Source of the DNA: Candidatus Electrothrix communis
GTDB lineage: Bacteria > Desulfobacterota > Desulfobulbia > Desulfobulbales > Desulfobulbaceae
Direction: 5' to 3'
NCBI GenBank assembly: GCA_030644725.1
Contig: CP130629.1
Coordinates: 4,727,501 to 4,791,500, forward strand
Length of the DNA: 64,000 bases
In this document: piece by piece, positions 1 through 64,000 of the stretch
Position numbering within the stretch: position 1 is the first letter of the stretch
Layout: the number at the start of each line of letters is the position of its first letter
Notes under the pieces: model-generated
What the model was told of the DNA's origin: nothing
What the model saw: the letters and a program-made list of their open reading frames with translations, nothing else
The model's database searches: none
Program-made: the position numbers and the translations under genes

Positions 1-504
1 GATCCGAGATTTCAGGAACAGGTGATTTTTCTTTGCGCACATAATAAAGAAGGTGCCATGGGGGTGGTCATTAACAAGCCGAATGAGGAGATATCCATGA
101 TGGAGGTGCTGCTCGGCACCAATATTCCTCTACCGGAAGGACCGTTGCCGCCAGTGTATAATGGCGGTCCCGTGGAAATGGAAGCTGGATTTATTTTGTA
201 CAGCTCGGATTTTGAGGCGGGTAAATCTCTCAAGGTCACGCCGAATATTTATCTTTCTCGTGAAGCAAAGCTGCTGGAAAAAATATCCAAAGGCGAGGGG
301 CCCAAGGATTATATATTCCTGCTGGGATATGCAGGGTGGGGGCCGGGGCAGTTGGAGGCCGAGTTGATGGAGAATTCTTGGCTGACCGTGCCTGGTGATA
401 TAAATGTCCTTTTTAATACCCCGGATGATCTGAAGTGGAAACAGGCCGCCCGTCGCTTCGGTATTAATATTTCTATCTTCAGCGATATTGTCGGCAATGC
501 CTGA
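1..504 (+). CDS. yqgE: YqgE/AlgH family protein (DUF179), 5' partial
   Basis: The reading frame is open from the first base, so the N-terminus lies outside the window. The visible part carries the family hallmark CAHNKEGAMGVVINKP near its start, a GGPV motif, and the LLGYAGWGPGQLEAE segment that ends the DUF179 fold. The family is about 185-200 residues long and only about 20 are missing here. It is a soluble cytoplasmic protein of unknown biochemical role; AlgH in Pseudomonas was linked to alginate regulation, but no enzyme activity is established. A gap of about 130 bases and a new ribosome site separate it from the next gene. Confidence 0.9.
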   Translation, partial: DPRFQEQVIFLCAHNKEGAMGVVINKPNEEISMMEVLLGTNIPLPEGPLPPVYNGGPVEMEAGFILYSSDFEAGKSLKVTPNIYLSREAKLLEKISKGEGPKDYIFLLGYAGWGPGQLEAELMENSWLTVPGDINVLFNTPDDLKWKQAARRFGINISIFSDIVGNA

Positions 505-633
505 CCTCAGCTGACGCATCCGTGTTCTTCTGTTGTCCAACCATTTTCTTATTTTTTCCCATCTCGTTATGGCCGAATGCGTAACGCATAAAGGTCCTGT
601 TAGAATTCTTTCGAAAAACAAGGAGGTATTGCC

Positions 634-1392
634 ATGAACAAGGTGTTTTTCTTGCTGGCCGGTTTGGTGCTGCTGCTCGGGAGTACGGCCGTTGCCGGAG
701 ATATCAGCGTGGAGGTGGTTGCCGATCAGGGGTATGTCTTTCCGGCATACCCTGTCAGCGCATCTCCAGGTAATTATCGGGCCTATGTTCAGGCGAAACA
801 CAATGCCCGCTACGGTCTTCGCATCAGGAACCATACTGATAGGCGGGTCGGTTTGGTGGTGGCTGTGGATGGGCGCAATATCATTTCCGGGAAAAAGTCT
901 TACCTGCGTAACACGGAAAGGATGTATGTCCTGGAACCCTACGGTGTTGCCGTCTATCGCGGCTGGAGGACCGGGCGGGATGAAGTTCACCGTTTCTATT
1001 TCACGGAATCGAGTGATTCCTATGCCGAAGCCTGGGGGGATCAGAGTGCGATGGGGGTGATCGCAGTCGTCGCTTTTGCTGAAAAAAGACAGCAGATTCG
1101 TCGCCCGTCGCCTCAACCGCGCGTCTATTCAGCACCCTCCCGCGCCCGGGAATCCAGTGCAGCTGATTCAGCACCCGGAACCGGATACGGTGAGGGGGAG
1201 CATTCTTCTTCCGTTCGGGTGGAATTCCGTCCGGAACCCTATGCCCTGGAAAAACATTTTTATAAATATGAGTGGCGTGAGACCTTATGTCGCAAGCGGA
1301 TTATTTCCTGTTCGCGGCCAATGCCTCCGCAACCGCCGCGCAATCGTTTCTGGCATGATGATGGCTATGCACCGCCTCCGCCGAGGTATTAA
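634..1392 (+). CDS. Secreted protein of unknown function
   Basis: The product has 252 residues and begins with a clear signal peptide (MNKVFFLLAGLVLLLGS, cleavage expected near AVAG). A strong ribosome site AAGGAGG lies just upstream of the ATG. After the leader there is a beta-rich region of about 140 residues with Arg, Tyr and Gly (RNHTDRRVGLVVAVDGRN, then YVLEPYGVAVYRGWRTG), followed by a low-complexity Pro/Ser/Arg tail ending in PPPPRY. I do not recognise the family with certainty. It is most likely periplasmic or outer-surface. The gene stands alone, with about 490 bases before the cobalamin operon. Confidence 0.75.
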   Translation: MNKVFFLLAGLVLLLGSTAVAGDISVEVVADQGYVFPAYPVSASPGNYRAYVQAKHNARYGLRIRNHTDRRVGLVVAVDGRNIISGKKSYLRNTERMYVLEPYGVAVYRGWRTGRDEVHRFYFTESSDSYAEAWGDQSAMGVIAVVAFAEKRQQIRRPSPQPRVYSAPSRARESSAADSAPGTGYGEGEHSSSVRVEFRPEPYALEKHFYKYEWRETLCRKRIISCSRPMPPQPPRNRFWHDDGYAPPPPRY

Positions 1393-1879
1393 ATCTCGTT
1401 TTCCTCATCTTCTGTCCCTTCGGGTGCTCGTCTTTCCCTGGAGGGACATCAATTTTCCCTTCTCAGGCTTCCTTAAAAATCTCCGTCAGCGCTATCTCCA
1501 AGCCCACAAACAGCCCTGAGCCGGAAGGCAACTTGTTGACTTGTGGTTTCTTGCCAACTTGGCGAGAGGAGATATTGTGCTCTCACAGCATATTTGCTTG
1601 AAGAGCGGGAAAAGGACAAGTAGAATCCCCGGTTAACTTATTTGTGCTGTCTTAAAAGTAAAAGATGGCCGTACTGAGAACACACAACGAGATGTTGATG
1701 AAAACAAAACAGCAAAAAAATGAACAAGAAAGATCTGTTTGGGATAGTTGGGGACACCGTCTATTCACAGGGGGAGTAACAGAGTTTCTGGCACGCAACC
1801 AACCTCGACCACAACAACGGCGTGAGAATCTGGACAAGCTGTTTTCAGATTGCATAACCGGACGGGTCGAAAACATATA
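1393..1879. other. Intergenic region upstream of cobU, no convincing gene
   Basis: This 487-base stretch holds only a weak open frame on the plus strand (from 1665) that runs into the cobU start and has no recognisable protein signature. I looked for a cobalamin riboswitch because cobU follows. The conserved B12-box pattern is not evident, so none is called. The promoter of the cobalamin operon should lie here. Confidence 0.5.
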
Positions 1880-2416
1880 ATGACTGATCTTACCCTCATA
1901 ACCGGCGGCAGCCGCTCCGGCAAATCCGCCTTTGCCCAGCAGCAGGCCGAGCAAATCAACGCCCCTCGCCTCTTCATCGCCACCTGTCCCCGCATCGACC
2001 CGGAAATGGACGAACGCATCAGCAGGCATCAGCAGGACCGGGAAGGACTGGGCTGGCAGACCGCAGAAGTGCCTCTCCCTCTTGCTGAAGAGCTGGAGCG
2101 CACCCCAGCCGGAACCACTGTTCTCATTGATTGCCTCACCCTCTGGATTAATAACCTGATGTACGAGGCTGAACAGCAAGAGCAGGAAATCAGCGAGGAT
2201 CAAATTTCCGCCTTGGCCGAAGAATTGGCCCGTGCCGCCCGTAATCATCAGGGGCAGGTTTTCCTTGTAACCAACGAGGTGGGACTGGGTATTGTCCCGG
2301 ATAATCCCCTGGTCCGGCGCTATCGTGATCTGGTCGGACGCTGCAATCAGGTAATTGCTGCTTTTGCTGATCAGGTTTTTCTGGTAAGTTGCGGAATCTC
2401 GATGCGGTTAAAATAA
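1880..2416 (+). CDS. cobU: Adenosylcobinamide kinase / guanylyltransferase
   Basis: This bifunctional enzyme phosphorylates adenosylcobinamide and then transfers GMP from GTP to give adenosylcobinamide-GDP in the late cobalamin pathway. The 178-residue product has the CobU/CobP P-loop GGSRSGKS at residues 8-15, the ATCPRIDPEMDERISRHQ segment holding the guanylylated region, LIDCLTLW, and the C-terminal VTNEVGLGIVP signature. I chose the ATG at 1880 because the P-loop then falls at the usual distance from the start; a TTG 30 bases upstream is possible. No strong ribosome site is visible. It heads a cobU-cobT-cobS-cobC/cobQ cluster on the plus strand. Confidence 0.93.
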   Translation: MTDLTLITGGSRSGKSAFAQQQAEQINAPRLFIATCPRIDPEMDERISRHQQDREGLGWQTAEVPLPLAEELERTPAGTTVLIDCLTLWINNLMYEAEQQEQEISEDQISALAEELARAARNHQGQVFLVTNEVGLGIVPDNPLVRRYRDLVGRCNQVIAAFADQVFLVSCGISMRLK

Positions 2417-2427
2417 TCGAACCTTTT

Positions 2428-2455
2428 GTAGGGGCACGGCACGCCGTACCCCTGC
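2428..2455. repeat. Short palindromic copy of the GTAGGGGC repeat family
   Basis: A near-perfect inverted repeat of the form GTAGGGGCACGGC / GCCGTACCCCTGC sits 11 bases after cobU. Related units occur at 2480, 4871, 50878, 61791 and 61901. As a GC-rich hairpin in an intergenic gap it could act on the mRNA, but it lacks a T run. Confidence 0.7.
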
Positions 2456-2479
2456 TATACCCGTTCAAGCCTTCAATCC

Positions 2480-2552
2480 GTAGGGGCGAATCCCTGTGTT
2501 CGCCCTTGAATTGTTTATGAAAAACAGGCTAGACGTGCAGGTCTGCCTCTAC
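2480..2552. repeat. Composite GTAGGGGC...GCCTCTAC repeat
   Basis: The unit starts GTAGGGGCGAATCCCTGTG, continues with TTCGCCC, and ends with GCCTCTAC, so its outer ends are inverted relative to one another. The same start and internal TGTGTTCGCCCTTG are found in the copy inside the fused cob gene. It lies 16 bases before cobT. Confidence 0.7.
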
Positions 2553-2568
2553 ACCAAATTCAATTATA

Positions 2569-3672
2569 ATGCCGAAAACATACCAGCCCAACCGACCGGA
2601 TAACGTTGATTATCTTGAAGCCACTTTTCGTAAAATTTTCCCGCAGGACAGCGACTACCGGGACAAGGCCACAGCCCGACTTGAACAGTTGACCATGCCC
2701 CATTGGGCCTTGGGAGATCTCATGGATCTAGCTGTGGATTTGGCCGGGATGACCCGTTCCATGCATCCGCCGGTGAAGCGAAAAAGGGTGGTGATTATGG
2801 TGGGCGATCACGGGGTCACCGCAGAAGGGATTTCCAAATATCCCTCCGAGGTCACAGCCCAGATGGTCCATAATTTCGTGAATGGTGGCGCAGGCATTAA
2901 CGCCTTGGCCCGTCAGGCCGGGGCCGAAGTATCTGTGGTGGATATGGGGTGTGCTGGGGACTTATCTGCTCTTGTGAAACAGGGTAAAATTATCTCCAAA
3001 AAAATTGCTGCCGGAACCGAAAATATGGCCCACGGACCGGCCATGACCCGGACCCAGGCGGTGATGGCGGTGGAGGTAGGTATTGAAGTGGCGGAGCGGC
3101 TGGCACCAGAGGTGGATATCTTTGCCACCGGAGATATGGGGATCGGCAATACTACGGCCAGTACAGCCATTGTCGCCGCCATGACCGATAAAACCCTGGA
3201 CCAGCTGACCGGGCGGGGAACCGGCCTTGATGACGAACAGTTGGAGCATAAAAAAGAGATCGTGGCCCGGATCCTCCAAATGAATAAACCCGATGCCGAG
3301 GACGGGCTGGACGTGCTGGCCAAGGTGGGCGGCTATGAGATCGGCGGTATTGCCGGTCTGATCATCGGAGCCGCAGCCCAGCAAAAACCGGTATTGGTGG
3401 ACGGCTTTATTTCCACAGCCGGGGCATTAATCGCCTGCAAGCTGGAACCCTTTGTCCGGGATTATATCATCTGCGCCCATCGCTCGGTGGAGCAGGGACA
3501 TGCTGTTATGCAGGAGAAGCTCGGCTGTAAACCGTTGCTGGACCTCAACCTTCGCCTGGGAGAGGGCACCGGGGCTGTTTTGGCCATGAATGTGGTTGAG
3601 GCGGCTGTGGCCGTGCTCACCGAGGTGGCTACCTTTGCCGATGCCGGGGTAACCGGAACAGCAGCCGAATGA
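2569..3672 (+). CDS. cobT: Nicotinate-nucleotide-dimethylbenzimidazole phosphoribosyltransferase
   Basis: CobT moves the phosphoribosyl group of nicotinate mononucleotide onto the lower-ligand base (dimethylbenzimidazole or another base), making the alpha-riboside phosphate used by CobS. The 367-residue product is of normal family length. Signatures seen are VGDHGVTAEGISKYPSEVT, VNGGAGINALARQAGA, the ATGDMGIGNTTASTAI motif that contacts the substrate, and ICAHRSVEQGH. The conserved acidic residue expected near the C-terminus is in DLNLRLGEGTGA. Its stop codon overlaps the cobS start by four bases, which implies translational coupling. Confidence 0.95.
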   Translation: MPKTYQPNRPDNVDYLEATFRKIFPQDSDYRDKATARLEQLTMPHWALGDLMDLAVDLAGMTRSMHPPVKRKRVVIMVGDHGVTAEGISKYPSEVTAQMVHNFVNGGAGINALARQAGAEVSVVDMGCAGDLSALVKQGKIISKKIAAGTENMAHGPAMTRTQAVMAVEVGIEVAERLAPEVDIFATGDMGIGNTTASTAIVAAMTDKTLDQLTGRGTGLDDEQLEHKKEIVARILQMNKPDAEDGLDVLAKVGGYEIGGIAGLIIGAAAQQKPVLVDGFISTAGALIACKLEPFVRDYIICAHRSVEQGHAVMQEKLGCKPLLDLNLRLGEGTGAVLAMNVVEAAVAVLTEVATFADAGVTGTAAE

Positions 3673-4574
3673 GTTTGTTGAACAGGCGCAGCTCAGGCAA
3701 TCGGCGCAGAAAAAAAACATCGCGGTTCCAGAGAAAAGCTCCTGAGCGGCAAGAAAGTCAGCAAAGGAATACCGAGCCAAGGACCCGTCGACCGCTGAAC
3801 AGGACTATCATCAATACGATCGGTTCCCTTGTGGCGGCTCTTCGTTTTCTCTCAATAATTCCTTGTGCAGGCAGCCTCGGTACCAGCGAGGGAGAACTGG
3901 CCAGATCAGTACCCTTTTTCCCCTTGGTCGGGCTGCTTTTCGCCTGTATTGCCCTGCCCCTGACTTGGGGCCTGAGCTTGGTCCTGCCTCCTGCGGTGAC
4001 AGCGGTACTCACCGTTTTCATCCTACTCTCCTTTTCCGGCGGGCTTCATCTGGACGGGCTGGCCGACACAGCGGACGGTTTTTTCAGTGCCCGTCCGAGA
4101 GAACGGATGTTGGAGATCATGCGAGATTCAGCATCTGGAGCTATGGGTGTGATCGCCTTGGTCCTGCTCCTCTCCCTCAAGATCGCCTGCCTAGCCTCCA
4201 TGCATGATCAGCTCCTTATCGCTGTTTTTCTGATGCCCATTGCCGGACGCGTTGCCATCCTGCTGCTTATGGCTATGCTGCCCTATGCGCGGTCGGAAGG
4301 CGGGTTGGGTAACCTGTTCAAGGACGCATTCAATACCCAACAGGCTCGACTCAGGGCCTTGGCCGCCATGCTGGTCTTGAGCGGTCTTTCCTGGGCTGCG
4401 GCAGGTCCGCTGGGGCTTCTGGCGGTCTCTGCGGTGTTGCTCATGACCACCCTCTTTGCTCTTTTCTGCCGCCAAAAGATCGGCGGAGTGACCGGGGATA
4501 CCCTAGGCGCGGCCTGTGAGCTGGCTGAGGCCGTGGTTGCTCTTGTCTTTGTTCTTAAGCTGGGAGGTGCATAA
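3669..4574 (+). CDS. cobS: Adenosylcobinamide-GDP ribazoletransferase (cobalamin synthase)
   Basis: CobS is an integral membrane enzyme that joins adenosylcobinamide-GDP to alpha-ribazole (phosphate) to form adenosylcobalamin (phosphate). The family motif HLDGLADTADGFFS is present near residue 120, followed by MRDSASGAMGVIAL and several hydrophobic membrane helices. The first 45 residues are basic and polar (MSLLNRRSSGNRRRKKTS...), an N-terminal extension not typical of the family. The real start could lie further in, but the ATGA overlap with cobT supports the start given. Its own stop codon overlaps the next gene by one base. Confidence 0.93.
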   Translation: MSLLNRRSSGNRRRKKTSRFQRKAPERQESQQRNTEPRTRRPLNRTIINTIGSLVAALRFLSIIPCAGSLGTSEGELARSVPFFPLVGLLFACIALPLTWGLSLVLPPAVTAVLTVFILLSFSGGLHLDGLADTADGFFSARPRERMLEIMRDSASGAMGVIALVLLLSLKIACLASMHDQLLIAVFLMPIAGRVAILLLMAMLPYARSEGGLGNLFKDAFNTQQARLRALAAMLVLSGLSWAAAGPLGLLAVSAVLLMTTLFALFCRQKIGGVTGDTLGAACELAEAVVALVFVLKLGGA

Positions 4575-7276
4575 TGAGCGAGAAAACGTACAGCGGGCAC
4601 GGCGGTAATATCAAGGAGATGGCGGCCCGGCTGGGGTGCCAGCCGGAAGAGATTCTTGATTTCAGCGCCAACATCAATCCCCTTGGTCCTCCTGACGCTC
4701 TCTGGAATGTGCTGGCAGGCCACATGCAGGATATCGTCCATTATCCTGACCCGGAGTCCAAGGAGCTGGTTCAGGCCCTTGCTGAACAGTATCGATTACC
4801 TGAGGAACAGATCCTGCCGGGCAACGGTACCTCGGATTTGCTCTATGCGACCCTTCGGGCCCTTAGCACCGTAGGGGCGAACCCCTGTGTTCGCCCTTGT
4901 ACATCGGGCAGGCACAGGGACCTACCCCTGCAACCTATAGAAAGATTACGAAGGGCAGTCATCCCGGTTCCTGCCTATATTGATTATCGCCAAGCCTGCG
5001 AACAGGCCGGTATTGAGGTCGTGCCGCTGCCCTTATCGGCGGACAATGATTTTCAGCCGAATCTGGAACAGATCTCTGAGCAATTACAAGCCGGGGATGT
5101 ACTGATTCTTGGTCAGCCCAATAATCCCACCGGCAGGATGAACGACCGGGAGGCCTTGCTGGCCTTGGCAGATCAGCACCCGGAAGTTCTCTTTCTCCTG
5201 GATGAGGCCTTTGCCGGTTTTGTTGAGGGATATACTTCGTTGGCAGGCTGCCGGGAGAATATCATCACCCTCTGCTCTCTGACCAAGCTTTTTGCTGTGC
5301 CCGGTCTGCGGCTCGGCTTTCTGGCTGCATCCGAAAAGCTGTGTAATGCAATGAAGGGACAACTTGCCCCGTGGTCAGTGAATGCCTTAGCTCAGGTTGC
5401 TGGTCAGTCCATGATTGATGATACAGACTATATCAGCAAAACCCAGGAGATCGTTCGGCAAAATCGAGAAACTTTATGCCGCGATCTGTCCACAATCCCT
5501 GCACTCCAGATCGTTCCAGGAGCAGCAGATTTCCTCCTGATTCGGCTGGACAGTAAAATAACCGCCGCTGAACTGGCGGATCAGCTTTTGCAGCAGGCAA
5601 AAATTGCTATCCGGGTCTGTGCCAATTATGAGGGGCTGGATGAACGCTATTTCCGGATGGCAGTGCGTTCGGAAGAAGAAAACAACCGCCTCGTTGCAGC
5701 GTTAAAGGATATTCTGCTACCTGGGCAGGAAACAGGAAGTTTCGTAGGATGCGGCTCCCGCATCAAAAAAACGCCCTCGCTGATGTTCCTCGGTACGGGC
5801 TCAGATGTGGGCAAGAGCGTGCTGGTGGCCGGGCTTTGTCGGGTTCTCTTGCAGGACGGGGTGCGGGTGGCGCCCTTTAAGGCCCAGAATATGTCCCTGA
5901 ACTCCTACGTGACCAGGGATGGCGGTGAAATGGGACGAGCCCAGGTGGTGCAGGCCCAGGCCTGCCGTCTTGATCCGGACGTGCGCATGAACCCGGTTTT
6001 GCTTAAGCCATCCTCCGATGTAGGCAGCCAGGTCATCGTGCATGGAAAACCCATCGGTACTATGCGGGTGCTTGACTATGTCCGCTATAAGGAGCAGGTT
6101 TGGCAGGAGGTTTGTCGCACCTATGATGAGCTGGCTGCGGATTTTGACTGCATTATTCTGGAAGGGGCTGGCAGTCCAGGCGAGGTCAATCTGAAATCCC
6201 ATGATATCGTCAATATGCGCATGGCCCAATACAGCCAGTCTCCGGCCTTGTTGGTGGGTGATATTGACAGGGGTGGGGTCTATGCCTCTTTTATCGGTCA
6301 TGTGGAAGTGATGGCCCCTTGGGAACGTAAGCTGCTGGCAGGCTTCCTGGTCAACCGCTTTCGGGGAGATGCCTCCCTGCTGGCGGATGCCCATAGCTTT
6401 GTTGAGCAGCGCACCGGCAAACCGGTTTTCGGGGTAATTCCCTGGCTGAACAATCTTGGCCTGCCTCAGGAGGATTCAGTCAGCTTCAAGGCTGGCCTCT
6501 ACGACAGCGCAGAACCTGCGGGCGAGCATGTGGAAATCGTCCTGATTGATCTGCCCCATATCTCCAATTTCACTGATCTGGAGCCGCTGCTGGAGGAAAA
6601 AGATGTCTGGCTGCGCACGGTGCGGCAGGCCGATGAGCTAGGCACGCCGGATGGCGTGATCCTGCCCGGCTCCAAGAACGTGGTTGCGGATCTGGCCTGG
6701 CTTGCCCAAACCGGCTTAGATAAGGCGATCTGCGGACTGGTTGAGCAGGGCTGCCAGATAACAGGCATCTGCGGGGGCTTCCAGATCCTCGGCAAAACCG
6801 TGGCTGATCCCCACGGGATCGAGGGTGAAGCGGGCAGTTTACTGCACGGGCTGGGCCTGTTGGATCTGAGCACGGAGCTGGCTGCGGATAAGACCCTGAC
6901 TCGCCGCGAGGGTCGACATCTCCCGTCCGGTCAGCCGGTACATGGCTATGAAATTCATCACGGGCAAACCGGCAGTAGCAAGAACGGTGGAACCGGGAAC
7001 AATACTGCGTCGGAACCCCTGCTGACCTTTGCCGACGGTGCCTCTTGCGGCTCCGCAGACCGGACAGGCCGAGTCTGGGGAAGCTACCTGCACGGTATCT
7101 TTGATGCTGATCCCTTTCGCCGTTGGTTCATCAATACGCTGCGCGAGGCCAAAGGCCTGCCGCCGTTCAGCGGCCAAGGTGCTCAGTATGATCTGGAACC
7201 TGCCTTGGATCGGCTGGCTGCGGTGGTGCGTCAGGAGATGGATATGGATGCGGTGTATCGGTTGTTGGGGATCTGA
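4574..7276 (+). CDS. cobC-cobQ: Fused threonine-phosphate decarboxylase and cobyric acid synthase
   Basis: The 900-residue product joins two cobalamin enzymes. Residues 1 to about 390 are a PLP-dependent threonine-phosphate decarboxylase (CobC/CobD type): SANINPLGPP, NGTSDLLYATLRAL, GQPNNPTGR, and the probable PLP lysine Lys238 in LCSLTKLFAVPGLRLGF. It supplies aminopropanol phosphate. Residues from about 400 are CobQ, which amidates adenosylcobyrinate diamide: GTGSDVGKS from residue 407, APFKAQNMSLNSYVT, DIDRGGVYASF, and a glutaminase domain with Cys733 in TGICGGFQILG and the histidine of GSYLHGIFD. About 28 extra residues near positions 98-125 come from a dispersed DNA repeat that reads through in frame. 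Both activities belong to the same pathway, so fusion is plausible biologically. Confidence 0.92.
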   Translation: MSEKTYSGHGGNIKEMAARLGCQPEEILDFSANINPLGPPDALWNVLAGHMQDIVHYPDPESKELVQALAEQYRLPEEQILPGNGTSDLLYATLRALSTVGANPCVRPCTSGRHRDLPLQPIERLRRAVIPVPAYIDYRQACEQAGIEVVPLPLSADNDFQPNLEQISEQLQAGDVLILGQPNNPTGRMNDREALLALADQHPEVLFLLDEAFAGFVEGYTSLAGCRENIITLCSLTKLFAVPGLRLGFLAASEKLCNAMKGQLAPWSVNALAQVAGQSMIDDTDYISKTQEIVRQNRETLCRDLSTIPALQIVPGAADFLLIRLDSKITAAELADQLLQQAKIAIRVCANYEGLDERYFRMAVRSEEENNRLVAALKDILLPGQETGSFVGCGSRIKKTPSLMFLGTGSDVGKSVLVAGLCRVLLQDGVRVAPFKAQNMSLNSYVTRDGGEMGRAQVVQAQACRLDPDVRMNPVLLKPSSDVGSQVIVHGKPIGTMRVLDYVRYKEQVWQEVCRTYDELAADFDCIILEGAGSPGEVNLKSHDIVNMRMAQYSQSPALLVGDIDRGGVYASFIGHVEVMAPWERKLLAGFLVNRFRGDASLLADAHSFVEQRTGKPVFGVIPWLNNLGLPQEDSVSFKAGLYDSAEPAGEHVEIVLIDLPHISNFTDLEPLLEEKDVWLRTVRQADELGTPDGVILPGSKNVVADLAWLAQTGLDKAICGLVEQGCQITGICGGFQILGKTVADPHGIEGEAGSLLHGLGLLDLSTELAADKTLTRREGRHLPSGQPVHGYEIHHGQTGSSKNGGTGNNTASEPLLTFADGASCGSADRTGRVWGSYLHGIFDADPFRRWFINTLREAKGLPPFSGQGAQYDLEPALDRLAAVVRQEMDMDAVYRLLGI
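4871..4931. repeat. GTAGGGGC repeat inserted in frame inside the cobC domain
   Basis: The unit begins GTAGGGGCGAACCCCTGTG, has TTCGCCCTTG, then GGGCAGGCACAGGGACCT, and ends ACCCCTGC. It matches the intergenic copies at 2480 and 50878. It interrupts the decarboxylase between the conserved NGTSDLLYATLRAL helix and the RRAVIPVPAYIDY strand that normally follow each other closely. No stop codon is introduced. Confidence 0.8.
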
Positions 7277-7293
7277 GCAAAAGGGAGCTGCGT

Positions 7294-7689
7294 ATGAAGA
7301 CAGCGGTTTTTAGTCCGGGATTCCGTCTCTCTGTGATTGATGTCATAGTCTTGTTTCTCGGGACAATCGGGTCAATCCTGCTGCATAGCATGGAAAATCC
7401 GCTGAGCTTGGTTGTCCTTTTCACCCTTGCCCACTTTTTCCTGTTCTGTAATGTGCTGCGGATGTGCCGCCGTTTCGAATTGATCTGGGCTGCGCTTTTT
7501 CTGCTTCTCTCTGTGAACACTATACTGTTTAGTATGCCGAATTGGCTCGGTACTACTTTGATTATGCTAGGGATCACCGCCGTTCTCACCGTGCTGCACA
7601 TGCGGCAGCCATCCTATCACGGCATTTTTTGGAAACAGATCAATCCTGAATTGCCGCAGTGGTGGGCAAAACAACAGACTGGCAGTTAA
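7294..7689 (+). CDS. Small membrane protein of unknown function
   Basis: This 131-residue product has about four hydrophobic segments, including IDVIVLFLGTIGSILLHSM, LVVLFTLAHFFLFCNVL, LIWAALFLLLSVNTILF and LGTTLIMLGITAVLTVL. A polar C-terminal tail contains PSYHGIFWKQINPELPQWW. The ribosome site AAAAGGGAG precedes the ATG, and the gene starts 17 bases after the cob fusion gene, so it is probably co-transcribed. I do not recognise a named family. A role in corrinoid transport is possible from position only. Confidence 0.65.
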   Translation: MKTAVFSPGFRLSVIDVIVLFLGTIGSILLHSMENPLSLVVLFTLAHFFLFCNVLRMCRRFELIWAALFLLLSVNTILFSMPNWLGTTLIMLGITAVLTVLHMRQPSYHGIFWKQINPELPQWWAKQQTGS

Positions 7690-7876
7690 AAAATCTGTCC
7701 GAAGATTACGATCGATATACTTTCATGAGTCTGTTGATTAAGCCACCAAGGCGCTGCCCCGCCTTAACTGTCTGAAATAATGCTATTTGCTTATGAAAAA
7801 CTCTTGACAACCCAACTGGTGACATGTTATATACGATTGATATCAGATGATTAATTCATAATCAGGTAAAGTCAAC

Positions 7877-8883
7877 ATGTTCAAAAAAACAAGTCCCCAA
7901 TTAACTCTCACAGAACCAGCTTTTCAGATGGCGGGTATTTTGCCAAAAGACGACTGGTCGTTTATCTACAAAGATAAAATTTGGCCTCTCATAGACGAAA
8001 ACCAGTTCAAGCATCTTTATTCGAAAGAGGCCGGGGCACCGAATATTTCAATCAAGCTGAAAGTATCCCTGCTCATTTTTATGGCTCTGGAACAACTCAA
8101 CTGGCGGCAGGTTGAGTTTATGTTTATGCGCAGGATCGATTGGATCAATGCGACATATTCAGAATTTGGACAAGCCTTTATCGACCATACCACGTTATTC
8201 AAGTTTTATCAGCAAATCGAAGATGATAAAGCCACTTACCAACTCTTTGTCGACCTCACCAATAACTTTATCAAAAGCTGTGGGGTTTCAAAGAAGAAAC
8301 AGCGCGTTGATTCTTTTTCATGCTTGGATGGCTCGCGACACTTTCCCGTTATGGATTATTCAAGGAAACCATCAGGGGGTTTCTTCAAGCACTACGAAAG
8401 CATAAGCCCGGACTGTATGCAGAGGTAAAAGACGAACTTTCCCTTGATTACCTACAGGATAATTTTGATTTAACAGAAAAGGATAAAGATAAGGCCAGAG
8501 GTCGAATCAAGGAAATGGCCAAGGATCTTTACCTGCTGAAAACATCTTTTGAACATCATCATCAAGTGGGCCATTACCAGACATTTAAGACATTAGCCCA
8601 AGTGTTTGATCAGCAGTGTGCTGTTAAATCTGAAAATGACCTTTCTTCTTCTCCTGCTGATGTTGACTCTGACAAAGAACTCGTTGAAGCTGCAAGGAAT
8701 ACCGCTCCGGTTGACTCTGAAGAGGAAATATCGTCTGGCAACATGACACCTGCTGATGAATCAGCTGACAGTACAAAAAATATTGTTCCTGCTGAACCTG
8801 AGATAGAAATGCGGGCGAAGCCGGTGGGTGATAAAATCATATCCACTCCGCATAATACCGATGCTGAATATACGCGCCTAAAA
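7877..8883 (+). pseudogene. IS1182-family transposase, N-terminal half, frameshifted
   Basis: The first frame (7877-8428) carries the DUF772-type start (FQMAGILPKDDWSFIY, SIKLKVSLLIFMALEQLNW, QAFIDHTTLFKF, ending near KKKQRVDS). The protein then continues in another frame from about 8320 (LSRYGLFKETIRGFLQAL through to the Asp/Glu-rich linker). A one-base loss near GATTCTTTTTC at about 8310-8318 explains the switch. The gene is then cut at 8883 by a second transposon. Removing that transposon restores the frame into the C-terminal half at 12314. It is inactive as it stands. Confidence 0.85.
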
Positions 8884-8894
8884 GGGCTACCAAC

Positions 8895-9866
8895 TTAAGC
8901 CGGGACAGAAAGTAAATTCAAAGGGTTACTCTTGACATGTTTTCTCGGCTTACGAGGCAGGGGCAACTCGCCCACTTGGTGCAGCAACCATTCAAATAAG
9001 TCCGGTGGCTTTTCACCAAACAATCGTTGCGCTGCTGTACTGCCATCTGAGCGTTTTGTGAAATAATTATGCATAACGGTAAGCGATTTGAGACGATTTG
9101 AATTCAATCCTCTATTATTATGATGAATTTGTGACAAGAATCCGTTACGTCCTTCGACAGCAGAGGAAGCTCGATGAAATTTTCCCACCATTTCCTCGGC
9201 CCAATTTTGCCAAAAGAAAATCTCATCCTCGCTAAATGTTCCAGTCAAGGCATGCGCCTGAAAGACGACCAAAGCTTTTTCCCATACTTTTTCATATTCT
9301 TTTCGAAGGGTTGGGTTCTTAGTTTTTCTTGCCTGATTGTACCAATACACCGTAGGCAAAAGATGGTACATTGCCCAATCCAGCAGTTCCTTGCTCCTCT
9401 TTCCCAGCCCTATCAGGTTAGTGAACACATACAACCACCAAAAATCAATTGATGGGACCAATTCTTTTATTTGATTCTTAAATTTCTTCATAACGCCGGT
9501 ATTGTCGTTAATACCTTGTTTGCAGGCCAGCGTTTCAATATTCTTGGCTTGCTCTCGCAGCTCTTTTGCAACGTTTGCAGAATCTTGCGGTTTATTGTCG
9601 TCCAGTTTGAACGGATGCACCGTTTTTGATATTTTCCTTATTGTTCCACGGTAGTTATCCAGATCTTGCGTGGCTTTTTGGTCTTGAGCCCGTGCTTCTT
9701 CGACCTGCTTCACTTTGGAGGCCACAATTTTTTTGTTTGCTCCTCTTTTTTCAGCTTTTTCAAGACTTGACTCGCACTTATCCAACTGTCTTTTCGTCGT
9801 GCTCTTACGGCGGCCTAAAGTTGAGCCCATCCATTTACTGATATCGTGCAAGCCGTGAAAAATATC
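8895..9866 (-). pseudogene. DUF6399-type transposase, C-terminal part (copy 1)
   Basis: This minus-strand part encodes the last 323 residues: HGLHDISKWMGSTLGRR, a charged coiled region, IDFWWLYVFTNLIGLG, then FHRASSAVEGRNGFLSQIHH and the ending PRKPRKHVKSNPLNLL. The FHRASSAVEGRNG motif is typical of the DUF6399 family found in transposases. The upstream half lies at 11511-12167, separated by the ISKra4-like element. Joined, the two parts give an uninterrupted 542-residue protein, so copy 1 was intact before it was hit. Confidence 0.85.
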
Positions 9867-11500
9867 GACCTGTGCGGTTAGATTAATTTTCACTACCCTC
9901 ACGCGTGACATGCGATTAATATTATAGAAGGATAGACTGATATTTCATGTGGAGGGATCAGAATGACTGGGTATAAAGTCAAAGTAAGCGTTGAACTTGT
10001 AGAGTGTAACGAATCTATTAGCGATAGCCCGACGAAGCAGCAAGATGGCAGTTTCAATATGGTTATCAGTGAGAAAGATGCTGTAAGTATAGACAAGTGC
10101 GAAAAAACCATTTTACAAACCGCATATCCGACAATACGGTCTGCTTTATCCGAGCACCTTACCGGGGTGTCTCAAAAAAAGCTGGTGAGATGAGTGAAGC
10201 CGGAGAACAAGTAATTCAAAATAGTTGTCCATATAAAGTTGATGGGGAAGCCGGACGATTTGCATTCTTTACTCATAGTATCCTGAAGGGTGCCGACGTG
10301 CGATACAACACCGGTCAAGATGTTTTTCGTGCCTGCATGGGAAAGAGTATTACCGAACCACAGGTTTCAAAGAAATAGCTTTGATTTACGGTGATACGGA
10401 AGAATCATACAGAAAAACAACACGATTAATCAATCGCATCCGGTACCAGGAAAAAGACGGCACCCCATCCCGTACACTTCATGAAGCTACAGAGCGGGAA
10501 GGAACTGCCCTGCTTGAGCATATAACAAAAAAATCCGAACAAATATTATCCCGGCATGGCTTTGAAGAGACCGGGATATATCAAGAAGAGAATCCAGAGT
10601 ATACTCAATCAGTCCCTTTTTTCTGGATCAGGAGAAGATTGACGACGCAGTCTCTCTTTGTACAGAAGTATGTGGCTTTTCTGATGGTTACATAGATAAT
10701 CCGATAGGCTACGAGGATCCTTCTGAAACAATCAACATAGCGGTGGATGATGTTAATGTAAAAAGACAGGAAGATAACAGAATTCCGGGGCAGAAAAGAA
10801 CCGCGCATACAAGGAAATACGCACATAACACAATCGCTCGTCTTTCTCACAACGGGACAAAATATGTCTTAAACGGAGCGTCCATAACCTCTCTTCTTCC
10901 TATTATAATGTCTTTTTACTTGCTAACGGTCTTTCCGGGAAACGATTCCAGTTTTTTACTGATGGTCATACAGTCCTGAATACAGCAATTATAAATTTTT
11001 ATTCCTGGAAAGAAAATATGGGAATAATATTGGACTGGTACCACCTTGGTAAGAAGTGCGGGGAGTTGCTGAGTCAAACAATGAACGGTCGGAAATTACG
11101 CAATGAAGTTCTCAATAAACTCAAGCCGTTGCTTTGGTACGGTCTCACAGATAAAGCAATTGAGTTTTTGCGTGAGATCCCGGAGAAGGATATAAAGAAC
11201 GTTCAATCATTAGAGAAACTCATTGCCTACCTGGAAAGGAACCGACCTTATATCCCCTGCTATGCTGCCCGAAAAGAACTCGGACTTTGTAATTCGAGTG
11301 CTGTCGGTGAAAAGGCGAATGATCTGATTGTGTCAGAACGACAAAAACATAATGGGATGAGCTGGACCAAAAAGGGAACAGTGGCCTTGGCTACGATTAC
11401 TGCCCTTAAGCAAAATAATGAATACAGAAAGTGGTTTGAGGAAAAGGATATTGATTTTAAACTGGCTGCTTAGACTAAAAAATGGCTAACCGCACAGGTT
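9867..11500. mobile_element. ISKra4-like element inside the DUF6399 element
   Basis: The 1634-bp element has 14-bp terminal inverted repeats ACCTGTGCGGTTAG. It is flanked by the direct repeat GAAAAATATC at 9857-9866 and 11501-11510. The uninterrupted sequence is present once in copy 2 near 31243, which proves a target duplication of 10 (or 11) bases. Confidence 0.88.
9963..11473 (+). pseudogene. ISKra4-family transposase, decayed
   Basis: Fragments lie in several plus-strand frames: MTGYKVKVSVELVECNE at the start, CPYKVDGEAGRFAFFTHS and GADVRYNTGQDVFRACMG in the middle, and an open C-terminal piece (11018-11473) with ILDWYHLGKKCGELL, RNRPYIPCYAARKELG and RQKHNGMSWTKKGTVALAT. The last two motifs are characteristic of ISKra4 transposases. 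At least three frameshifts make it non-functional. Confidence 0.8.
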
Positions 11501-11510
11501 GAAAAATATC

Positions 11511-12167
11511 AGCGTTGTGATCACATTTAAGCCCGACCACAGCCAACTTTATTAACGCTTTAGCTCGATCAGATACCATCAGCTGAACGTGTACACCTAA
11601 CTCCTCAAGGCGTGGTTCCAACATTTTAAACCAGGTATCAAAACTTCTGTCATCAGCGACATCCTCTAAAATTAAATAACCCGATGACAGGTCCATAAAT
11701 ACCAGAATGAGTGCATTGCAGAAAAATGTTTCGTCCGCCGCACCGATCACCTCTTTGAATACATCTTTATAATTTTGTTCAACTTCTTTTTGAAACCTGA
11801 TAATTGCATCCTGAAGCTGAGAGAGTCTGGTTCGTATAGGCGTGGGTGATACCCCGATATGCGTGTCGAGTCGAAGCACCTTGAAATATTCGGAAAGGGT
11901 GTCCGCTCCTATTCCATGTTGCACACCGAATATCAACAAGGTGGCAAAAAAATGCCTGCGAATCCACTCATACCCCTCTTCATGTTCCCACAAAACAGAT
12001 TCGGGATAGATATTTCTTCTTTGAATTCCTTTAACTTGTCGAAACGCACTACTTTTGCTTGTATTCGCTTCTTTTGCCAGTTGTTCGTAGGTAAGCTTGT
12101 CTGACTTCCCCAGAGCCGCAAAAACTCTGCCACCGATAGATCGTATTTTTTCCGTTAATGCTTTCAT
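11511..12167 (-). pseudogene. DUF6399-type transposase, N-terminal part (copy 1)
   Basis: The first 219 residues start MKALTEKIRSIGGRVFAALG. They include a helix-turn-helix-like stretch (TYEQLAKEANTSKSSAFRQV) and a probable catalytic-core segment AADETFFCNALILVFMDLSS followed by GYLILEDVADDRSFDTW. The frame is cut at the target duplication of the ISKra4-like insertion. It is the best reference for judging copy 2. Confidence 0.85.
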
Positions 12168-12313
12168 AACGGAAATATGCTATTTTTTTACGAGCAGTTA
12201 AAGTATTTTTTCAATAAACTTATTTTTCATAGACTTCTGGCAATCAAAAACGATATTTCAGGTTATGATTTTTTGGGACGAGGTTCATTTTGTCCCGGCT
12301 TAAGTTGGTACCC

Positions 12314-13093
12314 CGTAAAAGGAACCAAACGGTTGTTGGTCATAAAGGATTTGTTACCGAAACTTGCGATCCTGATAACAAAGTTCAATTTATTACTGAT
12401 GTAAACCTTGAAGCCGCAACTCATGCTGATGCAACAGAAATATCTTTTATAGAACAACGACTTGAAGAGAACAATCTGAAACCAAAAGAACTGAATGCGG
12501 ATGCTGGTTTTGTCAATGGACAGTCAATCCTGGAAGCGGCAGCAAGGGGTATAGACTTGGCAGGTCCCAGTTCAGGACGATCACAGAGTATAGAAGGGTT
12601 TGCTGACATAGACCGCCCTCTTGATATTGCTGACTTTAAGGTTCAAATTAATGATGAGACGAAAGAGCTTTCTGTTTTGTCCTGCCCGAAAAATCAAGTT
12701 CCGATCGATCAGCCTCGCAGTGAGAAAACCGGCAAACTCCTGGTTCATTTCAACAGTGATGTTTGTAGAGCTTGTGGCGTCTGTGACCGTTGTCCGGTTA
12801 AAATTGGTGTTAAAATAGCAACATTAACTGTGGACGAGGCACAATATGCTGGAGCCGCTCGCCATCATCAGTATATGGGTGATCCAGAATACCGCAGGAA
12901 ATGTGGTATCCGTGCAGGAGCCGAAAGTCTTGTAAACGAAATTGCCAATGCACACGACGGCAGGCAATCACGTCATCGAAATGAAAAAGGATCCCGGCTA
13001 CAGTTAGTGATGGCTGGAATAAGTTGTAATGTGAAGCGATTTATCCGTTTTACGCAGAACTCCGTCCAAAATCCATCAAATGTGGTCGCATAG
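12314..13093 (+). pseudogene. IS1182-family transposase, C-terminal half
   Basis: This part continues the transposase begun at 7877: VVGHKGFVTETCDPDN, NADAGFVNGQSILEAAARG, a cysteine cluster CRACGVCDRCPVK, and the ending NVKRFIRFTQ. The residues before VVGHKG join directly to the N-terminal half when the inner element is removed. It has no start of its own. Confidence 0.85.
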
Positions 13094-13264
13094 GAGGGCT
13101 TTGGCCTTGTTTTCTCCTGTTTTGGGTAAAAAATGCTGGAAATATTGTTTTACGAGAATTTTTTTTCGGAATAGGCCACGAAATCATTACTGTCTGAGAA
13201 TCACTACTGACTATAGTCGATTATAGTTGGTTTTGCTGACCGCATTTAATCAACAGGCTCTTTC

Positions 13265-14299
13265 ATGCGCTCATTTTGCTCTATTCTTTTCTTGTTCGTT
13301 CTTCTTGCTGGGTTAGCAGGAGGAGGCTGGTTTTCCTCTTACGTTCTCACGTCTTCGCCGGGCATAGAGGAACAAATCATTCATATTCCCAAAGGGGCCG
13401 GTGTTCGGCAGATACAGGAACTCCTTGCTCAGGAAGATATTATTGCCGATGATATTCGTTTTCTGGCACTGGTTCGGCTTTTTCAGCTTATTGATCATCC
13501 GCCCCGGCTGCGGGCAGGAGAATTCAGGATGGCCCAGGGAATGACCCCGTTGGAGGTTATTCGTTTTCTGGATACAGCTCAGCCAGTCCGTCATCGGGTC
13601 ACTGTGCCGGAAGGAAAAAGGATGACAGAGATTGCTGCCATCTTTGCCGAAGAGAACTGGGTGGACTCGAAGACTTTTCTTCGGCTCTGCCGGGATCGCA
13701 CCTTTCTTAAGGAACTGGGCGTTCGAGCCAGATCCTTGGAAGGCTACCTTTTCCCGGAGACCTATACTCTGGTGCGCGGTGAGATTGATGAACGAAAGCT
13801 CATCAAGATGATGGTGCAACGGTTTCTTGCTGTTTGGAAGGAAGTGGCTACGGCCACACAGGAAAGGCAGGGCCAAGATGGATTAGGGGAAAAATATACT
13901 CAGCATCAGCTGCTTACCTTAGCCTCTATCGTGGAAAAAGAAACCGGCTCTGCCGGAGAGCGGGATGTTATTGCTGGGGTGTTTTATAATCGTCTCCGGA
14001 AGGGCATGCGCCTTCAGTCTGATCCCACGACTATCTATGGTATCAAAGATTTTAACGGCAACCTGACCAAGGCTGACCTGCAACGAAAAACCTCCTATAA
14101 CACCTACGTGATTCCCGGCCTGCCTGCTGGTCCGATCTGCAATCCCGGAGCAGCAGCTATCAAGGCGGTGCTGGCTCCGGCCAAGGTATCCTATCTTTAT
14201 TTTGTCTCCCGCAATGACGGCAGTCATAAATTTTCTAAAACCCTGAAAGAGCATAATCAGGCGGTGTACACCTTCCAGAAGCTGCGGAAGAATAGATAG
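13265..14299 (+). CDS. mltG: Endolytic murein transglycosylase MltG (YceG family)
   Basis: MltG is an inner-membrane enzyme that cleaves nascent peptidoglycan and is thought to end glycan strand growth. The 344-residue product starts with a membrane anchor (LFLFVLLAGLAGGGWFSSY). A LysM-like region follows (IHIPKGAGVRQIQELLAQE), and the catalytic core has SLEGYLFPETY, the active-site glutamate Glu224 in LASIVEKETG, GVFYNRLRKGMRLQSDPT and NTYVIPGLPAGPICNPG. Length and motifs are normal. It lies directly after the IS1182 element with its own upstream region, and runs tail to tail with the ATPase gene 20 bases away. Confidence 0.95.
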   Translation: MRSFCSILFLFVLLAGLAGGGWFSSYVLTSSPGIEEQIIHIPKGAGVRQIQELLAQEDIIADDIRFLALVRLFQLIDHPPRLRAGEFRMAQGMTPLEVIRFLDTAQPVRHRVTVPEGKRMTEIAAIFAEENWVDSKTFLRLCRDRTFLKELGVRARSLEGYLFPETYTLVRGEIDERKLIKMMVQRFLAVWKEVATATQERQGQDGLGEKYTQHQLLTLASIVEKETGSAGERDVIAGVFYNRLRKGMRLQSDPTTIYGIKDFNGNLTKADLQRKTSYNTYVIPGLPAGPICNPGAAAIKAVLAPAKVSYLYFVSRNDGSHKFSKTLKEHNQAVYTFQKLRKNR

Positions 14300-14319
14300 T
14301 GTAGAGACAGGGCAGGGGG

Positions 14320-15645
14320 TCAGACAACTTTTCCTTCTTTTACATATTCGCGCAGGATGGCCGCTTCCAGTTGCTTTCCACTCAGCGTATTGTATTCTCC
14401 TGATAAAAATTCCAGGGCGCAGTAATGGGTCACATTAAGGATACCTGCTCCGGTGAGTTCAAAGCGGGCCGCGATCTGCTGCCAGTCAATATCGTCGGCG
14501 AGCATGATTTGCGCAGGAAAGGTTTTCTGCCAGAGCAGGCAGCGTTCTTCGGAGTTGGGTAGGGGGAAATGGATGATGGTTTGAAAGCGGCGGATAAAGG
14601 CATCGTCGATGTTGCTGCGTTGATTGGTGGCCAGGATGACTAACCCGTTGTAGCCCTCAATCCGCTGGAGCAAATAGGCAACCTCCTGATTGGCGTATTT
14701 GTCATGGGCATCGCGGATGTCAGTCCGTTTGCCGAACAAAGCGTCTGCCTCGTCAAAAAATAGAATCCAGTTTTTATGCTCTGCCTTGTCAAAAAGTCGG
14801 GAGAGGTTCTTCTCAGTCTCGCCGATGTACTTGGACACCACTCGCGACAGATCAATACGGAATACCTCCTTGTCCGTCTGTTTGCCTAGCAGGGTGGCGG
14901 TCAGGGTCTTGCCGGTACCGGGCGGGCCGTAGAACAGGGCGCGAAAGCCAGGCTTGATTTTCTTCCCCATACCCCAATCGTTCATCAGGGTTGCGTTGTG
15001 GCTGATCCAGGTTTCAATTTCGCGAATTTGGCGCAGGGTCTTGGGATTGAGGACCAAGTCGTCCCATTCCATCTTGGTTTCAATGTATTCTGCCGGAAAG
15101 TCCATGCTGAAACGTGGCCTGCTGACCGTGCCTAGAATGAGCAATTCCACCATTTCCGCATCAAGGATTAGACGACCGCTCATTGTCGGTTCACCATCGC
15201 GCACGGCTTCGAGGTCAAGAATGTGGTGCTGGGTAAACCAATGATCAGGGCCGAAAAGCTGCTGGACGGCAAGGCGTTGTTCCAAGTTATCTCCGGCAAG
15301 GATGAACAGGGCTGTCTCGCCGGTGGGCAGGATGCCTCGGTGGCTTTGGGCTTTCACGCCGCCGAATTCGGGGAAGTCACCGCCTTCAGGCAGGTGCTCT
15401 GCAATGATTTGGCTGAAGAAGTTCGGATGCAGGTGCGGAGCAAGGGCCAGCAGCAGCAGGGTGAATTCTTCAAAATCTGGATTGTAATGTTCAAGAAAGG
15501 CGGAGAGGCTTGATGGTTCTCCAGAGAGGTTCAGCGGACTGATCTCAAAGGTCTCACTTTGGCCGAGGTGCATACGCAGACGACTGCTGATGACGGTCTT
15601 CAGCCAGTCAAGGGCGAGTTGGAGGTTAGCTGCATTTGTAGTCAT
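14320..15645 (-). CDS. eCIS-associated AAA+ ATPase
   Basis: The 441-residue protein has an N-terminal helical domain (NLQLALDWLKTVISSRL, FTLLLLALAPHLHPNFF, GILPTGETALFILAGDNLE) and a C-terminal AAA+ domain. That domain has Walker A GPPGTGKT at residues 240-247, SKYIGETEKNLSRLFD, Walker B ILFFDEADALFGKR and an arginine-finger region AFIRRF. This N-terminal arrangement is typical of the ATPases encoded in contractile injection system loci of Bacteroidetes and others, where the protein is thought to help assemble or disassemble the particle. It is the last gene of a minus-strand trio, 45 bases after the lipoprotein gene. Confidence 0.85.
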   Translation of the reverse strand: MTTNAANLQLALDWLKTVISSRLRMHLGQSETFEISPLNLSGEPSSLSAFLEHYNPDFEEFTLLLLALAPHLHPNFFSQIIAEHLPEGGDFPEFGGVKAQSHRGILPTGETALFILAGDNLEQRLAVQQLFGPDHWFTQHHILDLEAVRDGEPTMSGRLILDAEMVELLILGTVSRPRFSMDFPAEYIETKMEWDDLVLNPKTLRQIREIETWISHNATLMNDWGMGKKIKPGFRALFYGPPGTGKTLTATLLGKQTDKEVFRIDLSRVVSKYIGETEKNLSRLFDKAEHKNWILFFDEADALFGKRTDIRDAHDKYANQEVAYLLQRIEGYNGLVILATNQRSNIDDAFIRRFQTIIHFPLPNSEERCLLWQKTFPAQIMLADDIDWQQIAARFELTGAGILNVTHYCALEFLSGEYNTLSGKQLEAAILREYVKEGKVV

Positions 15646-15690
15646 AGACGCTCTTTCCGCATGGTAAGTAAAAAGTCATTCTCTGTACAG

Positions 15691-16098
15691 CTATTTACCA
15701 AGCTGGCTCGTTATTTTTTTTCGTGTGGCCTTGAGCCGTTCCGTGACATTCTCCTGAATATTTTCTGCAATTTTTTCATCCAGAAACCGGAGAGCGCGTT
15801 GATATTCGAGATAGCGGAAGTCCTTCTTCTGTTCCGGTTCGACAGGATATCTTTGTTGCACCTCAGTCACTGGAATATCCCGGTACACGGCTACCTTGAC
15901 AGGATAAACGGCAGCAGGGTCGGGATCACCGTGATCCTGCCATTGCCACCACTCCATCCCTATAACTTCTCGGGCAATGATTTGGGGGCCAAAATCGTTA
16001 TAGTTTAGCAGGGTAAGCTCTTGCTGCGAATGCACGGAGCAGGAGGTCAGCAATGTGAATAAAAGAATAAAGGTGAGTCTTGACATGATGTCCTTCAT
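15691..16098 (-). CDS. Small lipoprotein of unknown function
   Basis: The 135-residue product has a lipoprotein signal (LTFILLFTLLTSC, acylated Cys about 20). The mature part is charged, with EWWQWQDHGDPDPAAVYPVK and a basic helical C-terminus. Its start codon overlaps the stop of the upstream gene by four bases (ATGA), so the two are translationally coupled and probably work together. I do not recognise the family. By position it could be a periplasmic partner or an immunity-like protein for the upstream product, but this is inference only. Confidence 0.7.
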   Translation of the reverse strand: MKDIMSRLTFILLFTLLTSCSVHSQQELTLLNYNDFGPQIIAREVIGMEWWQWQDHGDPDPAAVYPVKVAVYRDIPVTEVQQRYPVEPEQKKDFRYLEYQRALRFLDEKIAENIQENVTERLKATRKKITSQLGK

Positions 16099-16841
16099 TT
16101 GAGTTTTGCCGATGCTGCTAGGTGCTCGGCTTGTTCAGGTGGAATAACGATTGCACCGCTCAACCACGGAAATATCCGCACCGGGGTGGCCTCGTAGAGC
16201 CCGTCTCCTATGGAATTCCAATGCACTTCATAGATCTTTCCTTTGGAGAATAACCAGGTATGCATACCGCCTCGCGATATACCGAAACCGAATTCGACCT
16301 GTTCCAGGCTGGCAATATCTGCTTCATTATGTTGGGCAACAGGTTTGTTTTTATTCAGTAGTTGGAAGCTCTCATGATTCTCCGGTGTGATGCAGTAGTT
16401 CTGAACTGCGTATTCCAAGGGGATATCATAATAGGTATGTTGTTTCAGGGCAACAATACTTGAGTATGTATGCTCTTCAGATCTCCTGACAGCATCGGCT
16501 GTGGCATCGCGGGGATGTACTGCATCCGGGTTGAGATAGATAGCTTTCCAGCCGTGTTTTTTGACCAGATATTTTGCCAGCCTTGTGCCGTGGGCCCCAA
16601 GCTGCCAGACCCGGCCTGCTGATTGATCGTTGCCCATTTCCCGAAAGGCGTGGCTGAGTACATTGAGGACATAGGTAATACAGTCTGTGGACTGGTAATT
16701 CTTATATTCCTCCGGCTCTGCCTTTTTGAGTTGGCTCCCTACTTCGTGGTCATGATGGTGAAACAGATCCATCATTTTTTCAAGGGCATAATCTGTGAAT
16801 ATTTTTATTACCTGTACCTGTACCTGTTCTTGTTGGCTCAT
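16095..16841 (-). CDS. Hypothetical protein with Cys/His arrangement of an amidase-like fold
   Basis: The 248-residue product has no signal peptide. Residues around STDCITYVLNVLSHAF give a cysteine at the start of a helix. Further on, GISRGGMHTWLFSKGKIYEVHW puts a histidine on a strand, and IFPWLSGAIVIPPEQ ends the domain. A Cys-helix plus His-strand order is what NlpC/P60 and related papain-like amidases show, but I cannot confirm homology. It overlaps the downstream lipoprotein by four bases and lies upstream of the eCIS ATPase on the same strand. A ribosome site AAGGAGG precedes the ATG closely. Confidence 0.6.
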   Translation of the reverse strand: MSQQEQVQVQVIKIFTDYALEKMMDLFHHHDHEVGSQLKKAEPEEYKNYQSTDCITYVLNVLSHAFREMGNDQSAGRVWQLGAHGTRLAKYLVKKHGWKAIYLNPDAVHPRDATADAVRRSEEHTYSSIVALKQHTYYDIPLEYAVQNYCITPENHESFQLLNKNKPVAQHNEADIASLEQVEFGFGISRGGMHTWLFSKGKIYEVHWNSIGDGLYEATPVRIFPWLSGAIVIPPEQAEHLAASAKLK

Positions 16842-16897
16842 TTTTTCCTCCTTTTTTTAATGTCCCCAACCTGACCACACTACCTTGAAAAATCGGA

Positions 16898-16926
16898 TTG
16901 ACATTCCGAATTTTTAAGCATATAAT
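16898..16926 (+). promoter_or_regulatory. Consensus sigma-70 promoter, likely leaderless transcript
   Basis: TTGACA at 16898-16903 and TATAAT at 16921-16926 are perfect consensus boxes with the ideal 17-base spacer. The ATG of the next gene is at 16932, only six bases past the -10 box, so transcription should start at or next to the start codon. No ribosome site is present. Confidence 0.8.
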
Positions 16927-16931
16927 AAAAT

Positions 16932-18089
16932 ATGCTTGCCAGAAACGACTATCTACATCAGCTCGAAAACGCTGTGCGCCGTTCACCGGTAACCTCACTC
17001 CTTGGTCCCAGACAATGCGGTAAGACCACCCTTGCCCGTTTTTTCTCCCAAAACAGACAAAGCCGTTTTTTTGATTTGGAATCGCGACCGGATCAGCAAC
17101 GGCTGCAGAATCCTGAAATGGTTCTCGGTAACCTTACCGGCCTGGTTGTATTGGATGAAATCCAGATACAGCCCGACCTGTTCAGTGTTTTACGGGTGCT
17201 TGTTGATCGACCGGACAGCAAGGCCCGTTTTCTCATTCTGGGTAGTGCTTCGCCGCAGATCATCAAACATGCCTCTGAAACCCTTGCCGGTCGTGCCGAG
17301 TTTATTGAGCTTTCAGGCTTCGACCTCACGGAAACCGGCCCGGAATCAATGGATCAACTCTGGGTGCGCGGCGGTTTTCCCCGATCCTATCTGGCGGAAA
17401 ACAACGAGGACAGCGAAGCATGGCGCCAAGGGTTTATCCGTTCTTTCCTGGAACGGGATATCCCCCAACTGGGCATCAATGTGCCTGCTACGGCCATGCG
17501 CCGTTTCTGGACTATGTTGGCCCATTTCCACGGGCAGACTTGGAACGGATCTGAGCTGGGACGTTCTTTGGGAGTTTCGGACAAGACCGTGCGCTCGTAT
17601 CTTGATATTCTGACCGGCACCTTTATGGTCCGCCAACTGCAACCCTGGCATGAAAATATAAAAAAACGGCAGGTCAAATCGCCGAAAGTGTATTTTCGTG
17701 ACTCCGGGCTGCTGCATTCACTGCTCTCTATCCCGGACAGCCACGCTCTGTTCGGCCATCCCCGCTGCGGAGCATCCTGGGAGGGATTCGCTCTGGAGCA
17801 GATCCTGCGTATTATCCGTCCTGAAGATGCCTATTTCTGGGCAACGCACAGCGGTGCCGAACTGGACCTGTTTTTTCTGCGCCACGGAAAACGATTCGGG
17901 GTTGAATTCAAACTGAACGAGGCTCCCTGCGTCACCAAATCCATGCATGTGGCTCTGGAGGATCTCAGGCTCGACCATCTTTGGATCGTCTATCCCGGCA
18001 GAGAGAGTTATCCTGTGCATGAGAAAATAACGGTTGCGGCATTGGCTGCTGTTGAGCGGGAATTCAGGTCGGTTCTGCCGGGAGCCTGA
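16932..18089 (+). CDS. AAA_14/DUF4143 family ATPase
   Basis: The 385-residue protein begins MLARNDYLHQLENAVRR and has Walker A LLGPRQCGKTTLARFF, Walker B GLVVLDEIQ, and the sensor-like FLILGSASP. The C-terminal DUF4143 part has SDKTVRSYLDILTGTFMV, VYFRDSGLLHSLLSI and a nuclease-like ending (AYFWATHSGAELDLFF then GVEFK). Such proteins are very common in Desulfobacterota and Bacteroidetes genomes as single accessory genes. Their cellular role is not settled. It is on the opposite strand to the eCIS genes and has its own strong promoter. Confidence 0.9.
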   Translation: MLARNDYLHQLENAVRRSPVTSLLGPRQCGKTTLARFFSQNRQSRFFDLESRPDQQRLQNPEMVLGNLTGLVVLDEIQIQPDLFSVLRVLVDRPDSKARFLILGSASPQIIKHASETLAGRAEFIELSGFDLTETGPESMDQLWVRGGFPRSYLAENNEDSEAWRQGFIRSFLERDIPQLGINVPATAMRRFWTMLAHFHGQTWNGSELGRSLGVSDKTVRSYLDILTGTFMVRQLQPWHENIKKRQVKSPKVYFRDSGLLHSLLSIPDSHALFGHPRCGASWEGFALEQILRIIRPEDAYFWATHSGAELDLFFLRHGKRFGVEFKLNEAPCVTKSMHVALEDLRLDHLWIVYPGRESYPVHEKITVAALAAVEREFRSVLPGA

Positions 18090-18235
18090 TTTCCGGTGCC
18101 ATCACGGGTAGCTATGACGAAACCACCAGTGTCTGACGACCGTCTTCTTAATGTCCTCAATCAGAACGCAAAAAGTTCCTGGAGGCAGTTGATTATTTTA
18201 CCCTGAGACTAATAGGGGGGCTGTCCCTTATTTAC

Positions 18236-19102
18236 TCAAGTTTTGTTATGGGCTTCTTTAATTTTTAATACCTCATTCTCACCAAGACCTGTAATTTTTA
18301 CAATAAAATCAACGTCCGCACCTTCTTTTAAGGCGTTTAAGGCTACGTCATACTTCTCTTTTTCCATCCCTTTTGCTATCCCTTTTTCCAACCCGCGTCT
18401 CTCAGCAGATGCAATTGCTGCCTTTTCATCTCTTAACCATTGTAATCTTGCTTCAAACTGCTCTCGTTCTCTTTCACTCAACCTCATATTTTCTAAAACT
18501 TCTAACGCCTTGGAGATAGTCGGTATTTCTTTTAACTGAGACGGCATGTCAGCTTTTGTGTATTCCCCGGCTTTTTTCAAAAAGTTCACCCATCTGTCCA
18601 TTACATTGGAAATATTCTCATCATACTTTTCCAATTCAACAAAATGGATTTCCATTTGGCGTATTAACTCGTTACCCGACCTGACATTGATCAATTTGTA
18701 GACATTATGATATTCAGCCTCATCCTCATCCAGGCAATTGAAATTTAAAATATTAATCCCTATTGTCTTTTCCAGTTTATCATAATTCACACCGGAACTG
18801 AGCTGGCTTACATAGAGCCTTGACCAATAATATAACGCCCTTTTGGCATAATATTCCTGGTCTATCATCTGCATTTCTATATTGAACCATTTTCCGGCAA
18901 GGTCCTGGGCCTTTATATCAAGGATACTCAGCTTATCATCTGAAAAATCTTTTTCATTATATGGATTCTTTATGACAATATCCCGGACTTTGTCTTCTTC
19001 ACTGACAAATGCATTGATAAAATCAATTAATACATCTTTATTTTCTTCTGTTCCGAATAACTTTTTAAATACAAAATCTATTCTCGGATTAAGTCTGCAC
19101 AT
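18236..19102 (-). CDS. Rpn family recombination-promoting nuclease (PD-(D/E)XK)
   Basis: The 288-residue product starts with the family hallmark PRIDFVFKKLFGTEENKDVL. It has the PD-(D/E)XK core: SILDIKAQDLAGKWFNIEMQ, then YYAKRALYYWSRLYVSQL. The C-terminus is a charged helix with the repeated RGLEKGIAKGMEKEK pattern seen in this family, followed by a short helix-turn-helix-like end. RpnA of E. coli is a DNA endonuclease that promotes RecA-independent recombination, and many homologues are carried in high copy as accessory genes. It appears intact. A ribosome site GAAGGTG precedes the ATG. Confidence 0.88.
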   Translation of the reverse strand: MCRLNPRIDFVFKKLFGTEENKDVLIDFINAFVSEEDKVRDIVIKNPYNEKDFSDDKLSILDIKAQDLAGKWFNIEMQMIDQEYYAKRALYYWSRLYVSQLSSGVNYDKLEKTIGINILNFNCLDEDEAEYHNVYKLINVRSGNELIRQMEIHFVELEKYDENISNVMDRWVNFLKKAGEYTKADMPSQLKEIPTISKALEVLENMRLSEREREQFEARLQWLRDEKAAIASAERRGLEKGIAKGMEKEKYDVALNALKEGADVDFIVKITGLGENEVLKIKEAHNKT

Positions 19103-19408
19103 TATTTTTCACCTTCTGCTTTTCATGTAACAAGCGGGGTACAACCTGTTCCCCTCCTGACTCTGCATTTCAACGTCCCGGAACGCACCATTATTCCCAG
19201 TATATTCAAATTATCCCGGAAGCACAACAGTGGTGATGTCCTAGGGGGTGCGGGTGAGGCCTGGAAAAAAGACGGTGCGGCGGTATATGGCGCGGGTGGC
19301 TGAGATGTATGAGGAGGGGGCGAGTGCTGAGGAGGTTGCCGCGTATGAGCGGCGGCGGTTTGGGTGGGTGCGGGCCGGGTCCCCTAATTTACCCGTAAGG
19401 GAGTGTCT
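19103..19408. other. Intergenic region with gene-like GC-rich remnant
   Basis: The part near 19248-19390 is GC-rich and reads as a charged helix on the plus strand (RRYMARVAEMYEEGASAEEV). It then runs into the antisense of the antitoxin gene, so no complete gene is present. It may be a scrap of an older gene. Confidence 0.35.
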
Positions 19409-19687
19409 TCAGGCAACTGCCAGCCGACATCCCAACGCCTTAATGACCTTGCTGACTGTGGAAAATCTTGGGTTCCCTTCTCCGGTAAGGGCCTTGTACA
19501 GGCTCTCCCGGTTGAGTCCGGATTTTCTCGCTACCTCGGTCATTCCCTGTTTTTTTGCCAGATAGCCCAAAGCGACAAGAAAGACTTTAGGGTCATCATC
19601 CATATAAGCGTTGTTCAAGTACTCGTTAACTTCTTCCCTTGTTTCCAGATAGTCGAACGGATTGTAGGGTTTCGTTGTCATTGTCAT
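19409..19687 (-). CDS. Antitoxin of a HigBA-like module
   Basis: The 92-residue protein is a helix-turn-helix antitoxin of the addiction-module type: PFDYLETREEVNEYLNNA, then GYLAKKQGMTEVARKSGLNR, ESLYKALTGEGNPRFSTV and KVIKALGCRL. In this family the antitoxin binds its RelE-like partner and represses the shared promoter. The order here is toxin then antitoxin with a four-base overlap, as usual. The toxin gene is cut short, so the antitoxin may now be an orphan. Confidence 0.85.
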   Translation of the reverse strand: MTMTTKPYNPFDYLETREEVNEYLNNAYMDDDPKVFLVALGYLAKKQGMTEVARKSGLNRESLYKALTGEGNPRFSTVSKVIKALGCRLAVA

Positions 19688-19875
19688 GATTCTTCCCCCA
19701 GTTGTTTAACCATTCCTTTTGCTTTCCTTATGTCTCTATCCTGCGTTGATTTGTTTCCGCCGCAGAGCAGGAGAATAATACGACCGTCCCGGATTACGTA
19801 ATACAGGCGGTAGCCCGGTCCGACGAATATGCGCATTTCAGAGAATTTTTCAACGACTGGGACACGATTTTTCAT
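19684..19875 (-). pseudogene. RelE/HigB-like toxin, N-terminally truncated
   Basis: Only the last part of the toxin remains: EMRIFVGPGYRLYYVIRDG, IILLLCGGNKSTQDRDIRKA and KGMVKQ. Family members are usually about 95-110 residues, while this frame gives 63 from its first ATG. The missing first 40 residues are replaced by an IS66 transposase fragment on the other strand that abuts at 19876. The toxin is therefore probably inactive. Confidence 0.75.
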
Positions 19876-20118
19876 GTGTTGTCGAATCCGACGTGGCCCC
19901 TGACCAATAATGAGGCGGAGCGAGCGCTACGTCATTGGGTTATTGCGCGCAAATTAAGCCACGGTACCCGTAATGGTCAAGGCAGTCGTGTGTTCGCCAT
20001 ACTTGCGAGCGTGATTGATACATGTAGGAAACGCGCCTGTCCGTGGAAATATCTCGCCGAGGTCATCACGGCTCGGCGCCAGGGTCTGAGTATACCTCCT
20101 CTTCCTCTTGTTGTGTAA
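19876..20118 (+). pseudogene. IS66-family transposase C-terminal remnant
   Basis: The frame encodes only the end of an IS66 TnpC protein: WPLTNNEAERALRHWVIARK, RNGQGSRVFAILASVIDTC and AEVITARRQGLSIPPLP. The catalytic glutamate region (NNEAERALR) is present, but everything upstream is missing. It marks a past insertion or deletion that also destroyed the toxin gene next to it. This IS66 sequence is of a different subtype from the copy at 36803. Confidence 0.85.
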
Positions 20119-20141
20119 AAAAATGAGAGGGATCTGAACGG

Positions 20142-23100
20142 TTACGCTTGAGCGATTTCGTTTCTGTCGGCAGCTTCGTTTTTTACATCCACGCCATCTC
20201 CTTTCTGCCTTTTCATGTTTATCCTCAGCCTCGGATATTCTTTCTTCCTGCCGTTAGCCTTTTTCTTCTCATCCAGATTCGACACCTGATCCACGAGCCG
20301 CGTTTTCGGTACGTTTTGCTGACAAACCGTTGCACCCTGCTGTATCGTATGTGTCAGCTCATGGGCCAAGAGATGTTTTCCGCTGGTGGTTGAAGGGTTG
20401 TATTGGCCTTGGGCAAAATAAATGTCATGGCCCTTGGTAAAGGCCCGCGCACCGATACGGCTGTTTATCTCGTTCGATTTGCTGTCATTATGGATGCGGA
20501 TGTTAGAAAAATCTCGACCGAATCTGCTTTCCATCTCGCTGCGGATGCCCCTCTCCATTGGCGTGCCGGTCTTCGACAGGTCAAGTTTGCTCTCTTCTGC
20601 TTCGGTTTTACCTTGTTGCTGACTCTGAAGCTTGGGATATGTTGTCTTCGGAGAAATTCGGTCAACCAGCGCAGGTGTACCTGTACCTTCACGACCACCG
20701 GAAATAACGTGGTCCGCCACGAGGTCTGCTTCCCTCTCGTGCGGATCTGACGAACTCTCATTCCATGCTTTTGACTGCGTGCCGGCCATCCGTTGGAGTT
20801 CCGCATAGCCTGCCGGGCGCTCCTGGGTTGTACCATGTGCACCTGCTCCGGACGGAATCCCAACAACATGAACAACTTTCACCTCCAGGTCACTTCTACT
20901 AACAGAGCTCAGCGACTTGACCTCCTCCTTACCGTCCTCCTGTACAGCAACATACTGATTGTCAACTGCGTTGGCATCTTGGTTCCGATTCCCTGGCAGA
21001 GGCCACAGGTTGTCTTGGTCTAATCCTCCGAAATTGCGGTCCTTCACATGGTCAGCTTCAAGGTACGAAGACCGATCAAGTGGAAGGAGTTCTCGCTCAC
21101 CACCGGATCGGCTTCTTTCCATGACCCGAGGAGCCGTCCAGCGATCTGCTCCAAGCCCTGTACGCCGTCTATATCCCGTTCTAATCCTCTCACCAACGTT
21201 CCTCTGTTCTTGGCGATTTCTGTCTTCAGGGCTAGCCCCTTGAGCTGCTTGATCCAGCTCCCTTTCAGTATCCCGCGCTTCTCGCAGATCCCCACTGCGC
21301 CGGATTTGCCAAGTCGCTCCCCAAGGTTCGTAGTTCTCAAAAGCAACATGCAGAAAATCTGATCCGTATGCTGTACCATTCGTGTTTACGCGCAGCGGTG
21401 CACGTTCACCGATCCGGTATGGTCGAGTGTTGGGCCGCTGATTCCTTGAGTTTGTACGTTCAATACTAACGGGTTGGAATGTTGGGTACTGCGACCTTCG
21501 TTTCAGCCAAGCAATAGGAATGGGATCGGCTTGCCCACCAGTGAAGGCCGCCGTATCATATGATCGTCCCTGTAGCATCCTCCGCGCTCCTTGCTGGGCA
21601 CGCAGGATGCTCCTTGCTCGCACAGTCACGTATTTGCCATCAAAAAACGGGTCATTGAGTAGTTTGGGCTCAAAACTCCATTCACCCGATATGCGATGGC
21701 GCTCGCCCCTCACAATCACTTCTTGGTTTTGCTGCGGGGAGGCAGCCCTGTTGGCGGACGACGAAAGAGGCCAGAGGTTGTCTCTCCCAGGACTACCACC
21801 TAGGTTTAGATCTCTCACATGGTCAATGTCCCAGGTTCGGTGTTGACCAAAATTGCGGGTCGTCTGAGTCGTTTCTCCGGGAACACGCACGCTGCCCACC
21901 GACTGAACGGTTCCTCCGTTGGGGTCGCTGACAGCTTGTGGCAGCTGCCTGTTGCCCTCACCGGTATTGGACTGCCCCACACGGTCTTCTCCTTCTTCCT
22001 GCCTCCAGATTGCCTCGATCTGCGGTACGGTGAAGAACTGAGCCCCGCTGGTTGTGCTTGCCCCTGTGCGTGTGGCCGTATCGCCCACACCAAGGAAGTA
22101 CTCCCCCCTGACTCTCTTGGAAAGTGCCGTCGGAGAAGTACGCCCGGCGTATAGAATATTGCGCGTGAACCCTTCGGTGGGGCTCTTGCCGAAGATTCGG
22201 GGGTAGTCGGTCTCTCTCTTATACCAGTTGATCAAAACAGGGTCACCTTGGTCACCCTTGGGATGGTGCATTTCAGCACCCTGTCCCAAGGCATCCTTGA
22301 TCCTCGGCAGTTGACGATCAACCACCTGATCGCATCGGCGTGCGGCGACTTCGTTGCCGTTTCTCCTATGCGTGGCCGCTCGCCTTACTGCCCGGCGCAG
22401 GGTACCGAAACTACGACGCACCATGAAAAGAGGTTCTGGGTCCAGATCCCTTCCCTGAAATTTACCTGTACGGGCAACGTCCTGAAGTGGCTCTTGATCG
22501 CTTCTCACCATGAGACGGGGGTTGCTGTCTGAGCCCTCAAAGTAGAGCGAGTGACTCCTCCCGTCGGCTGAACGGAATGGAACGCGTCGCCGGAACCAAC
22601 TGGCGACTCGCGCCATAGCACCACGTCCGGCGCGGACCAAACGCCGCGCCTGCCGCACAATCCAATCAAGCACCCGATCAATCGCCCGATCAACCCTGCG
22701 ATGCACCCGACGCAAGATATTCTGAATCGCACCGGACACATTGCCGAGACCGATAAGCCGGGCAAAAAAGCTGATGATGACCGGAAGCGTCCGGGCCATG
22801 CTCTGTTCTACATAGTTGGCCGCATCGTTGATCTTGCCTTCGGCGATATTGGCGATGGAATTGACAACCGCCTCCACAAGATCGACAATCTGTTCAATCC
22901 GTTCAACAAAGAACATGATTGTATTGTAAATCGCAAGGATCGCCTGAATCACGGCCCCGGCCGGATTGAGCATGGTGGCGATTCTGGTCACGGCGGCAGT
23001 CACGATGCGTGTGATAACAAAATTTTTAATACCGTCAATCACCGTATCCCGCAGGTTGCCGAGATGTTCGACCAGTCGCTCCCACAGCCCGGAAGGCCCT

Positions 23101-25517
23101 TCTGTCACCAGAATACGGACAACCTCGAAACCGGTTTCAAGAACCGATACAGCTCGTTCACCAAGACGCCGGACAAGTTTCGGGCGTATCCGCTGCCATG
23201 TAATCCCCAATATCTGCATCACCAAGGATAAAATCCCCCGGAAGTCGAAGCGTTCTGGCAGCTCAATACCCGCATTACCAAGCGTACCGGTCAGCCAACC
23301 GATCAACCCGGCCTGTAAATGCTGAAGGATTTTGCCGGAGAACTGATTAAAACCTTTTTTGACAGCATTGATCAGGTTGCCGACAAACTCAACCGGCCCC
23401 TTGATGATCTTGGTGAAGGTGCTACGTGCCCGCTTGAGAATAGCGAGAACCCGTGCCCCTGTGGGACCGAGTACGCCTTCAAAAATAAATTCAAGGATCT
23501 TCATACCGACTTCAACAGCGAAGTCAATAATCATGCGAACCGGTTCAGTGAAAATCTCGACGACACGTTCAAAGGCAGCAACAGGATTGGTAAGATCGTT
23601 GATCGTAAAGGTCTCCCAAACTTGAGTGAATGCATTCATCAACGCCTCACCGATCAGGCCCAACCGGTTGATCGCCTTCTCAAGCCAGGCAAAGGCCTTG
23701 TCAATGGCACCGGATTCCTGGAGATTACGGAACTTTTCCTGTCCTTCCGGAACAAAGCTAAGAAACCCTAGGATGAAATTTTCAGCTGTGCGCGGCACTG
23801 CTTCTCCGGTCAAGGGGTCGCTGCCGAGAATCACGCGCAGCAATGCGTAGCCGGGAATTCTGTTTGCGTATTCTTTCAGCAGGCCGAGGAGCCAGTCCTT
23901 AATCAGGCCCAGTACCTTCATCGCGACATTAACAACAAAGTTGAACAGCCGCGTGACCGGACCGGAAAAAATATTGTACAGGTTGGTGAATGTCTCAATG
24001 GGATGCAGCACTGCATTGATGTCAAGCAGATCCCATGCCTTGGAAAATGCCTGTGTAATCGTTTCAACCGATATGTTCAGCTTGTCAATCTCAGCGTCAA
24101 GCCAGTCAGATAGCTCCTGGAGTTTACCGGATTCGTTCAGCTTGTTAAGATACTCCTCGCCGGATTCTGTCAACATTAGGAAGGCGGAGACTATATTGTA
24201 CAGTGTCCGATCAACGGGTTCCTTGGTTACAGGGTCTTCGCCGAGAATTACGCAAAGAAGAGGGTATGCGCGTGTCTGGCCTTTGATGTAATCAACCAGC
24301 GGTGTCAGCATGGTTTCGCGTACCAGCTCGACAGTCTTACTGATAACACGGTCGGCGAACTCGTTCACATCATTCCAGATCGGGAGAAGATTTCGTTCCA
24401 GAACACGTCTGTTATATTCGAGTGCATCCAACCGGACTAATCTCGCTTCATCCCAAGCCCTCTCAAGGGCATTACGGAGACGCGACCATGTAAGATTGAG
24501 ATCAGAAATTTGTTCCCCAAGCCAAGCAAAAGCAGAATCTATTAAACCCTTTTCATTGAGCTTGTCGTACAACATTATCCCCAACGGACCTGTCAGCCCC
24601 ATGAAGCCGCGAAGAAAGTTCTGTGGTGTGGGTGGAACGTCGGCAAGAGTAAGAGGGTTGAAGCCGATGATCACAGTCATCAACGTCCAGCCCGGTATGT
24701 AATCAGCAAAATTAATAAGCCCTGCGAGGTCTGAAAGCCAGTCCGGTACAGCGGCACGCCCCGATGCAGATCGCTGAATTACCTGCGGGCTGCGCTGCAC
24801 CGAATGCCCCTGCTGGACGGTATGAGTCAGTTCATGCGCCAGCAGCTCTTTACCTTCGCTGGTTCCCGGCTGATACTGATCACGGCCAAAAAAGATATGA
24901 TTCTGGTGAGTGAAGGCCCGTGCGCTTAACTGATTACTCAGACCTGCGGATTCGGCATCGCTGTGGACGCGAACATTACTGAAATCGGCATTGAAACGCG
25001 GCTCCATAAAGCTGCGCACATCACCGGAAAGCGGCTGCCCGCCGGTGGTTTTGCTGCGAATGGCGGATTGTGTACCGGCATTGACTACCGGCGTGCCGTT
25101 GCCCTTTCGCTGAACTTCTTCGTCTTCCTGCTTTTGAATCGGTTCTTGCGGCAGCTCCGCCTTCTGGATTTCCTCTTTTTCCTGCTTCTGAAGCTGCTTT
25201 TCCGGCAGTTCCGCCTTCTGAATTTCCTCGTTCTCCTGCTTTTGCAGCTTCTCCTCTTCCTGTCGCTGAACTTTTTCTTCAGGTTCAGATGCTGCCGGGG
25301 TGGGCATCCGCATCACCTTGCCCGCCATTTTATCCGCTTCCTGCTCGAATTTATCCCCAGGCTTGTTCACCGCCATCTTCATCTGGACAGAGGGAACAGC
25401 AGCCCGGTTCACCGGTGCGAAAAAATTCCCCCCGCCCGCCTTGGCAAAAAAAGGCTGATTCGCAGCCTGGGCTGCCGTCCTTGAGGTCGTTGTGGATTTT
25501 TTCGCATTACTCTTCAT
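20142..25517 (-). CDS. Giant eCIS-associated protein with two DUF4157 domains and HNH-like modules
   Basis: About 1791 residues. Residues 1-60 form a leader (PFFAKAGGGNFFAP, EQEADKMAGKVM). Residues 65-140 are a Gln/Glu/Lys repeat linker. The first DUF4157 domain ends in HELTHTVQQ (HELTH at 228). Then come three helical repeats of about 140 residues with the pattern IPGY-LL-VILG-DPLTG near 270, 417 and 554, a long helical part, and an Arg-rich stretch. Two similar modules follow, each with DH-V-D-N-GG-D-NLWPL (histidines near 1233 and 1490), resembling HNH nuclease motifs. The C-terminus has a second full DUF4157 domain (HELTH at 1719). DUF4157 proteins are regular members of eCIS loci, probably as cargo or loading factors. 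It starts 36 bases after the tape-measure gene; a TTG at 25538 is an alternative start. Confidence 0.88.
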   Translation of the reverse strand: MKSNAKKSTTTSRTAAQAANQPFFAKAGGGNFFAPVNRAAVPSVQMKMAVNKPGDKFEQEADKMAGKVMRMPTPAASEPEEKVQRQEEEKLQKQENEEIQKAELPEKQLQKQEKEEIQKAELPQEPIQKQEDEEVQRKGNGTPVVNAGTQSAIRSKTTGGQPLSGDVRSFMEPRFNADFSNVRVHSDAESAGLSNQLSARAFTHQNHIFFGRDQYQPGTSEGKELLAHELTHTVQQGHSVQRSPQVIQRSASGRAAVPDWLSDLAGLINFADYIPGWTLMTVIIGFNPLTLADVPPTPQNFLRGFMGLTGPLGIMLYDKLNEKGLIDSAFAWLGEQISDLNLTWSRLRNALERAWDEARLVRLDALEYNRRVLERNLLPIWNDVNEFADRVISKTVELVRETMLTPLVDYIKGQTRAYPLLCVILGEDPVTKEPVDRTLYNIVSAFLMLTESGEEYLNKLNESGKLQELSDWLDAEIDKLNISVETITQAFSKAWDLLDINAVLHPIETFTNLYNIFSGPVTRLFNFVVNVAMKVLGLIKDWLLGLLKEYANRIPGYALLRVILGSDPLTGEAVPRTAENFILGFLSFVPEGQEKFRNLQESGAIDKAFAWLEKAINRLGLIGEALMNAFTQVWETFTINDLTNPVAAFERVVEIFTEPVRMIIDFAVEVGMKILEFIFEGVLGPTGARVLAILKRARSTFTKIIKGPVEFVGNLINAVKKGFNQFSGKILQHLQAGLIGWLTGTLGNAGIELPERFDFRGILSLVMQILGITWQRIRPKLVRRLGERAVSVLETGFEVVRILVTEGPSGLWERLVEHLGNLRDTVIDGIKNFVITRIVTAAVTRIATMLNPAGAVIQAILAIYNTIMFFVERIEQIVDLVEAVVNSIANIAEGKINDAANYVEQSMARTLPVIISFFARLIGLGNVSGAIQNILRRVHRRVDRAIDRVLDWIVRQARRLVRAGRGAMARVASWFRRRVPFRSADGRSHSLYFEGSDSNPRLMVRSDQEPLQDVARTGKFQGRDLDPEPLFMVRRSFGTLRRAVRRAATHRRNGNEVAARRCDQVVDRQLPRIKDALGQGAEMHHPKGDQGDPVLINWYKRETDYPRIFGKSPTEGFTRNILYAGRTSPTALSKRVRGEYFLGVGDTATRTGASTTSGAQFFTVPQIEAIWRQEEGEDRVGQSNTGEGNRQLPQAVSDPNGGTVQSVGSVRVPGETTQTTRNFGQHRTWDIDHVRDLNLGGSPGRDNLWPLSSSANRAASPQQNQEVIVRGERHRISGEWSFEPKLLNDPFFDGKYVTVRARSILRAQQGARRMLQGRSYDTAAFTGGQADPIPIAWLKRRSQYPTFQPVSIERTNSRNQRPNTRPYRIGERAPLRVNTNGTAYGSDFLHVAFENYEPWGATWQIRRSGDLREARDTERELDQAAQGASPEDRNRQEQRNVGERIRTGYRRRTGLGADRWTAPRVMERSRSGGERELLPLDRSSYLEADHVKDRNFGGLDQDNLWPLPGNRNQDANAVDNQYVAVQEDGKEEVKSLSSVSRSDLEVKVVHVVGIPSGAGAHGTTQERPAGYAELQRMAGTQSKAWNESSSDPHEREADLVADHVISGGREGTGTPALVDRISPKTTYPKLQSQQQGKTEAEESKLDLSKTGTPMERGIRSEMESRFGRDFSNIRIHNDSKSNEINSRIGARAFTKGHDIYFAQGQYNPSTTSGKHLLAHELTHTIQQGATVCQQNVPKTRLVDQVSNLDEKKKANGRKKEYPRLRINMKRQKGDGVDVKNEAADRNEIAQA

Positions 25518-25553
25518 GGCTTGCTCGGCACCCCGCAATTCATGTATTTGAAC

Positions 25554-27389
25554 CTATGTCCATTCCACCCATAACATCCGCTCCATCCACGGCAGCCTGA
25601 TCATAGAAATACCCCAGGGCAACTGCTCCAGCAGGATATCCCAGGTCTGCGGCTCGACTTGCAAAAGCAGATCCTCGCCGCGCAGGGAAATCTTGCCGGG
25701 CCGGACCAGAAAGGTACCGCGCAGGCCGTCTGGCGAGGTGTTACGCAGGGCCTCCCAATGCTCAATAACCGCCGTGAGCAGGGACGCTGCCTCCTCCAGC
25801 TCCTTGTCGGTCAGCTCCACATCCGCCTCCACCGGCATGTCCAAGGGGACATTGCAGAGGATCTTGGGCAGCATCAGCTCGTATTCCGGGGCCATGCCCT
25901 GGCCAGTGGCGAGAAAATGGAGCAGGCAGAGGGCACGTTCCGGTTGGAGGAGCTGTTCTTCCTCGGCGATACCCAAGGCACTGAAGAATTGGGGCAGGAA
26001 AGGATGGAGCAGCACCAGCCCGGCATTATTGATATAGATTCCTTTCCCAACAGTATCAGCCAAATCCTGTCCTGCGGACATCTGCTCGGAAGAAACGGCC
26101 GGAGAGGACGGAAGAGCCTCGGCAGTCCGTGCCTGAGCTGTCTCCTCCCTGTCCTGAACGAGCGGGACCTTATCTGTATCCGGGGCTGGTTCCTCTGTTG
26201 CTCTTTCCTCCACAGCTTGCCGGTGCTGTGCAGGCGATTGCCCGGAAGACGGAGGAGAGGCAGACAGCTGCACCGCTTCACCGGGTTCTTCCTGAGCAGG
26301 GCCATCCCTGTCCGGCATGATCAGGGTATTGTCTGTATCTGCGGGCGTTTTTTTTCTTGCCCTTTCTCCTGGAGCGGGCTGTTCCGACCGTGCAGGCGGA
26401 TGCCCGGAAGGCTCAGGAGGTTCGGAGGGCTGCAAGGATTTTCCGGGCCTTTCCTGAGCAGTGACGGGCGGTTCGGTCTCAGGCCGGGTACGGCTCTCCG
26501 TATCAGGGGCGTTGATATCGTCCTGCTTTCCTTCATTGCGGTGTTCCGGTTCTGCTGGCGAAAGAGAAGACCTGCTTTCCGCATTCGACGGCCAATGACG
26601 TGCCAGTGCCTCGGCGGCTGCCGTATATTCTACCGAGGCGGTCGCTAGAAGATCACGGATAATGGCTGCCGCCGTCACAGGCTGTCCGACCGCAACCTTG
26701 GCAAATGCACTCTCCCAGAGCAGCCGCTCAACCTGTCTGCGCTCTGCGGGCGGTATCTTGTCGCTGTCCAGCATCGCAAGTATTTCTTCCATTACCGTTG
26801 CCTCTGCCGGTGCAAGCCGGGCAAGGAGTGTTTTGAGCAGGGTTGGTGTGAACTGCTGAATCAGCCGTTTTCTCGCTGACGCTGAAGCCAGCACTTGTCG
26901 CACCTGCTCTGCGCTTTGGATGCCGCTGCTCTGTTCGGTCTCCTGCCAAGTCTCCAGAACAACCTGCTCCAAGCTGCGATCCTCAGGCAGGCGAAAGGAC
27001 CAAGGAAGTTGACCGGTTTCCAGGAAAAAGACAAAGGCTTCTGCCACGGAATGCCGGGTTGTCTTGTGCTGCACTTTGCCGGAACCATGCTTCCCGACCG
27101 CTGCCGTATCCGCAGGGATTTGCTCTTGCAGGGCCTTTTCCAAGGCCTGGGCCACTGATTCGGCCAGGTCATGCTCCAGGCGTTCAAGGGGGATGGCCCC
27201 GGCATCTATTTCCAGACGTTCAATGTACAGGCTCCCTTGCTCCGGGGCGTAGCGGTCTAATGTTCGCTCAAGGGCGGGCAGGAGCCAGTCTTGGCAGAGG
27301 GCGGGTAGCCTGCGCTGCAGGGCCAGCCCGTCGGATTCGCTGCCGTTCAGCTCGACGTGCAGGTATTGTTGGCGGATGGTATGGTGCAT
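25554..27389 (-). CDS. Contractile injection system tape-measure protein
   Basis: The 611-residue product matches the CIS tape-measure family at both ends. The N-terminus has IRQQYLHVELNG, LERTLDRYAPEQGSLYIERL and EIDAGAIPLERLEHDLAE. The C-terminus has IYINNAGLVLLHPFLPQFF, ALCLLHFLATGQ, LPKILCNVPLD and a WDILLEQLPWGISMIRLPWM ending. Between them lies a low-complexity Pro/Glu/Ser linker (about residues 260-420). In these particles the family is thought to set the tube length. It sits between the large baseplate-associated gene (stop two bases upstream) and the DUF4157 gene, the normal order for an eCIS tail cluster. Confidence 0.9.
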   Translation of the reverse strand: MHHTIRQQYLHVELNGSESDGLALQRRLPALCQDWLLPALERTLDRYAPEQGSLYIERLEIDAGAIPLERLEHDLAESVAQALEKALQEQIPADTAAVGKHGSGKVQHKTTRHSVAEAFVFFLETGQLPWSFRLPEDRSLEQVVLETWQETEQSSGIQSAEQVRQVLASASARKRLIQQFTPTLLKTLLARLAPAEATVMEEILAMLDSDKIPPAERRQVERLLWESAFAKVAVGQPVTAAAIIRDLLATASVEYTAAAEALARHWPSNAESRSSLSPAEPEHRNEGKQDDINAPDTESRTRPETEPPVTAQERPGKSLQPSEPPEPSGHPPARSEQPAPGERARKKTPADTDNTLIMPDRDGPAQEEPGEAVQLSASPPSSGQSPAQHRQAVEERATEEPAPDTDKVPLVQDREETAQARTAEALPSSPAVSSEQMSAGQDLADTVGKGIYINNAGLVLLHPFLPQFFSALGIAEEEQLLQPERALCLLHFLATGQGMAPEYELMLPKILCNVPLDMPVEADVELTDKELEEAASLLTAVIEHWEALRNTSPDGLRGTFLVRPGKISLRGEDLLLQVEPQTWDILLEQLPWGISMIRLPWMERMLWVEWT

Positions 27390-27391
27390 TT

Positions 27392-30272
27392 TTATATAGG
27401 AGGCTCTGTGATTGCTGACAGCTTCTTCCGCTCCAGATCAATCCAAACATTGGTACGGGCTTTTCTTGCCTGAATGTATAGGTAATTATTATCCAATTCT
27501 TGTGAACTCAACTGCTTGTCTAATTGTATTACCAGGGCCTTGGGTTTTTCTTCGGGTGCAACGACAAAATCGCCACCTATGTCTTTCCCGCCAATCCTCA
27601 ATCTTCCTATTCCTATATTTTCTGGATATTCTTCACTTTTCCATTTATGGAAATATGCAGGCTGACAGATTTCGTCGCCATCCTTTTGTAAACGGAAATG
27701 ATAAAAAACACCTGGTTGGCCGTTGGCAACCTGAAGGAAATGTGCTTCTCCGTCCTTACGCAATTTCACAAAAAGATCCCGATGATGATCAGGTTTCACC
27801 AGCAATACAACAGCGTTACTCAGTTGCACCTCGGAACGTATTTTTTCTCCGCCATCTTCTGTTAACAGACCTTTTTTATGTTTTTTTGCGGCGCGGAAAA
27901 TAATCAGACTGTCTTCTTTCAAGGAATCAATGGGCAACTCCAATTTCTGGCTGTGGCCTTGCACCTCATCGGCACCTGCTGGAGTTGGAATATAATTGAT
28001 TAAAATTCCCTCCTCTTCCCATATAGGCAACGGTTTTGGCTGGTTAACTTGTACATCAGGAAATTGTATGCCAGAAAAATCATGCACAGGTATCTTCGGC
28101 CTGCTACCATCCCATTCTTCAAAAACAAAATCGTTATAACGCAGTGGACGTTGAAAGGCTTGGTAGAAAACATTCTCCTGCGTCTCATTAAGAGTTATGA
28201 TCAGGTCGCTCTGATTAAATTCTATAATGGAAGAGGAGACAGCTAAATCGGTCCTGGCCCTGACCCGAAGCGGGAGTTTTGTCCTTAACCATTGAGAATC
28301 GCCATTGCTCTCTTGTTTAGCCTCTATATGGATATCTATGTCTTTGTCTATTGGATAACTCTCAATCTCAATGTTTTGCCCGCTTACTCCTGGTGTCTCA
28401 GGTTTCGAAATCGGTTGCGAAGTATTTTTTTCAGAAAAAAGACCGTATAATACGCCTGCTTGAGAGCCATTTATTTGGACAATCACTTTATGACCGGATT
28501 GTATCAGTACAGGTTCGTCGGTCTCAGAAAGTGGGGTTATGTTGCCGTGCGTATCAATTTTTTTGACAATTTTTACTGTGAGATTGAGATTTACCTCAAC
28601 CCTGACAATGGCTTCCTGATCCAGAAATACATATTTATTAGAATCATCTTTTTTCCACGCCTTTATCCTGTACGTCAGATGTGTTTCGGTTCCGGTAACA
28701 GAAGAGATTATCAGAGTTGTTTTGTCTCCCCTTCTTGACACAGGGTCGCCTACTGGTTTAAAATCGTTGGGTGTCTGGAATTGATAAAGTTGATATAATA
28801 CATCCTGCTGGCCGTTGGAAATATCAATGGATGCATTTTTGCCAAAGGCAACTGATGTCTCTGGTACAGACAGATCAGACAGCGGATACGTTCGTCCGAA
28901 ATCAAGTAGGTCGATAAGGCGGTCACGAGCGGCCCGCAGCTTCTGGTGATTCGTGCTTACATCATTACTCATAAACTCTCGCCAGCTTTTATAGGCTGTC
29001 TTGAAATTTTCCTGGTTCTTTTCATCCATCAGGAGGAAATTTACAATCAAATGCGCCGGTATTTCTTCCAGGATTGACTGTTGGAGATGTCTGGAATAAA
29101 TATCTTTAGATAAAACCACGCTGACCCGCAACGAATACGGATCACCCTGCGGTATATCAGGGATAAGTTCAAGAATAGCGGTGCGTTGTTGTTTATCCTT
29201 CTCAACAGGGCGCAATAGGATATGCTCTACCAGATAAAAGTATGCCTCATCGTCAAGACTCAGTTTCAAACGAATACGCCGCTCCAGTCCCGTACGATGG
29301 TCGGCATCTGCAGGTTTACAATAACTGACCGCCCGGTTTTTGCTGAGTTCAGCATAAAAACGCAAGTAATACTGTTTACGTTTAATTTGTTTTTTAGCAT
29401 CTTCCGGCTTCCGGGAAGGCGGATAATCCGTAACCTGTTCCCCAAAGCGGGCCAGCAGATGATCCAGAAAACGATTTTTTCGTTCCAACTCATCGGTCTC
29501 GGAACCGGTGAAAAGTTCTTTCAACCTGATACTACGTTTTTCTTTGTCGGCAATAGTCCAGAGGCCAAGGCCGTTTGATTTTTCTTTTTCGTCGTCCAGC
29601 CCCAATTCACTCTCATTCAATGTCTGAGTAAAATATGTTGCTGTATCAATTTGCCCTTCATCTTCATCTGGTTCATCGAGAAAAGAGAACAGCTGTCCTG
29701 CATTGGCCAGCTGAGTGAACTGGTTGACCAACAGCTGATCAAACAAGGTCAGATATGCCTTGAGCTGTTTCATCTGAGCTTTTCTCAGAGAGGTTGCGGA
29801 CGCAGGCAGCCCGCTGCTCCCTATACCGTAGCAATTTGGGAACTGGTGCTGAATAGAGCTGTAGGTGGCGATATGTCTGTCATGGCCTTCCGGAACAGGC
29901 AATTTGTCAACTCCCGGCAACGGTGGAGAATAAGAAGGCTTATTCAGTGCGGAAAGAGCTATTTCATGCCCATCTTGGATGAGTTTAATATCAGAATCTT
30001 TGTGCAGCCTAGGAAAAGAGCTGCTGTCCAATTTCAACAGCCATTCTTCTTCCCTTTCTTTCTTCTCATCATTTTCCGGTTTAATAAATGAAAGATTATG
30101 CACAGCCAGAACACCTTTGATGTCCATAAACAGACGGATCAGGTCTGATGTACGCAGTTCGGTTCTGCGGACGGCTTTTTCCAGCTCTTGCTCATCAAGA
30201 AAGCCCTTGGTCAATAAAGGGCCTTCAAATATTTCAGTAACGGATTTTCCGGCTTCCAAACGTTCCTGTAAG
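27392..30272 (-). pseudogene. Large eCIS baseplate-associated protein, 5' end lost
   Basis: About 960 codons remain. The frame runs straight into the DUF6399 transposon (copy 2) without a proper start; a TTG at 30259 is the first possible one. The N-terminal part has VTEIFEGPLLTKGFLDEQEL, RTSDLIRLFMDIKGVLAV, LERRIRLKLSLDDEAYFYLV and EHILLRPV, a pattern I associate with the Afp12-like large protein of eCIS loci. From about residue 460 there are four Ig-like repeats, each with an NGQ-VLY-type motif (near 478, 598, 691 and 845). The missing N-terminal part is not found on the far side of the transposon, so a deletion accompanied the insertion. Confidence 0.75.
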
Positions 30273-32055
30273 GGGCTACCAACTTAAGCCGGGACAGAAA
30301 GTAAATTCAAAGGGTTACTCTTGACATGTTTTCTCGGCTTACGAGGCAGGGGCAACTCGCCCACTTGGTGCAGCAACCATTCAAATAAGTCCGGTGGCTT
30401 TTCACCAAACAATCGTTGCGCTGCTGTACTGCCATCTGAGCGTTTTGTGAAATAATTATGCATAACGGTAAGCGATTTGAGACGATTTGAATTCAATCCT
30501 CTATTATTATGATGAATTTGTGACAAGAATCCGTTACGTCCTTCGACAGCAGAGGAAGCTCGATGAAATTTTCCCACCATTTCCTCGGCCCAATTTTGCC
30601 AAAAGAAAATCTCATCCTCGCTAAATGTTCCAGTCAAGGCATGCGCCTGAAAGACGACCAAAGCTTTTTCCCATACTTTTTCATATTCTTTTCGAAGGGT
30701 TGGGTTCTTAGTTTTTCTTGCCTGATTGTACCAATACACCGTAGGCAAAAGATGGTACATTGCCCAATCCAGCAGTTCCTTGCTCCTCTTTCCCAGCCCT
30801 ATCAGGTTAGTGAACACATACAACCACCAAAAATCAATTGATGGGACCAATTCTTTTATTTGATTCTTAAATTTCTTCATAACGCCGGTATTGTCGTTAA
30901 TACCTTGTTTGCAGGCCAGCGTTTCAATATTCTTGGCTTGCTCTCGCAGCTCTTTTGCAACGTTTGCAGAATCTTGCGGTTTATTGTCGTCCAGTTTGAA
31001 CGGATGCACCGTTTTTGATATTTTCCTTATTGTTCCACGGTAGTTATCCAGATCTTGCGTGGCTTTTTGGTCTTGAGCCCGTGCTTCTTCGACCTGCTTC
31101 ACTTTGGAGGCCACAATTTTTTTGTTTGCTCCTCTTTTTCAGCTTTTTCAAGACTTGACTCGCACTTATCCAACTGTCTTTTCGTCGTGCTCTTACGGCG
31201 GCCTAAAGTTGAGCCCATCCATTTACTGATATCGTGCAAGCCGTGAAAAATATCAGCGTTGTGATCACATTTAAGCCCGACCACAGCCAACTTTATTAAC
31301 GCTTTAGCTCGATCAGATACCATCAGCTGAACGTGTACACCTAACTCCTCAAGGCGTGGTTCCAACATTTTAAACCAGGTATCAAAACTTCTGTCATCAG
31401 CGACATCCTCTAAAATTAAATAACCCGATGACAGGTCCATAAATACCAGAATGAGTGCATTGCAGAAAAATGTTTCGTCCGCCGCACCGATCACCTCTTT
31501 GAATACATCTTTATAATTTTGTTCAACTTCTTTTGAAACCTGATAATTGCATCCTGAAGCTGAGAGAGTCTGGTTCGTATAGGCGTGGGTGATACCCCGA
31601 TATGCGTGTCGAGTCGAAGCACCTTGAAATATTCGGAAAGGGTGTCCGCTCCTATTCCATGTTGCACACCGAATATCAACAAGGTGGCAAAAAATGCCTG
31701 CGAATCCACTCATACCCCTCTTCATGTTCCCACAAAACAGATTCGGGATAGATATTTCTTCTTTGAATTCCTTTAACTTGTCGAAACGCACTACTTTTGC
31801 TTGTATTCGCTTCTTTTGCCAGTTGTTCGTAGGTAAGCTTGTCTGACTTCCCCAGAGCCGCAAAAACTCTGCCACCGATAGATCGTATTTTTTCCGTTAA
31901 TGCTTTCATAACGGAAATATGCTATTTTTTTACGAGCAGTTAAAGTATTTTTTCAATAAACTTATTTTTCATAGACTTCTGGCAATCAAAAACGATATTT
32001 CAGGTTATGATTTTTTGGGACGAGGTTCATTTTGTCCCGGCTTAAGTTGGTACCC
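30273..32055. mobile_element. DUF6399-transposase element, copy 2
   Basis: The 1783-bp element has the same inverted ends as copy 1 (GGGCTACC left, GGTACCC right). It is nearly identical to it apart from three single-base losses in A/T runs and lacks the ISKra4-like insertion. No direct repeat flanks it. It truncates the eCIS gene on its left. Confidence 0.88.
30284..31909 (-). pseudogene. DUF6399-type transposase, copy 2, three frameshifts
   Basis: The protein is the same as in copy 1, but three single-base losses break the frame: in a T run near 31136 (5 instead of 6 T), near 31531 (4 instead of 5 T), and in an A run near 31689 (6 instead of 7 A). The length from start to stop is exactly three bases less than the copy 1 equivalent. 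The pieces are MKALTEKIRS... to YEWIRRHF, VEQNYKDVFKEVIGAADETF to LEKAEK, and SKVKQVEEARAQDQK to the end. Confidence 0.85.
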
Positions 32056-32122
32056 GAAAAAAAGATATTTGGGATTTTTTGCGAAACCATCAAGTCGTTG
32101 CGGGATGATGGCGGGGCTAGGT

Positions 32123-32794
32123 TTATGGCGTGGGTCGCAATAACAGCCCTTTGGTTCTCAAATGCTCCTTCAACCCTTCCAGCAGCACAAATCGTCCCAA
32201 GGGGATGACCTCACAAGGAAAGCAGCCAACAAAGAGCGGATTATCACAAAGCCCGCCGGAGAGATAGAGCCTGTCCGGAGAACCGGCAAAGCGAAAGGCA
32301 TTGCTGGCAATGCCGCGCACGAATTTTGCCACAGCCTCGGTTTCAGAGCTGCCCGTAACCACGGCATCAAAGATATTGCTCATACCGAGAACACCGCAGG
32401 TAACCGAAAAGCCGGTTTTCGGTACAGCCACGGTGGTATAATCAACGTTGTAATAGCTTTCCAGCAACTCAATGGTAAACCCCATTGAAGCCCCGCATTC
32501 CGCATTCCAGCCCATGTCCACGACTTCAACTCCCTGATAACGAATAAATTTGATATCCCGGCTGCCGCAGTCAAGCAGCACAGTATCTGGCTCAGCAATC
32601 AGGCGTCGTCCCCCTTTGGCCAAGGCGATCAGCTCATTAACAGATTCCCGGCCCCGCCGTTTTGCGTTATGGCCGGTGGCAAGATCGGCCATGAATGTAG
32701 GATCAAGCTCACGGGTCGGGACAATACGCGGCTCAGTATCCTCAGCCATTGTAAAGAGCTTGGTGTACGAGGTCCCGAAATCAGCCAGTAGCAT
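32123..32794 (-). CDS. BadF/BadG-type ATPase (CoA dehydratase activase-like)
   Basis: The 223-residue product begins LLADFGTSYTKLF, an ASKHA phosphate-binding loop. It has TVLLDCGSRDIKFIRY, NAECGASMGFTIELLE (corresponding to the CAAGTG-type region of 2-hydroxyglutaryl-CoA dehydratase activases, where a bridging 4Fe-4S cluster is held) and LYLSGGLCDNPLFV. These ATPases use ATP to drive electron transfer to a partner. The ATG at 32794 was chosen because the first ASKHA motif starts there; the longer upstream frame is out-of-frame coding of the neighbour. It overlaps that neighbour by 14 bases, so the two are a pair. Confidence 0.75.
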   Translation of the reverse strand: MLLADFGTSYTKLFTMAEDTEPRIVPTRELDPTFMADLATGHNAKRRGRESVNELIALAKGGRRLIAEPDTVLLDCGSRDIKFIRYQGVEVVDMGWNAECGASMGFTIELLESYYNVDYTTVAVPKTGFSVTCGVLGMSNIFDAVVTGSSETEAVAKFVRGIASNAFRFAGSPDRLYLSGGLCDNPLFVGCFPCEVIPLGRFVLLEGLKEHLRTKGLLLRPTP

Positions 32795-33572
32795 GGTCGT
32801 CTCCTGGACCACCGTTGTCGGTGGAAGCGGTGGGAACGGGTGAGGTGTTTCGGGAAAGCTCAAGAAAGGCCTCGATTTTTGCCCGGACACTGGAACCGGC
32901 ATTGACATCGCAGTCCACATAGAGCCCTTTGGGATGGCGTTCCGCCAAATGTTTAGCAAGGGCCGTCTTGGCACAAAAGGACTGGGCAAAGAAAACTGTG
33001 GGTACCGCAGGATTATAAGAGGATTCCAACTCCATATCAGCCGGGGTTTTATTCTCCATACAGCGGGACCAGCCATAGACATGGGTACTGTCCGGGAACA
33101 GAGAGAGAAGGGCAAAATCACGGGGAGGGACTCCCCAAAAGCCAGCAGTGGGCACAGAGGGCGGGTAATCAGGAGAGGGCTCGCAGGATTGGACCCCTTG
33201 GGTAATTGCCCGGAGCTTTTCGATCAGCGGCAGGTTGCTCCGGCAGATGGGATACCCAAACCCTTCATTATCTCGGTTGCGGGTAGTGATAACCGGGATG
33301 GTCAGGAAGTTTTGCAAAACAGTGGCAACATGGAGGGCGCAGTCGCATTTTCCCGGTCCCACATCAATATACACCCTATCCAGGGGCATGTTCATGGCAT
33401 TGAGCATCACTGTACGCAGGATGGCGCAATAAACCTGGGGAAGATGGGTCTCCCGATTCATGGGCAGAGGAAGTTGCGGTTCGTCAAGATCAACGATCCT
33501 TCCCTGTTCCTCATTGATCTGACGGATAATTTCCAACGGCGGCACACCGACTATGCCGATTGTTTTTTGCAT
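32781..33572 (-). CDS. Partner of the activase, cysteine-containing, family not recognised
   Basis: The 263-residue product starts MQKTIGIVGVPPLEIIRQI. Cysteines lie in VGPGKCDCALHVA, YPICRSNLP, GWSRCMENK and FFAQSFCAK, which could ligate a metal cluster. The spacing recalls 2-hydroxyacyl-CoA dehydratase subunits, but I cannot assign it firmly. The gene starts within the stop of the upstream permease gene (ATGA overlap) and overlaps the activase gene downstream. By context it is likely the substrate protein reduced by the activase. Confidence 0.6.
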   Translation of the reverse strand: MQKTIGIVGVPPLEIIRQINEEQGRIVDLDEPQLPLPMNRETHLPQVYCAILRTVMLNAMNMPLDRVYIDVGPGKCDCALHVATVLQNFLTIPVITTRNRDNEGFGYPICRSNLPLIEKLRAITQGVQSCEPSPDYPPSVPTAGFWGVPPRDFALLSLFPDSTHVYGWSRCMENKTPADMELESSYNPAVPTVFFAQSFCAKTALAKHLAERHPKGLYVDCDVNAGSSVRAKIEAFLELSRNTSPVPTASTDNGGPGDDHATG

Positions 33573-34654
33573 CAGGTATCCTCTCGAAGCAGCAGAATAA
33601 AGCCCAGGAGCCCCACCGCGATATGGATGGAGATCGCCGCTGCAAGGGGCGGGATGTAGCCGGCTTTGGCAAACGATTGCAGGGCACCCCATAATCCCCA
33701 GCAGACAAAGGCCAAGCCGCAGCTGACCGGCACAGCCAGCGAAAGGTCGCGACCCCATTTTCGGTAAACCATGAGCAGCATGGGCAGGCCGAGCATGAGC
33801 AGGGGCAGCCCGAGAAGAATATAGGAGATCCGACCGTAAAAATTAGCCCAGGCCACGGTGCGCTCTTCTGGTGCCTCCTGGTGTAGGGCATCGGTGTACA
33901 GTTCTGCCAGCGAAAGCTCATTGCTCCGGTACTGGGGGATAAAGAAATCCGCCGGTGTTTCGGTGAAATTAAAGCTGCGTTCACTGAAAACTTCTGTTTT
34001 AAAGATCTCTTTCCCCTTGGCATACTGTACCTGACCGTTTTTCAAGGTCCAGGTGCCGTCCTTCCAATAGGCATGTTCGGATGAGACCAGGGCGGTTAAC
34101 TCGTAGCGGCTGTTCCAGGAGGAATACGAGAAAAAGGGAAAGATATTCTGACTCGGGTCAGGACGGGCAAAGGAGTAAAAATGATCATTGCCCTGATAAT
34201 AATAGCGGCCATTGCGATATATCCCCAAAGACACCCTGCCTTTGACCTCTTTATTCCAAATCCTGTTGGTCTGTGAAACCGTCTTGGGCAGGACAAATTG
34301 CGATAAGGAAAGAAGGAACAAGGTTGCTATCATGCCTCCGGCAATAATCGGGGCTGCGATCTTTTTCAACGGAATACCGCAGGATTTGAGAGCGACCAGC
34401 TCATTGGAATGATTGAGCACGCCAAAGGTCACGACCCCGGCCAGGAGAATACAGACCGGCCCCATCTGTTCGACAATAAAGGGGATGGAAAGCAAGAAAA
34501 ACTTGCCGACCAAGGCCATGGATTTGCCCTTTTCCATGAAATTGTCAATTTTTTCAAAAAAATCAATGAGCAGATAGATGGCAATGAAGCTCAGAACGAG
34601 CATCATGATATTTTTGAAGAACTGAAGCAGGATATAACGTTTTAGAAGATTCAC
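33572..34654 (-). CDS. lptG: LptF/LptG family permease
   Basis: The protein (about 360 residues) has the LptF/G layout: three N-terminal membrane helices (NIMMLVLSFIAIYLLIDFF, FLLSIPFIVEQMGPVCILLA, GVLNHSNELVALKSCGIPL), a periplasmic beta-rich domain (residues about 120-260), then three more helices (YILLGLPLLMLGLPMLLMVY, VSCGLAFVCWGLWGALQSFA, HIAVGLLGFILLLRE). The family exports lipopolysaccharide with LptB. The start is uncertain: a GTG at 34654 (VNLLKRYILLQFFK) fits family alignments, and the frame stays open to 34708. No lptF partner lies next to it. It is coupled to the following gene by ATGA. Confidence 0.85.
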   Translation of the reverse strand: MNLLKRYILLQFFKNIMMLVLSFIAIYLLIDFFEKIDNFMEKGKSMALVGKFFLLSIPFIVEQMGPVCILLAGVVTFGVLNHSNELVALKSCGIPLKKIAAPIIAGGMIATLFLLSLSQFVLPKTVSQTNRIWNKEVKGRVSLGIYRNGRYYYQGNDHFYSFARPDPSQNIFPFFSYSSWNSRYELTALVSSEHAYWKDGTWTLKNGQVQYAKGKEIFKTEVFSERSFNFTETPADFFIPQYRSNELSLAELYTDALHQEAPEERTVAWANFYGRISYILLGLPLLMLGLPMLLMVYRKWGRDLSLAVPVSCGLAFVCWGLWGALQSFAKAGYIPPLAAAISIHIAVGLLGFILLLREDT

Positions 34655-35082
34655 AGTGTTGCAGAAGTTTGGGGAAATATGGATACACAGGTTGCCGGAG
34701 TTGCTCAAGGGAACAGGCTGACCGGAGAGGAGCTATTCTCTTTTGTCCGGTTGTGCAGTATACATGATCCTGATCCTGTTTGCCTGACCTGTTTTTTTAT
34801 GGTTTATTGCGCAGCAACGAGCTGAGGACTCCTGTGTTTCAGGAGCGGGCGTTCAATCATGTGCCCATGAAAAACTCCGAGAATCATTCTCTGCTGCTTA
34901 CAGCGGAAATTTGTTTCCTGCTGAGACACGCCAGTACAGTAAGTACCCGTTGCAGGATGTTCAGTCAAGCATTACCGGTACAAAACAGCTAACCTTTTCT
35001 TGTGAAACACTGGATTCGATACCCCGCTATTTGCTGGACTATTGTAAAATAATCACTTTCATTATATGACTTCCTCGATTTT
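34655..35082. other. Divergent intergenic region, nothing recognised
   Basis: This stretch separates the minus-strand permease from the plus-strand corrinoid activator and should hold both promoters. No repeat, RNA or conserved frame is apparent to me. Confidence 0.5.
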
Positions 35083-36738
35083 GTGAAGGGGAATTTGAAA
35101 ACGGAGACTCTTTTTTTGCTGAAAACAATTCCCTTGGTGACCCTTATCTGGGTGAAGGCGACCCTGCCGAGCCTGCACGATAACACGGGTGATCTTGATC
35201 GACTAAAGTTCGCCTTGGCCGAATCCCTGCCAGAGCAATTGCGCAGCCGCAGTTGTTCTCTCCATATTCCCTTTAGCTGTATGGCGGAGATCGCTGCCTC
35301 GTTTAGGGATGCCGTTTTTACGGGCTATGCCGTGGTCCATTACGAGCATGATCGTCTTGTTCTCGTCGACTTTGTCGCGGAATCACCGGATCTCTTGCCT
35401 GCCCTAGCCCTAGATCTCGGTTCCACCCATCTTGAGGCAACCCTGCTGGATCTCTTAACCGGCAAGACCCTTGCACGCAACGCAACCTTGAACCGTCAGG
35501 TCAGCCACGGAGTAGACATCCTCAGCCGGATTCATTTTGCCGAGAGGAGATCAGGGAGCGGGCAGGGGAGGGCGGGAGAGGGACTTGTTGTTCTCCAGGA
35601 TGCGGTTATTGCCTCTGTCAATGAGCTGCTTGATGGGCTGTGCAGAGAGGCTGAGGTGAGGCCTGAGGATGTTCAGGCTATGTCCGTCTCCGGCAACACA
35701 ACCATGGTTCATCTCCTGCTCGGGCTCAATCCACGCCATATCTGTCGGGAACCGTACATCCCTTTAGTGAATGCCCCTGATCCCTTCCCGGCCCGAGAAA
35801 TCGGGTTGAAGCTCCATAAACAGGCAACGGTCCGGGTGCTGCCGGGGCGGGGCAGTTATTTTGGCGGCGACCTGATCTCCGGCATTCTTGCCACCGGCCT
35901 TGACCAGGGCGAGGAGACCTGTATGCTCATTGACGTGGGCACCAATGCTGAGGTGGTGATGGGCAATAACCAATGGCTGATTGCCTGTGCCGGGGCAGCC
36001 GGTCCGGCTCTGGAGGGCGGGGTGGCCCGAATGGGGATGCGGGCCGCTGCCGGGGCGGTCGAGTATGTGGCTATTGATCGGGAAAATTGGCAACTCAAGT
36101 GGCGGAGTATCGGTGAGGGGCCGCCCTTGGGACTGTGCGGTTCCGGATTGATTGACTTAGTGGCGGAGCTCTATCTCGCCCGCATTGTTGATCTGCGGGG
36201 AAAATTCCAGGCTGCCTTTCCGGGCCAGTCAGCAGGGCATAAGCGTTTTGTTGCGGAGCGGCTGCTCAATCTGGACGGTGAGCAGGTTTTTCTGGTGATT
36301 GCTGCCCAAGAGGCGGGCAATGAGGAGCCGGTGGTGCTCAGTCAGCTTGATTTGGATGCCATGATGCGCTCCAAGGCAGCCATGTACGCGATCCTGGTGA
36401 CCCTAATCGGTCAGGTCGGGGTGGAGTTCAGCGAGTTGCACCGGATTGCTGTTGCCGGTGCCTTTGGCAAACACATTAATCCTCGACAGGCCATTACCCT
36501 GGGCATGCTACCGGACCTGCCTCTTACCACCTTTCAACCGGTGGGTAACAGCTCCCTGCGCGGGGCTGAGATGATCCTACTGGATCATACGGCCTTTGAG
36601 CGATCTCAGGAGATCGCCCGCAAGATCACCTATATTGAGCTGAATGTGAATCAGGAATTCATGATCCGTTTTTCCGGGGCCCGGTTTATTCCTCATACTG
36701 ATCCGGGGTTGTTTCCTTCGGTGCCGAGTTTTCGGTAA
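35083..36738 (+). CDS. RACo-like corrinoid activation ATPase without ferredoxin domain
   Basis: The 551-residue protein matches the reductive activator of corrinoid proteins from its middle domain onward. ALALDLGSTHLEATLLDLLTG is the first ASKHA loop. It is followed by SHGVDILSRIHFAE, MSVSGNTTMVHLLLGLNP, GSYFGGDLISGILATGL, MLIDVGTNAEVVMG, GAAGPALEGG, LGLCGSGLIDLVAEL and VAGAFGKHINP. Classic RACo has an N-terminal 2Fe-2S ferredoxin domain with four cysteines. None is present in the first 90 residues here, so the electron donor must be a separate protein. It would use ATP to return Co(II) corrinoids to Co(I). The GTG start at 35083 is not certain. The last 52 coding bases are duplicated at 40872. 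Confidence 0.85.
   Translation: MKGNLKTETLFLLKTIPLVTLIWVKATLPSLHDNTGDLDRLKFALAESLPEQLRSRSCSLHIPFSCMAEIAASFRDAVFTGYAVVHYEHDRLVLVDFVAESPDLLPALALDLGSTHLEATLLDLLTGKTLARNATLNRQVSHGVDILSRIHFAERRSGSGQGRAGEGLVVLQDAVIASVNELLDGLCREAEVRPEDVQAMSVSGNTTMVHLLLGLNPRHICREPYIPLVNAPDPFPAREIGLKLHKQATVRVLPGRGSYFGGDLISGILATGLDQGEETCMLIDVGTNAEVVMGNNQWLIACAGAAGPALEGGVARMGMRAAAGAVEYVAIDRENWQLKWRSIGEGPPLGLCGSGLIDLVAELYLARIVDLRGKFQAAFPGQSAGHKRFVAERLLNLDGEQVFLVIAAQEAGNEEPVVLSQLDLDAMMRSKAAMYAILVTLIGQVGVEFSELHRIAVAGAFGKHINPRQAITLGMLPDLPLTTFQPVGNSSLRGAEMILLDHTAFERSQEIARKITYIELNVNQEFMIRFSGARFIPHTDPGLFPSVPSFR
36686..36737. repeat. 52-bp direct repeat, left copy (end of the RACo gene)
   Basis: The segment starting TTATTCCTCATACTGATCCG and ending GAGTTTTCGGTA is identical to 40872-40923 over 52 bases. 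This copy is the natural one, because it encodes the C-terminal residues of the RACo-like protein. Confidence 0.9.
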
Positions 36739-36866
36739 GGGGAAGCAGGATACTTCCTACTCCGTTTTGCGGGGTTTTTTGCTCGTCAAGAGAAGATTTC
36801 TTGTAACTACTCAGCCAGTCGCCAAGCCTCTTGACAGAAGCAACGGGTTAAGATTATTTTGCTGTT

Positions 36867-38338
36867 ATGAATTTTAGTATCCCCGAAGAGAAAGAAGTCC
36901 GTACGGCCTTTGCGGAAGGTGAAGAGGCAATTATTGCCCTGTTCGGCAGTATAACCGCGCAGGTTAAAGAACTCGCCGCTCAGTTGGAAAAACAGGCCGG
37001 AGTATTGAAGGATTTACAGGCCCGGCTGTCGAAAAACAGCCGCAACAGCGGTAAACCGCCTTCAAGCGACGGATACGGTAAACAGAACAAGACGGAAAGC
37101 CTGAGAAAGTCTGGTCAAAAGTCGAACGGCGGGCAGCCGGGTCATGAAGGGCGGACTCTTAAGCGGTCGGAAAACCCAGATCATACGGAAACGTATAAAC
37201 CCGACACATGTGACAACTGCCAGACATCGCTTGAGGACGTCGCCGCCGTCGGAGAGGAAGAACGACAGGTTTATGATATTCCGGCGATACGAATCGAAGT
37301 CACCTCGCATCGTGCGGAAATCATAATTTGTCCCGAATGCGGCATGGAAAATACGGGAAAATTCCCGGAAAGTGTGGGACGGGGCGTTCGATACGGCAGA
37401 GGCGTGAAGACATGGGCCACGTATTTCGGGAATCAGCATCATATTCCGCTTGAACGCACTGCACAGATTTTTGAAGATCTGATCGGGCACGGAATTTCGG
37501 AGGGTTCGCTGCTGAAGGCATCTGAAGAACTTTCCGAGTGCGTCCGGCCCTCGACCGAGGCGACAGCGGAGCTTCTGCGTAATGCCGAGGTTCTGAAAGT
37601 GGACGAAACCGGACTGCGGGTCAAAGGAAAACTCCATTGGCTGCATGTAGCTTCGTCGGACCTCCTCACTCATTATAACGTGCATGAAAAGCGGGGAAAA
37701 GAAGCGATGGATGCAGCCGGAATCCTCAGTGAATTCGAAGGAAGGATGCTGCATGATCACTGGAAATCGTACTTCGGATATAAAAATTGCCGTCATGGGC
37801 TGTGCAACGCGCACCATCTTCGCGAGTTTAAATTCATAGGCAAACAGTATGAACAGGCATGGGCTGGAGACATGGCCGACTTACTGCTTGAGATAAAAGA
37901 GGAGGTCGAAAAACTGAAGCCGGACCGGGATCGTTTCGGGCCGGAACAGATCGAAGGTTTTGAACGGCGATACGATGAAATCATTTGTCGGGGCTTCGCG
38001 GACAATCCCTTCACGCCTCCAAAAGAAAAAAGAAGGGACGACTGAAAAGACCGCCGCCGCTCAATCTGCTGATACGGCTCCGGGATTACAAGTCGGAGAC
38101 TCTCGCCTTTATGTACGATTTTCGGGTTCCGTTCGACAATAATGCGGCGGAAAGGGATGTGCGTATGATGAAGGTCAAACAGAAGGTTTCGGGTTGTTTC
38201 CGAACTGTTGAAGGTGCGGAACGGTTCGCTTCTATCCGGGGATATATCTCCACGGCTCGTAAAAATTCAAAAAACATTTTCGAGGCGATTAAAGACGCCT
38301 TCAACGGCGATCCTTTTATTCCCGATGTCGCAGTATAA
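36867..38338 (+). pseudogene. IS66 transposase (TnpC type), one frameshift
   Basis: The first frame (36867-38045) has LSKNSRNSGKPPSSDG, GGQPGHEGRTLKRSENP, a zinc-finger-like CDNC...CPEC pair, EVLKVDETGLRVKGKLHWLH and HGLCNAHHLREFKFIGKQ. After PFTPPKEK the frame breaks in an A-rich run near 38020-38035 and continues in the next frame to 38338, with [39 protein letters not shown] and the ending. The DDE residues are therefore split over two frames. Either the gene is dead or it needs ribosomal frameshifting at that run. Confidence 0.88.
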
Positions 38339-38340
38339 AA

Positions 38341-38377
38341 AAAGGCCGCTTTCATAACTTTTGAAAGCGGCCTTTTT
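38341..38377. terminator. Bidirectional-looking hairpin terminator at the IS66 end
   Basis: AAAGGCCGCTTTCA pairs with TTGAAAGCGGCCTTT around a short loop, followed by further T residues. It begins just after the transposase stop and lies inside the element. Confidence 0.85.
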
Positions 38378-38404
38378 CGTTAGGCTGAGTAGTTACGATT
38401 TCTT

Positions 38405-38715
38405 CTTAATTGTTATTGATAATCAGTAATGTATTGTCTTGTTTTTTTTATAAAAAGTTGACACGGCACCGAAAGCAAGGTAACTATGCAAAAGGCATGA
38501 GTCTAAAGTTGATGATTTCGTAACCCTTTGAGTTGCTGTTAGGGATTCAATAAGAAATACCTTATCCATAATGTCATCCCGCTGTAGTTTCTGTATGCAA
38601 GGAGTCTGTACCCACGGGGTATTGTTTTTTGGGTAGTCCCTTAGCGATTTGTTGTCTTCTGATTTTTCACGAGTTCGTCAAAGAGCAATTAAATAAAATA
38701 TATTGGAGGCGTTGA
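38405..38715. other. Leader region of the beta-propeller gene
   Basis: About 310 bases lie between the IS66 element and the start of the secreted protein gene. The ribosome site TTGGAGGC is close to the ATG. I see no clear riboswitch fold or repeat here; the promoter of the downstream gene should be present. Confidence 0.45.
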
Positions 38716-40716
38716 ATGAAGAAAAACATTATCATTCTGGCAAGTTTATTGTTTCTTGTTGAGTCGGCAGTGGGAAACTTCGTTAATGCTGAAGATTGGC
38801 CGACATTCCATCATGACACATCGTTAAGCGGCTACACAACTTCTTTTGCTCCTGATACAAATGAGCGTCTTTGGGTGTACCAAACAGATGGGAGAGTTGA
38901 ATCGTCCCCAGCAATAGCTGACGGAAAAGTGTATGTCGGATCTCAGGATGGAAATCTATACTGTCTCGACAAATATACAGGGGACTTAGTCTGGAAAGAA
39001 AAAAAAGACAACGGAATCATCCAATCATCCCCTGCTGTTTCTGACGGAAAGGTATACTACCTCTCTTCAAGCGGTATTATGTATTGTTTGAATACTGATG
39101 ATGGGTCGTTGATTTGGCAAATCGACTTCGGACGAGGCTCATGGGATTGGTCCTCTCCGGCTATTCATAACGAAAATGTATTTATAGGTTCAAGTAGAGG
39201 TCCTATATATAGTTTGAATGCCGCAGATGGATCAATCAACTGGTCTACTGATATTGGTGGCACATCTGATTCTCCAATAACAGTTGCGAATGGAAAGGTA
39301 TATTCCGGCACCCACAATTTCGGTAATAACGACGCAACAATGGTCGCTTTGAACGAGAGTACAGGCGATATAATATGGACCTATGATTACCACCTGTATC
39401 ATAACGGCGTAACAGGAATGGTGAATTACAACGGAGCAACAGTAGCAGATGGAGACGGCGACGGATATCTTGAAGTTTATTTCGGTGTATATAACTGGAA
39501 TGGCGTTGCTGATCAGGCTGTTTGTTTAGATGAAGTTACAGGGCATGAAATATGGACACAGGACATAAAGGGTAGCTCTACCTCTACCCCTGCTTTTCAT
39601 GATGGAAAAATTTTTATAGGTTCTGATGATCACAATCTGTATGCTCTTGATGCTGCTACAGGTGCTTATCTCTGGAACTTCACTACCGATGGACAAGTAT
39701 GGTCTGCCCCGGCCGTTTCTGGTGACGGCAAAGTCTGTTTCGGTTCCTTGGATCATACAGTGTACTGTGTTACTGAGAATACAGGCCACTTGATTTGGAG
39801 CTATTTCACCGGACACAGCCGAGTAATATCATCACCTGCAATATCAGACGGCATGTTGGTTGTAGGTAACGAGAACGGGAAGGTGTACGCATTTGGCAAA
39901 CCGAATCAACCTCCGGTGGCCCAATGCAAAAATGCATTTGCATCACTTGATGCAAATGGAAACCTTGAACTGTCCGCTTCGGATATTGATAACGATTCTT
40001 TCGACCCGGATGGCGATCCTATTACGTTGAATGTGAGTCCGACTTCCTTTGACTGCTCCGATGTTGGTGTCAACTCGGTTCTCTTGACTGTAACTGATGA
40101 CCAAGGTGCCTTTTCTAGCTGTGAAGCAGAAGTCATTGTTCAAGATGAGGTTGCCCCGATTGTTTATACAAAAGATATTACAATACAGCTCGGTTCCAGC
40201 GGTAACGCTTCAATAGCTACTGAAGATATTGATAACGGAACTTCTGATGCTTGCGGCATCGCCTCGCTATCTGTTGCGCCCTCAAGTTTTACCTGCTCGA
40301 ATGTCGGAAAAAATACAGTTACCTTAACGGCAACTGATGTGAACGGCAATACAAGCAGTGCGACAGCGACAGTTACGGTAGAGGACAATATTGCTCCGAT
40401 TATAGCCGCCAATGCACTGGACACCATTATTCCGCCTGATGCGCCTATTTCGTTCACTGCGACCGCAACGGATAACTGCTCTGCAACAGTTGAGATAATG
40501 GATTACCGTTGTTATGGTTTTACCGGGAATGGTAAGGAGCACAGTAAAATGCAGTCTTGTGTAGTCAGTACGTCCGGCGATACGCTGACTATTACCGATT
40601 CCGGCGGAGTTGGCGATAATATTGCCTGGACGATTACAGCTACAGATCAATCGGGTAATACAACAACTACGGAAGGACATGTTCTTGTAGTTAACCCAGG
40701 GAAATCTAAAAAATAG
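38716..40716 (+). CDS. Secreted PQQ-like beta-propeller protein with C-terminal Ig-like domains
   Basis: The 666-residue product starts with a signal peptide (IIILASLLFLVESAVG). Residues 30-395 are repeated propeller blades with the pattern SSPAIADGKVYVGSQDGNLY / SSPAVSDGKVYYLSSSG / STPAFHDGKIFIGSDDHNLY / SAPAVSGDGKVCFGSLDH, each with an A-TG-LIW-type strand. This is the PQQ/YVTN-type blade, here without an enzyme partner in sight. Residues 400-660 contain three domains of the HYR/cadherin-like kind (DPDGDPITLNVSPTSFDCSD, VTDDQGAF, VAPSSFTCSNVGKNTVTLTA). It is probably exported to the outer surface as a structural or adhesion protein. No sorting tail is seen. A strong terminator follows. Confidence 0.88.
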   Translation: MKKNIIILASLLFLVESAVGNFVNAEDWPTFHHDTSLSGYTTSFAPDTNERLWVYQTDGRVESSPAIADGKVYVGSQDGNLYCLDKYTGDLVWKEKKDNGIIQSSPAVSDGKVYYLSSSGIMYCLNTDDGSLIWQIDFGRGSWDWSSPAIHNENVFIGSSRGPIYSLNAADGSINWSTDIGGTSDSPITVANGKVYSGTHNFGNNDATMVALNESTGDIIWTYDYHLYHNGVTGMVNYNGATVADGDGDGYLEVYFGVYNWNGVADQAVCLDEVTGHEIWTQDIKGSSTSTPAFHDGKIFIGSDDHNLYALDAATGAYLWNFTTDGQVWSAPAVSGDGKVCFGSLDHTVYCVTENTGHLIWSYFTGHSRVISSPAISDGMLVVGNENGKVYAFGKPNQPPVAQCKNAFASLDANGNLELSASDIDNDSFDPDGDPITLNVSPTSFDCSDVGVNSVLLTVTDDQGAFSSCEAEVIVQDEVAPIVYTKDITIQLGSSGNASIATEDIDNGTSDACGIASLSVAPSSFTCSNVGKNTVTLTATDVNGNTSSATATVTVEDNIAPIIAANALDTIIPPDAPISFTATATDNCSATVEIMDYRCYGFTGNGKEHSKMQSCVVSTSGDTLTITDSGGVGDNIAWTITATDQSGNTTTTEGHVLVVNPGKSKK

Positions 40717-40754
40717 CGACTAGCTCAATTGGAAAAACCTTCAGGTTTGTTAAT

Positions 40755-40789
40755 GCAGAGTCTGAATTCTCAGACTCTGCATTTTTTTT
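40755..40789 (+). terminator. Rho-independent terminator after the beta-propeller gene
   Basis: A perfect 11-base stem GCAGAGTCTGA / TCAGACTCTGC with a four-base loop is followed by ATTTTTTTT. It begins 38 bases after the stop codon. Confidence 0.93.
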
Positions 40790-40871
40790 GTCTGATCAAG
40801 CCGGATTATTTTCACATTGGCCTTAATCAGCTGGAAGCCTCTGTTGTGCCATTACGTGGGCATGCCACGAA

Positions 40872-40923
40872 TTATTCCTCATACTGATCCGGGGTTGTTT
40901 CCTTCGGTGCCGAGTTTTCGGTA
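40872..40923. repeat. 52-bp direct repeat, right copy
   Basis: The 52 bases are identical to the 3' end of the RACo-like gene (36686-36737). The surrounding sequence differs on both sides, so this is a short displaced duplicate with no coding context of its own. Confidence 0.9.
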
Positions 40924-41141
40924 GGAGAACTGAAAATATTCCGTCAAGCATTTTTTAAGATTATCAAGCGAAACGATTATGGTTTCGGAGCAGGCGGACT
41001 TCGGCAAAAAGTGTTGCCCTTCTTTTTTTTAATACTATCGTTAGATTTTGCGGGAATTCTCGATGATTATTTGGGTGCTTGGGGTGCTGCGTAGGTTGAG
41101 CGAGGAAGCTATGGAGGGCTTGTTCATGGCCGTGATAGAGT

Positions 41142-41564
41142 TTGATGAAATTTATATTAACAATCTCTTGTATATATAAAGGGATTGATAACCGTAGGTT
41201 CCAACGAGTAAATCTGTTGGGAGATCGCGCTATTTTTTTGGATCTTGGCTGTTATTATAAGGGGGAGCTGAAAGACGTATCCTATGACGGGTTTCGAGTA
41301 GTTTTCACTTCGATAACCTTTTCTTCAATTTTCTGGCCTAACTTTTCTATATTTTTTAGTGCGATGATTTGGCGTGTCAGGAAATTCAGAATTCTAATTT
41401 GCACGAGTGACAATTCGTCGAACCAAATGGGAAAAAGTTTTTTGGTATCGGCATACCCCCGATGGATGAATGAAAAAGATACCCGGTTGGAAATTGGATT
41501 TAAAATTCCAGATAGTTCTGTAGGATGGCAATTTTTTGTTCATCGGAAAATGACGGAACAATAG
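41142..41564 (+). CDS. Possible PilZ-like domain protein
   Basis: This 140-residue frame has RRFQRVNLLGDRAIFLDLG near the start and GELKDVSYDGFRVVF after it, which resembles the RxxxR plus D-S-x-G pattern of c-di-GMP-binding PilZ domains. It ends with strands TRLEIGFKIPDSSVGWQFFV. The middle is hydrophobic and aromatic (SIFWPNFSIFFSAMIW), which is unusual for a soluble PilZ domain. The exact PilZ motif residues are not all present. The start and the function are both uncertain. Confidence 0.45.
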   Translation: MMKFILTISCIYKGIDNRRFQRVNLLGDRAIFLDLGCYYKGELKDVSYDGFRVVFTSITFSSIFWPNFSIFFSAMIWRVRKFRILICTSDNSSNQMGKSFLVSAYPRWMNEKDTRLEIGFKIPDSSVGWQFFVHRKMTEQ

Positions 41565-41868
41565 AGGGTTCTTTTTGTTGCTTGAGTGCTGTTGTTTTCT
41601 GTATCTATGCTGGATGCGTAGCGCTTAACCCGCTTTCTTTTTATCCTGCCTCCGGGGTTCCGAGCTCCTTCTCAACGGCATTCTCTTGCCGCACCACCTG
41701 AGGCGTCCAGAGGATCAAAATCCGTGGACATGGGTGGGGATCGTGACCAGCTGATCACCGTCAGGTAGGTGAGGTTGGGGAAGAAAAAAAATGAGAAGAA
41801 AGAGTATTGGCCCCATAACCAGAACGATCATGAGGCCAATTTTAAACCGTAAGAACCGAGCAGAGTTC
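41565..41868. other. Region between small gene and nifA, contains a gene fragment
   Basis: Apart from the secretin-like fragment at 41641-41727 nothing coding is supported. The sequence directly downstream of the nifA stop has no obvious hairpin with a T run. Confidence 0.4.
41641..41727 (-). pseudogene. Fragment resembling the C-terminus of a secretin
   Basis: The minus-strand frame ending at the stop at 41641 reads PRILILWTPQVVRQENAVEK, then ELGTPEAG. The hydrophobic strand followed by TPQVVR resembles the last strand of type II/IV pilus secretins (usually LLIFLTPKVV). Only about 28 codons can be matched, and upstream sequence in the same frame does not continue the fold. It would be a remnant. 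Confidence 0.3.
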
Positions 41869-43497
41869 TCAATACAACGCAGGCCGTTCCAGCTTGAATT
41901 TCTTAATCCGATAGCCGATCTGGCGCTGGGTGAGGCCCAACTCACGGGCCGCCCGAGCCTGGACCCAGCCGTGGCGTTTCAGGGTCGCTACCACCTGTTC
42001 ACGCTCCAATTCCTGGAGGGAGCGGGGGATACGATTTTCTGTTGTTCTCTGCTCGGTCATTCGGAGAGGCAGGCTCGGCTCTTCCCTGTCCGGTGTAATG
42101 CGCTCCGCCGGAGGCTGGAGAAGGTGTCCCGGAAGATCATGAACCGAAAGTATGTCTCCTGTGGAGAGGATAACCAGGCGTTCCATGAGGTTCTGTAATT
42201 CACGAATATTACCGGGCCAGTTGTAATCGGTGATCAAGTCCAGGAACTCCGTGGTCATTCGTACATTTTTGTCGTTTCGCTTATTGCTCGACTTAAGGAA
42301 ATAATCTGCCAACAGGGGAATGTCATCCTTTCGCTTCCGAAGCGGGGGCAGAACAAGAGGCACTACATTGAGTCGATAGTAGAGATCATTACGGAAGGTG
42401 CCGTTGAGCACAGCTTTTTCCAGGCTGACATTGGTTGCCGCGATGATACGAACATCTACGTTGATGGTACGGTTGGAGCCGAGGCGCTCAAACTGCTGCT
42501 CCTGAAGAACTCGAAGCAACTTCACCTGGAGAGATAGAGGCATCTCACCAATCTCGTCGAGAAAGAGGGTGCCCTTGTCCGCCAGCTCAAAACGCCCTTC
42601 CCTAGTTCCGTCAGCGCCGGTAAAGGCACCTTTTTCATGACCGAACAGCTCGCTTTCCAAAAGATTCTCGGGCAGAGCAGCGCAGTTTATTTTTATAAAG
42701 GAATTCTCCCTCCTGGTACTGGCCTCATGAATGGCCTGGGCTGCCAGTTCCTTTCCTGTTCCGGATTCGCCAAGAAGCAGTACGCTGGCCTGACTCGGAG
42801 CAACTCGCTCAATGCTCCAGAAGACCTCCTGCATGACCTTGCACTGGCCGATAATATAGTGTTTTTTATGGCGGGCATGGAGCCGGGCCTTCAGGCTCTG
42901 ATTCTCTGAAACCAACTTCTGGCGATCCTTCCGAATAGCCTGGTTCAGATTGAGAAACTGAGCGATCAGGACGGAGAGTACTGTCAAAAAACGAACATCT
43001 TCTTCAAGGGAGACTTCCAAGCCGAAGAGGCGATCAACGCTGAGAACGCCCACAGGTTTTTCTTTCAGCAGTACTGGCACGCCAATAAAGGAGAGCTTGG
43101 TTTTGCTGAACATCTGGCGCGACTCGGTACGGTTAAGGAAAAGGGGCTCGCTATTGATATCAGGGACAATAAACGGGGCTCCGCTACGGAATACCTTGCC
43201 ATAGATCCCTTCGTCAAGATTATAGATACCGCGCTGTTCTTCTTTAATGCTCAGGCCGTATGAGGCCTGGATGGTCAGGTGCTTATGTTCTTCATCCAGG
43301 AGGGCCAATGTAGCACGCTCCATACGCAAGGTGTCGTGGAGCACTTTGAGGATGGCAGAGAGGGCTGTGTCCAGATGGACAGCAGATCCGATGAGTTTGA
43401 CAATACGATATAACGCCTTGATTTCCAGAGCCTCAGTACCCTTGGCAGCGAGACTGTGATCAGGGAAGAGGCTGGTGTCCTCTTTCTCCTTAAGCAT
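41869..43497 (-). CDS. nifA: NifA-type sigma-54-dependent activator
   Basis: The 542-residue protein has an N-terminal GAF domain (about residues 30-180, ending [14 protein letters not shown]), then a AAA+ sigma-54 interaction domain. That domain has Walker [18 protein letters not shown], the sigma-54 loop [20 protein letters not shown], Walker [13 protein letters not shown] and [20 protein letters not shown]. The C-terminal Fis-type helix-turn-helix is [20 protein letters not shown], which closely resembles NifA proteins. NifA activates nitrogenase genes from sigma-54 promoters. A nifV-like fragment lies just upstream, which supports the name, but no intact nif structural genes are in the window. 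Confidence 0.8.
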
Positions 43498-43570
43498 ATT
43501 TTTTCCTCTTTTTTAAAAAATTCAGCCGTATTCAGCGGTACCACAGGCTGTGGCCAACACGATCCGACTG

Positions 43571-43726
43571 TTATTTTAGCTCTATTTCGTCAATGCGAAC
43601 TCGACGCAATTCTTCAATAATGTTTTACTTATCCTTGTCAGTAAAGACGACATGCGGTGTCTGCTCACCTTCCCGAAGGGTGGAGTCAATAAGTGAATCA
43701 ATAAGCTGAGGCTGGTTGATGTGCAT
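43571..43726 (-). pseudogene. nifV: nifV-like (homocitrate synthase) N-terminal fragment
   Basis: The minus-strand frame from the ATG at 43726 reads QPQLIDSLIDSTLREGEQTP, HVVFTDKDK, then a stop (TAA at 43625-43627). It continues in the same frame as NIIEELRRVRIDEIELK to a second stop at 43571. DSTLREGEQTP-VVF is the hallmark start of homocitrate and isopropylmalate-type synthases, and the GVDEIE-like end matches the next conserved segment. An internal stop and loss of the remaining 300 or more residues make it a relic. It is too short to be listed as an ordinary gene. Confidence 0.75.
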
Positions 43727-44326
43727 TTGTTTGTTATAATGTGGTCGTCCTTATGGGAGCGACTAAACCCTGGATACAGGTGAAAATACTTATTCAGATA
43801 TATGTAAGCATATTATGTGCCAATTTTCTGTTTTTTGGATTTTTCGAGAGAATGGATGGGAAACCGGAGTGTTGCAAGGGGGCGGAGTGGTATTGCAGTG
43901 GGTAATAAAGGGCGAAAGGTTTACATTGTCGGGTATTTTTTCGATTTTTCATACATAATTGTAAAAAATGTAACTTTGTTTGTGAAAAATGAAAGGAGGG
44001 GCTTGGGAATATTTTGTATTCCTACGTTCGAGATATTTAGGTAGCAAAAGAGGATGAAAGGGTTTTGGTGAGAAAGAGTTATCTGTGAATTAAGGATTAA
44101 ACCCTGCGCCCCTGCTCTGTATTCCGCATTATTGCGAGTTTGATTTTCTCCTACATTGTCGGATTAGTATTTGCTTTGTCGGGCCATTAAGGTTAATTTG
44201 TTATAATGAGTTACCTTGTTGTGCTGTTTGAGAAAAAGCTTGTGATAAATTATCCTTAGTTATTTTCTGCGGGCAGTTTTTTAGTCCGGCATGTTTGCCG
44301 ATATCCTTTGCCTTTTAGGGAGTAAG
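43727..44326. other. AT-rich intergenic region, no gene supported
   Basis: The 600 bases are AT-rich with many stops. A plus-strand frame from 43817 of 75 codons has no protein-like signature. No classic -24/-12 sigma-54 promoter was found by eye. Confidence 0.45.
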
Positions 44327-44788
44327 ATGAATAAGAAAGAAGTTGTTGAAACGCTTGGTAAAGCTGTTATTAGTCATAAGAAATGGGTTGCTAATGCTCT
44401 TGCTTTAATTGAAGGCGTCCCCCTTGAGAAGGATAAAGTTCCTGTGAACCCGACAGAATGCGAGTTTGGCAAATGGTATTATACAGTTGGGCAGAAGCTG
44501 CTTGAAATTCCAGGATTTAACGATATTGAAGAGTCGCATAATAATCTGCATAAAGTCTATATGGAGATTTTTGCAATTATATTTGGTGATGCAAGGGAAC
44601 CTTCATTTTTTAGTAAATTAATTGGTCGTTCCCATGTAGTTAAAGCTGCGAACCGTGAAGAAGCCATGGGGAAATACTACGCTTTGGAAAAACACTCTAA
44701 AGTGATCATAACCCAGTTAGAACATCTGGAGAAAATAATTACAGCTATGAGTGAAAAGCAGTTTGAAAAATACCATGCCCAAGATTAA
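44327..44788 (+). CDS. CZB (chemoreceptor zinc-binding) domain protein
   Basis: The 153-residue product has the CZB motif set: an early His in VISHKKWVANALALIEG, CEFGKWYYTVGQKLL, and two His in IEESHNNLHKVYMEIFAI. In CZB domains a His, Cys, His, His set binds zinc and tunes chemoreceptors or diguanylate cyclases, often in response to oxidants. Here the domain stands alone with a helical tail (KYYALEKHSKVIITQLEHLE). The ATG at 44327 follows the ribosome site AGGGAG. A terminator lies downstream. Confidence 0.88.
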   Translation: MNKKEVVETLGKAVISHKKWVANALALIEGVPLEKDKVPVNPTECEFGKWYYTVGQKLLEIPGFNDIEESHNNLHKVYMEIFAIIFGDAREPSFFSKLIGRSHVVKAANREEAMGKYYALEKHSKVIITQLEHLEKIITAMSEKQFEKYHAQD

Positions 44789-44849
44789 CCAAAGGCAAGG
44801 TGAGGTATGACCTGACAGCGACAGCTTGTAGGAAATTGGTTTCGTTGTG

Positions 44850-44886
44850 ACCGGGCGCGTGCTTTGCATGTAGCCCGGTTTTTCTT
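44850..44886 (+). terminator. Terminator after the CZB gene
   Basis: ACCGGGC pairs with GCCCGGT across a 16-base loop and is followed by TTTTTCTTT. It lies about 60 bases past the stop codon. Confidence 0.7.
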
Positions 44887-45139
44887 TGCGCATCCTCTGG
44901 ATTCTAGCCCGCGACCCCCGGCCTGTAACCCGCATGACTACGCGGTTTGATTTTGGTCTATGATACCGTCGCGAGTACTTTTTATTGACTTTAAGGCTAA
45001 AAATGCAAAAACGAAAAATCAGCAAGTTATGTTCATGTTATCCTGTCAGGTAACTTGCTGAAGCTCTCCGGCTAATAAGTCAGACCACGTTTGAGTTGGT
45101 GCTGTAAAAGAAGGAAAGAGGAAGAACAGAAGAAGGATA

Positions 45140-45174
45140 ATATGGCGGGGCCGGAAGGCTCCGCCATATTTTTG
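45140..45174. terminator. GC-rich hairpin with T run
   Basis: ATATGGCGGGGCC pairs with GGCTCCGCCATAT around GGAA, with T residues after it. On the minus strand it lies about 80 bases beyond the stop of the TIR-like gene and could end that transcript. Confidence 0.7.
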
Positions 45175-45251
45175 TTTGAGCTCAACGGGATAATAGCGGC
45201 GACTCTCACCATTGCAAGGCGATTGAAATGTTTTTCTCCTCAGTTATTTTT

Positions 45252-45758
45252 TCATCTCATAAAAATGTCGAGATTGCAAATGGGTGCTGTTTGTACCGGT
45301 ACTGTATCGCTATTATGGCAGGGGCTGGAGCCTGAAGGAGGAGCAGGTTTTGGTTCGAGCAGTATCTTGTTAACAGCCTGCACAATACTCAATCTATCCC
45401 ATATAACCATAGGCATTGTTGTTGCTTTGAGTATGTTTTCAGGGGTAGCTTCTTTTCTCCAAGAGTACACTCCAATGATCGGCTTGTTCATATTGAGGGC
45501 CTCGGTAATGGTATAGTCAAGCCAGAAGCGATGTTTTTGGTAAAGGCCACTTAAAATAATAACAGCCTGAGCAGGACGGATTTGTTGGGTGAGTTCTTCT
45601 TTAAGATTTATTGATTCAGTGTCACGACGCATCACGTGATGAGGTACACAGCAGGAAAAAAGCGGTTCTTCCTGAAGCCAAGCAATCAACTCCCAGTAAT
45701 GTCTTTCGAATTGCCAACCATGACTTATAAAGAGAGTCCCCCTTTCGCTTGCGTTCAT
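45252..45758 (-). CDS. Standalone TIR-like (DUF1863/ThsB-type) protein
   Basis: The 168-residue protein has the TIR-like fold signature of the MTH538/DUF1863 group: TLFISHGWQFERHYWELIAW at the start, LTQQIRPAQAVIILSGLYQK, FWLDYTITEALNMNKPIIGV with the acidic residue in the helix after the strand, and MVIWDRLSIVQAVNKILL. The last 30 residues are a Pro/Ser/Cys tail. ThsB proteins of this group sense phage in Thoeris defence and make a cyclic ADP-ribose-type signal, but no ThsA effector or other defence gene is adjacent. A strong ribosome site GGAGGAG precedes the ATG. Its function as a defence protein is inference. Confidence 0.8.
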   Translation of the reverse strand: MNASERGTLFISHGWQFERHYWELIAWLQEEPLFSCCVPHHVMRRDTESINLKEELTQQIRPAQAVIILSGLYQKHRFWLDYTITEALNMNKPIIGVYSWRKEATPENILKATTMPMVIWDRLSIVQAVNKILLEPKPAPPSGSSPCHNSDTVPVQTAPICNLDIFMR

Positions 45759-45969
45759 TTCTCCTCCTTTTTTTTTACATCACGTACAGGCAACAGGAAA
45801 GGACCGGCCTGCCATGTCTTGCTACAGCGTATGAAGGTGTACTATAAATAGAGGGGTTTGGAAATACAAGTTTTTTTAGAATGTGATGCGTTTGAAAATG
45901 CTATACTCTCGTGAGTATGGAAGTCCTGTACGCGCGGGCATGCCTGGCGAAAGGACGGCGAAAAAGAAA

Positions 45970-46003
45970 AACGGCCTGTGATCATTGCGATCACAGGCCG
46001 TTA
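45970..46003. terminator. Strong bidirectional terminator of the sulfur-relay operon
   Basis: A perfect 14-base stem AACGGCCTGTGATC / GATCACAGGCCGTT with a five-base loop has A residues on one side and T on the other. On the minus strand it lies about 40 bases after the last gene of the operon. Confidence 0.9.
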
Positions 46004-46042
46004 TAAAAAAATTATTCAGCCGATGCAGGCTAGTGGCGATTT

Positions 46043-46216
46043 ACCACCAGCAGACAGTCTTGTCGGCGTCAAAAATCTTTTTGACAAGCTCATCATAATT
46101 CGGATTTTCACCGTGAAGGTTGAACTCATCAGCATCACGATCACGGTTAAGAATTCCAACCAGTGTCTTGACATTATCATTCGGCTCAGAACGATAGACC
46201 TGTAATATTTTCATTG
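46043..46216 (-). CDS. Small DsrH/TusB-like protein (57 residues)
   Basis: The minus-strand gene reads MKILQVYRSEPNDNVKTLVG at the start and YDELVKKIFDADKTVCWW at the end. A perfect ribosome site AAGGAGG lies eight bases before the ATG. The C-terminal segment resembles the end of DsrH/TusB (a D-LV---DK-V-W pattern), with a cysteine three residues from the end, but the protein is much shorter than the usual 95 residues. It is the last gene of an operon with two DsrE-type proteins and TusA, so a role in sulfur transfer is likely. Confidence 0.75.
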
Positions 46217-46232
46217 CGTGTTCCTCCTTATC

Positions 46233-46580
46233 TTATTCTGCGCACGCAGGCGGCGGCTCATTGGTCTGCTTAGACAGGCCATAGGGGATGATATGATCGG
46301 CATCACGCATTCTTTCGCCTAATGCCTCCAGATCGATATTGGTCATCTCAACACCTTCGGGCAGGTCAGTGGGGGCATCAGCACCGCAGCTGAGCACTTC
46401 GCCTTCCATGTCCGCGATCCAGGCAATATTTTCTGCCATGTACTCAGACATTTTCGGGAATTCCCCATTCATGATAACCGGATAACCGTAATGGTTCTCA
46501 ACGGCAAGTCCGAGAGCCGAACGTATGCCGTCGTTGTACGTACGATTGGCTATCAGGATGTATACTTTTAATGATTCCAT
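46233..46580 (-). CDS. DsrE/DsrF-like protein 1
   Basis: The 115-residue protein has the DsrE fold pattern: LKVYILIANRTYNDGIRSAL, a nucleotide-like loop, VLSCGADAPTDLPEGV with the cysteine at the position used for persulfide in DsrE/TusD relatives, and a Pro/Cys tail. These cytoplasmic proteins accept or pass on sulfane sulfur. The gene is 13 bases from the next DsrE-like gene upstream and 16 bases from the small DsrH-like gene downstream, so all form one operon. It is a shorter, more divergent member than canonical DsrE. Confidence 0.8.
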   Translation of the reverse strand: MESLKVYILIANRTYNDGIRSALGLAVENHYGYPVIMNGEFPKMSEYMAENIAWIADMEGEVLSCGADAPTDLPEGVEMTNIDLEALGERMRDADHIIPYGLSKQTNEPPPACAE

Positions 46581-46593
46581 ATCAGCACGCTCC

Positions 46594-46926
46594 TTATAAA
46601 ACGATGTACTTACCGCATTCGTCCAGCAGGGCGCCGTGGAATGCCTGAGTTCTCATTTGTTTTTCAGTAAGTCCGGCAGGAATGTCCTTGGCCGAGTCAT
46701 ATCCTTCACAGGTGTAGCTATCAGCGCAAATGGCGATATCTTCCTCTCCACACAGTTCCGCAAGAGCTTTGAAGCGTGCATCCTTGGTCAGGTGAATGGA
46801 TTTGTAGGTGAAGAAAATCATGGGCTTCTTGCCCGCCTTCACTGTGGCCTCAGCTATGCCCACAACATGGGCCATGTTTTGTGGTGATGTTACAAAAACA
46901 GCAAGTTTATTCGGATCAGCAGCCAT
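46594..46926 (-). CDS. DsrE-like protein 2
   Basis: The 110-residue protein begins KLAVFVTSPQNMAHVVGIAE, continues KKPMIFFTYKSIHLTKDARF, and carries cysteines in ALAELCGEEDIAICADSY and TCEGYD. The layout of alternating strands and helices matches the DsrE/peroxiredoxin-like group that co-occurs with TusA and YedE. It follows tusA by 61 bases on the same strand. One of the cysteines is presumably the sulfur carrier; which one cannot be told from this sequence alone. Confidence 0.8.
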   Translation of the reverse strand: MAADPNKLAVFVTSPQNMAHVVGIAEATVKAGKKPMIFFTYKSIHLTKDARFKALAELCGEEDIAICADSYTCEGYDSAKDIPAGLTEKQMRTQAFHGALLDECGKYIVL

Positions 46927-46987
46927 CGGCTTTATCCTCCTTCTGTGACGTTGTCAACGTACGTGCTTAAATCAAATTAATCAGCAA

Positions 46988-47245
46988 TCAACCTTTCTGA
47001 ACGAAAAAGCTAATATATCCTGACTCTTCTTTCTCGCCAAGGTACTCGTGGCCAGCACGGGTGCACCATCCGGGGATATCGTTACGTGAACCCGGATCGG
47101 TTCCATCAATCTGCAGAATCTGACCGCCGTCGATTTTGCCGATTTCTTTTTTGGTACGCAAGAGGGGCATGGGGCAGCTCAGGCCTTTTGCGTCAAGTAC
47201 AGATACGACATCCAGTCCTTCAGGTGCAGTTTTTACATCACTCAT
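46988..47245 (-). CDS. tusA: TusA family sulfur carrier protein
   Basis: The 85-residue protein has the TusA signature LDAKGLSCPMPLLRTKKEIG, where the cysteine of CPMP forms the persulfide. It also has GGQILQIDGTDPGSRNDIPG and a C-terminal strand. TusA proteins carry sulfane sulfur in the cytoplasm for thio-modification or for dissimilatory sulfur metabolism. It is the first gene of the minus-strand operon and faces yedE across a shared 437-base region. Confidence 0.93.
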   Translation of the reverse strand: MSDVKTAPEGLDVVSVLDAKGLSCPMPLLRTKKEIGKIDGGQILQIDGTDPGSRNDIPGWCTRAGHEYLGEKEESGYISFFVQKG

Positions 47246-47682
47246 TTGATTCTCCTACCTGTTTGAAATAAAAAATAAAATTGTTCAGTGCTAACTGGTT
47301 AAATCTGATCTGAAATGCCATAATAGTTCAGCATTTCAGTTTTTACTTATTGAAAAATAATTGTTTCATATAACGAATAGCACTTCTTCTGTCAAGGGAT
47401 TAATGTAGATGTGTTCCTGGCGTATTATCTGGTTAACTCCGTGAAAGATTGTTTAATATTTTGAACGCTGACCGGTTTTGCCTCTTGGGAGGCTATGAAC
47501 AGTCTTGACAAAAATATTTTGTACAGGTAAAGAAAGGCCTGATAAAAGGTCTGTTTGGTATGTAACTGATACACGTGGAATGATTTTTTGTTCAAAATAT
47601 AGGCCGTTGGCCAGAGTTAATAGGCTGAAACAGTATTAATTTTTGTTCAGTAAATGAACCTGAAGGGAGAGGGGAGAGATTT
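47246..47682. other. Divergent regulatory region between tusA and yedE
   Basis: The 437 bases are AT-rich and separate two oppositely transcribed sulfur genes, so both promoters should be here. I see no clear operator or RNA structure. The ribosome site AGAGGGGAGAG precedes yedE. Confidence 0.5.
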
Positions 47683-49026
47683 ATGAATGAGTCCAGTTTG
47701 TTGGGAAAAACAAGAGCCTTGTATAAAGAGCTCTGCGAAACCGAATGGAACGCCAATATTACCGGCGTGATTATCGCGGTGTTAAGTATTTTGATTATGG
47801 TCTGGTGGCGTCCTTGGGGCGCGGTTGGTGCCATCCGTAACTGGGGTGATTGGATCCTGTACGGTGTTACCTTCGGGTACATGGATGCCCCTAAATCCGC
47901 GTTGATTAGCTCAGGTTCCGTGATCGGGATCGGGTTTCTTGGCGGTTCCTTTCTGTCCGCCTGTCTGGGTGGACAGTTCGCCTTTCGTTTTCCCCCGTAC
48001 CGGGAAGTGGTTAAAGCAATCCTTGCCGGTATCCTGATGGGTGTCGGTTCTGCTTTAGCTGGCGGCTGTAATGTCGGCGGGATGTATAATGCCTTGGGTA
48101 ACCTGGCGGCCAACGGCTTTTCCATGTGGTTGGGCATCGTTATCGGCGTATTACTCGGCTTATGGTTGCTTTATAAAGAAATGGAGTATATCACCTGGGG
48201 TTCCAGTGGAGCCTGGACCGTTCAAGTTCCCCGTGTTGTTCAGACCCTCTGCGGTCTCGGCGCTCTTGCTGCTTTGATTTGGGGTGCGTACCAGTACAGC
48301 GGCTATGATGGCGAGGGTAATGTGGATTATATTGCTTCTCTTTCTGGTATCCTGCTGATAGCTGCCGGGATTGGTTATGCTATGCATCGTGGTCGCTGGT
48401 GCATGATTCAGGGTTTCCGTGAGCCGCATATGACCGGTGACTGTACCCTGGCCAAATCCGTGGCCTTGTCCATTTTTATCTTGGCTATCGGCGGTGCTGT
48501 GGTCAAATTTGCTGTGCCCATCAGTAATGAGGGCGTAGCTGTTCTGGCCCCGATCAACTATGTGCGCGGTACCTTTGGTTGGGTTGGTGTTGCCGGTGGT
48601 TTTCTTTTCGGGTTGGGCGGTATGCTGGCTGGCGGTTGCGGTTCCGGTACCCTCTGGCGCGTGGGAGAGGGGCAGATCAAGCTGTGGATCGTGGTACCTT
48701 TTTTCGGTATTGCAAACTCTCTGATGAGTCTGTGGTTTAAAGGGATGGAGTTCGAGATCGGCGGAGCAAAGCTGAATGACCTGATGACGCAGGCTAAATA
48801 TGGCCTACTGGATGCTGATGTTGATGAGATTCAGGATGCTATTGATGCGGCCGATACTATCACCGTTGTAGGGCTTGAGAAGGCTGGCTACTTGGGTAAA
48901 TATATCTACATGCCCGATGTGATGGGTTTTGGCTGGACTCTGGGTTTAATCACTCTGAGTATGGTTCTGTGGTACATCATTGTTACCTGGAACGAGGATA
49001 GCAATAAGCTGATCGTTCCGATGTGA
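47683..49026 (+). CDS. yedE: YeeE/YedE family sulfur transporter
   Basis: The 447-residue protein has about ten membrane helices and the two family cysteine motifs SALAGGCNVGGMYNALGN and GGMLAGGCGSGTLWRVGEG. A GRWCMIQGFREP motif lies between them. In YeeE/TsuA these cysteines relay thiosulfate through the membrane. The C-terminus has an extra soluble stretch of about 50 residues before the last helix. Together with tusA and two dsrE-like genes this is the set called the YTD cluster, reported as typical of sulfur-disproportionating bacteria. Confidence 0.9.
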   Translation: MNESSLLGKTRALYKELCETEWNANITGVIIAVLSILIMVWWRPWGAVGAIRNWGDWILYGVTFGYMDAPKSALISSGSVIGIGFLGGSFLSACLGGQFAFRFPPYREVVKAILAGILMGVGSALAGGCNVGGMYNALGNLAANGFSMWLGIVIGVLLGLWLLYKEMEYITWGSSGAWTVQVPRVVQTLCGLGALAALIWGAYQYSGYDGEGNVDYIASLSGILLIAAGIGYAMHRGRWCMIQGFREPHMTGDCTLAKSVALSIFILAIGGAVVKFAVPISNEGVAVLAPINYVRGTFGWVGVAGGFLFGLGGMLAGGCGSGTLWRVGEGQIKLWIVVPFFGIANSLMSLWFKGMEFEIGGAKLNDLMTQAKYGLLDADVDEIQDAIDAADTITVVGLEKAGYLGKYIYMPDVMGFGWTLGLITLSMVLWYIIVTWNEDSNKLIVPM

Positions 49027-49056
49027 TGCTTGCTTGATTAAGTAACGTTCTTTAAG

Positions 49057-49093
49057 ATCGCAATATCCTTTCGAGGGTATTGCGATTTTTTTA
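49057..49093 (+). terminator. Terminator after yedE
   Basis: ATCGCAATATCC pairs with GGGTATTGCGAT around TTTCGA with one G-T pair, followed by seven T residues. It starts 31 bases past the stop codon. Confidence 0.85.
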
Positions 49094-49164
49094 TGCAGAT
49101 GGTTGGTTGCTGACAAGAAAAATATTTGGTGCAGATTATTTGTCGAGCGACCAAAGGAGAATCG

Positions 49165-49794
49165 GTGAACCTAAGAAAAAAATTACGAAAAGAACGGCTT
49201 GCAGAGCGAGATCAGCTGGATGCCGCTCAGCGGCGAAACAAGAGCGAGCAGATACAGGCCCTGCTGCTTGAACAGCCGGTCGTCGTCAAGGCGAAGCACC
49301 TGTTCCTCTATGTCCATTTTCGCAGTGAGGTCGAGTCCGTTGCTCTGATTGCACATTGCCTTACCAAAGGAAAAACAGTATCGGTTCCTGTGACCCTGCG
49401 TGAGGAGTCCCGGTTATTGGCTGTGCAGATTACTGAGCCAGCGACGCAGCTGCAACCGGGCTGTTTCGGGATTCTGGAGCCGACTGACGAGCAGATTGCC
49501 CGCGCAACCATTGATCCAACAGGCATTGATGCGGTCCTAGTGCCGGGTTCGGTCTTTGATCCCCTGGGAGGAAGGCTCGGTTACGGTGGCGGCTATTATG
49601 ATCGTTTTTTAACCCAGGATGCGCCGCAGGCCCGGAGGATAGGGCTGGCCTATGCCTTACAGATGGTTGAGCAGGTCCCGATGGAGGCCCATGATCAGTA
49701 TATGGATATGATTATTACAGAGCAGCAGGCATATGCATGCAAAAAACTGCGGGAGGAGGTGTGTGATGCGCAAAACAGGTGTGTACAGGGATGA
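49165..49794 (+). CDS. ygfA: 5-formyltetrahydrofolate cyclo-ligase
   Basis: This enzyme turns 5-formyl-tetrahydrofolate into 5,10-methenyl-tetrahydrofolate using ATP. The 209-residue product has a basic start (NLRKKLRKERLAERDQL), VLVPGSVFDPLGGRLGYGGG (the family nucleotide and folate motif) and YDRFLTQ. The GTG start at 49165 was chosen because the ribosome site AAAGGAG lies six bases upstream. The 3' end overlaps the start of the next gene by 29 bases, so they are coupled. Confidence 0.92.
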   Translation: MNLRKKLRKERLAERDQLDAAQRRNKSEQIQALLLEQPVVVKAKHLFLYVHFRSEVESVALIAHCLTKGKTVSVPVTLREESRLLAVQITEPATQLQPGCFGILEPTDEQIARATIDPTGIDAVLVPGSVFDPLGGRLGYGGGYYDRFLTQDAPQARRIGLAYALQMVEQVPMEAHDQYMDMIITEQQAYACKKLREEVCDAQNRCVQG

Positions 49795-50833
49795 TCTCTT
49801 TTTAGAACATCAACCCGGCTTCGGTCACCCGGAATCACCGGAGCGCTTGCGGGTGATCTATGAGGCCTTGGACAAGGGAAAAATAGCAGAGCATTTTATC
49901 TTTCCCGGCTTTGATCCGGTCTCGCAGGAGGTGCTTCAGCTTAATCATGCATCGGTCATGGTGGATCGAGTGGCATCAACCCAGGGGAAGGGGCATGATT
50001 ATCTGGATGCCGATACCCAGACCTCGGCCCGCTCTTATGAGGCGGCCTGTCTTGCTGCTGGTGCCTTGGTGGACGGTCTTGTCCGCATTGATAGCGGAGA
50101 TCTTGATAACGCCTTTTGCCTGGTTCGTCCGCCGGGACATCATGCAGAATGGGATGAATCCAGAGGGTTCTGCCTGTTCAACAACGTAGCCATTGCTGCC
50201 CGCTGGGCCATGCAAGAGCTGTGCATGCAGCGTATCCTGATTTTTGATTGGGACCTGCATCATGGCAACGGCACCCAGCATAGTTTTTACGATACCGACA
50301 AGGTGCTCTATGTGTCCAGCCATCTCTATCCTTATTACCCTGGAACTGGGGCTTTCCCCGAGATCGGTAAGGGCAATGGAGAGGGCTATACTCTTAATGT
50401 TCCCCTGCCCGGTGGTGAAGGAGATATGGAGTTCGCTCGGATCGTGAATGAGCTGGTTGTGCCCATTGCCCGAGCCTACCAGCCGGAGCTGATTTTAATT
50501 TCCTGCGGTTTTGATGTATCTGACGGCGATCCCCTCGGAACTATGCGGGTGACTCCGGCAGGTTTTGCCTGGATGATGCGCCAGATGATTGCAATAGCGG
50601 AGGAGGTCTGTCGCGGCAAGGTGCTGGTCACGCTGGAGGGCGGTTACGACCTGGCTGCTATGCGGGACGGTAGCCTTGCTGTGCTAGCAGAGCTCTGCGG
50701 GGAAAAGCTTGACTGCGGTTATCCGATTAACTTGTCAGCTGAAAAGGCGGCTCAATTCGCAGCCTCTGCGGTCCCTTGTCCGGCCCTGGACTTTACACTT
50801 GATCTTGCCAGGCAGTATTGGGAAGGTGTGTAA
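49766..50833 (+). CDS. Histone deacetylase-like hydrolase
   Basis: The 355-residue protein is a class II histone deacetylase/acetoin-utilisation type zinc hydrolase. Motifs: GFGHPESPERLRVIYEAL, the charge-relay pair in RPPGHHAEWDESRGFCLFNN, and zinc ligands in LIFDWDLHHGNGTQHSFYDT and SCGFDVSDGDPLGTM. HLYPYYPGTGAFPEIGKGNG follows the active site. Bacterial homologues deacetylate small amides or polyamines; the substrate is not evident here. The ribosome site GGGAGGAGG ahead of the ATG at 49766 decides the start. Confidence 0.92.
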   Translation: MRKTGVYRDDLFLEHQPGFGHPESPERLRVIYEALDKGKIAEHFIFPGFDPVSQEVLQLNHASVMVDRVASTQGKGHDYLDADTQTSARSYEAACLAAGALVDGLVRIDSGDLDNAFCLVRPPGHHAEWDESRGFCLFNNVAIAARWAMQELCMQRILIFDWDLHHGNGTQHSFYDTDKVLYVSSHLYPYYPGTGAFPEIGKGNGEGYTLNVPLPGGEGDMEFARIVNELVVPIARAYQPELILISCGFDVSDGDPLGTMRVTPAGFAWMMRQMIAIAEEVCRGKVLVTLEGGYDLAAMRDGSLAVLAELCGEKLDCGYPINLSAEKAAQFAASAVPCPALDFTLDLARQYWEGV

Positions 50834-50877
50834 CGGTTGTTATCCCGTTGAGGTGATAGGAAATTCTGTAGAGGCAA

Positions 50878-50922
50878 TTCATGAATTGCCCTTACCGGGC
50901 AGGCACAGGGATCAGCCCCTAC
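50878..50922. repeat. GTAGGGGC-family repeat after the deacetylase-like gene
   Basis: The unit starts GTAGAGGCAATTCATGAATT (its inner part is palindromic), continues GCCCTTACCGGGCAGGCACA and ends GCCCCTAC. It shares the GGGCAGGCACAGGGA core with the copy inside the cob fusion gene. Confidence 0.8.
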
Positions 50923-51202
50923 TCCTTTTATGCCATTGCTTTTTCTTCAGCCCAGGTCGGTCTTTTGACAAACTGCGCCATTATTGCCCCGACAATCAGC
51001 AGAGCCGCTGAGGTGTGAAAGTTTTTCTTGACCGAATAAATAAAACTGTGTACATTTTATACATCAAGGCGAAAGTCAAGAACAACTACCCGTGACAATG
51101 AGATTTTTCATCGGGTGCAGTTCAGTCTATCGCCTGTTTCATCATAACAAAGAGGCAACGAACGTTTATTCCTTGAGCGATTGCCTCTGCTTTCTGGTCA
51201 GT

Positions 51203-51290
51203 GCCGGAAAGTTGAATAAAGCCACAGCTATCGTGAGATGGTGTCGGAAAGCCACGGGTCTCCAGAGGGGAGATAGCCGGGTCACCTACT
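51203..51290 (+). promoter_or_regulatory. Candidate GEMM riboswitch (cyclic dinucleotide type)
   Basis: The sequence contains ATAAAGCCAC, a short stem-loop (CTATCGTGAGATGG), then GTCGGAAAGCCACGGGTCT, a hairpin (CTCC..GGGGAG), and ATAGCCGGGTCACC. The AAAGCCACGGGTC...AGCCGGGTYRCC pairing is the signature of GEMM-I RNAs, which bind c-di-GMP or cGAMP. It lies about 30 bases before a small gene. The 5' stem is less clear than in reference members. Confidence 0.6.
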
Positions 51291-51315
51291 TTTTACCCCT
51301 TACCAGGAGATTGTT

Positions 51316-51522
51316 ATGAAAACTCCACGCAGACTCTCCCATTATATCGGCATGATCCATGATTGGTCGATACGCTTTTTTGGTCGCTCCATAAACAAAA
51401 TGACCGTTCAGTTCCTCCGATCATACCGGTGCGGACGATTTTCTTCAGAATTGATCCCGGCTTTTACTTTTCAACAGGGAAAACCTGTTGCTATTCGTGT
51501 TGACATCAGAAGATTTCGGTAA
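51316..51522 (+). CDS. Small basic protein downstream of the riboswitch candidate
   Basis: The 68-residue product starts MKTPRRLSHYIGMIHDWSIR and continues with FFGRSINKMTVQFLRSYRCG, with many Arg residues and no signal peptide. The ribosome site CAGGAG precedes the ATG by six bases. I do not recognise the family. Its reality as a gene rests on the ribosome site and on the regulatory RNA placed just ahead of it. Confidence 0.5.
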   Translation: MKTPRRLSHYIGMIHDWSIRFFGRSINKMTVQFLRSYRCGRFSSELIPAFTFQQGKPVAIRVDIRRFR

Positions 51523-51753
51523 TTCTTCGAAAGAAATTTTGATGGTTAGGTAAAAGGCCAGAATTTTCGTTTTTGGTGACGATAACTCAGTGGTTTACGG
51601 CGCGAGAAAAGACTATTTGCGATTTTTTACGAATCCACCAATCTTCTGAAGAAAATTACGGCTGCTGATCTGCTTCAGGATGGAAATTCTGATAAGGGGA
51701 TTGGTTTGTGCAGCCGTTCTGCCGCTGGAAAAATATATGAAAGGGAGTTTTCT

Positions 51754-52182
51754 ATGAATATATACTTGGATAATTGTTGTATGAACAGGCCCTTTGATGA
51801 TCAAGCTGATCGTCGCATTCGATTTGAATCCGAGGCTGTCAAGGTTATCCTGTCGCTTTGTGAGCAGCGGAGCTGGCATAATATCGCTCAGTTTGAGATT
51901 GATCAGATTCCCGATGAGGACAGGAGAAAGAAGCTGCAACTGCTTAGCGGGCAGACGGAGGATGTCGTCACGATAGACAAGACTGTCTCCGTAAGGGCAA
52001 GAGAGTTTGAAGAAAAAGGGATACAGGCCTTTGATGCCTTGCATCTCGCCTGTGCGGAAGACGGTGCAGATGTCTTTTTGACGGTGGATGATAATCTGCT
52101 GAAGCAGGCATTGGGCATTGAAGATTTGAAGATACCGGTCCATAATCCGGTCCTTTGGCTTATGAAGGAGGGTAAAGCATGA
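51754..52182 (+). CDS. PIN-domain protein (probable RNase toxin type)
   Basis: The 142-residue protein starts NIYLDNCCMNRPFDDQADRR, with the first PIN aspartate at residue 5. It has IQAFDALHLACAEDGADVFL with further acidic residues, and TVDDNLLKQA. PIN proteins cut RNA using Mg ions held by three or four acidic residues and often act as VapC-type toxins. This sequence is of the YLDNCC-RPFDDQ subgroup, which is widespread and poorly characterised. The ATG at 51754 follows the ribosome site AAAGGGAG. The next gene overlaps its stop by four bases. Confidence 0.85.
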   Translation: MNIYLDNCCMNRPFDDQADRRIRFESEAVKVILSLCEQRSWHNIAQFEIDQIPDEDRRKKLQLLSGQTEDVVTIDKTVSVRAREFEEKGIQAFDALHLACAEDGADVFLTVDDNLLKQALGIEDLKIPVHNPVLWLMKEGKA

Positions 52183-52367
52183 AGATAACAGACGGTAAGG
52201 TGCAATGGGCAGGGATTGAAGCAGGAAGTAAAAATATCAGCGCGATTGAACTGATTCGCTATCTCCAGCAGGTGGACCCCGGTTCCGGGGATTATGTGCA
52301 GGAGCGGCAGGAATGGCAGCAGGAGTATACGGTTGATATGCTGCTGGGTGCAGTTAAGCAGGGGTAG
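52179..52367 (+). CDS. Small protein coupled to the PIN gene
   Basis: The 62-residue product reads KITDGKVQWAGIEAGSKNIS at the start and ELIRYLQQVDPGSGDYVQER further on, and is acidic and helical. The ATGA overlap with the PIN gene points to co-translation. Antitoxins usually lie upstream of VapC-type toxins, so the order is reversed from the common one. It may be an antitoxin, but this is inference from position. A terminator follows. Confidence 0.6.
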   Translation: MKITDGKVQWAGIEAGSKNISAIELIRYLQQVDPGSGDYVQERQEWQQEYTVDMLLGAVKQG

Positions 52368-52399
52368 GATAAGCTCGAAATTTTTGTTCCTGCGCTGCA

Positions 52400-52440
52400 A
52401 GAGGCGGTTTGCAAACCGCCTCTGCACATTTCTTTTTCCT
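52400..52440 (+). terminator. Palindromic terminator after the PIN pair
   Basis: AGAGGCGGTTTG pairs perfectly with CAAACCGCCTCT without a separate loop, and T-rich sequence follows (TTTCTTTTT after a short gap). Confidence 0.7.
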
Positions 52441-52577
52441 TCCCCAATGTGTTTTCCGACCATAGATTTTTCCGGTCGGGCAACACTCATCTCCTGCTTG
52501 GCAAGCAACGTCCGTTGGCGAGTCTTTTTTTTCTTTAGTGCCTTACTCCTCAACTTCTGTCACAAAAAACAAGAAAA

Positions 52578-54129
52578 TCAAGCGGCAATTTTTATAAGAT
52601 TTTCAATGGATGCCGCCAGCAACGCATTCAGAGCGTTACTCAACCGCATCCCCTTGACGGTCACCTGGTATCGATTCTGTCGGGGAAGTTTTCGGATAAT
52701 CCCGTGACTTCTCAACAGCCGCAGGTGACGGCTTATTTTGGCTGATAACTGTTTGTCCGTGCGGCCGGAGCCGAAAGGAGTGTCCGACAACCGCTCCCGA
52801 AGCATTTTGTTCGTTAGACCGGAAATCATGTATGCGGGATCGGAGAGCGCAAGAAGCAGTTCTTGGTCCTTACCGACCGGATCAAGGCCGCGAAATCGAC
52901 GACCGTTTTTCGTTATATGAGCAGTCAACTCCTCCATGAAATTACGGATCGGAGTTTTTTCCTCCAACGTCGCAAGATCATCCATAAAGCGGTTATTGAC
53001 GTCCTGAGAAACCGATGCCCGCAACGGTATATCCATTACGCCTTTGCGCATGGGCATTCGCTGTTTCGGTTCGTTTTCATCCTGACCCTGCTTATGGCGA
53101 AATACTTTAAATTTTCCAGGATCATTGATGGTTGTTTCTACTCGCATATTATTCTGTTCGTTGTACAATTTGACAGAATTTTTATCAACCCAATGACGAA
53201 TACGTATACCGTCATTGAAATCCGTGAGGCGTGTCATGACGGTATCATGAGAACGGCCATCAGGACGACCGGCTTTGGTCAAAGGTCGATCAAGGTAACG
53301 CAAGACACGGGTACTCGTTCCGATTATATGTGCGTGTCGCAAAAGAGCATCCATAGGAGCTTTCAAGGAATCGGGGTTGTCGAAAATAAGATCCGTGGCC
53401 CACTCGCTCTGCCATAAGGTCCAATAATAAGAGAGATGCGGCCCTAGGATATCTTATTCGTTGCGTAAAGCCGTCAAGCATATCCGTAAAACGGGTGTTC
53501 AGCTGTTCGTCAAGCAGTTGTTGCGCTTTTTGATAATCAGCAATGTGCAGAAACTTGTTTCCGTGAACATGAAATCCCACACCTTCTTTTTCAAGTCCCC
53601 GGCGCAGCCATTCACGACCGTTGAGGCACATTTGAATATGGTAGGGAAACCAAGTCTGCAGCCGTATGTTCATAAAACCGAATTCACAGTCATCAAAGTA
53701 GAAATACAGATGCTTACATTGGGTTTGATAATTTCTGATTTGTGGAAAACCCGCCTGGTTGCAATACACAGCCCGATAAGATGAGGCACTTTCCATACAG
53801 GACCACACGCCGATCAGACCACTTTCAATCTGTTCCTGCTGTTGGCGTTCATGGGCAAGTTCTTCTTTTCGAATACGCCATGTCGGAATATGGATAATGG
53901 ATTGCCCGGAGTTATCACGAGCATATTGATCAGCAGTGTCGACTACATCTTTTGTTCGGGCAACCATCCAGTTTTTGTAGTCTTTGTTGAGTACGCCTTT
54001 AGAGCCCAAAAAGCTCATGACTTGGGAGGCGGACATCAGGGGAAGAATCCATCCTTTGAAAACGATACGATCAAATCCTGAGAGTACGCCCTTGACTGAA
54101 CTGGAGAACCTGTCTATTAATGATTTCAT
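52578..54129 (-). pseudogene. Conserved uncharacterised protein with C-terminal winged helix, frameshifted
   Basis: The first frame (54129 down to about 53450) encodes SSVKGVLSGFDRIVFKGWIL, KHLYFYFDDCEFGFMNIRLQ, WFPYHIQMCLNGREWLRRGL and GVGFHVHGNKFLHIADYQKA. After a one-base shift near 53450 the product continues as LSYYWTLWQSEWATDLIF, NEQNNMRVETTINDPGKFKV, PMRKGVMDIPLRASVSQDVN and a wHTH end (HLRLLRSHGIIRKLPRQNRY). I recognise this as a family found in multiple copies in many Desulfobacterota and cyanobacteria, without known function and possibly mobile. Joined length is about 515 residues. Confidence 0.65.
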
Positions 54130-54288
54130 GAGTCGTTCCTCCTTATATCCTGAAAGTTATTGGCTACTTTCATTTTACATCAGGAACGGCTCTACTTCAT
54201 ACGGTAATTGGGTTGCGGGCAAGGCCCGCGTTGGTTTGTATTTACAGAGAGATAAGGGAAAAGTGATTTTATTCAACTGATGATGGAT

Positions 54289-54483
54289 TCAGAGCATACT
54301 CTCTAAAAGCATTTTTACCCGATCTTCTGGTATCCTTGCATATTTTTCGACAAATAAAATATGGTCTGCATTTCTTCTGTCGAAGCAGGCGACTTCTTTT
54401 TTTTCGCAATCCTGATAGACAGATGCCAGTAGCTCTCTTTTAAGAAAATCGATAACTTTTCGACCACTTTTTGTATCGCATAT
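54289..54483 (-). pseudogene. Small host gene, C-terminal part, split by ISKra4-type element
   Basis: From the duplicated ATATGCGAT the frame reads ICDTKSGRKVIDFLKRELLA, then CEKKEVACFDRRNADHILFV and EKYARIPEDRVKMLLESML. It joins in frame to the N-terminal part at 56184-56411 once the element and one duplicate are removed, giving a 140-residue protein of unknown function. A start codon within the element end allows a short frame but is not natural. Confidence 0.8.
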
Positions 54484-56174
54484 GGGTGCGGCTCTTTTCA
54501 TGCAAGCCTAACCGGTTATACCATCGACGGAACAGCATCACCGTTCGGTACCCAGCTATAGTTTCTGCACCTTTCCTTCCAAAAATGAAAACTCAGGTAA
54601 TCTTTCAAATCACTGCTGGTTTTCAGCGCTCTCAATTTCAGCACGGCATCTGCTGATTTAAGCCGCCAACGAGCACCGGTGAGATCCATGCGATCCTTAA
54701 CCAAGTGACGACAAGCTCCCTCTATTACACCGGTGGCTATAGGCAGTCCTTTTGAAAGAGCTTCTTCATATCTCAGGCGTTTCTGATTTTTCTCAATATA
54801 ATTCGCAGCGGTATCCGAAGAAATACGTTCATTTTCGTCTAATCCTCTGCGTGTGGCCGCACGACGCAAACCGCTTGCCACACTTTGTGCGTTTCCTTTC
54901 AAAATTTCAAGCGTACGTCCACGCACCCACTCTTCTCGTCTTTCAACATTTTCTTTGCCCGAATAAAGCGCATGAGCAGATTTCCATAGGTATTCGACGA
55001 CATGAATGAAATCCTGAATAACTGTTATTTTCACATCATACTTCTCCGCCTGCGCCTCGACCTGCCTGATCAAATCGGTCTGCCCGTCAATAAGAACCGC
55101 CCATTCCATTTTTTGCTCAGGATCCCGACGGAGTGCCTCCTGGAATCCTTGGTCAAGGGCACTTCCCATATCTTCCGTAATCTCCGCCCAAACCCGCTTG
55201 TTCTCAATCTTGGGTCGTAATGGTGAGCTTTCCTGGTCGATACCGAGGATTTGTTCAGGGGTTCGCTGATAAGGGGATGTTTCATACACGGAGACAACAG
55301 TCGCCATCCGTTTTCTACCCTTTTTCTCTCCGGGTTGAAGGCGGGCTTTTTCTTCCTTTGATCCTCTTCAGCCTGTTTTTTGGCGGCGGGTCGCAGATCC
55401 TGATTATGCATTGATACGCCTTTTCCGTCTGCTGTGATGACCAAAATATTGCCTTGTTTCGGGGACGATTCAAGGGGCTGCTCATAAAATTCTTTGAAAT
55501 CCTGTACAATATCCGCAGATACATCCTGAAGTTGACGTTTGGGCAGCATCCCTCCTCCCTGCCGTTCCAGTGACTCCAATGTTTCGTCAAAAGAGGCGAT
55601 AGCCGCCAGATGCGCTATTTCACTCCGCAGACCGTGTGAATACTTGTCGGGCGGCAAGTTTAACTCTGCATCCAGAGGAAAAACGCTGCCGACAAACTGC
55701 CCGTAATAACCGATTCGCGACAACTTAACCTCTCCAAAGCGTGATTCAATTTTTCGAGCAGAACCTGTCCTGCGACGATTGCGACGGATACCATCTTCTC
55801 CGACAACGAATTCTTTTTTCACCTCTTCAGCAGTGCGTTGAGAAAGATATCCCTGTGCCAACAGTCGTAGAATTTCCTGCCCTTTTTTTTGAATAACTGC
55901 TTCCACGTCTCCAAAAGAGGCTTCGGAAAACCCTGCGCTTGATATGTAGGATGCGAGTTTATCAAGAGACTCAAACGACGAAATATAATGCCCTCTATGA
56001 CTTTCTGTAATGTGGCAAGGGTGGTACATGTTGAAACTCCAAAATGCTGAGTAAAAAATATTTTATATGTTTTTACCGCATTGAAAGGAGCATTTCAAGC
56101 AAATAATACATAACTCAAAATTAAAGATTGACAACTTATCAATATGTTAAAATTAAATCAAAAGAGCCGCACCC
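54484..56174. mobile_element. ISKra4-family element with 9-bp target duplication
   Basis: The 1691-bp element has 15-bp perfect terminal inverted repeats GGGTGCGGCTCTTTT. It is flanked by the direct repeat ATCGCATAT at 54475-54483 and 56175-56183. It carries a single transposase gene on the minus strand. Confidence 0.93.
54516..56029 (-). pseudogene. ISKra4-family transposase, one frameshift
   Basis: The N-terminal frame (56029 down to about 55310) has VIQKKGQEILRLLAQGYLSQ, SRFGEVKLSRIGYYGQFVGS, LDAELNLPPDKYSHGLRSEI and ILVITADGKGVSMHNQDLRP. The C-terminal frame (to 54516) has MATVVSVYETSPYQRTPEQI, EWAVLIDGQTDLIRQVEAQA, VIQDFIHVVEYLWKSAHALY and GVIEGACRHLVKDRMDLTGA. The two join at an A run near 55315-55325 where one base is gained or lost. 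All catalytic regions are otherwise present, so the copy is young. Confidence 0.88.
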
Positions 56175-56183
56175 ATCGCATAT

Positions 56184-56411
56184 ACTATGAGAAACGAAAT
56201 GTCTTGCTCGTTTTATATTTTGATAGTCCATGTTTCCTGTATCTTTTTCTATTTCTTCAAGAATTAGAAACCATCTTTTGAGTATATCATCATGATAATT
56301 CTCGGACAACGAATTCAATTCTTTCGTTTGGATATAAGTTAGCAGATGAGTATCCTCTCCAAAATCCAGGGTAGCTAAATAAAATTTTTCAAAGCTTGCA
56401 ATATGGCTCAA
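56184..56411 (-). pseudogene. Small host gene, N-terminal part, split by ISKra4-type element
   Basis: The frame begins with a TTG at 56411 (SHIASFEKFYLATLDFGEDT, then YHDDILKRWFLILEEIEKDT) and runs through RARHFVSHS into the target duplication at 56175-56183. The natural continuation lies at 54289-54474. No family is recognised; the sequence is charged and helical. The start codon is uncertain because no ribosome site is obvious. Confidence 0.65.
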
Positions 56412-56431
56412 TTTATAAGAATATATGCCTC

Positions 56432-58086
56432 ATGAATGCAGATAGTCTGAAAACCTTACAACAGCTTCATATTGATTTTGACTCACTGCCCGACAATGGG
56501 GTGCAGGATAAAATCATGCTGTTGATAAACATCGTTGAGCAGTTAGCCCAGGAGAACCAAGAACTCAAGGAAACTGTCAAATTGCTCAAAGACGAGAACA
56601 ACCGTCTCAAAGGAGAGCAGGGGTGTCCGATAATTCGACCCAAAACACAATCTGGTGATATTTCATCGGAGTCGGACCGTAAAAAGAAAAAAACAACAAA
56701 GCAACCCAAACGGAAAAAACGCAATCTTGTTATCCATGAGAAAAAAGCTGCCCAGTGGATAAGGAAAAATTACCCGCTGATGCTGTACCAAAAGGACACG
56801 ATACCGTTGTTGTTCAGGATATTATTATAGAGGTGAAAAACACCGCCTTTAAGCGGGAAGTCTATTATTCAGCATCAGAAAACCGACGAATCATCGGCGC
56901 ATTACCCATTGAATATCAAGGTGGTTTCGGCCCCGGCATCAGGACATTGGTCCTCTGCTTATATAATGACTCCAACATGAGTCAGCCTAAAATCCATAGC
57001 TTGTTGCAGACAGTCGGTGTTGAAATCTCACCAGCAACAATTTCTCGCATAATAACAGACGATGTTACCTGTTTTCACGACGAAAAATCTGAAATTGTCT
57101 CGGCTGGTCTTCAAGCAACGAATTATCAGAATGCTGATGATACCAGTGCTCGTGTCAATGGCGCCAATTTCTACAACCATGTACTCTGCAGCCCCTATTA
57201 TACAGCATATTTTACCAGAGCGAAGAAGAATCGCCTGACTCTGCTGGAAATATTCAGTGAAGGCGAATTGACCTTCCAGCTAAACTCGCAAACCATTGAA
57301 CTGTTAAGTGACTTTAACCTGTCTGAAAAACAGCGGCAACGTCTGACACCATTTTTAAGTGAACGCATAATGGAGCGTTCTGAAATGGATGCTTTGTTGA
57401 GTAGGCTGTTTCCTGACCCTGGCAAACAGAAAACGAATCGTCAACGCATTTTGGAAGCCTGTGCTGTGACAGCGTTTCGTCATCAGGGCCGCCCGTTTCC
57501 GATCCTTATCTGTGATGATGCCCCTCAGTTTAAGGGGATCACCGAACATCTTGGTCTATGCTGGGTCCACGAAGGCAGGCATTACAAGAAACTGCAGCCG
57601 TTCATGGAAAATAATCGCGAGAAACTGGCAAAAGTGCTCAGTGACTTTTGGGATTATTACCATTGCCTGCGGAGCTATAAAGAGGCTCCCTCCAAGGCTG
57701 AAGCTGAACGTCTTTCCGAGCAGTTCGACACCTTATTCCTGCAAACAACAGGCTATGATCAGCTAGATGACCGTTTACGGAAAACATGGGCCAAGAAGGA
57801 TAATCTTCTGCTTGTCCTGCAATATCCGCACATTCCTTTGCATAATAATTCTGCGGAACTTGGTGCCAGAGTTCAGGCACGAAAACGGGATGTCAGTTTC
57901 CAGACGAAAAACGAAAAAGGGACTCAAGCAAAAGACACCATGATGACTGTGGTCGAAACTGCAAAAAAAATGTCGGTCAATGTGTTTGAATACATCCATG
58001 ACCGTATCAGCAAAAAGTACGAAATGCCCTCCTTGGCATCCATCATTTCATCTCAATCTCAGCATACTGCTTCCGACCCCGCCTGA
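56432..58086 (+). pseudogene. IS66-like transposase, one frameshift
   Basis: The first frame (56432-56830) gives a coiled coil (NIVEQLAQENQELKETVKLL) and a basic linker (KKKKTTKQPKRKKRN). The rest continues in another frame from about 56750: KEKLPADAVPKGHDTVVVQD, GPGIRTLVLCLYNDSNMSQP, YQNADDTSARVNGANFYNHV, LICDDAPQFKGITEHLGLCW and the IS66-type end LHNNSAELGARVQARKRDVS. The break lies at the AAAAAA run near 56742. Terminal repeats were not found. Its 3' end overlaps the following minus-strand gene by 44 bases. Confidence 0.82.
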
Positions 58087-58621
58087 AAATATTCCTGTTA
58101 CCCTGGTTTTTGGAGAGGATACGCAGATGACGTTTTAAATTATCAAAATTATCATCAATTTCTTTTAGCCCGTTAAGATTAGGGAATTCTATTTTTGATG
58201 ATTCACAGCTCATATGTACGATAGGTGGGAGCACGGTAGCACATAGAACTGTGTATTCATCTGGAGCCAGCCAGCCTTTAATATCTTCTACATCAATTCT
58301 CCCCCCAAGGGTAAAGTTTCCTTTGCCATCTACACAATATTTTTGCCATTCTTTTTTGAGATCTGAAGAAAAACAAGATGTTTTGAATTTGTAGACCATG
58401 AGCAGCGTATCGGCTTTTTTTTCTATCAAGTCGATAACGCCTTCTATCTCATCAGGTAGTACGTCTGCTTTACTGATTTTTAGTTTGCCAGCTCCCCCCT
58501 CTTCACTTATCTGTAAATCATATGAGAAAGACTCATCTTCCCAAGTTCGTCCTGTTTCAGTATATATTTTCGGGAGGTTTTCTATCGTAAAATTGACCTT
58601 GACCGTACCTTTATCATTCAT
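58043..58621 (-). CDS. Hypothetical protein, possibly altered at its C-terminus
   Basis: The 192-residue product begins MNDKGTVKVNFTIENLPKIY and contains SKADVLPDEIEGVIDLIEKK, WQKYCVDGKGNFTLGGRIDV and CATVLPPIVHMSCESSKIEF. A ribosome site AAAGGA lies upstream. No family is recognised. The last 15 residues overlap the end of the IS66-like transposase gene on the other strand, so the original C-terminus may have been replaced when the element inserted. Confidence 0.6.
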   Translation of the reverse strand: MNDKGTVKVNFTIENLPKIYTETGRTWEDESFSYDLQISEEGGAGKLKISKADVLPDEIEGVIDLIEKKADTLLMVYKFKTSCFSSDLKKEWQKYCVDGKGNFTLGGRIDVEDIKGWLAPDEYTVLCATVLPPIVHMSCESSKIEFPNLNGLKEIDDNFDNLKRHLRILSKNQGNRNIFRRGRKQYAEIEMK

Positions 58622-58826
58622 TTTTTATTTTCCTTTTTTAGAAAAAAACTTGCTCGCCATCCTGGTTACCTGATAAGCTGACCGTCTGTCTGTAAGGACC
58701 GTTGTTCCGCAATAGCTTCTCGGCGGTCCATCTATAGCGGATCAAGAATAAAACTAAATACATCTCGGTGAGATGCTCAAATATAGGTCTGCCGTGTTAA
58801 CAGTGATCAAATAAAAGGAAAGTACC

Positions 58827-59114
58827 ATGAAGATAACCAAACAAGAAGTAGAACGGGTGGCCGCGTTGGCTCGCCTTGAATTGACTGAAGATGAAATCGA
58901 GAAGCTGACCCCGCAACTGGATCACATCCTTAGCTATGTGGCGAAGCTGGATGAACTGGACACCGAGGGCGTACCGGTGACCACCCATACCCAGAGCGTG
59001 ACCAACGCTTTTCGGGAAGATGAGGTGAGGGAGTCCCTGCCGCGTGAGAAGGCTTTAGCTAATACGGCTAAAGAGAACGGCGAATCCTTTGTGGTGCCCA
59101 AGGTTATGGGCTGA
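58827..59114 (+). CDS. gatC: Aspartyl/glutamyl-tRNA amidotransferase subunit C
   Basis: The 95-residue protein is the small GatC subunit: ITKQEVERVAALARLELTED, then LDHILSYVAKLDELDTEGVP and the ending FVVPKVMG. GatCAB converts Glu-tRNA(Gln) or Asp-tRNA(Asn) to the amidated form; GatC stabilises the A and B subunits. Length and motifs are standard. A ribosome site AAAGGAAAG precedes the ATG. gatA does not follow directly, which is unusual because gatC and gatA are often adjacent. Confidence 0.95.
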   Translation: MKITKQEVERVAALARLELTEDEIEKLTPQLDHILSYVAKLDELDTEGVPVTTHTQSVTNAFREDEVRESLPREKALANTAKENGESFVVPKVMG

Positions 59115-59189
59115 GTGGAAGACTGATTTTAGAGCAGGAACCTTGCCTGGGCAAGGTTTCTATTTTCATATTGCAACCATCTCCAGGTT

Positions 59190-59495
59190 TCATCTCTCAT
59201 AGATTATTTCCCCGGCCTCTATTTCACGCAGGAACGCACCTTTTGCAGCCGATTTGAGCGGAATCACGTCAACAGGAAGTATTTTTGTGATTTCTCGAAC
59301 AAGTTTCCGGTATTTCAGAGCAAGGGGTAGATATTTTTCGCCGCTGTCCTGGAAGACCGCAACATCAATGTCATTGGGGTCTTCTGAGCTCAGAAAGGAA
59401 CCGAAAAGCACAATTTTCTGAATTTCCTTTTCGTTACAGAGCTTCTTTTTGAGCAGTGCTTTGATGAATTCTTTGCGACTTTTGGAAATGGTCAT
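59190..59495 (-). CDS. MNT-type nucleotidyltransferase domain protein
   Basis: The 101-residue protein has the minimal nucleotidyltransferase motif IVLFGSFLSSEDPNDIDVAV (GS followed by D-x-D). Such small proteins usually pair with a HEPN protein as a toxin-antitoxin system in which the MNT protein adds AMP to and silences the HEPN RNase. No HEPN partner is next to it here, so it may act alone. The next gene on the same strand is an unrelated FmdE-like gene upstream. Confidence 0.8.
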   Translation of the reverse strand: MTISKSRKEFIKALLKKKLCNEKEIQKIVLFGSFLSSEDPNDIDVAVFQDSGEKYLPLALKYRKLVREITKILPVDVIPLKSAAKGAFLREIEAGEIIYER

Positions 59496-59535
59496 TGATA
59501 TACCTCCTCCTACAAAATGAAATCAAACGTGCTGC

Positions 59536-60117
59536 TCAAACCACCTCATAATACCGCTGACCAGCGCAGGCTCGACAGATGATTCGTCCGTCTTGCTCCA
59601 CATCCCGACTGTCCTGGACATGATCGCCACATTGCTCGCATTGCACCCGGCGTTGGGGACGGCCCGGTATATCGCAATCCGGGATGATGGCCTTCACTTC
59701 TTGCACGGTAAAGAGTTCCTCTTCCGGCATGACCTTATAAGCAGTCAGCTGCCGTTGGTATTTCTCGCTGACTTCCGGGCAGTATTTTTTCGAAAGCTCA
59801 CGGGATTCCTCCCGTGCCGTCACCCGGACCGCCTTACCTGTCTCCAGGTTCACAAAGGTGGCCGCCATGATCCCAAAATCCATCCAGCGCATGGAGCGCT
59901 TGCCCAGGCTGCACCCGGTCACCGATTGAATAGCGTCGGTGGCGCAGCGGTCAATCTCCACCAGTACATAGAGTTTTTTCCTATCCGCACCCTTGGGATC
60001 AGCTATATTGATGCGCTCAAGGCCCAGTATGGACATGCGCACTCCGATGACCTGACCGGCGCAAATATGGCCGTGGATTTTTGTCGAGATATCTAAAAGT
60101 TCATCAAAGGATTCCAT
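59536..60117 (-). CDS. FmdE family protein
   Basis: The 193-residue protein matches the FmdE domain: STKIHGHICAGQVIGVRMSI holds the Cys and His metal ligands, with DRCATDAIQSVTGCSLGKRS after them. A C-terminal zinc ribbon is formed by QCEQCGDHV and ICRACAGQ. FmdE-type proteins accompany formylmethanofuran dehydrogenase in methanogens but are also common in sulfate reducers, where the role is unknown; molybdenum/tungsten handling has been suggested. It follows engB by six bases on the same strand. Confidence 0.9.
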   Translation of the reverse strand: MESFDELLDISTKIHGHICAGQVIGVRMSILGLERINIADPKGADRKKLYVLVEIDRCATDAIQSVTGCSLGKRSMRWMDFGIMAATFVNLETGKAVRVTAREESRELSKKYCPEVSEKYQRQLTAYKVMPEEELFTVQEVKAIIPDCDIPGRPQRRVQCEQCGDHVQDSRDVEQDGRIICRACAGQRYYEVV

Positions 60118-60123
60118 GATTAT

Positions 60124-60753
60124 TCACTCTTCTTCATCAGTTTCGTTTGTTTCACCTTCGTTCGTTTCAGTTTCACCATAGGCCGCTAATCTGCGCCGTA
60201 ATTCCTCACACCCCAGATCGGTCTTGATGGAAAAAAGGATGCGGTCTGCCGGACCTATGTTCAGGGCCGCATCTAGGGCCGCTGCCTGCTTGCTCTGCTG
60301 GTTCTTGGAGAGCTTATCCGCCTTGGTGTAGATCGGCAGGGCCGGGATGTTATTATATTGCAACCAGTCCAGCATCTCCCGATCTGTTGCCTTCAGTTCG
60401 TGCCGCAGATCAATAATAACCACCACGCAGGCCAGGGTTTCCCGTTCCAGCAAATAGCCGCCGATCAACTCCTCCCATCCTGAGCGCATTTGGCGACCCA
60501 CTCGGGCAAAGCCGTAGCCGGGCAGATCCACCAGATACATCCGTTCCTTGACCTCGAAAAAGTTCAGGCTCTGGGTCTTGCCCGGTTTGGAGCTGGTTTT
60601 GACCAGGCTTTTACGATTGATCAACTTATTGATCAGGCTGGATTTGCCCACGTTGGAGCGACCGGCAAAGGCGATTTCCGGGTAAAGAGGGTCGGGCAGC
60701 CGTTTCAGGCTGAAGACCGAGTCCATAAAGGACACCTCGTTGAAGTTCATCAT
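60124..60753 (-). CDS. engB: Ribosome biogenesis GTPase EngB (YsxC/YihA)
   Basis: The 209-residue GTPase has G1 FAGRSNVGKSSLINKLINR, G2/G3 with KPGKTQSLNFFEV and LVDLPGYGFARVG, G4 YTKADKLSK, and a G5 FSIKTDLGCEEL. EngB aids late assembly of the 50S subunit. The frame is open further upstream to 60831, but the ATG at 60753 has the ribosome site GAGGAG and gives the usual length. The C-terminus is a Glu/Thr-rich tail of about 15 residues. Confidence 0.95.
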   Translation of the reverse strand: MMNFNEVSFMDSVFSLKRLPDPLYPEIAFAGRSNVGKSSLINKLINRKSLVKTSSKPGKTQSLNFFEVKERMYLVDLPGYGFARVGRQMRSGWEELIGGYLLERETLACVVVIIDLRHELKATDREMLDWLQYNNIPALPIYTKADKLSKNQQSKQAAALDAALNIGPADRILFSIKTDLGCEELRRRLAAYGETETNEGETNETDEEE

Positions 60754-60855
60754 TGCTTTGCGGCTCCTCAGGGCCGTGGGGTGCGGGTGCGCGAAATTTC
60801 TTTCGCTGTTGCGTTCATCTGAGAAAGACAACTGACCTTTTTCAAATCATTTTTT

Positions 60856-61728
60856 TCAGATCACCTTATTCAGGGAATACTCAATGATTCCTTCGGCCCC
60901 GATTTTTTTCAGCTGCGGGATCAGATCGCGGACTTGATGCTCGGAAATGACCGTTTCCACCGAGAACCATGGCTGTTTATAGAGGCGGGCCACAGTGGGC
61001 GCGGTGACGCTAGGCAGGATCTCCAGGACCTCTTCAAAGCGTTCTTCCGGTACATTCATCTTCAGGCCGACGATTTTGTCCGCCCGCAGCGCTCCTTGCA
61101 GGAGCATGGCGATATGGTCGATCTTGTCTTTTTTCCAGGAATCTTCCAGGGCCTGATGGCTGGCGATCAACTGGGTGTTGGACTGCATCAGCTCATGGAT
61201 AACCCGCAGCCCGTGGGCCCGGATGGTGGCCTCGGTCTCGGTGACCTCGACAATGGCGTCAGCCAGCCCGGAAACGGCTTTGGCTTCCGTGGCTCCCCAG
61301 GAAAAGGAGATATCCACGTTCAAGTTCTGCTCTTCAAAGAAGTTGCGAGTGACATTGACCAGCTCTGTGGAGATGCGCTTGCCGTCCAGCTGCGCCACCG
61401 TGGTGATCTCGGAATCACCGGGCACGGCAATGACCCAGCGGGTCGGTTTCTTGCTGACCTTGGAGTAGACTAGATCCTCAATAACGACCACGTCTGAGCC
61501 GTTTTCCAGGGTCCAGTCCTTACCGGTGATTCCGGCATCCAGCATGCCGTCTTCAATATAGCGGGACATCTCCTGGGGGCGGCAGATGTAGACGGACAGC
61601 TCCGGGTCGTCTACCTCAGGGAAGTAGTTTCTGTCCGCCATCTTGATTTTCCAACCGGATTTTTCAAACAGGGCAATGGTTGCCTTTTCCAGGCTTCCTT
61701 TGGGTATGCCTATCTTCAATACACTCAT
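60856..61728 (-). CDS. hisG: ATP phosphoribosyltransferase, long form
   Basis: HisG catalyses the first step of histidine synthesis, joining ATP and PRPP. The 290-residue product has the long-form C-terminal regulatory domain (from about residue 215), which binds histidine for feedback, so no HisZ is needed. Motifs: KIGIPKGSLEKATIALFEKS, DAGITGKDW, RISTELVNVTRNFFEE and SGLADAIVEVTETEATIRAH. A ribosome site is weak. hisI lies upstream on the same strand, separated by about 230 bases of repeats. Confidence 0.96.
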   Translation of the reverse strand: MSVLKIGIPKGSLEKATIALFEKSGWKIKMADRNYFPEVDDPELSVYICRPQEMSRYIEDGMLDAGITGKDWTLENGSDVVVIEDLVYSKVSKKPTRWVIAVPGDSEITTVAQLDGKRISTELVNVTRNFFEEQNLNVDISFSWGATEAKAVSGLADAIVEVTETEATIRAHGLRVIHELMQSNTQLIASHQALEDSWKKDKIDHIAMLLQGALRADKIVGLKMNVPEERFEEVLEILPSVTAPTVARLYKQPWFSVETVISEHQVRDLIPQLKKIGAEGIIEYSLNKVI

Positions 61729-61790
61729 AATATCCTCAATATTTGACGAGTCCGCAAGCCGGGGCTCGGGACGGGATTAATAATAACGGG

Positions 61791-61875
61791 GTAGGGGCGG
61801 ACCTGGGTGTCCGCCCTTGTTGCTGCTACCAGCAGCGTTGCATATTCTCGGGTAGACACAGAGGTCTCCCCCTGC
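61791..61875. repeat. GTAGGGGC-family repeat between hisG and hisI, unit 1
   Basis: The unit starts GTAGGGGCGGACCTGGGTG, continues with TCCGCCCTTG, and ends with CCCCCTGC. It shares the start and the CGCCCTTG core with the copies at 2480 and 4871. Confidence 0.75.
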
Positions 61876-61900
61876 AAAACGCCCGTTAAAGCGATTCGCC

Positions 61901-61950
61901 GTAGGGGCTGGTCCCCGTGCCTGCCCTGTGCAGGGCCAGGCGGGATCTGC
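61901..61950. repeat. GTAGGGGC-family repeat between hisG and hisI, unit 2
   Basis: The unit starts GTAGGGGCTGGTCCCCGTGC and contains CTGCCCTGTGCAGGGCCAGG, which folds as a hairpin. The right end is less certain than in the other copies. Confidence 0.6.
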
Positions 61951-61955
61951 ACAGA

Positions 61956-62333
61956 TCAGCCGTACACCTTGGCCGGATCAAAAACTGGCTCTGCGATGAT
62001 CTCTAGTTCATCGCCTTTTACCCGGCGAAAGAAACAGCTGGCATAGCCCTTATGGCAGGCTGCGCCGCCCAGCTGCTCCACCTTGAAAACTACGGTGTCC
62101 TCGTCGCAGTCCACCAGAATCTCTTTGACCAGCTGAACATGACCCGAGGATTCACCCTTAAGCCAGAGTTTATTGCGGGAGCGGCTCCAGTAATGGGCCT
62201 TGCCGGTTTCCAGGGTCTTCTGCCAGGATTCTTCGTTGATATAGGCCAGCATGAGCACGTCGCCGCTGGCTGCGTCCTGCGCAATGGCGGGCAGGAGACC
62301 GTCTTTTGATTTGGTGAAATTGAGTTTCTTCAT
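61956..62333 (-). CDS. hisI: Phosphoribosyl-AMP cyclohydrolase
   Basis: The 125-residue enzyme opens the adenine ring of phosphoribosyl-AMP in the third step of histidine synthesis. It has [32 protein letters not shown]-like sequence ([20 protein letters not shown]), the metal-binding [11 protein letters not shown], and [14 protein letters not shown]. It is the single-domain form, without the HisE pyrophosphohydrolase. Start and length are standard. Confidence 0.96.
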
Positions 62334-62362
62334 TATTCCGTCGCTTATTATCTGCTCTCAAC

Positions 62363-62941
62363 TTACTTAGGAAATTGAGCAAGAACCTTTTCAGCAAGTT
62401 TCTTGCTCAACTCTAAGCTGGCGGCCCCTTTCAACTGAGGACCTGACCCTCCTAAAATAACCATGAAAGATCCTTGAATGATGGTGAGTTGTCCGCTACT
62501 GTTATCCCATCCAGCATGCTCTCCGATTCCTTTCACGATTTCCAGCTGGTATTTTGTCCCTAGCTCTTCTTGCAACTCAGCTTCATATAATGCAAAAGCT
62601 TCTGCACCATGAACCTGATAACCATGCGGCTTAATCATAATTCCTATGCTAATATTCTTTTCTTCAGAATAATAATTACACATGGACATCCAAAAATTGG
62701 ATACTGAGGATGTTTTATCCGTTTTTTTTGGCATCCCGTCAAGAGGGGCACCTATCATCGTTTCTATCTCACTGGTTGCCAGTAGATCACAGGCATGAAG
62801 CATTTCTGGAATATTTGGTTTTTTTTCCACATTCTCACACCCGACAAGGACTATGGCGGAAACCAAAAAAAATAAGTATCCACATGTATGCATCTTGTTT
62901 ATGAAATTGAACTTCTTAAGAAGTGCTGTTCTGATGAACAT
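62363..62941 (-). CDS. Lipoprotein of unknown function
   Basis: The 192-residue product carries a lipoprotein signal (YLFFLVSAIVLVGC), preceded by an unusually long n-region of about 20 residues. An inner start at 62893 would give the normal length, but the ribosome site GGAGAG supports 62941. The mature part has CDLLATSEIETMIGAPLDGM, a cysteine pair expected in SMCNYYSEEKNISIGIMIKP, and GIGEHAGWDNSSGQLTIIQG. The pattern resembles DUF3558-like extracytoplasmic proteins, but the match is not firm. Confidence 0.75.
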   Translation of the reverse strand: MFIRTALLKKFNFINKMHTCGYLFFLVSAIVLVGCENVEKKPNIPEMLHACDLLATSEIETMIGAPLDGMPKKTDKTSSVSNFWMSMCNYYSEEKNISIGIMIKPHGYQVHGAEAFALYEAELQEELGTKYQLEIVKGIGEHAGWDNSSGQLTIIQGSFMVILGGSGPQLKGAASLELSKKLAEKVLAQFPK

Positions 62942-63290
62942 ATGCTCTCCGGTCTAAATTTTTGAAAAAGAGGGTCACTTCACTGGACTTACTCTCCATC
63001 ATCATCAATAATTATTTTTATTTTAAAAGCAAAGAGCCGCCGCTTAACAGTGTGGGGACACGTTCTTTCAGTGAGCATGCTTTGTGAGTAACTTCATTAG
63101 CGTTTGTGTTTTTCATAATCATCTCAAATGGTTTATTTACTGCCCATGAAAGTAACCATTCCAATCCAAACGAGATGTCAACTGGCCATTCAATAAAAAT
63201 ATTTAGGCCCAAAGCTCTCTAATTTTTTTTAATCAATTCAATAGAATGGTATTGTAGTCAGGTAGGTGACGGGCTCTGTAAAATTACCGA
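62942..63290. other. Intergenic region, nothing firmly supported
   Basis: A minus-strand frame of 64 codons (63018-63212) contains ISFGLEWLLSWAVNKPFEMI but has no recognised family or ribosome site. The rest has no visible feature. Confidence 0.4.
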
Positions 63291-63704
63291 TCAATACGGC
63301 AAAATAACCACCTTGTTTTCCTTAAACAACGGCACCAGCAAACTATGCCATTTGGTATCCACACCGAGATCAGCCGGAGAAACCAATTTATCCGCCAGCA
63401 CGGTAAACCTTCCGTTCTTCCCCTGCGCATAAATCGCAGAACCTGCCCAGCTTGAAACAACCAGCCGTCCATCGTCCAACCTGACCAGACCATCCAAACC
63501 ACCGGTGGGAGGTTTCGGCAGACTCATACCTTGTCCAGCAGAATCAATACTGAACAGTTCCCCTGAACCTAAGGTGTTCACAATAAGGCGATCATTATCA
63601 TACCAAATGCCGTTGGGATGTCCCATTTCCCCATCCTGAACAACGACTTTGTATTTGCCATCCAGCCAAACCTGGTACACCGCATCTGTGCCAGATGGCC
63701 CCAT
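63291..63704 (-). pseudogene. SMP-30/gluconolactonase-like beta-propeller, N-terminus missing
   Basis: The 137-residue frame matches only the end of a sugar-lactone lactonase-type propeller: GHPNGIWYDNDRLIVNTLGS, GGLDGLVRLDDGRLVVSSWA and SPADLGVDTKWHSLLVPLFK. Family members have about 280-320 residues, so more than half is missing, and the sequence just upstream encodes a different small protein. The visible ATG lies inside a blade. It is most likely a truncated gene. Confidence 0.75.
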
Positions 63705-63712
63705 GCGTCCGG

Positions 63713-64000
63713 CTATTTTTTTTCGTTATTCGAGACCAGTTCCTTATGATATTTTTCCAGGACAACCAACTCTTCAATCAGCTTATCTGTGGCTGCCAGA
63801 ACAATAACAGGCTGTGCTCTTTTTTGGATACCCAGATAGAAATCTTTAGCAATCGGCCAGAGCTTGTTGATGCTGTCAATGCTCTTTTGTAATGCTTTAG
63901 AATGGGCTTCGTGCTCGGCGATTTTCTTCAGTCCTGTCTCGAAAACCGTGACCGAATGCTTGAGTTGAATCACGTTGTTTTCGTTTTCGATCCCAGCGTG
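63713..64000 (-). CDS. Helical protein of unknown function, 5' end at window edge
   Basis: The frame is open to the last base of the window. A GTG at 63973 gives 86 residues, but the true start may lie outside. The product is helical and charged (VTVFETGLKKIAEHEAHSKA, then LWPIAKDFYLGIQKRAQPVI and a Lys/Glu end). No family is recognised. Confidence 0.5.
   Translation of the reverse strand, partial: HAGIENENNVIQLKHSVTVFETGLKKIAEHEAHSKALQKSIDSINKLWPIAKDFYLGIQKRAQPVIVLAATDKLIEELVVLEKYHKELVSNNEKK

Follow-up and report, generated by a model that had tools for sequence, protein, structure and literature searches.

A probable truncated and leader-swapped copy of a tandem eCIS cargo protein in Candidatus Electrothrix communis

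Background

What does it mean when a single protein carries a DUF4157 domain close to each of its ends? This domain marks eCIS cargo proteins with a toxin at the C-terminus (PMC8213781, PMC11297309), and loading, chaperoning and proteolytic release have all been proposed as its role (PMC8213781, PMC11297309, PMC3482391). The tube of AlgoCIS is filled by two DUF4157 cargo proteins, one of which inhibits growth without need of its metalloprotease motifs (PMC8894135). For S. lividans, a DUF4157 protein has been described whose binding partners are the spike complex and a tape-measure-like effector (PMC13277306), and Tme of Streptomyces davawensis unites DUF4157, tape-measure-like parts and a DNA-degrading endonuclease (PMC11126660). 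Proteins in which one of two copies lies between two warheads make the loading tag, the chaperone and the releasing protease separable in one molecule.

The gene presented here belongs to “Candidatus Electrothrix communis” and lies in a window of 64,000 nucleotides, the whole stretch of DNA that was analysed. A preliminary description had proposed for its product either a nuclease cargo with a loading domain at both ends or a head-to-tail fusion of two cargo genes.

Results and discussion

Organization of the cargo gene

The frame encodes 1791 aa when counted from the ATG at 25517, or 1798 from the TTG at 25538, and contains no internal stop codon. Only eCIS_core (PF13699) exceeds its Pfam cut-off in this protein, and it matches twice (whole-protein E 8.6e-63, 208.9 bits against a cut-off of 22), the HELTH motif being intact in both domains. 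The parts of the gene are the following.

20142..25517, minus strand: eCIS cargo gene, 1791 aa, probably a 3'-truncated tandem cargo (open frame, Pfam, collinear with a 3345-aa protein of genome G625)
25107..25517, minus strand: N-terminal leader, residues 1-137, with EQEADKMA at 58-65 (similar leaders in genomes G003 and G004)
24804..25034, minus strand: first eCIS_core/DUF4157, residues 162-238, HELTH at 228 (Pfam, tree)
22593..24752, minus strand: helical region, residues 256-975, with three repeats of about 145 aa and a tape-measure-like stretch (alignment, PHROG, G625)
21588..22244, minus strand: module M1, residues 1092-1310, DH at 1232-1233, probable His-Me-finger nuclease (motif)
20859..21530, minus strand: module M2, residues 1330-1553, DH at 1489-1490, probable His-Me-finger nuclease (motif)
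20778..20861, minus strand: unit junction, residues 1553-1580 (22 of 28 residues identical to G625)
20553..20858, minus strand: second leader-like segment, residues 1554-1655, with EREADLVA (EAD motif, G625 alignment)
20331..20561, minus strand: second eCIS_core/DUF4157, residues 1653-1729, HELTH at 1719 (Pfam, tree)
20142..20330, minus strand: tail, residues 1730-1791, with the stop codon (insertion-sequence bases from the last base of codon 1791 onward)

The internal likenesses were assessed against shuffled sequences. The two DUF4157 regions align with a score of 238 (shuffle maximum 68), adjacent helical repeats with scores of 124 and 239 (shuffle maxima 61 and 48), and M1 with M2 at 112 (shuffle maximum 61), or at 91 with tighter borders, a score reached by none of 1000 shuffles. 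The anatomy given in the preliminary description is borne out for the single frame with two DUF4157 domains, the three helical repeats, the two alike DH..GG..NLWPL modules, the fresh leader-like segment ahead of the second domain and the positions of His1233 and His1490.

With E 1e-3 as the limit, the helical region of the window protein matches nine PHROG families, every one a tape-measure family (best 8e-10), and the G625 protein matches five tape-measure families (best 2.7e-19). At the same threshold of 1e-3, no PHROG match was obtained for the G004 and G332 cargo proteins, which have similar helical regions, nor for the CIS_TMP protein of the window, and the tape-measure matches could be inflated by helical composition. 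Only three hydrophobic stretches over 1.5 are present in the window protein.

A stop codon supplied by an insertion sequence

The 3' end of the gene runs into the remnant of an insertion sequence (IS).

19839..20145, plus strand: insertion-sequence remnant, last 309 bp of a 1731-bp element (end defined by copies in other genomes)

The remnant contains a transposase fragment of 80 aa (19876-20118, plus strand). Six further copies of the element, from the same-genus genomes G001, G005 and G007, all terminate in ...CTGAACGGTTAC, and their flanks diverge immediately past GGTTAC, which defines the end of the element. Over the 50 bases beyond this end, the window shares 18-34% identity with the six copies; within the end, ungapped identity is 64-92%, the lower values being due to a length difference in the A run, and a gapped alignment gives about 93% identity to the element from 19839 to 20145. 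The full copy of 1731 bp starts with GTAACCGTTCA, the reverse complement of its own end, so that its terminal repeats match. Both the stop codon of the cargo gene (TAA, 20144-20142) and the last base of the preceding codon (1791) are bases of the element. As the stop lies within the terminal repeat, the frame was once longer, and the second DUF4157 domain is terminal only because the element supplies the stop. The end of the second unit has been cut off by a mobile element, and the terminal DUF4157 is not an evolved design. In genome scans, “DUF4157 at both ends” is a layout that an insertion sequence can produce.

The missing left part of the element was not found elsewhere in this genome, in a search run without a positive control. 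The transposase gene of the window at 36867-38045 was considered as the other half of the remnant and rejected: there is no DNA match, and the proteins share 26% identity over 123 residues. In view of this weak similarity (26%, E 1.6e-6) to a protein assigned to the IS66 transposase family (PF03050), we tentatively take the remnant to be a member of the IS66 family. The lost 3' part of the cargo gene was likewise not found in this genome, so that its content can be deduced only from one relative, that of G625.

At 19409-19875 on the minus strand, an addiction-module antidote (PF21716) is encoded together with a preceding frame of 63 aa; the start of this frame extends into the remnant, and it is probably what is left of a truncated toxin gene.

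A longer collinear relative

G625, a genome of the same order, encodes a collinear relative of 3345 aa (residues 108-1736 against 209-1762, 57% identity, E 0). Its parts succeed each other as in the window: DUF4157, helical region, M1, M2, leader-like segment and DUF4157. Past the second DUF4157 its chain runs on for about 1580 residues, through another tape-measure-like helical region (33% identical to window residues 495-961) to and past a DNA/RNA non-specific endonuclease (Endonuclea_NS_2, 41.2 bits, Pfam cut-off 27). Identity between the two proteins amounts to 79% in the helical region, 38% in M1, 43% in M2 and 22 of 28 residues in the junction (1553-1580), and the tail behind the second DUF4157 aligns poorly (23%). 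The G625 gene comes after genes for CIS_TMP, an AAA ATPase and a DUF4157-calpain protein. Against G625, synonymous differences (pS) are far more frequent than replacement differences (pN), with 0.70 and 0.13 in the helices and 0.72 and 0.31 in unit 2, synonymous sites being saturated in M1, M2 and the tail.

In G625, each of the two DUF4157 domains has its own linker and warhead behind it; in the window this holds for the first domain only, because unit 2 is cut there after its DUF4157. The G625 form is a tandem cargo, in which two entire units, each built of leader, DUF4157, helical linker and warhead, follow each other head to tail. Since a longer collinear relative exists, this tandem is an old shared architecture, and the fusion of two cargo units proposed in the preliminary description gains support. 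The same comparison makes an assembly artefact joining two genes barely conceivable: the genome is a single contig, the join is in frame, and both the part order and the conserved junction recur in G625. The pentapeptide GAHGT (window 20829-20843, minus strand) is common to the unit junctions of the two tandem proteins; it occurs again near the C-terminus of the G625 protein (L125) and within an unrelated 248-aa protein, so that chance is a possible explanation.

The frequency of such proteins was estimated by a survey of eCIS_core that covered 395 genomes of the phylum, of which 19 gave matches, and 257 of the class, of which 34 did; G000 and G310, present in both lists, were counted once. 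Two-domain frames were paired from coordinates and frame lengths and then checked in translations. Two domains are carried by four frames (the window gene and those of G264, G506 and G625) among 77 open frames with 81 matches, a total in which one probably frameshifted gene counts as two frames. That gene is a further DUF4157 gene of this genome (G000:C1:1000311-1000540), whose single domain seems to extend over two frames. Two more single-domain frames, both in G451, came from 29 additional genomes belonging to the same order as G264. The second DUF4157 is internal in all three other double-domain proteins. In G264, it is followed by Ntox14 (E 1.3e-111), and in G264 and G506 an AAA-type ATPase, judged by eye from the translations, is encoded directly upstream. 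The G506 protein (L124 3749-9325, 1858 aa) also has a HELGH stretch between its two domains, with a weak match to Peptidase_Mx under the cut-off of that family, and behind the second domain a portion to which no family could be assigned.

A chimeric leader

The beginning of the window protein has other affinities than its body. Its leader is 88% identical to a cargo leader of G003 and 76% (over residues 3-138) to one of G004, both of the same genus; residues 1-240 match these two genomes, and from about residue 280 onward the best match is G625. At the DNA level, the leader and DUF4157 of the window and G003 share 91% identity over 401 bases and 86% over 436. The position of the cargo gene is shared with G003, where it also adjoins this tape measure gene, and the bodies of the G003 and G004 cargo proteins are other than that of the window protein, or distant from it. 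In a DUF4157 tree, the first domain clusters with G003, G004 and G332 (support 99/99) and the second falls outside, although resolution is poor in the deeper part, where 16 of the 35 inner branches had to be drawn open; the two are not sisters, and the duplication of a single DUF4157 within the gene was rejected.

From these comparisons, the window copy is a chimera, with a same-genus leader from residue 1 to about 245, a G625-like remainder, and a switch near residues 245-280. An exchange of bodies behind a constant leader has been described for polymorphic toxins (PMC3482391, section 13), and the leader pattern seen here fits such an exchange. It is a natural case of an imported cargo body placed behind a resident loading leader.

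Two probable nuclease modules

Five modules of the DH..GG..NLWPL type were compared, two from the window, two from G625 and one from the C-terminus of a single-domain cargo of G332. All five share W-K, Y-P, D-H-V, G-G, N-x-W-P-L and N, the last four being invariant. M1, M2 and the G332 module are related (none of 1000 shuffles reached the score in each of the three pairs). They agree with the His-Me-finger/HNH pattern, in which a conserved His follows an acidic residue and an Asn lies downstream. When aligned with the Endonuclea_NS_2 motif of G625, all five fall into a single register. The scores of the G332 module and of G625 M1 against this endonuclease exceed all 1000 shuffles; for window M2, G625 M2 and window M1, the score is attained in 21, 23 and 90 of 1000 shuffles, respectively.

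More distant comparisons gave lower scores. Against the G004 endonuclease, the module scores are reached by 39 to 539 of 1000 shuffles and the register is kept in some modules only. Pfam returned no match for M1 and M2 at E 1, and a weak Endonuclea_NS_2 match (E 0.11) for the G332 module. The module profile falls in the same register on the G004 toxin (E 0.13, not significant) and otherwise reaches the G003 toxin at E 0.15 and the end of the tape measure at E 0.5; pairwise shuffle tests of M1, M2 and the G332 module against the G004 and G003 toxins were not significant. A two-row module profile run over 297 genomes recovered G332 (E 3e-6) in addition to the window gene, and, as a weak match, a sequence with stops in G222 (E 7e-4). 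Relatives of the modules were found neither in plasmids (M1, M2, G332 and G625 modules as queries) nor in phages (M1 as query), and none was confirmed in viral contigs.

On this motif evidence, M1 and M2 are probably His-Me-finger (HNH-superfamily) nucleases, in which His1233 and His1490 would presumably be catalytic, as general knowledge of the superfamily leads us to assume. The nuclease proposed earlier for this region is plausible, the motif register being common to the five modules. As to a classical HNH fold, a PDB profile search with three module rows gave the HNH of ZRANB3 at a non-significant E of 0.096 and a search with five rows gave no nuclease structure. The cargo of G004 with a leader similar to that of the window (L055 803-4588) itself ends in Endonuclea_NS_2 (35.5 bits, cut-off 27).

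Neighbourhood of the gene

The cargo gene lies beside eCIS genes, with a CIS_TMP gene directly upstream and an AAA ATPase gene further on.

14320..15645, minus strand: AAA ATPase, probable eCIS ATPase (position; a 441-aa counterpart in G332 recognized by eye)
25554..27389, minus strand: CIS tape measure protein (CIS_TMP), 611 aa (Pfam E 1.6e-128)
27392..30259, minus strand: 955-aa operon protein, start missing (against a 1342-aa G003 protein)
30284..31875, minus strand: DUF6399 frame and weak integrase-core (rve) frame, probable mobile-element genes (rve E 0.022, under the cut-off)

The 955-aa protein aligns to residues 299-1261 of the G003 protein, so that about 298 residues are missing from its start. 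Sheath genes gave three matches in the genome, two near 1.0 Mb (over the cut-off) and one near 3.1 Mb (below it), none of them near the cargo locus, and a second CIS_TMP gene is present near 3.1 Mb. Defence-system models had no match, and no RNA family was found between 14000 and 32000.

A 248-aa protein without a Pfam family shows, by eye, a papain-like Cys and His motif, and its gene overlaps a small lipoprotein-like gene by four bases (15691-16098 / 16095-16841, minus strand). The pair is also found near the G003 cargo (L054 657-1861) and resembles an effector with a cognate immunity protein.

Weighing the explanations

We consider the frame to be, with a probability of about 0.8, a truncated and leader-swapped copy of a tandem eCIS cargo protein. 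Two other readings start from the terminal position of the second DUF4157. This domain could itself be the warhead, a peptidase toxin, as proposed for C-terminal copies (PMC3482391, section 13), and it is indeed last in the frame with an intact HELTH; yet its place at the extreme C-terminus is not native, the stop being made by the insertion sequence and the G625 relative continuing to and beyond its endonuclease, and its upstream EAD motif and leader-like segment resemble many cargo starts. The peptidase toxin is therefore improbable. Still less credit can be given to an evolved two-ended loading, in which the DUF4157 domains would dock both ends of one nuclease cargo: each copy does have an EAD motif upstream, but the insertion sequence caused the terminal position and the three other double-domain proteins keep their second domain internal, so that this part of the preliminary description is abandoned.

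The possibility that gene and operon are dead remains, whose layout has no present function, is a serious one, only somewhat short of an even chance. It draws on the IS-made stop, on the 955-aa neighbour that has lost its start and adjoins probable mobile-element frames, and on the lack of any sheath match of the genome nearby, and the locus may be decaying. Against it, 1791 codons are open, with the leader, both HELTH and both DH motifs present, and the systems represented by the sheath matches near 1.0 Mb and 3.1 Mb and by the second CIS_TMP near 3.1 Mb could serve the cargo. The excess of pS over pN also speaks against decay, yet it mostly reflects the time before the insertion.

Comparison with known proteins

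The truncated tandem cargo shares DUF4157, a long linker, a C-terminal toxin and the vicinity of eCIS genes with the eCIS-associated toxins bearing an N-terminal DUF4157, as presented in PMC8213781 and PMC11297309; it differs in having two such units per chain, and in the warhead of unit 1, which consists of two similar modules. Tme is described in PMC11126660 with DUF4157, a tape-measure-like region and, at the C-terminus, an endonuclease region akin to DNA entry endonucleases; this plan recurs in unit 2 of G625 and perhaps, up to M2, in the window protein, but Tme is described with one DUF4157, whereas the window protein has two, together with DH..GG..NLWPL warhead modules.

The preliminary description knew of no protein with this layout. 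In 2012, however, a second PVC-metallopeptidase (DUF4157) at extreme C-termini was already reported (PMC3482391, section 13). Those proteins resemble the window protein in having DUF4157 at N- and C-terminal positions, whereas here the terminal position results from truncation by the insertion sequence and the second domain has its own leader-like segment. Polytoxins, which bear several toxin domains and are treated in the same source, are alike in having more than one warhead per chain; here the delivery domain is repeated as well. What appears to be new is the repetition of whole cargo units, of which no description was found in the text of the open-licence papers searched, so that an earlier description is possible. 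No open-licence paper was found that treats cable bacteria together with a contractile injection system.

A possible mechanism

Unit 1 of the tandem cargo comprises the leader, DUF4157, tape-measure-like helices and the two probable nuclease modules, and unit 2, in the longer form, the leader-like segment, DUF4157, coiled and tape-measure-like helices and the DNA/RNA non-specific endonuclease. In the window copy, a leader and DUF4157 native to the resident system take the place of those of an imported body, with the switch near residues 245-280, and the insertion sequence later removed unit 2 past its DUF4157. Assisted by the AAA ATPase, the leader and DUF4157 may place the chain in the injector tube; the helical region could help in crossing the target membrane once contraction occurs, and M1 and M2 would then cut nucleic acid. 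Where the chain is longer, the second DUF4157, which precedes the next warhead, might serve serial loading or the proteolytic freeing of the next unit, and a copy located between two warheads is the feature that helps to separate the rival ideas on the role of the domain.

We tentatively suggest, as a view that is more doubtful than not, that tandem cargo represents a distinct use of eCIS, in which DUF4157-bearing units joined in one chain would allow a single loading to bring serial warheads, the second DUF4157 and the conserved junction would form a release point, and the leader and DUF4157 would act as an exchangeable loading module for an imported multi-warhead body.

Of 38 DUF4157 regions, 16 have a motif of the type E-x-EAD-xx-A, defined by ourselves, upstream of the core and 11 have it downstream, one region having it in both positions and one further region not being resolved. 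The motif might give a third zinc ligand, and its placement is as if the domain were circularly permuted.
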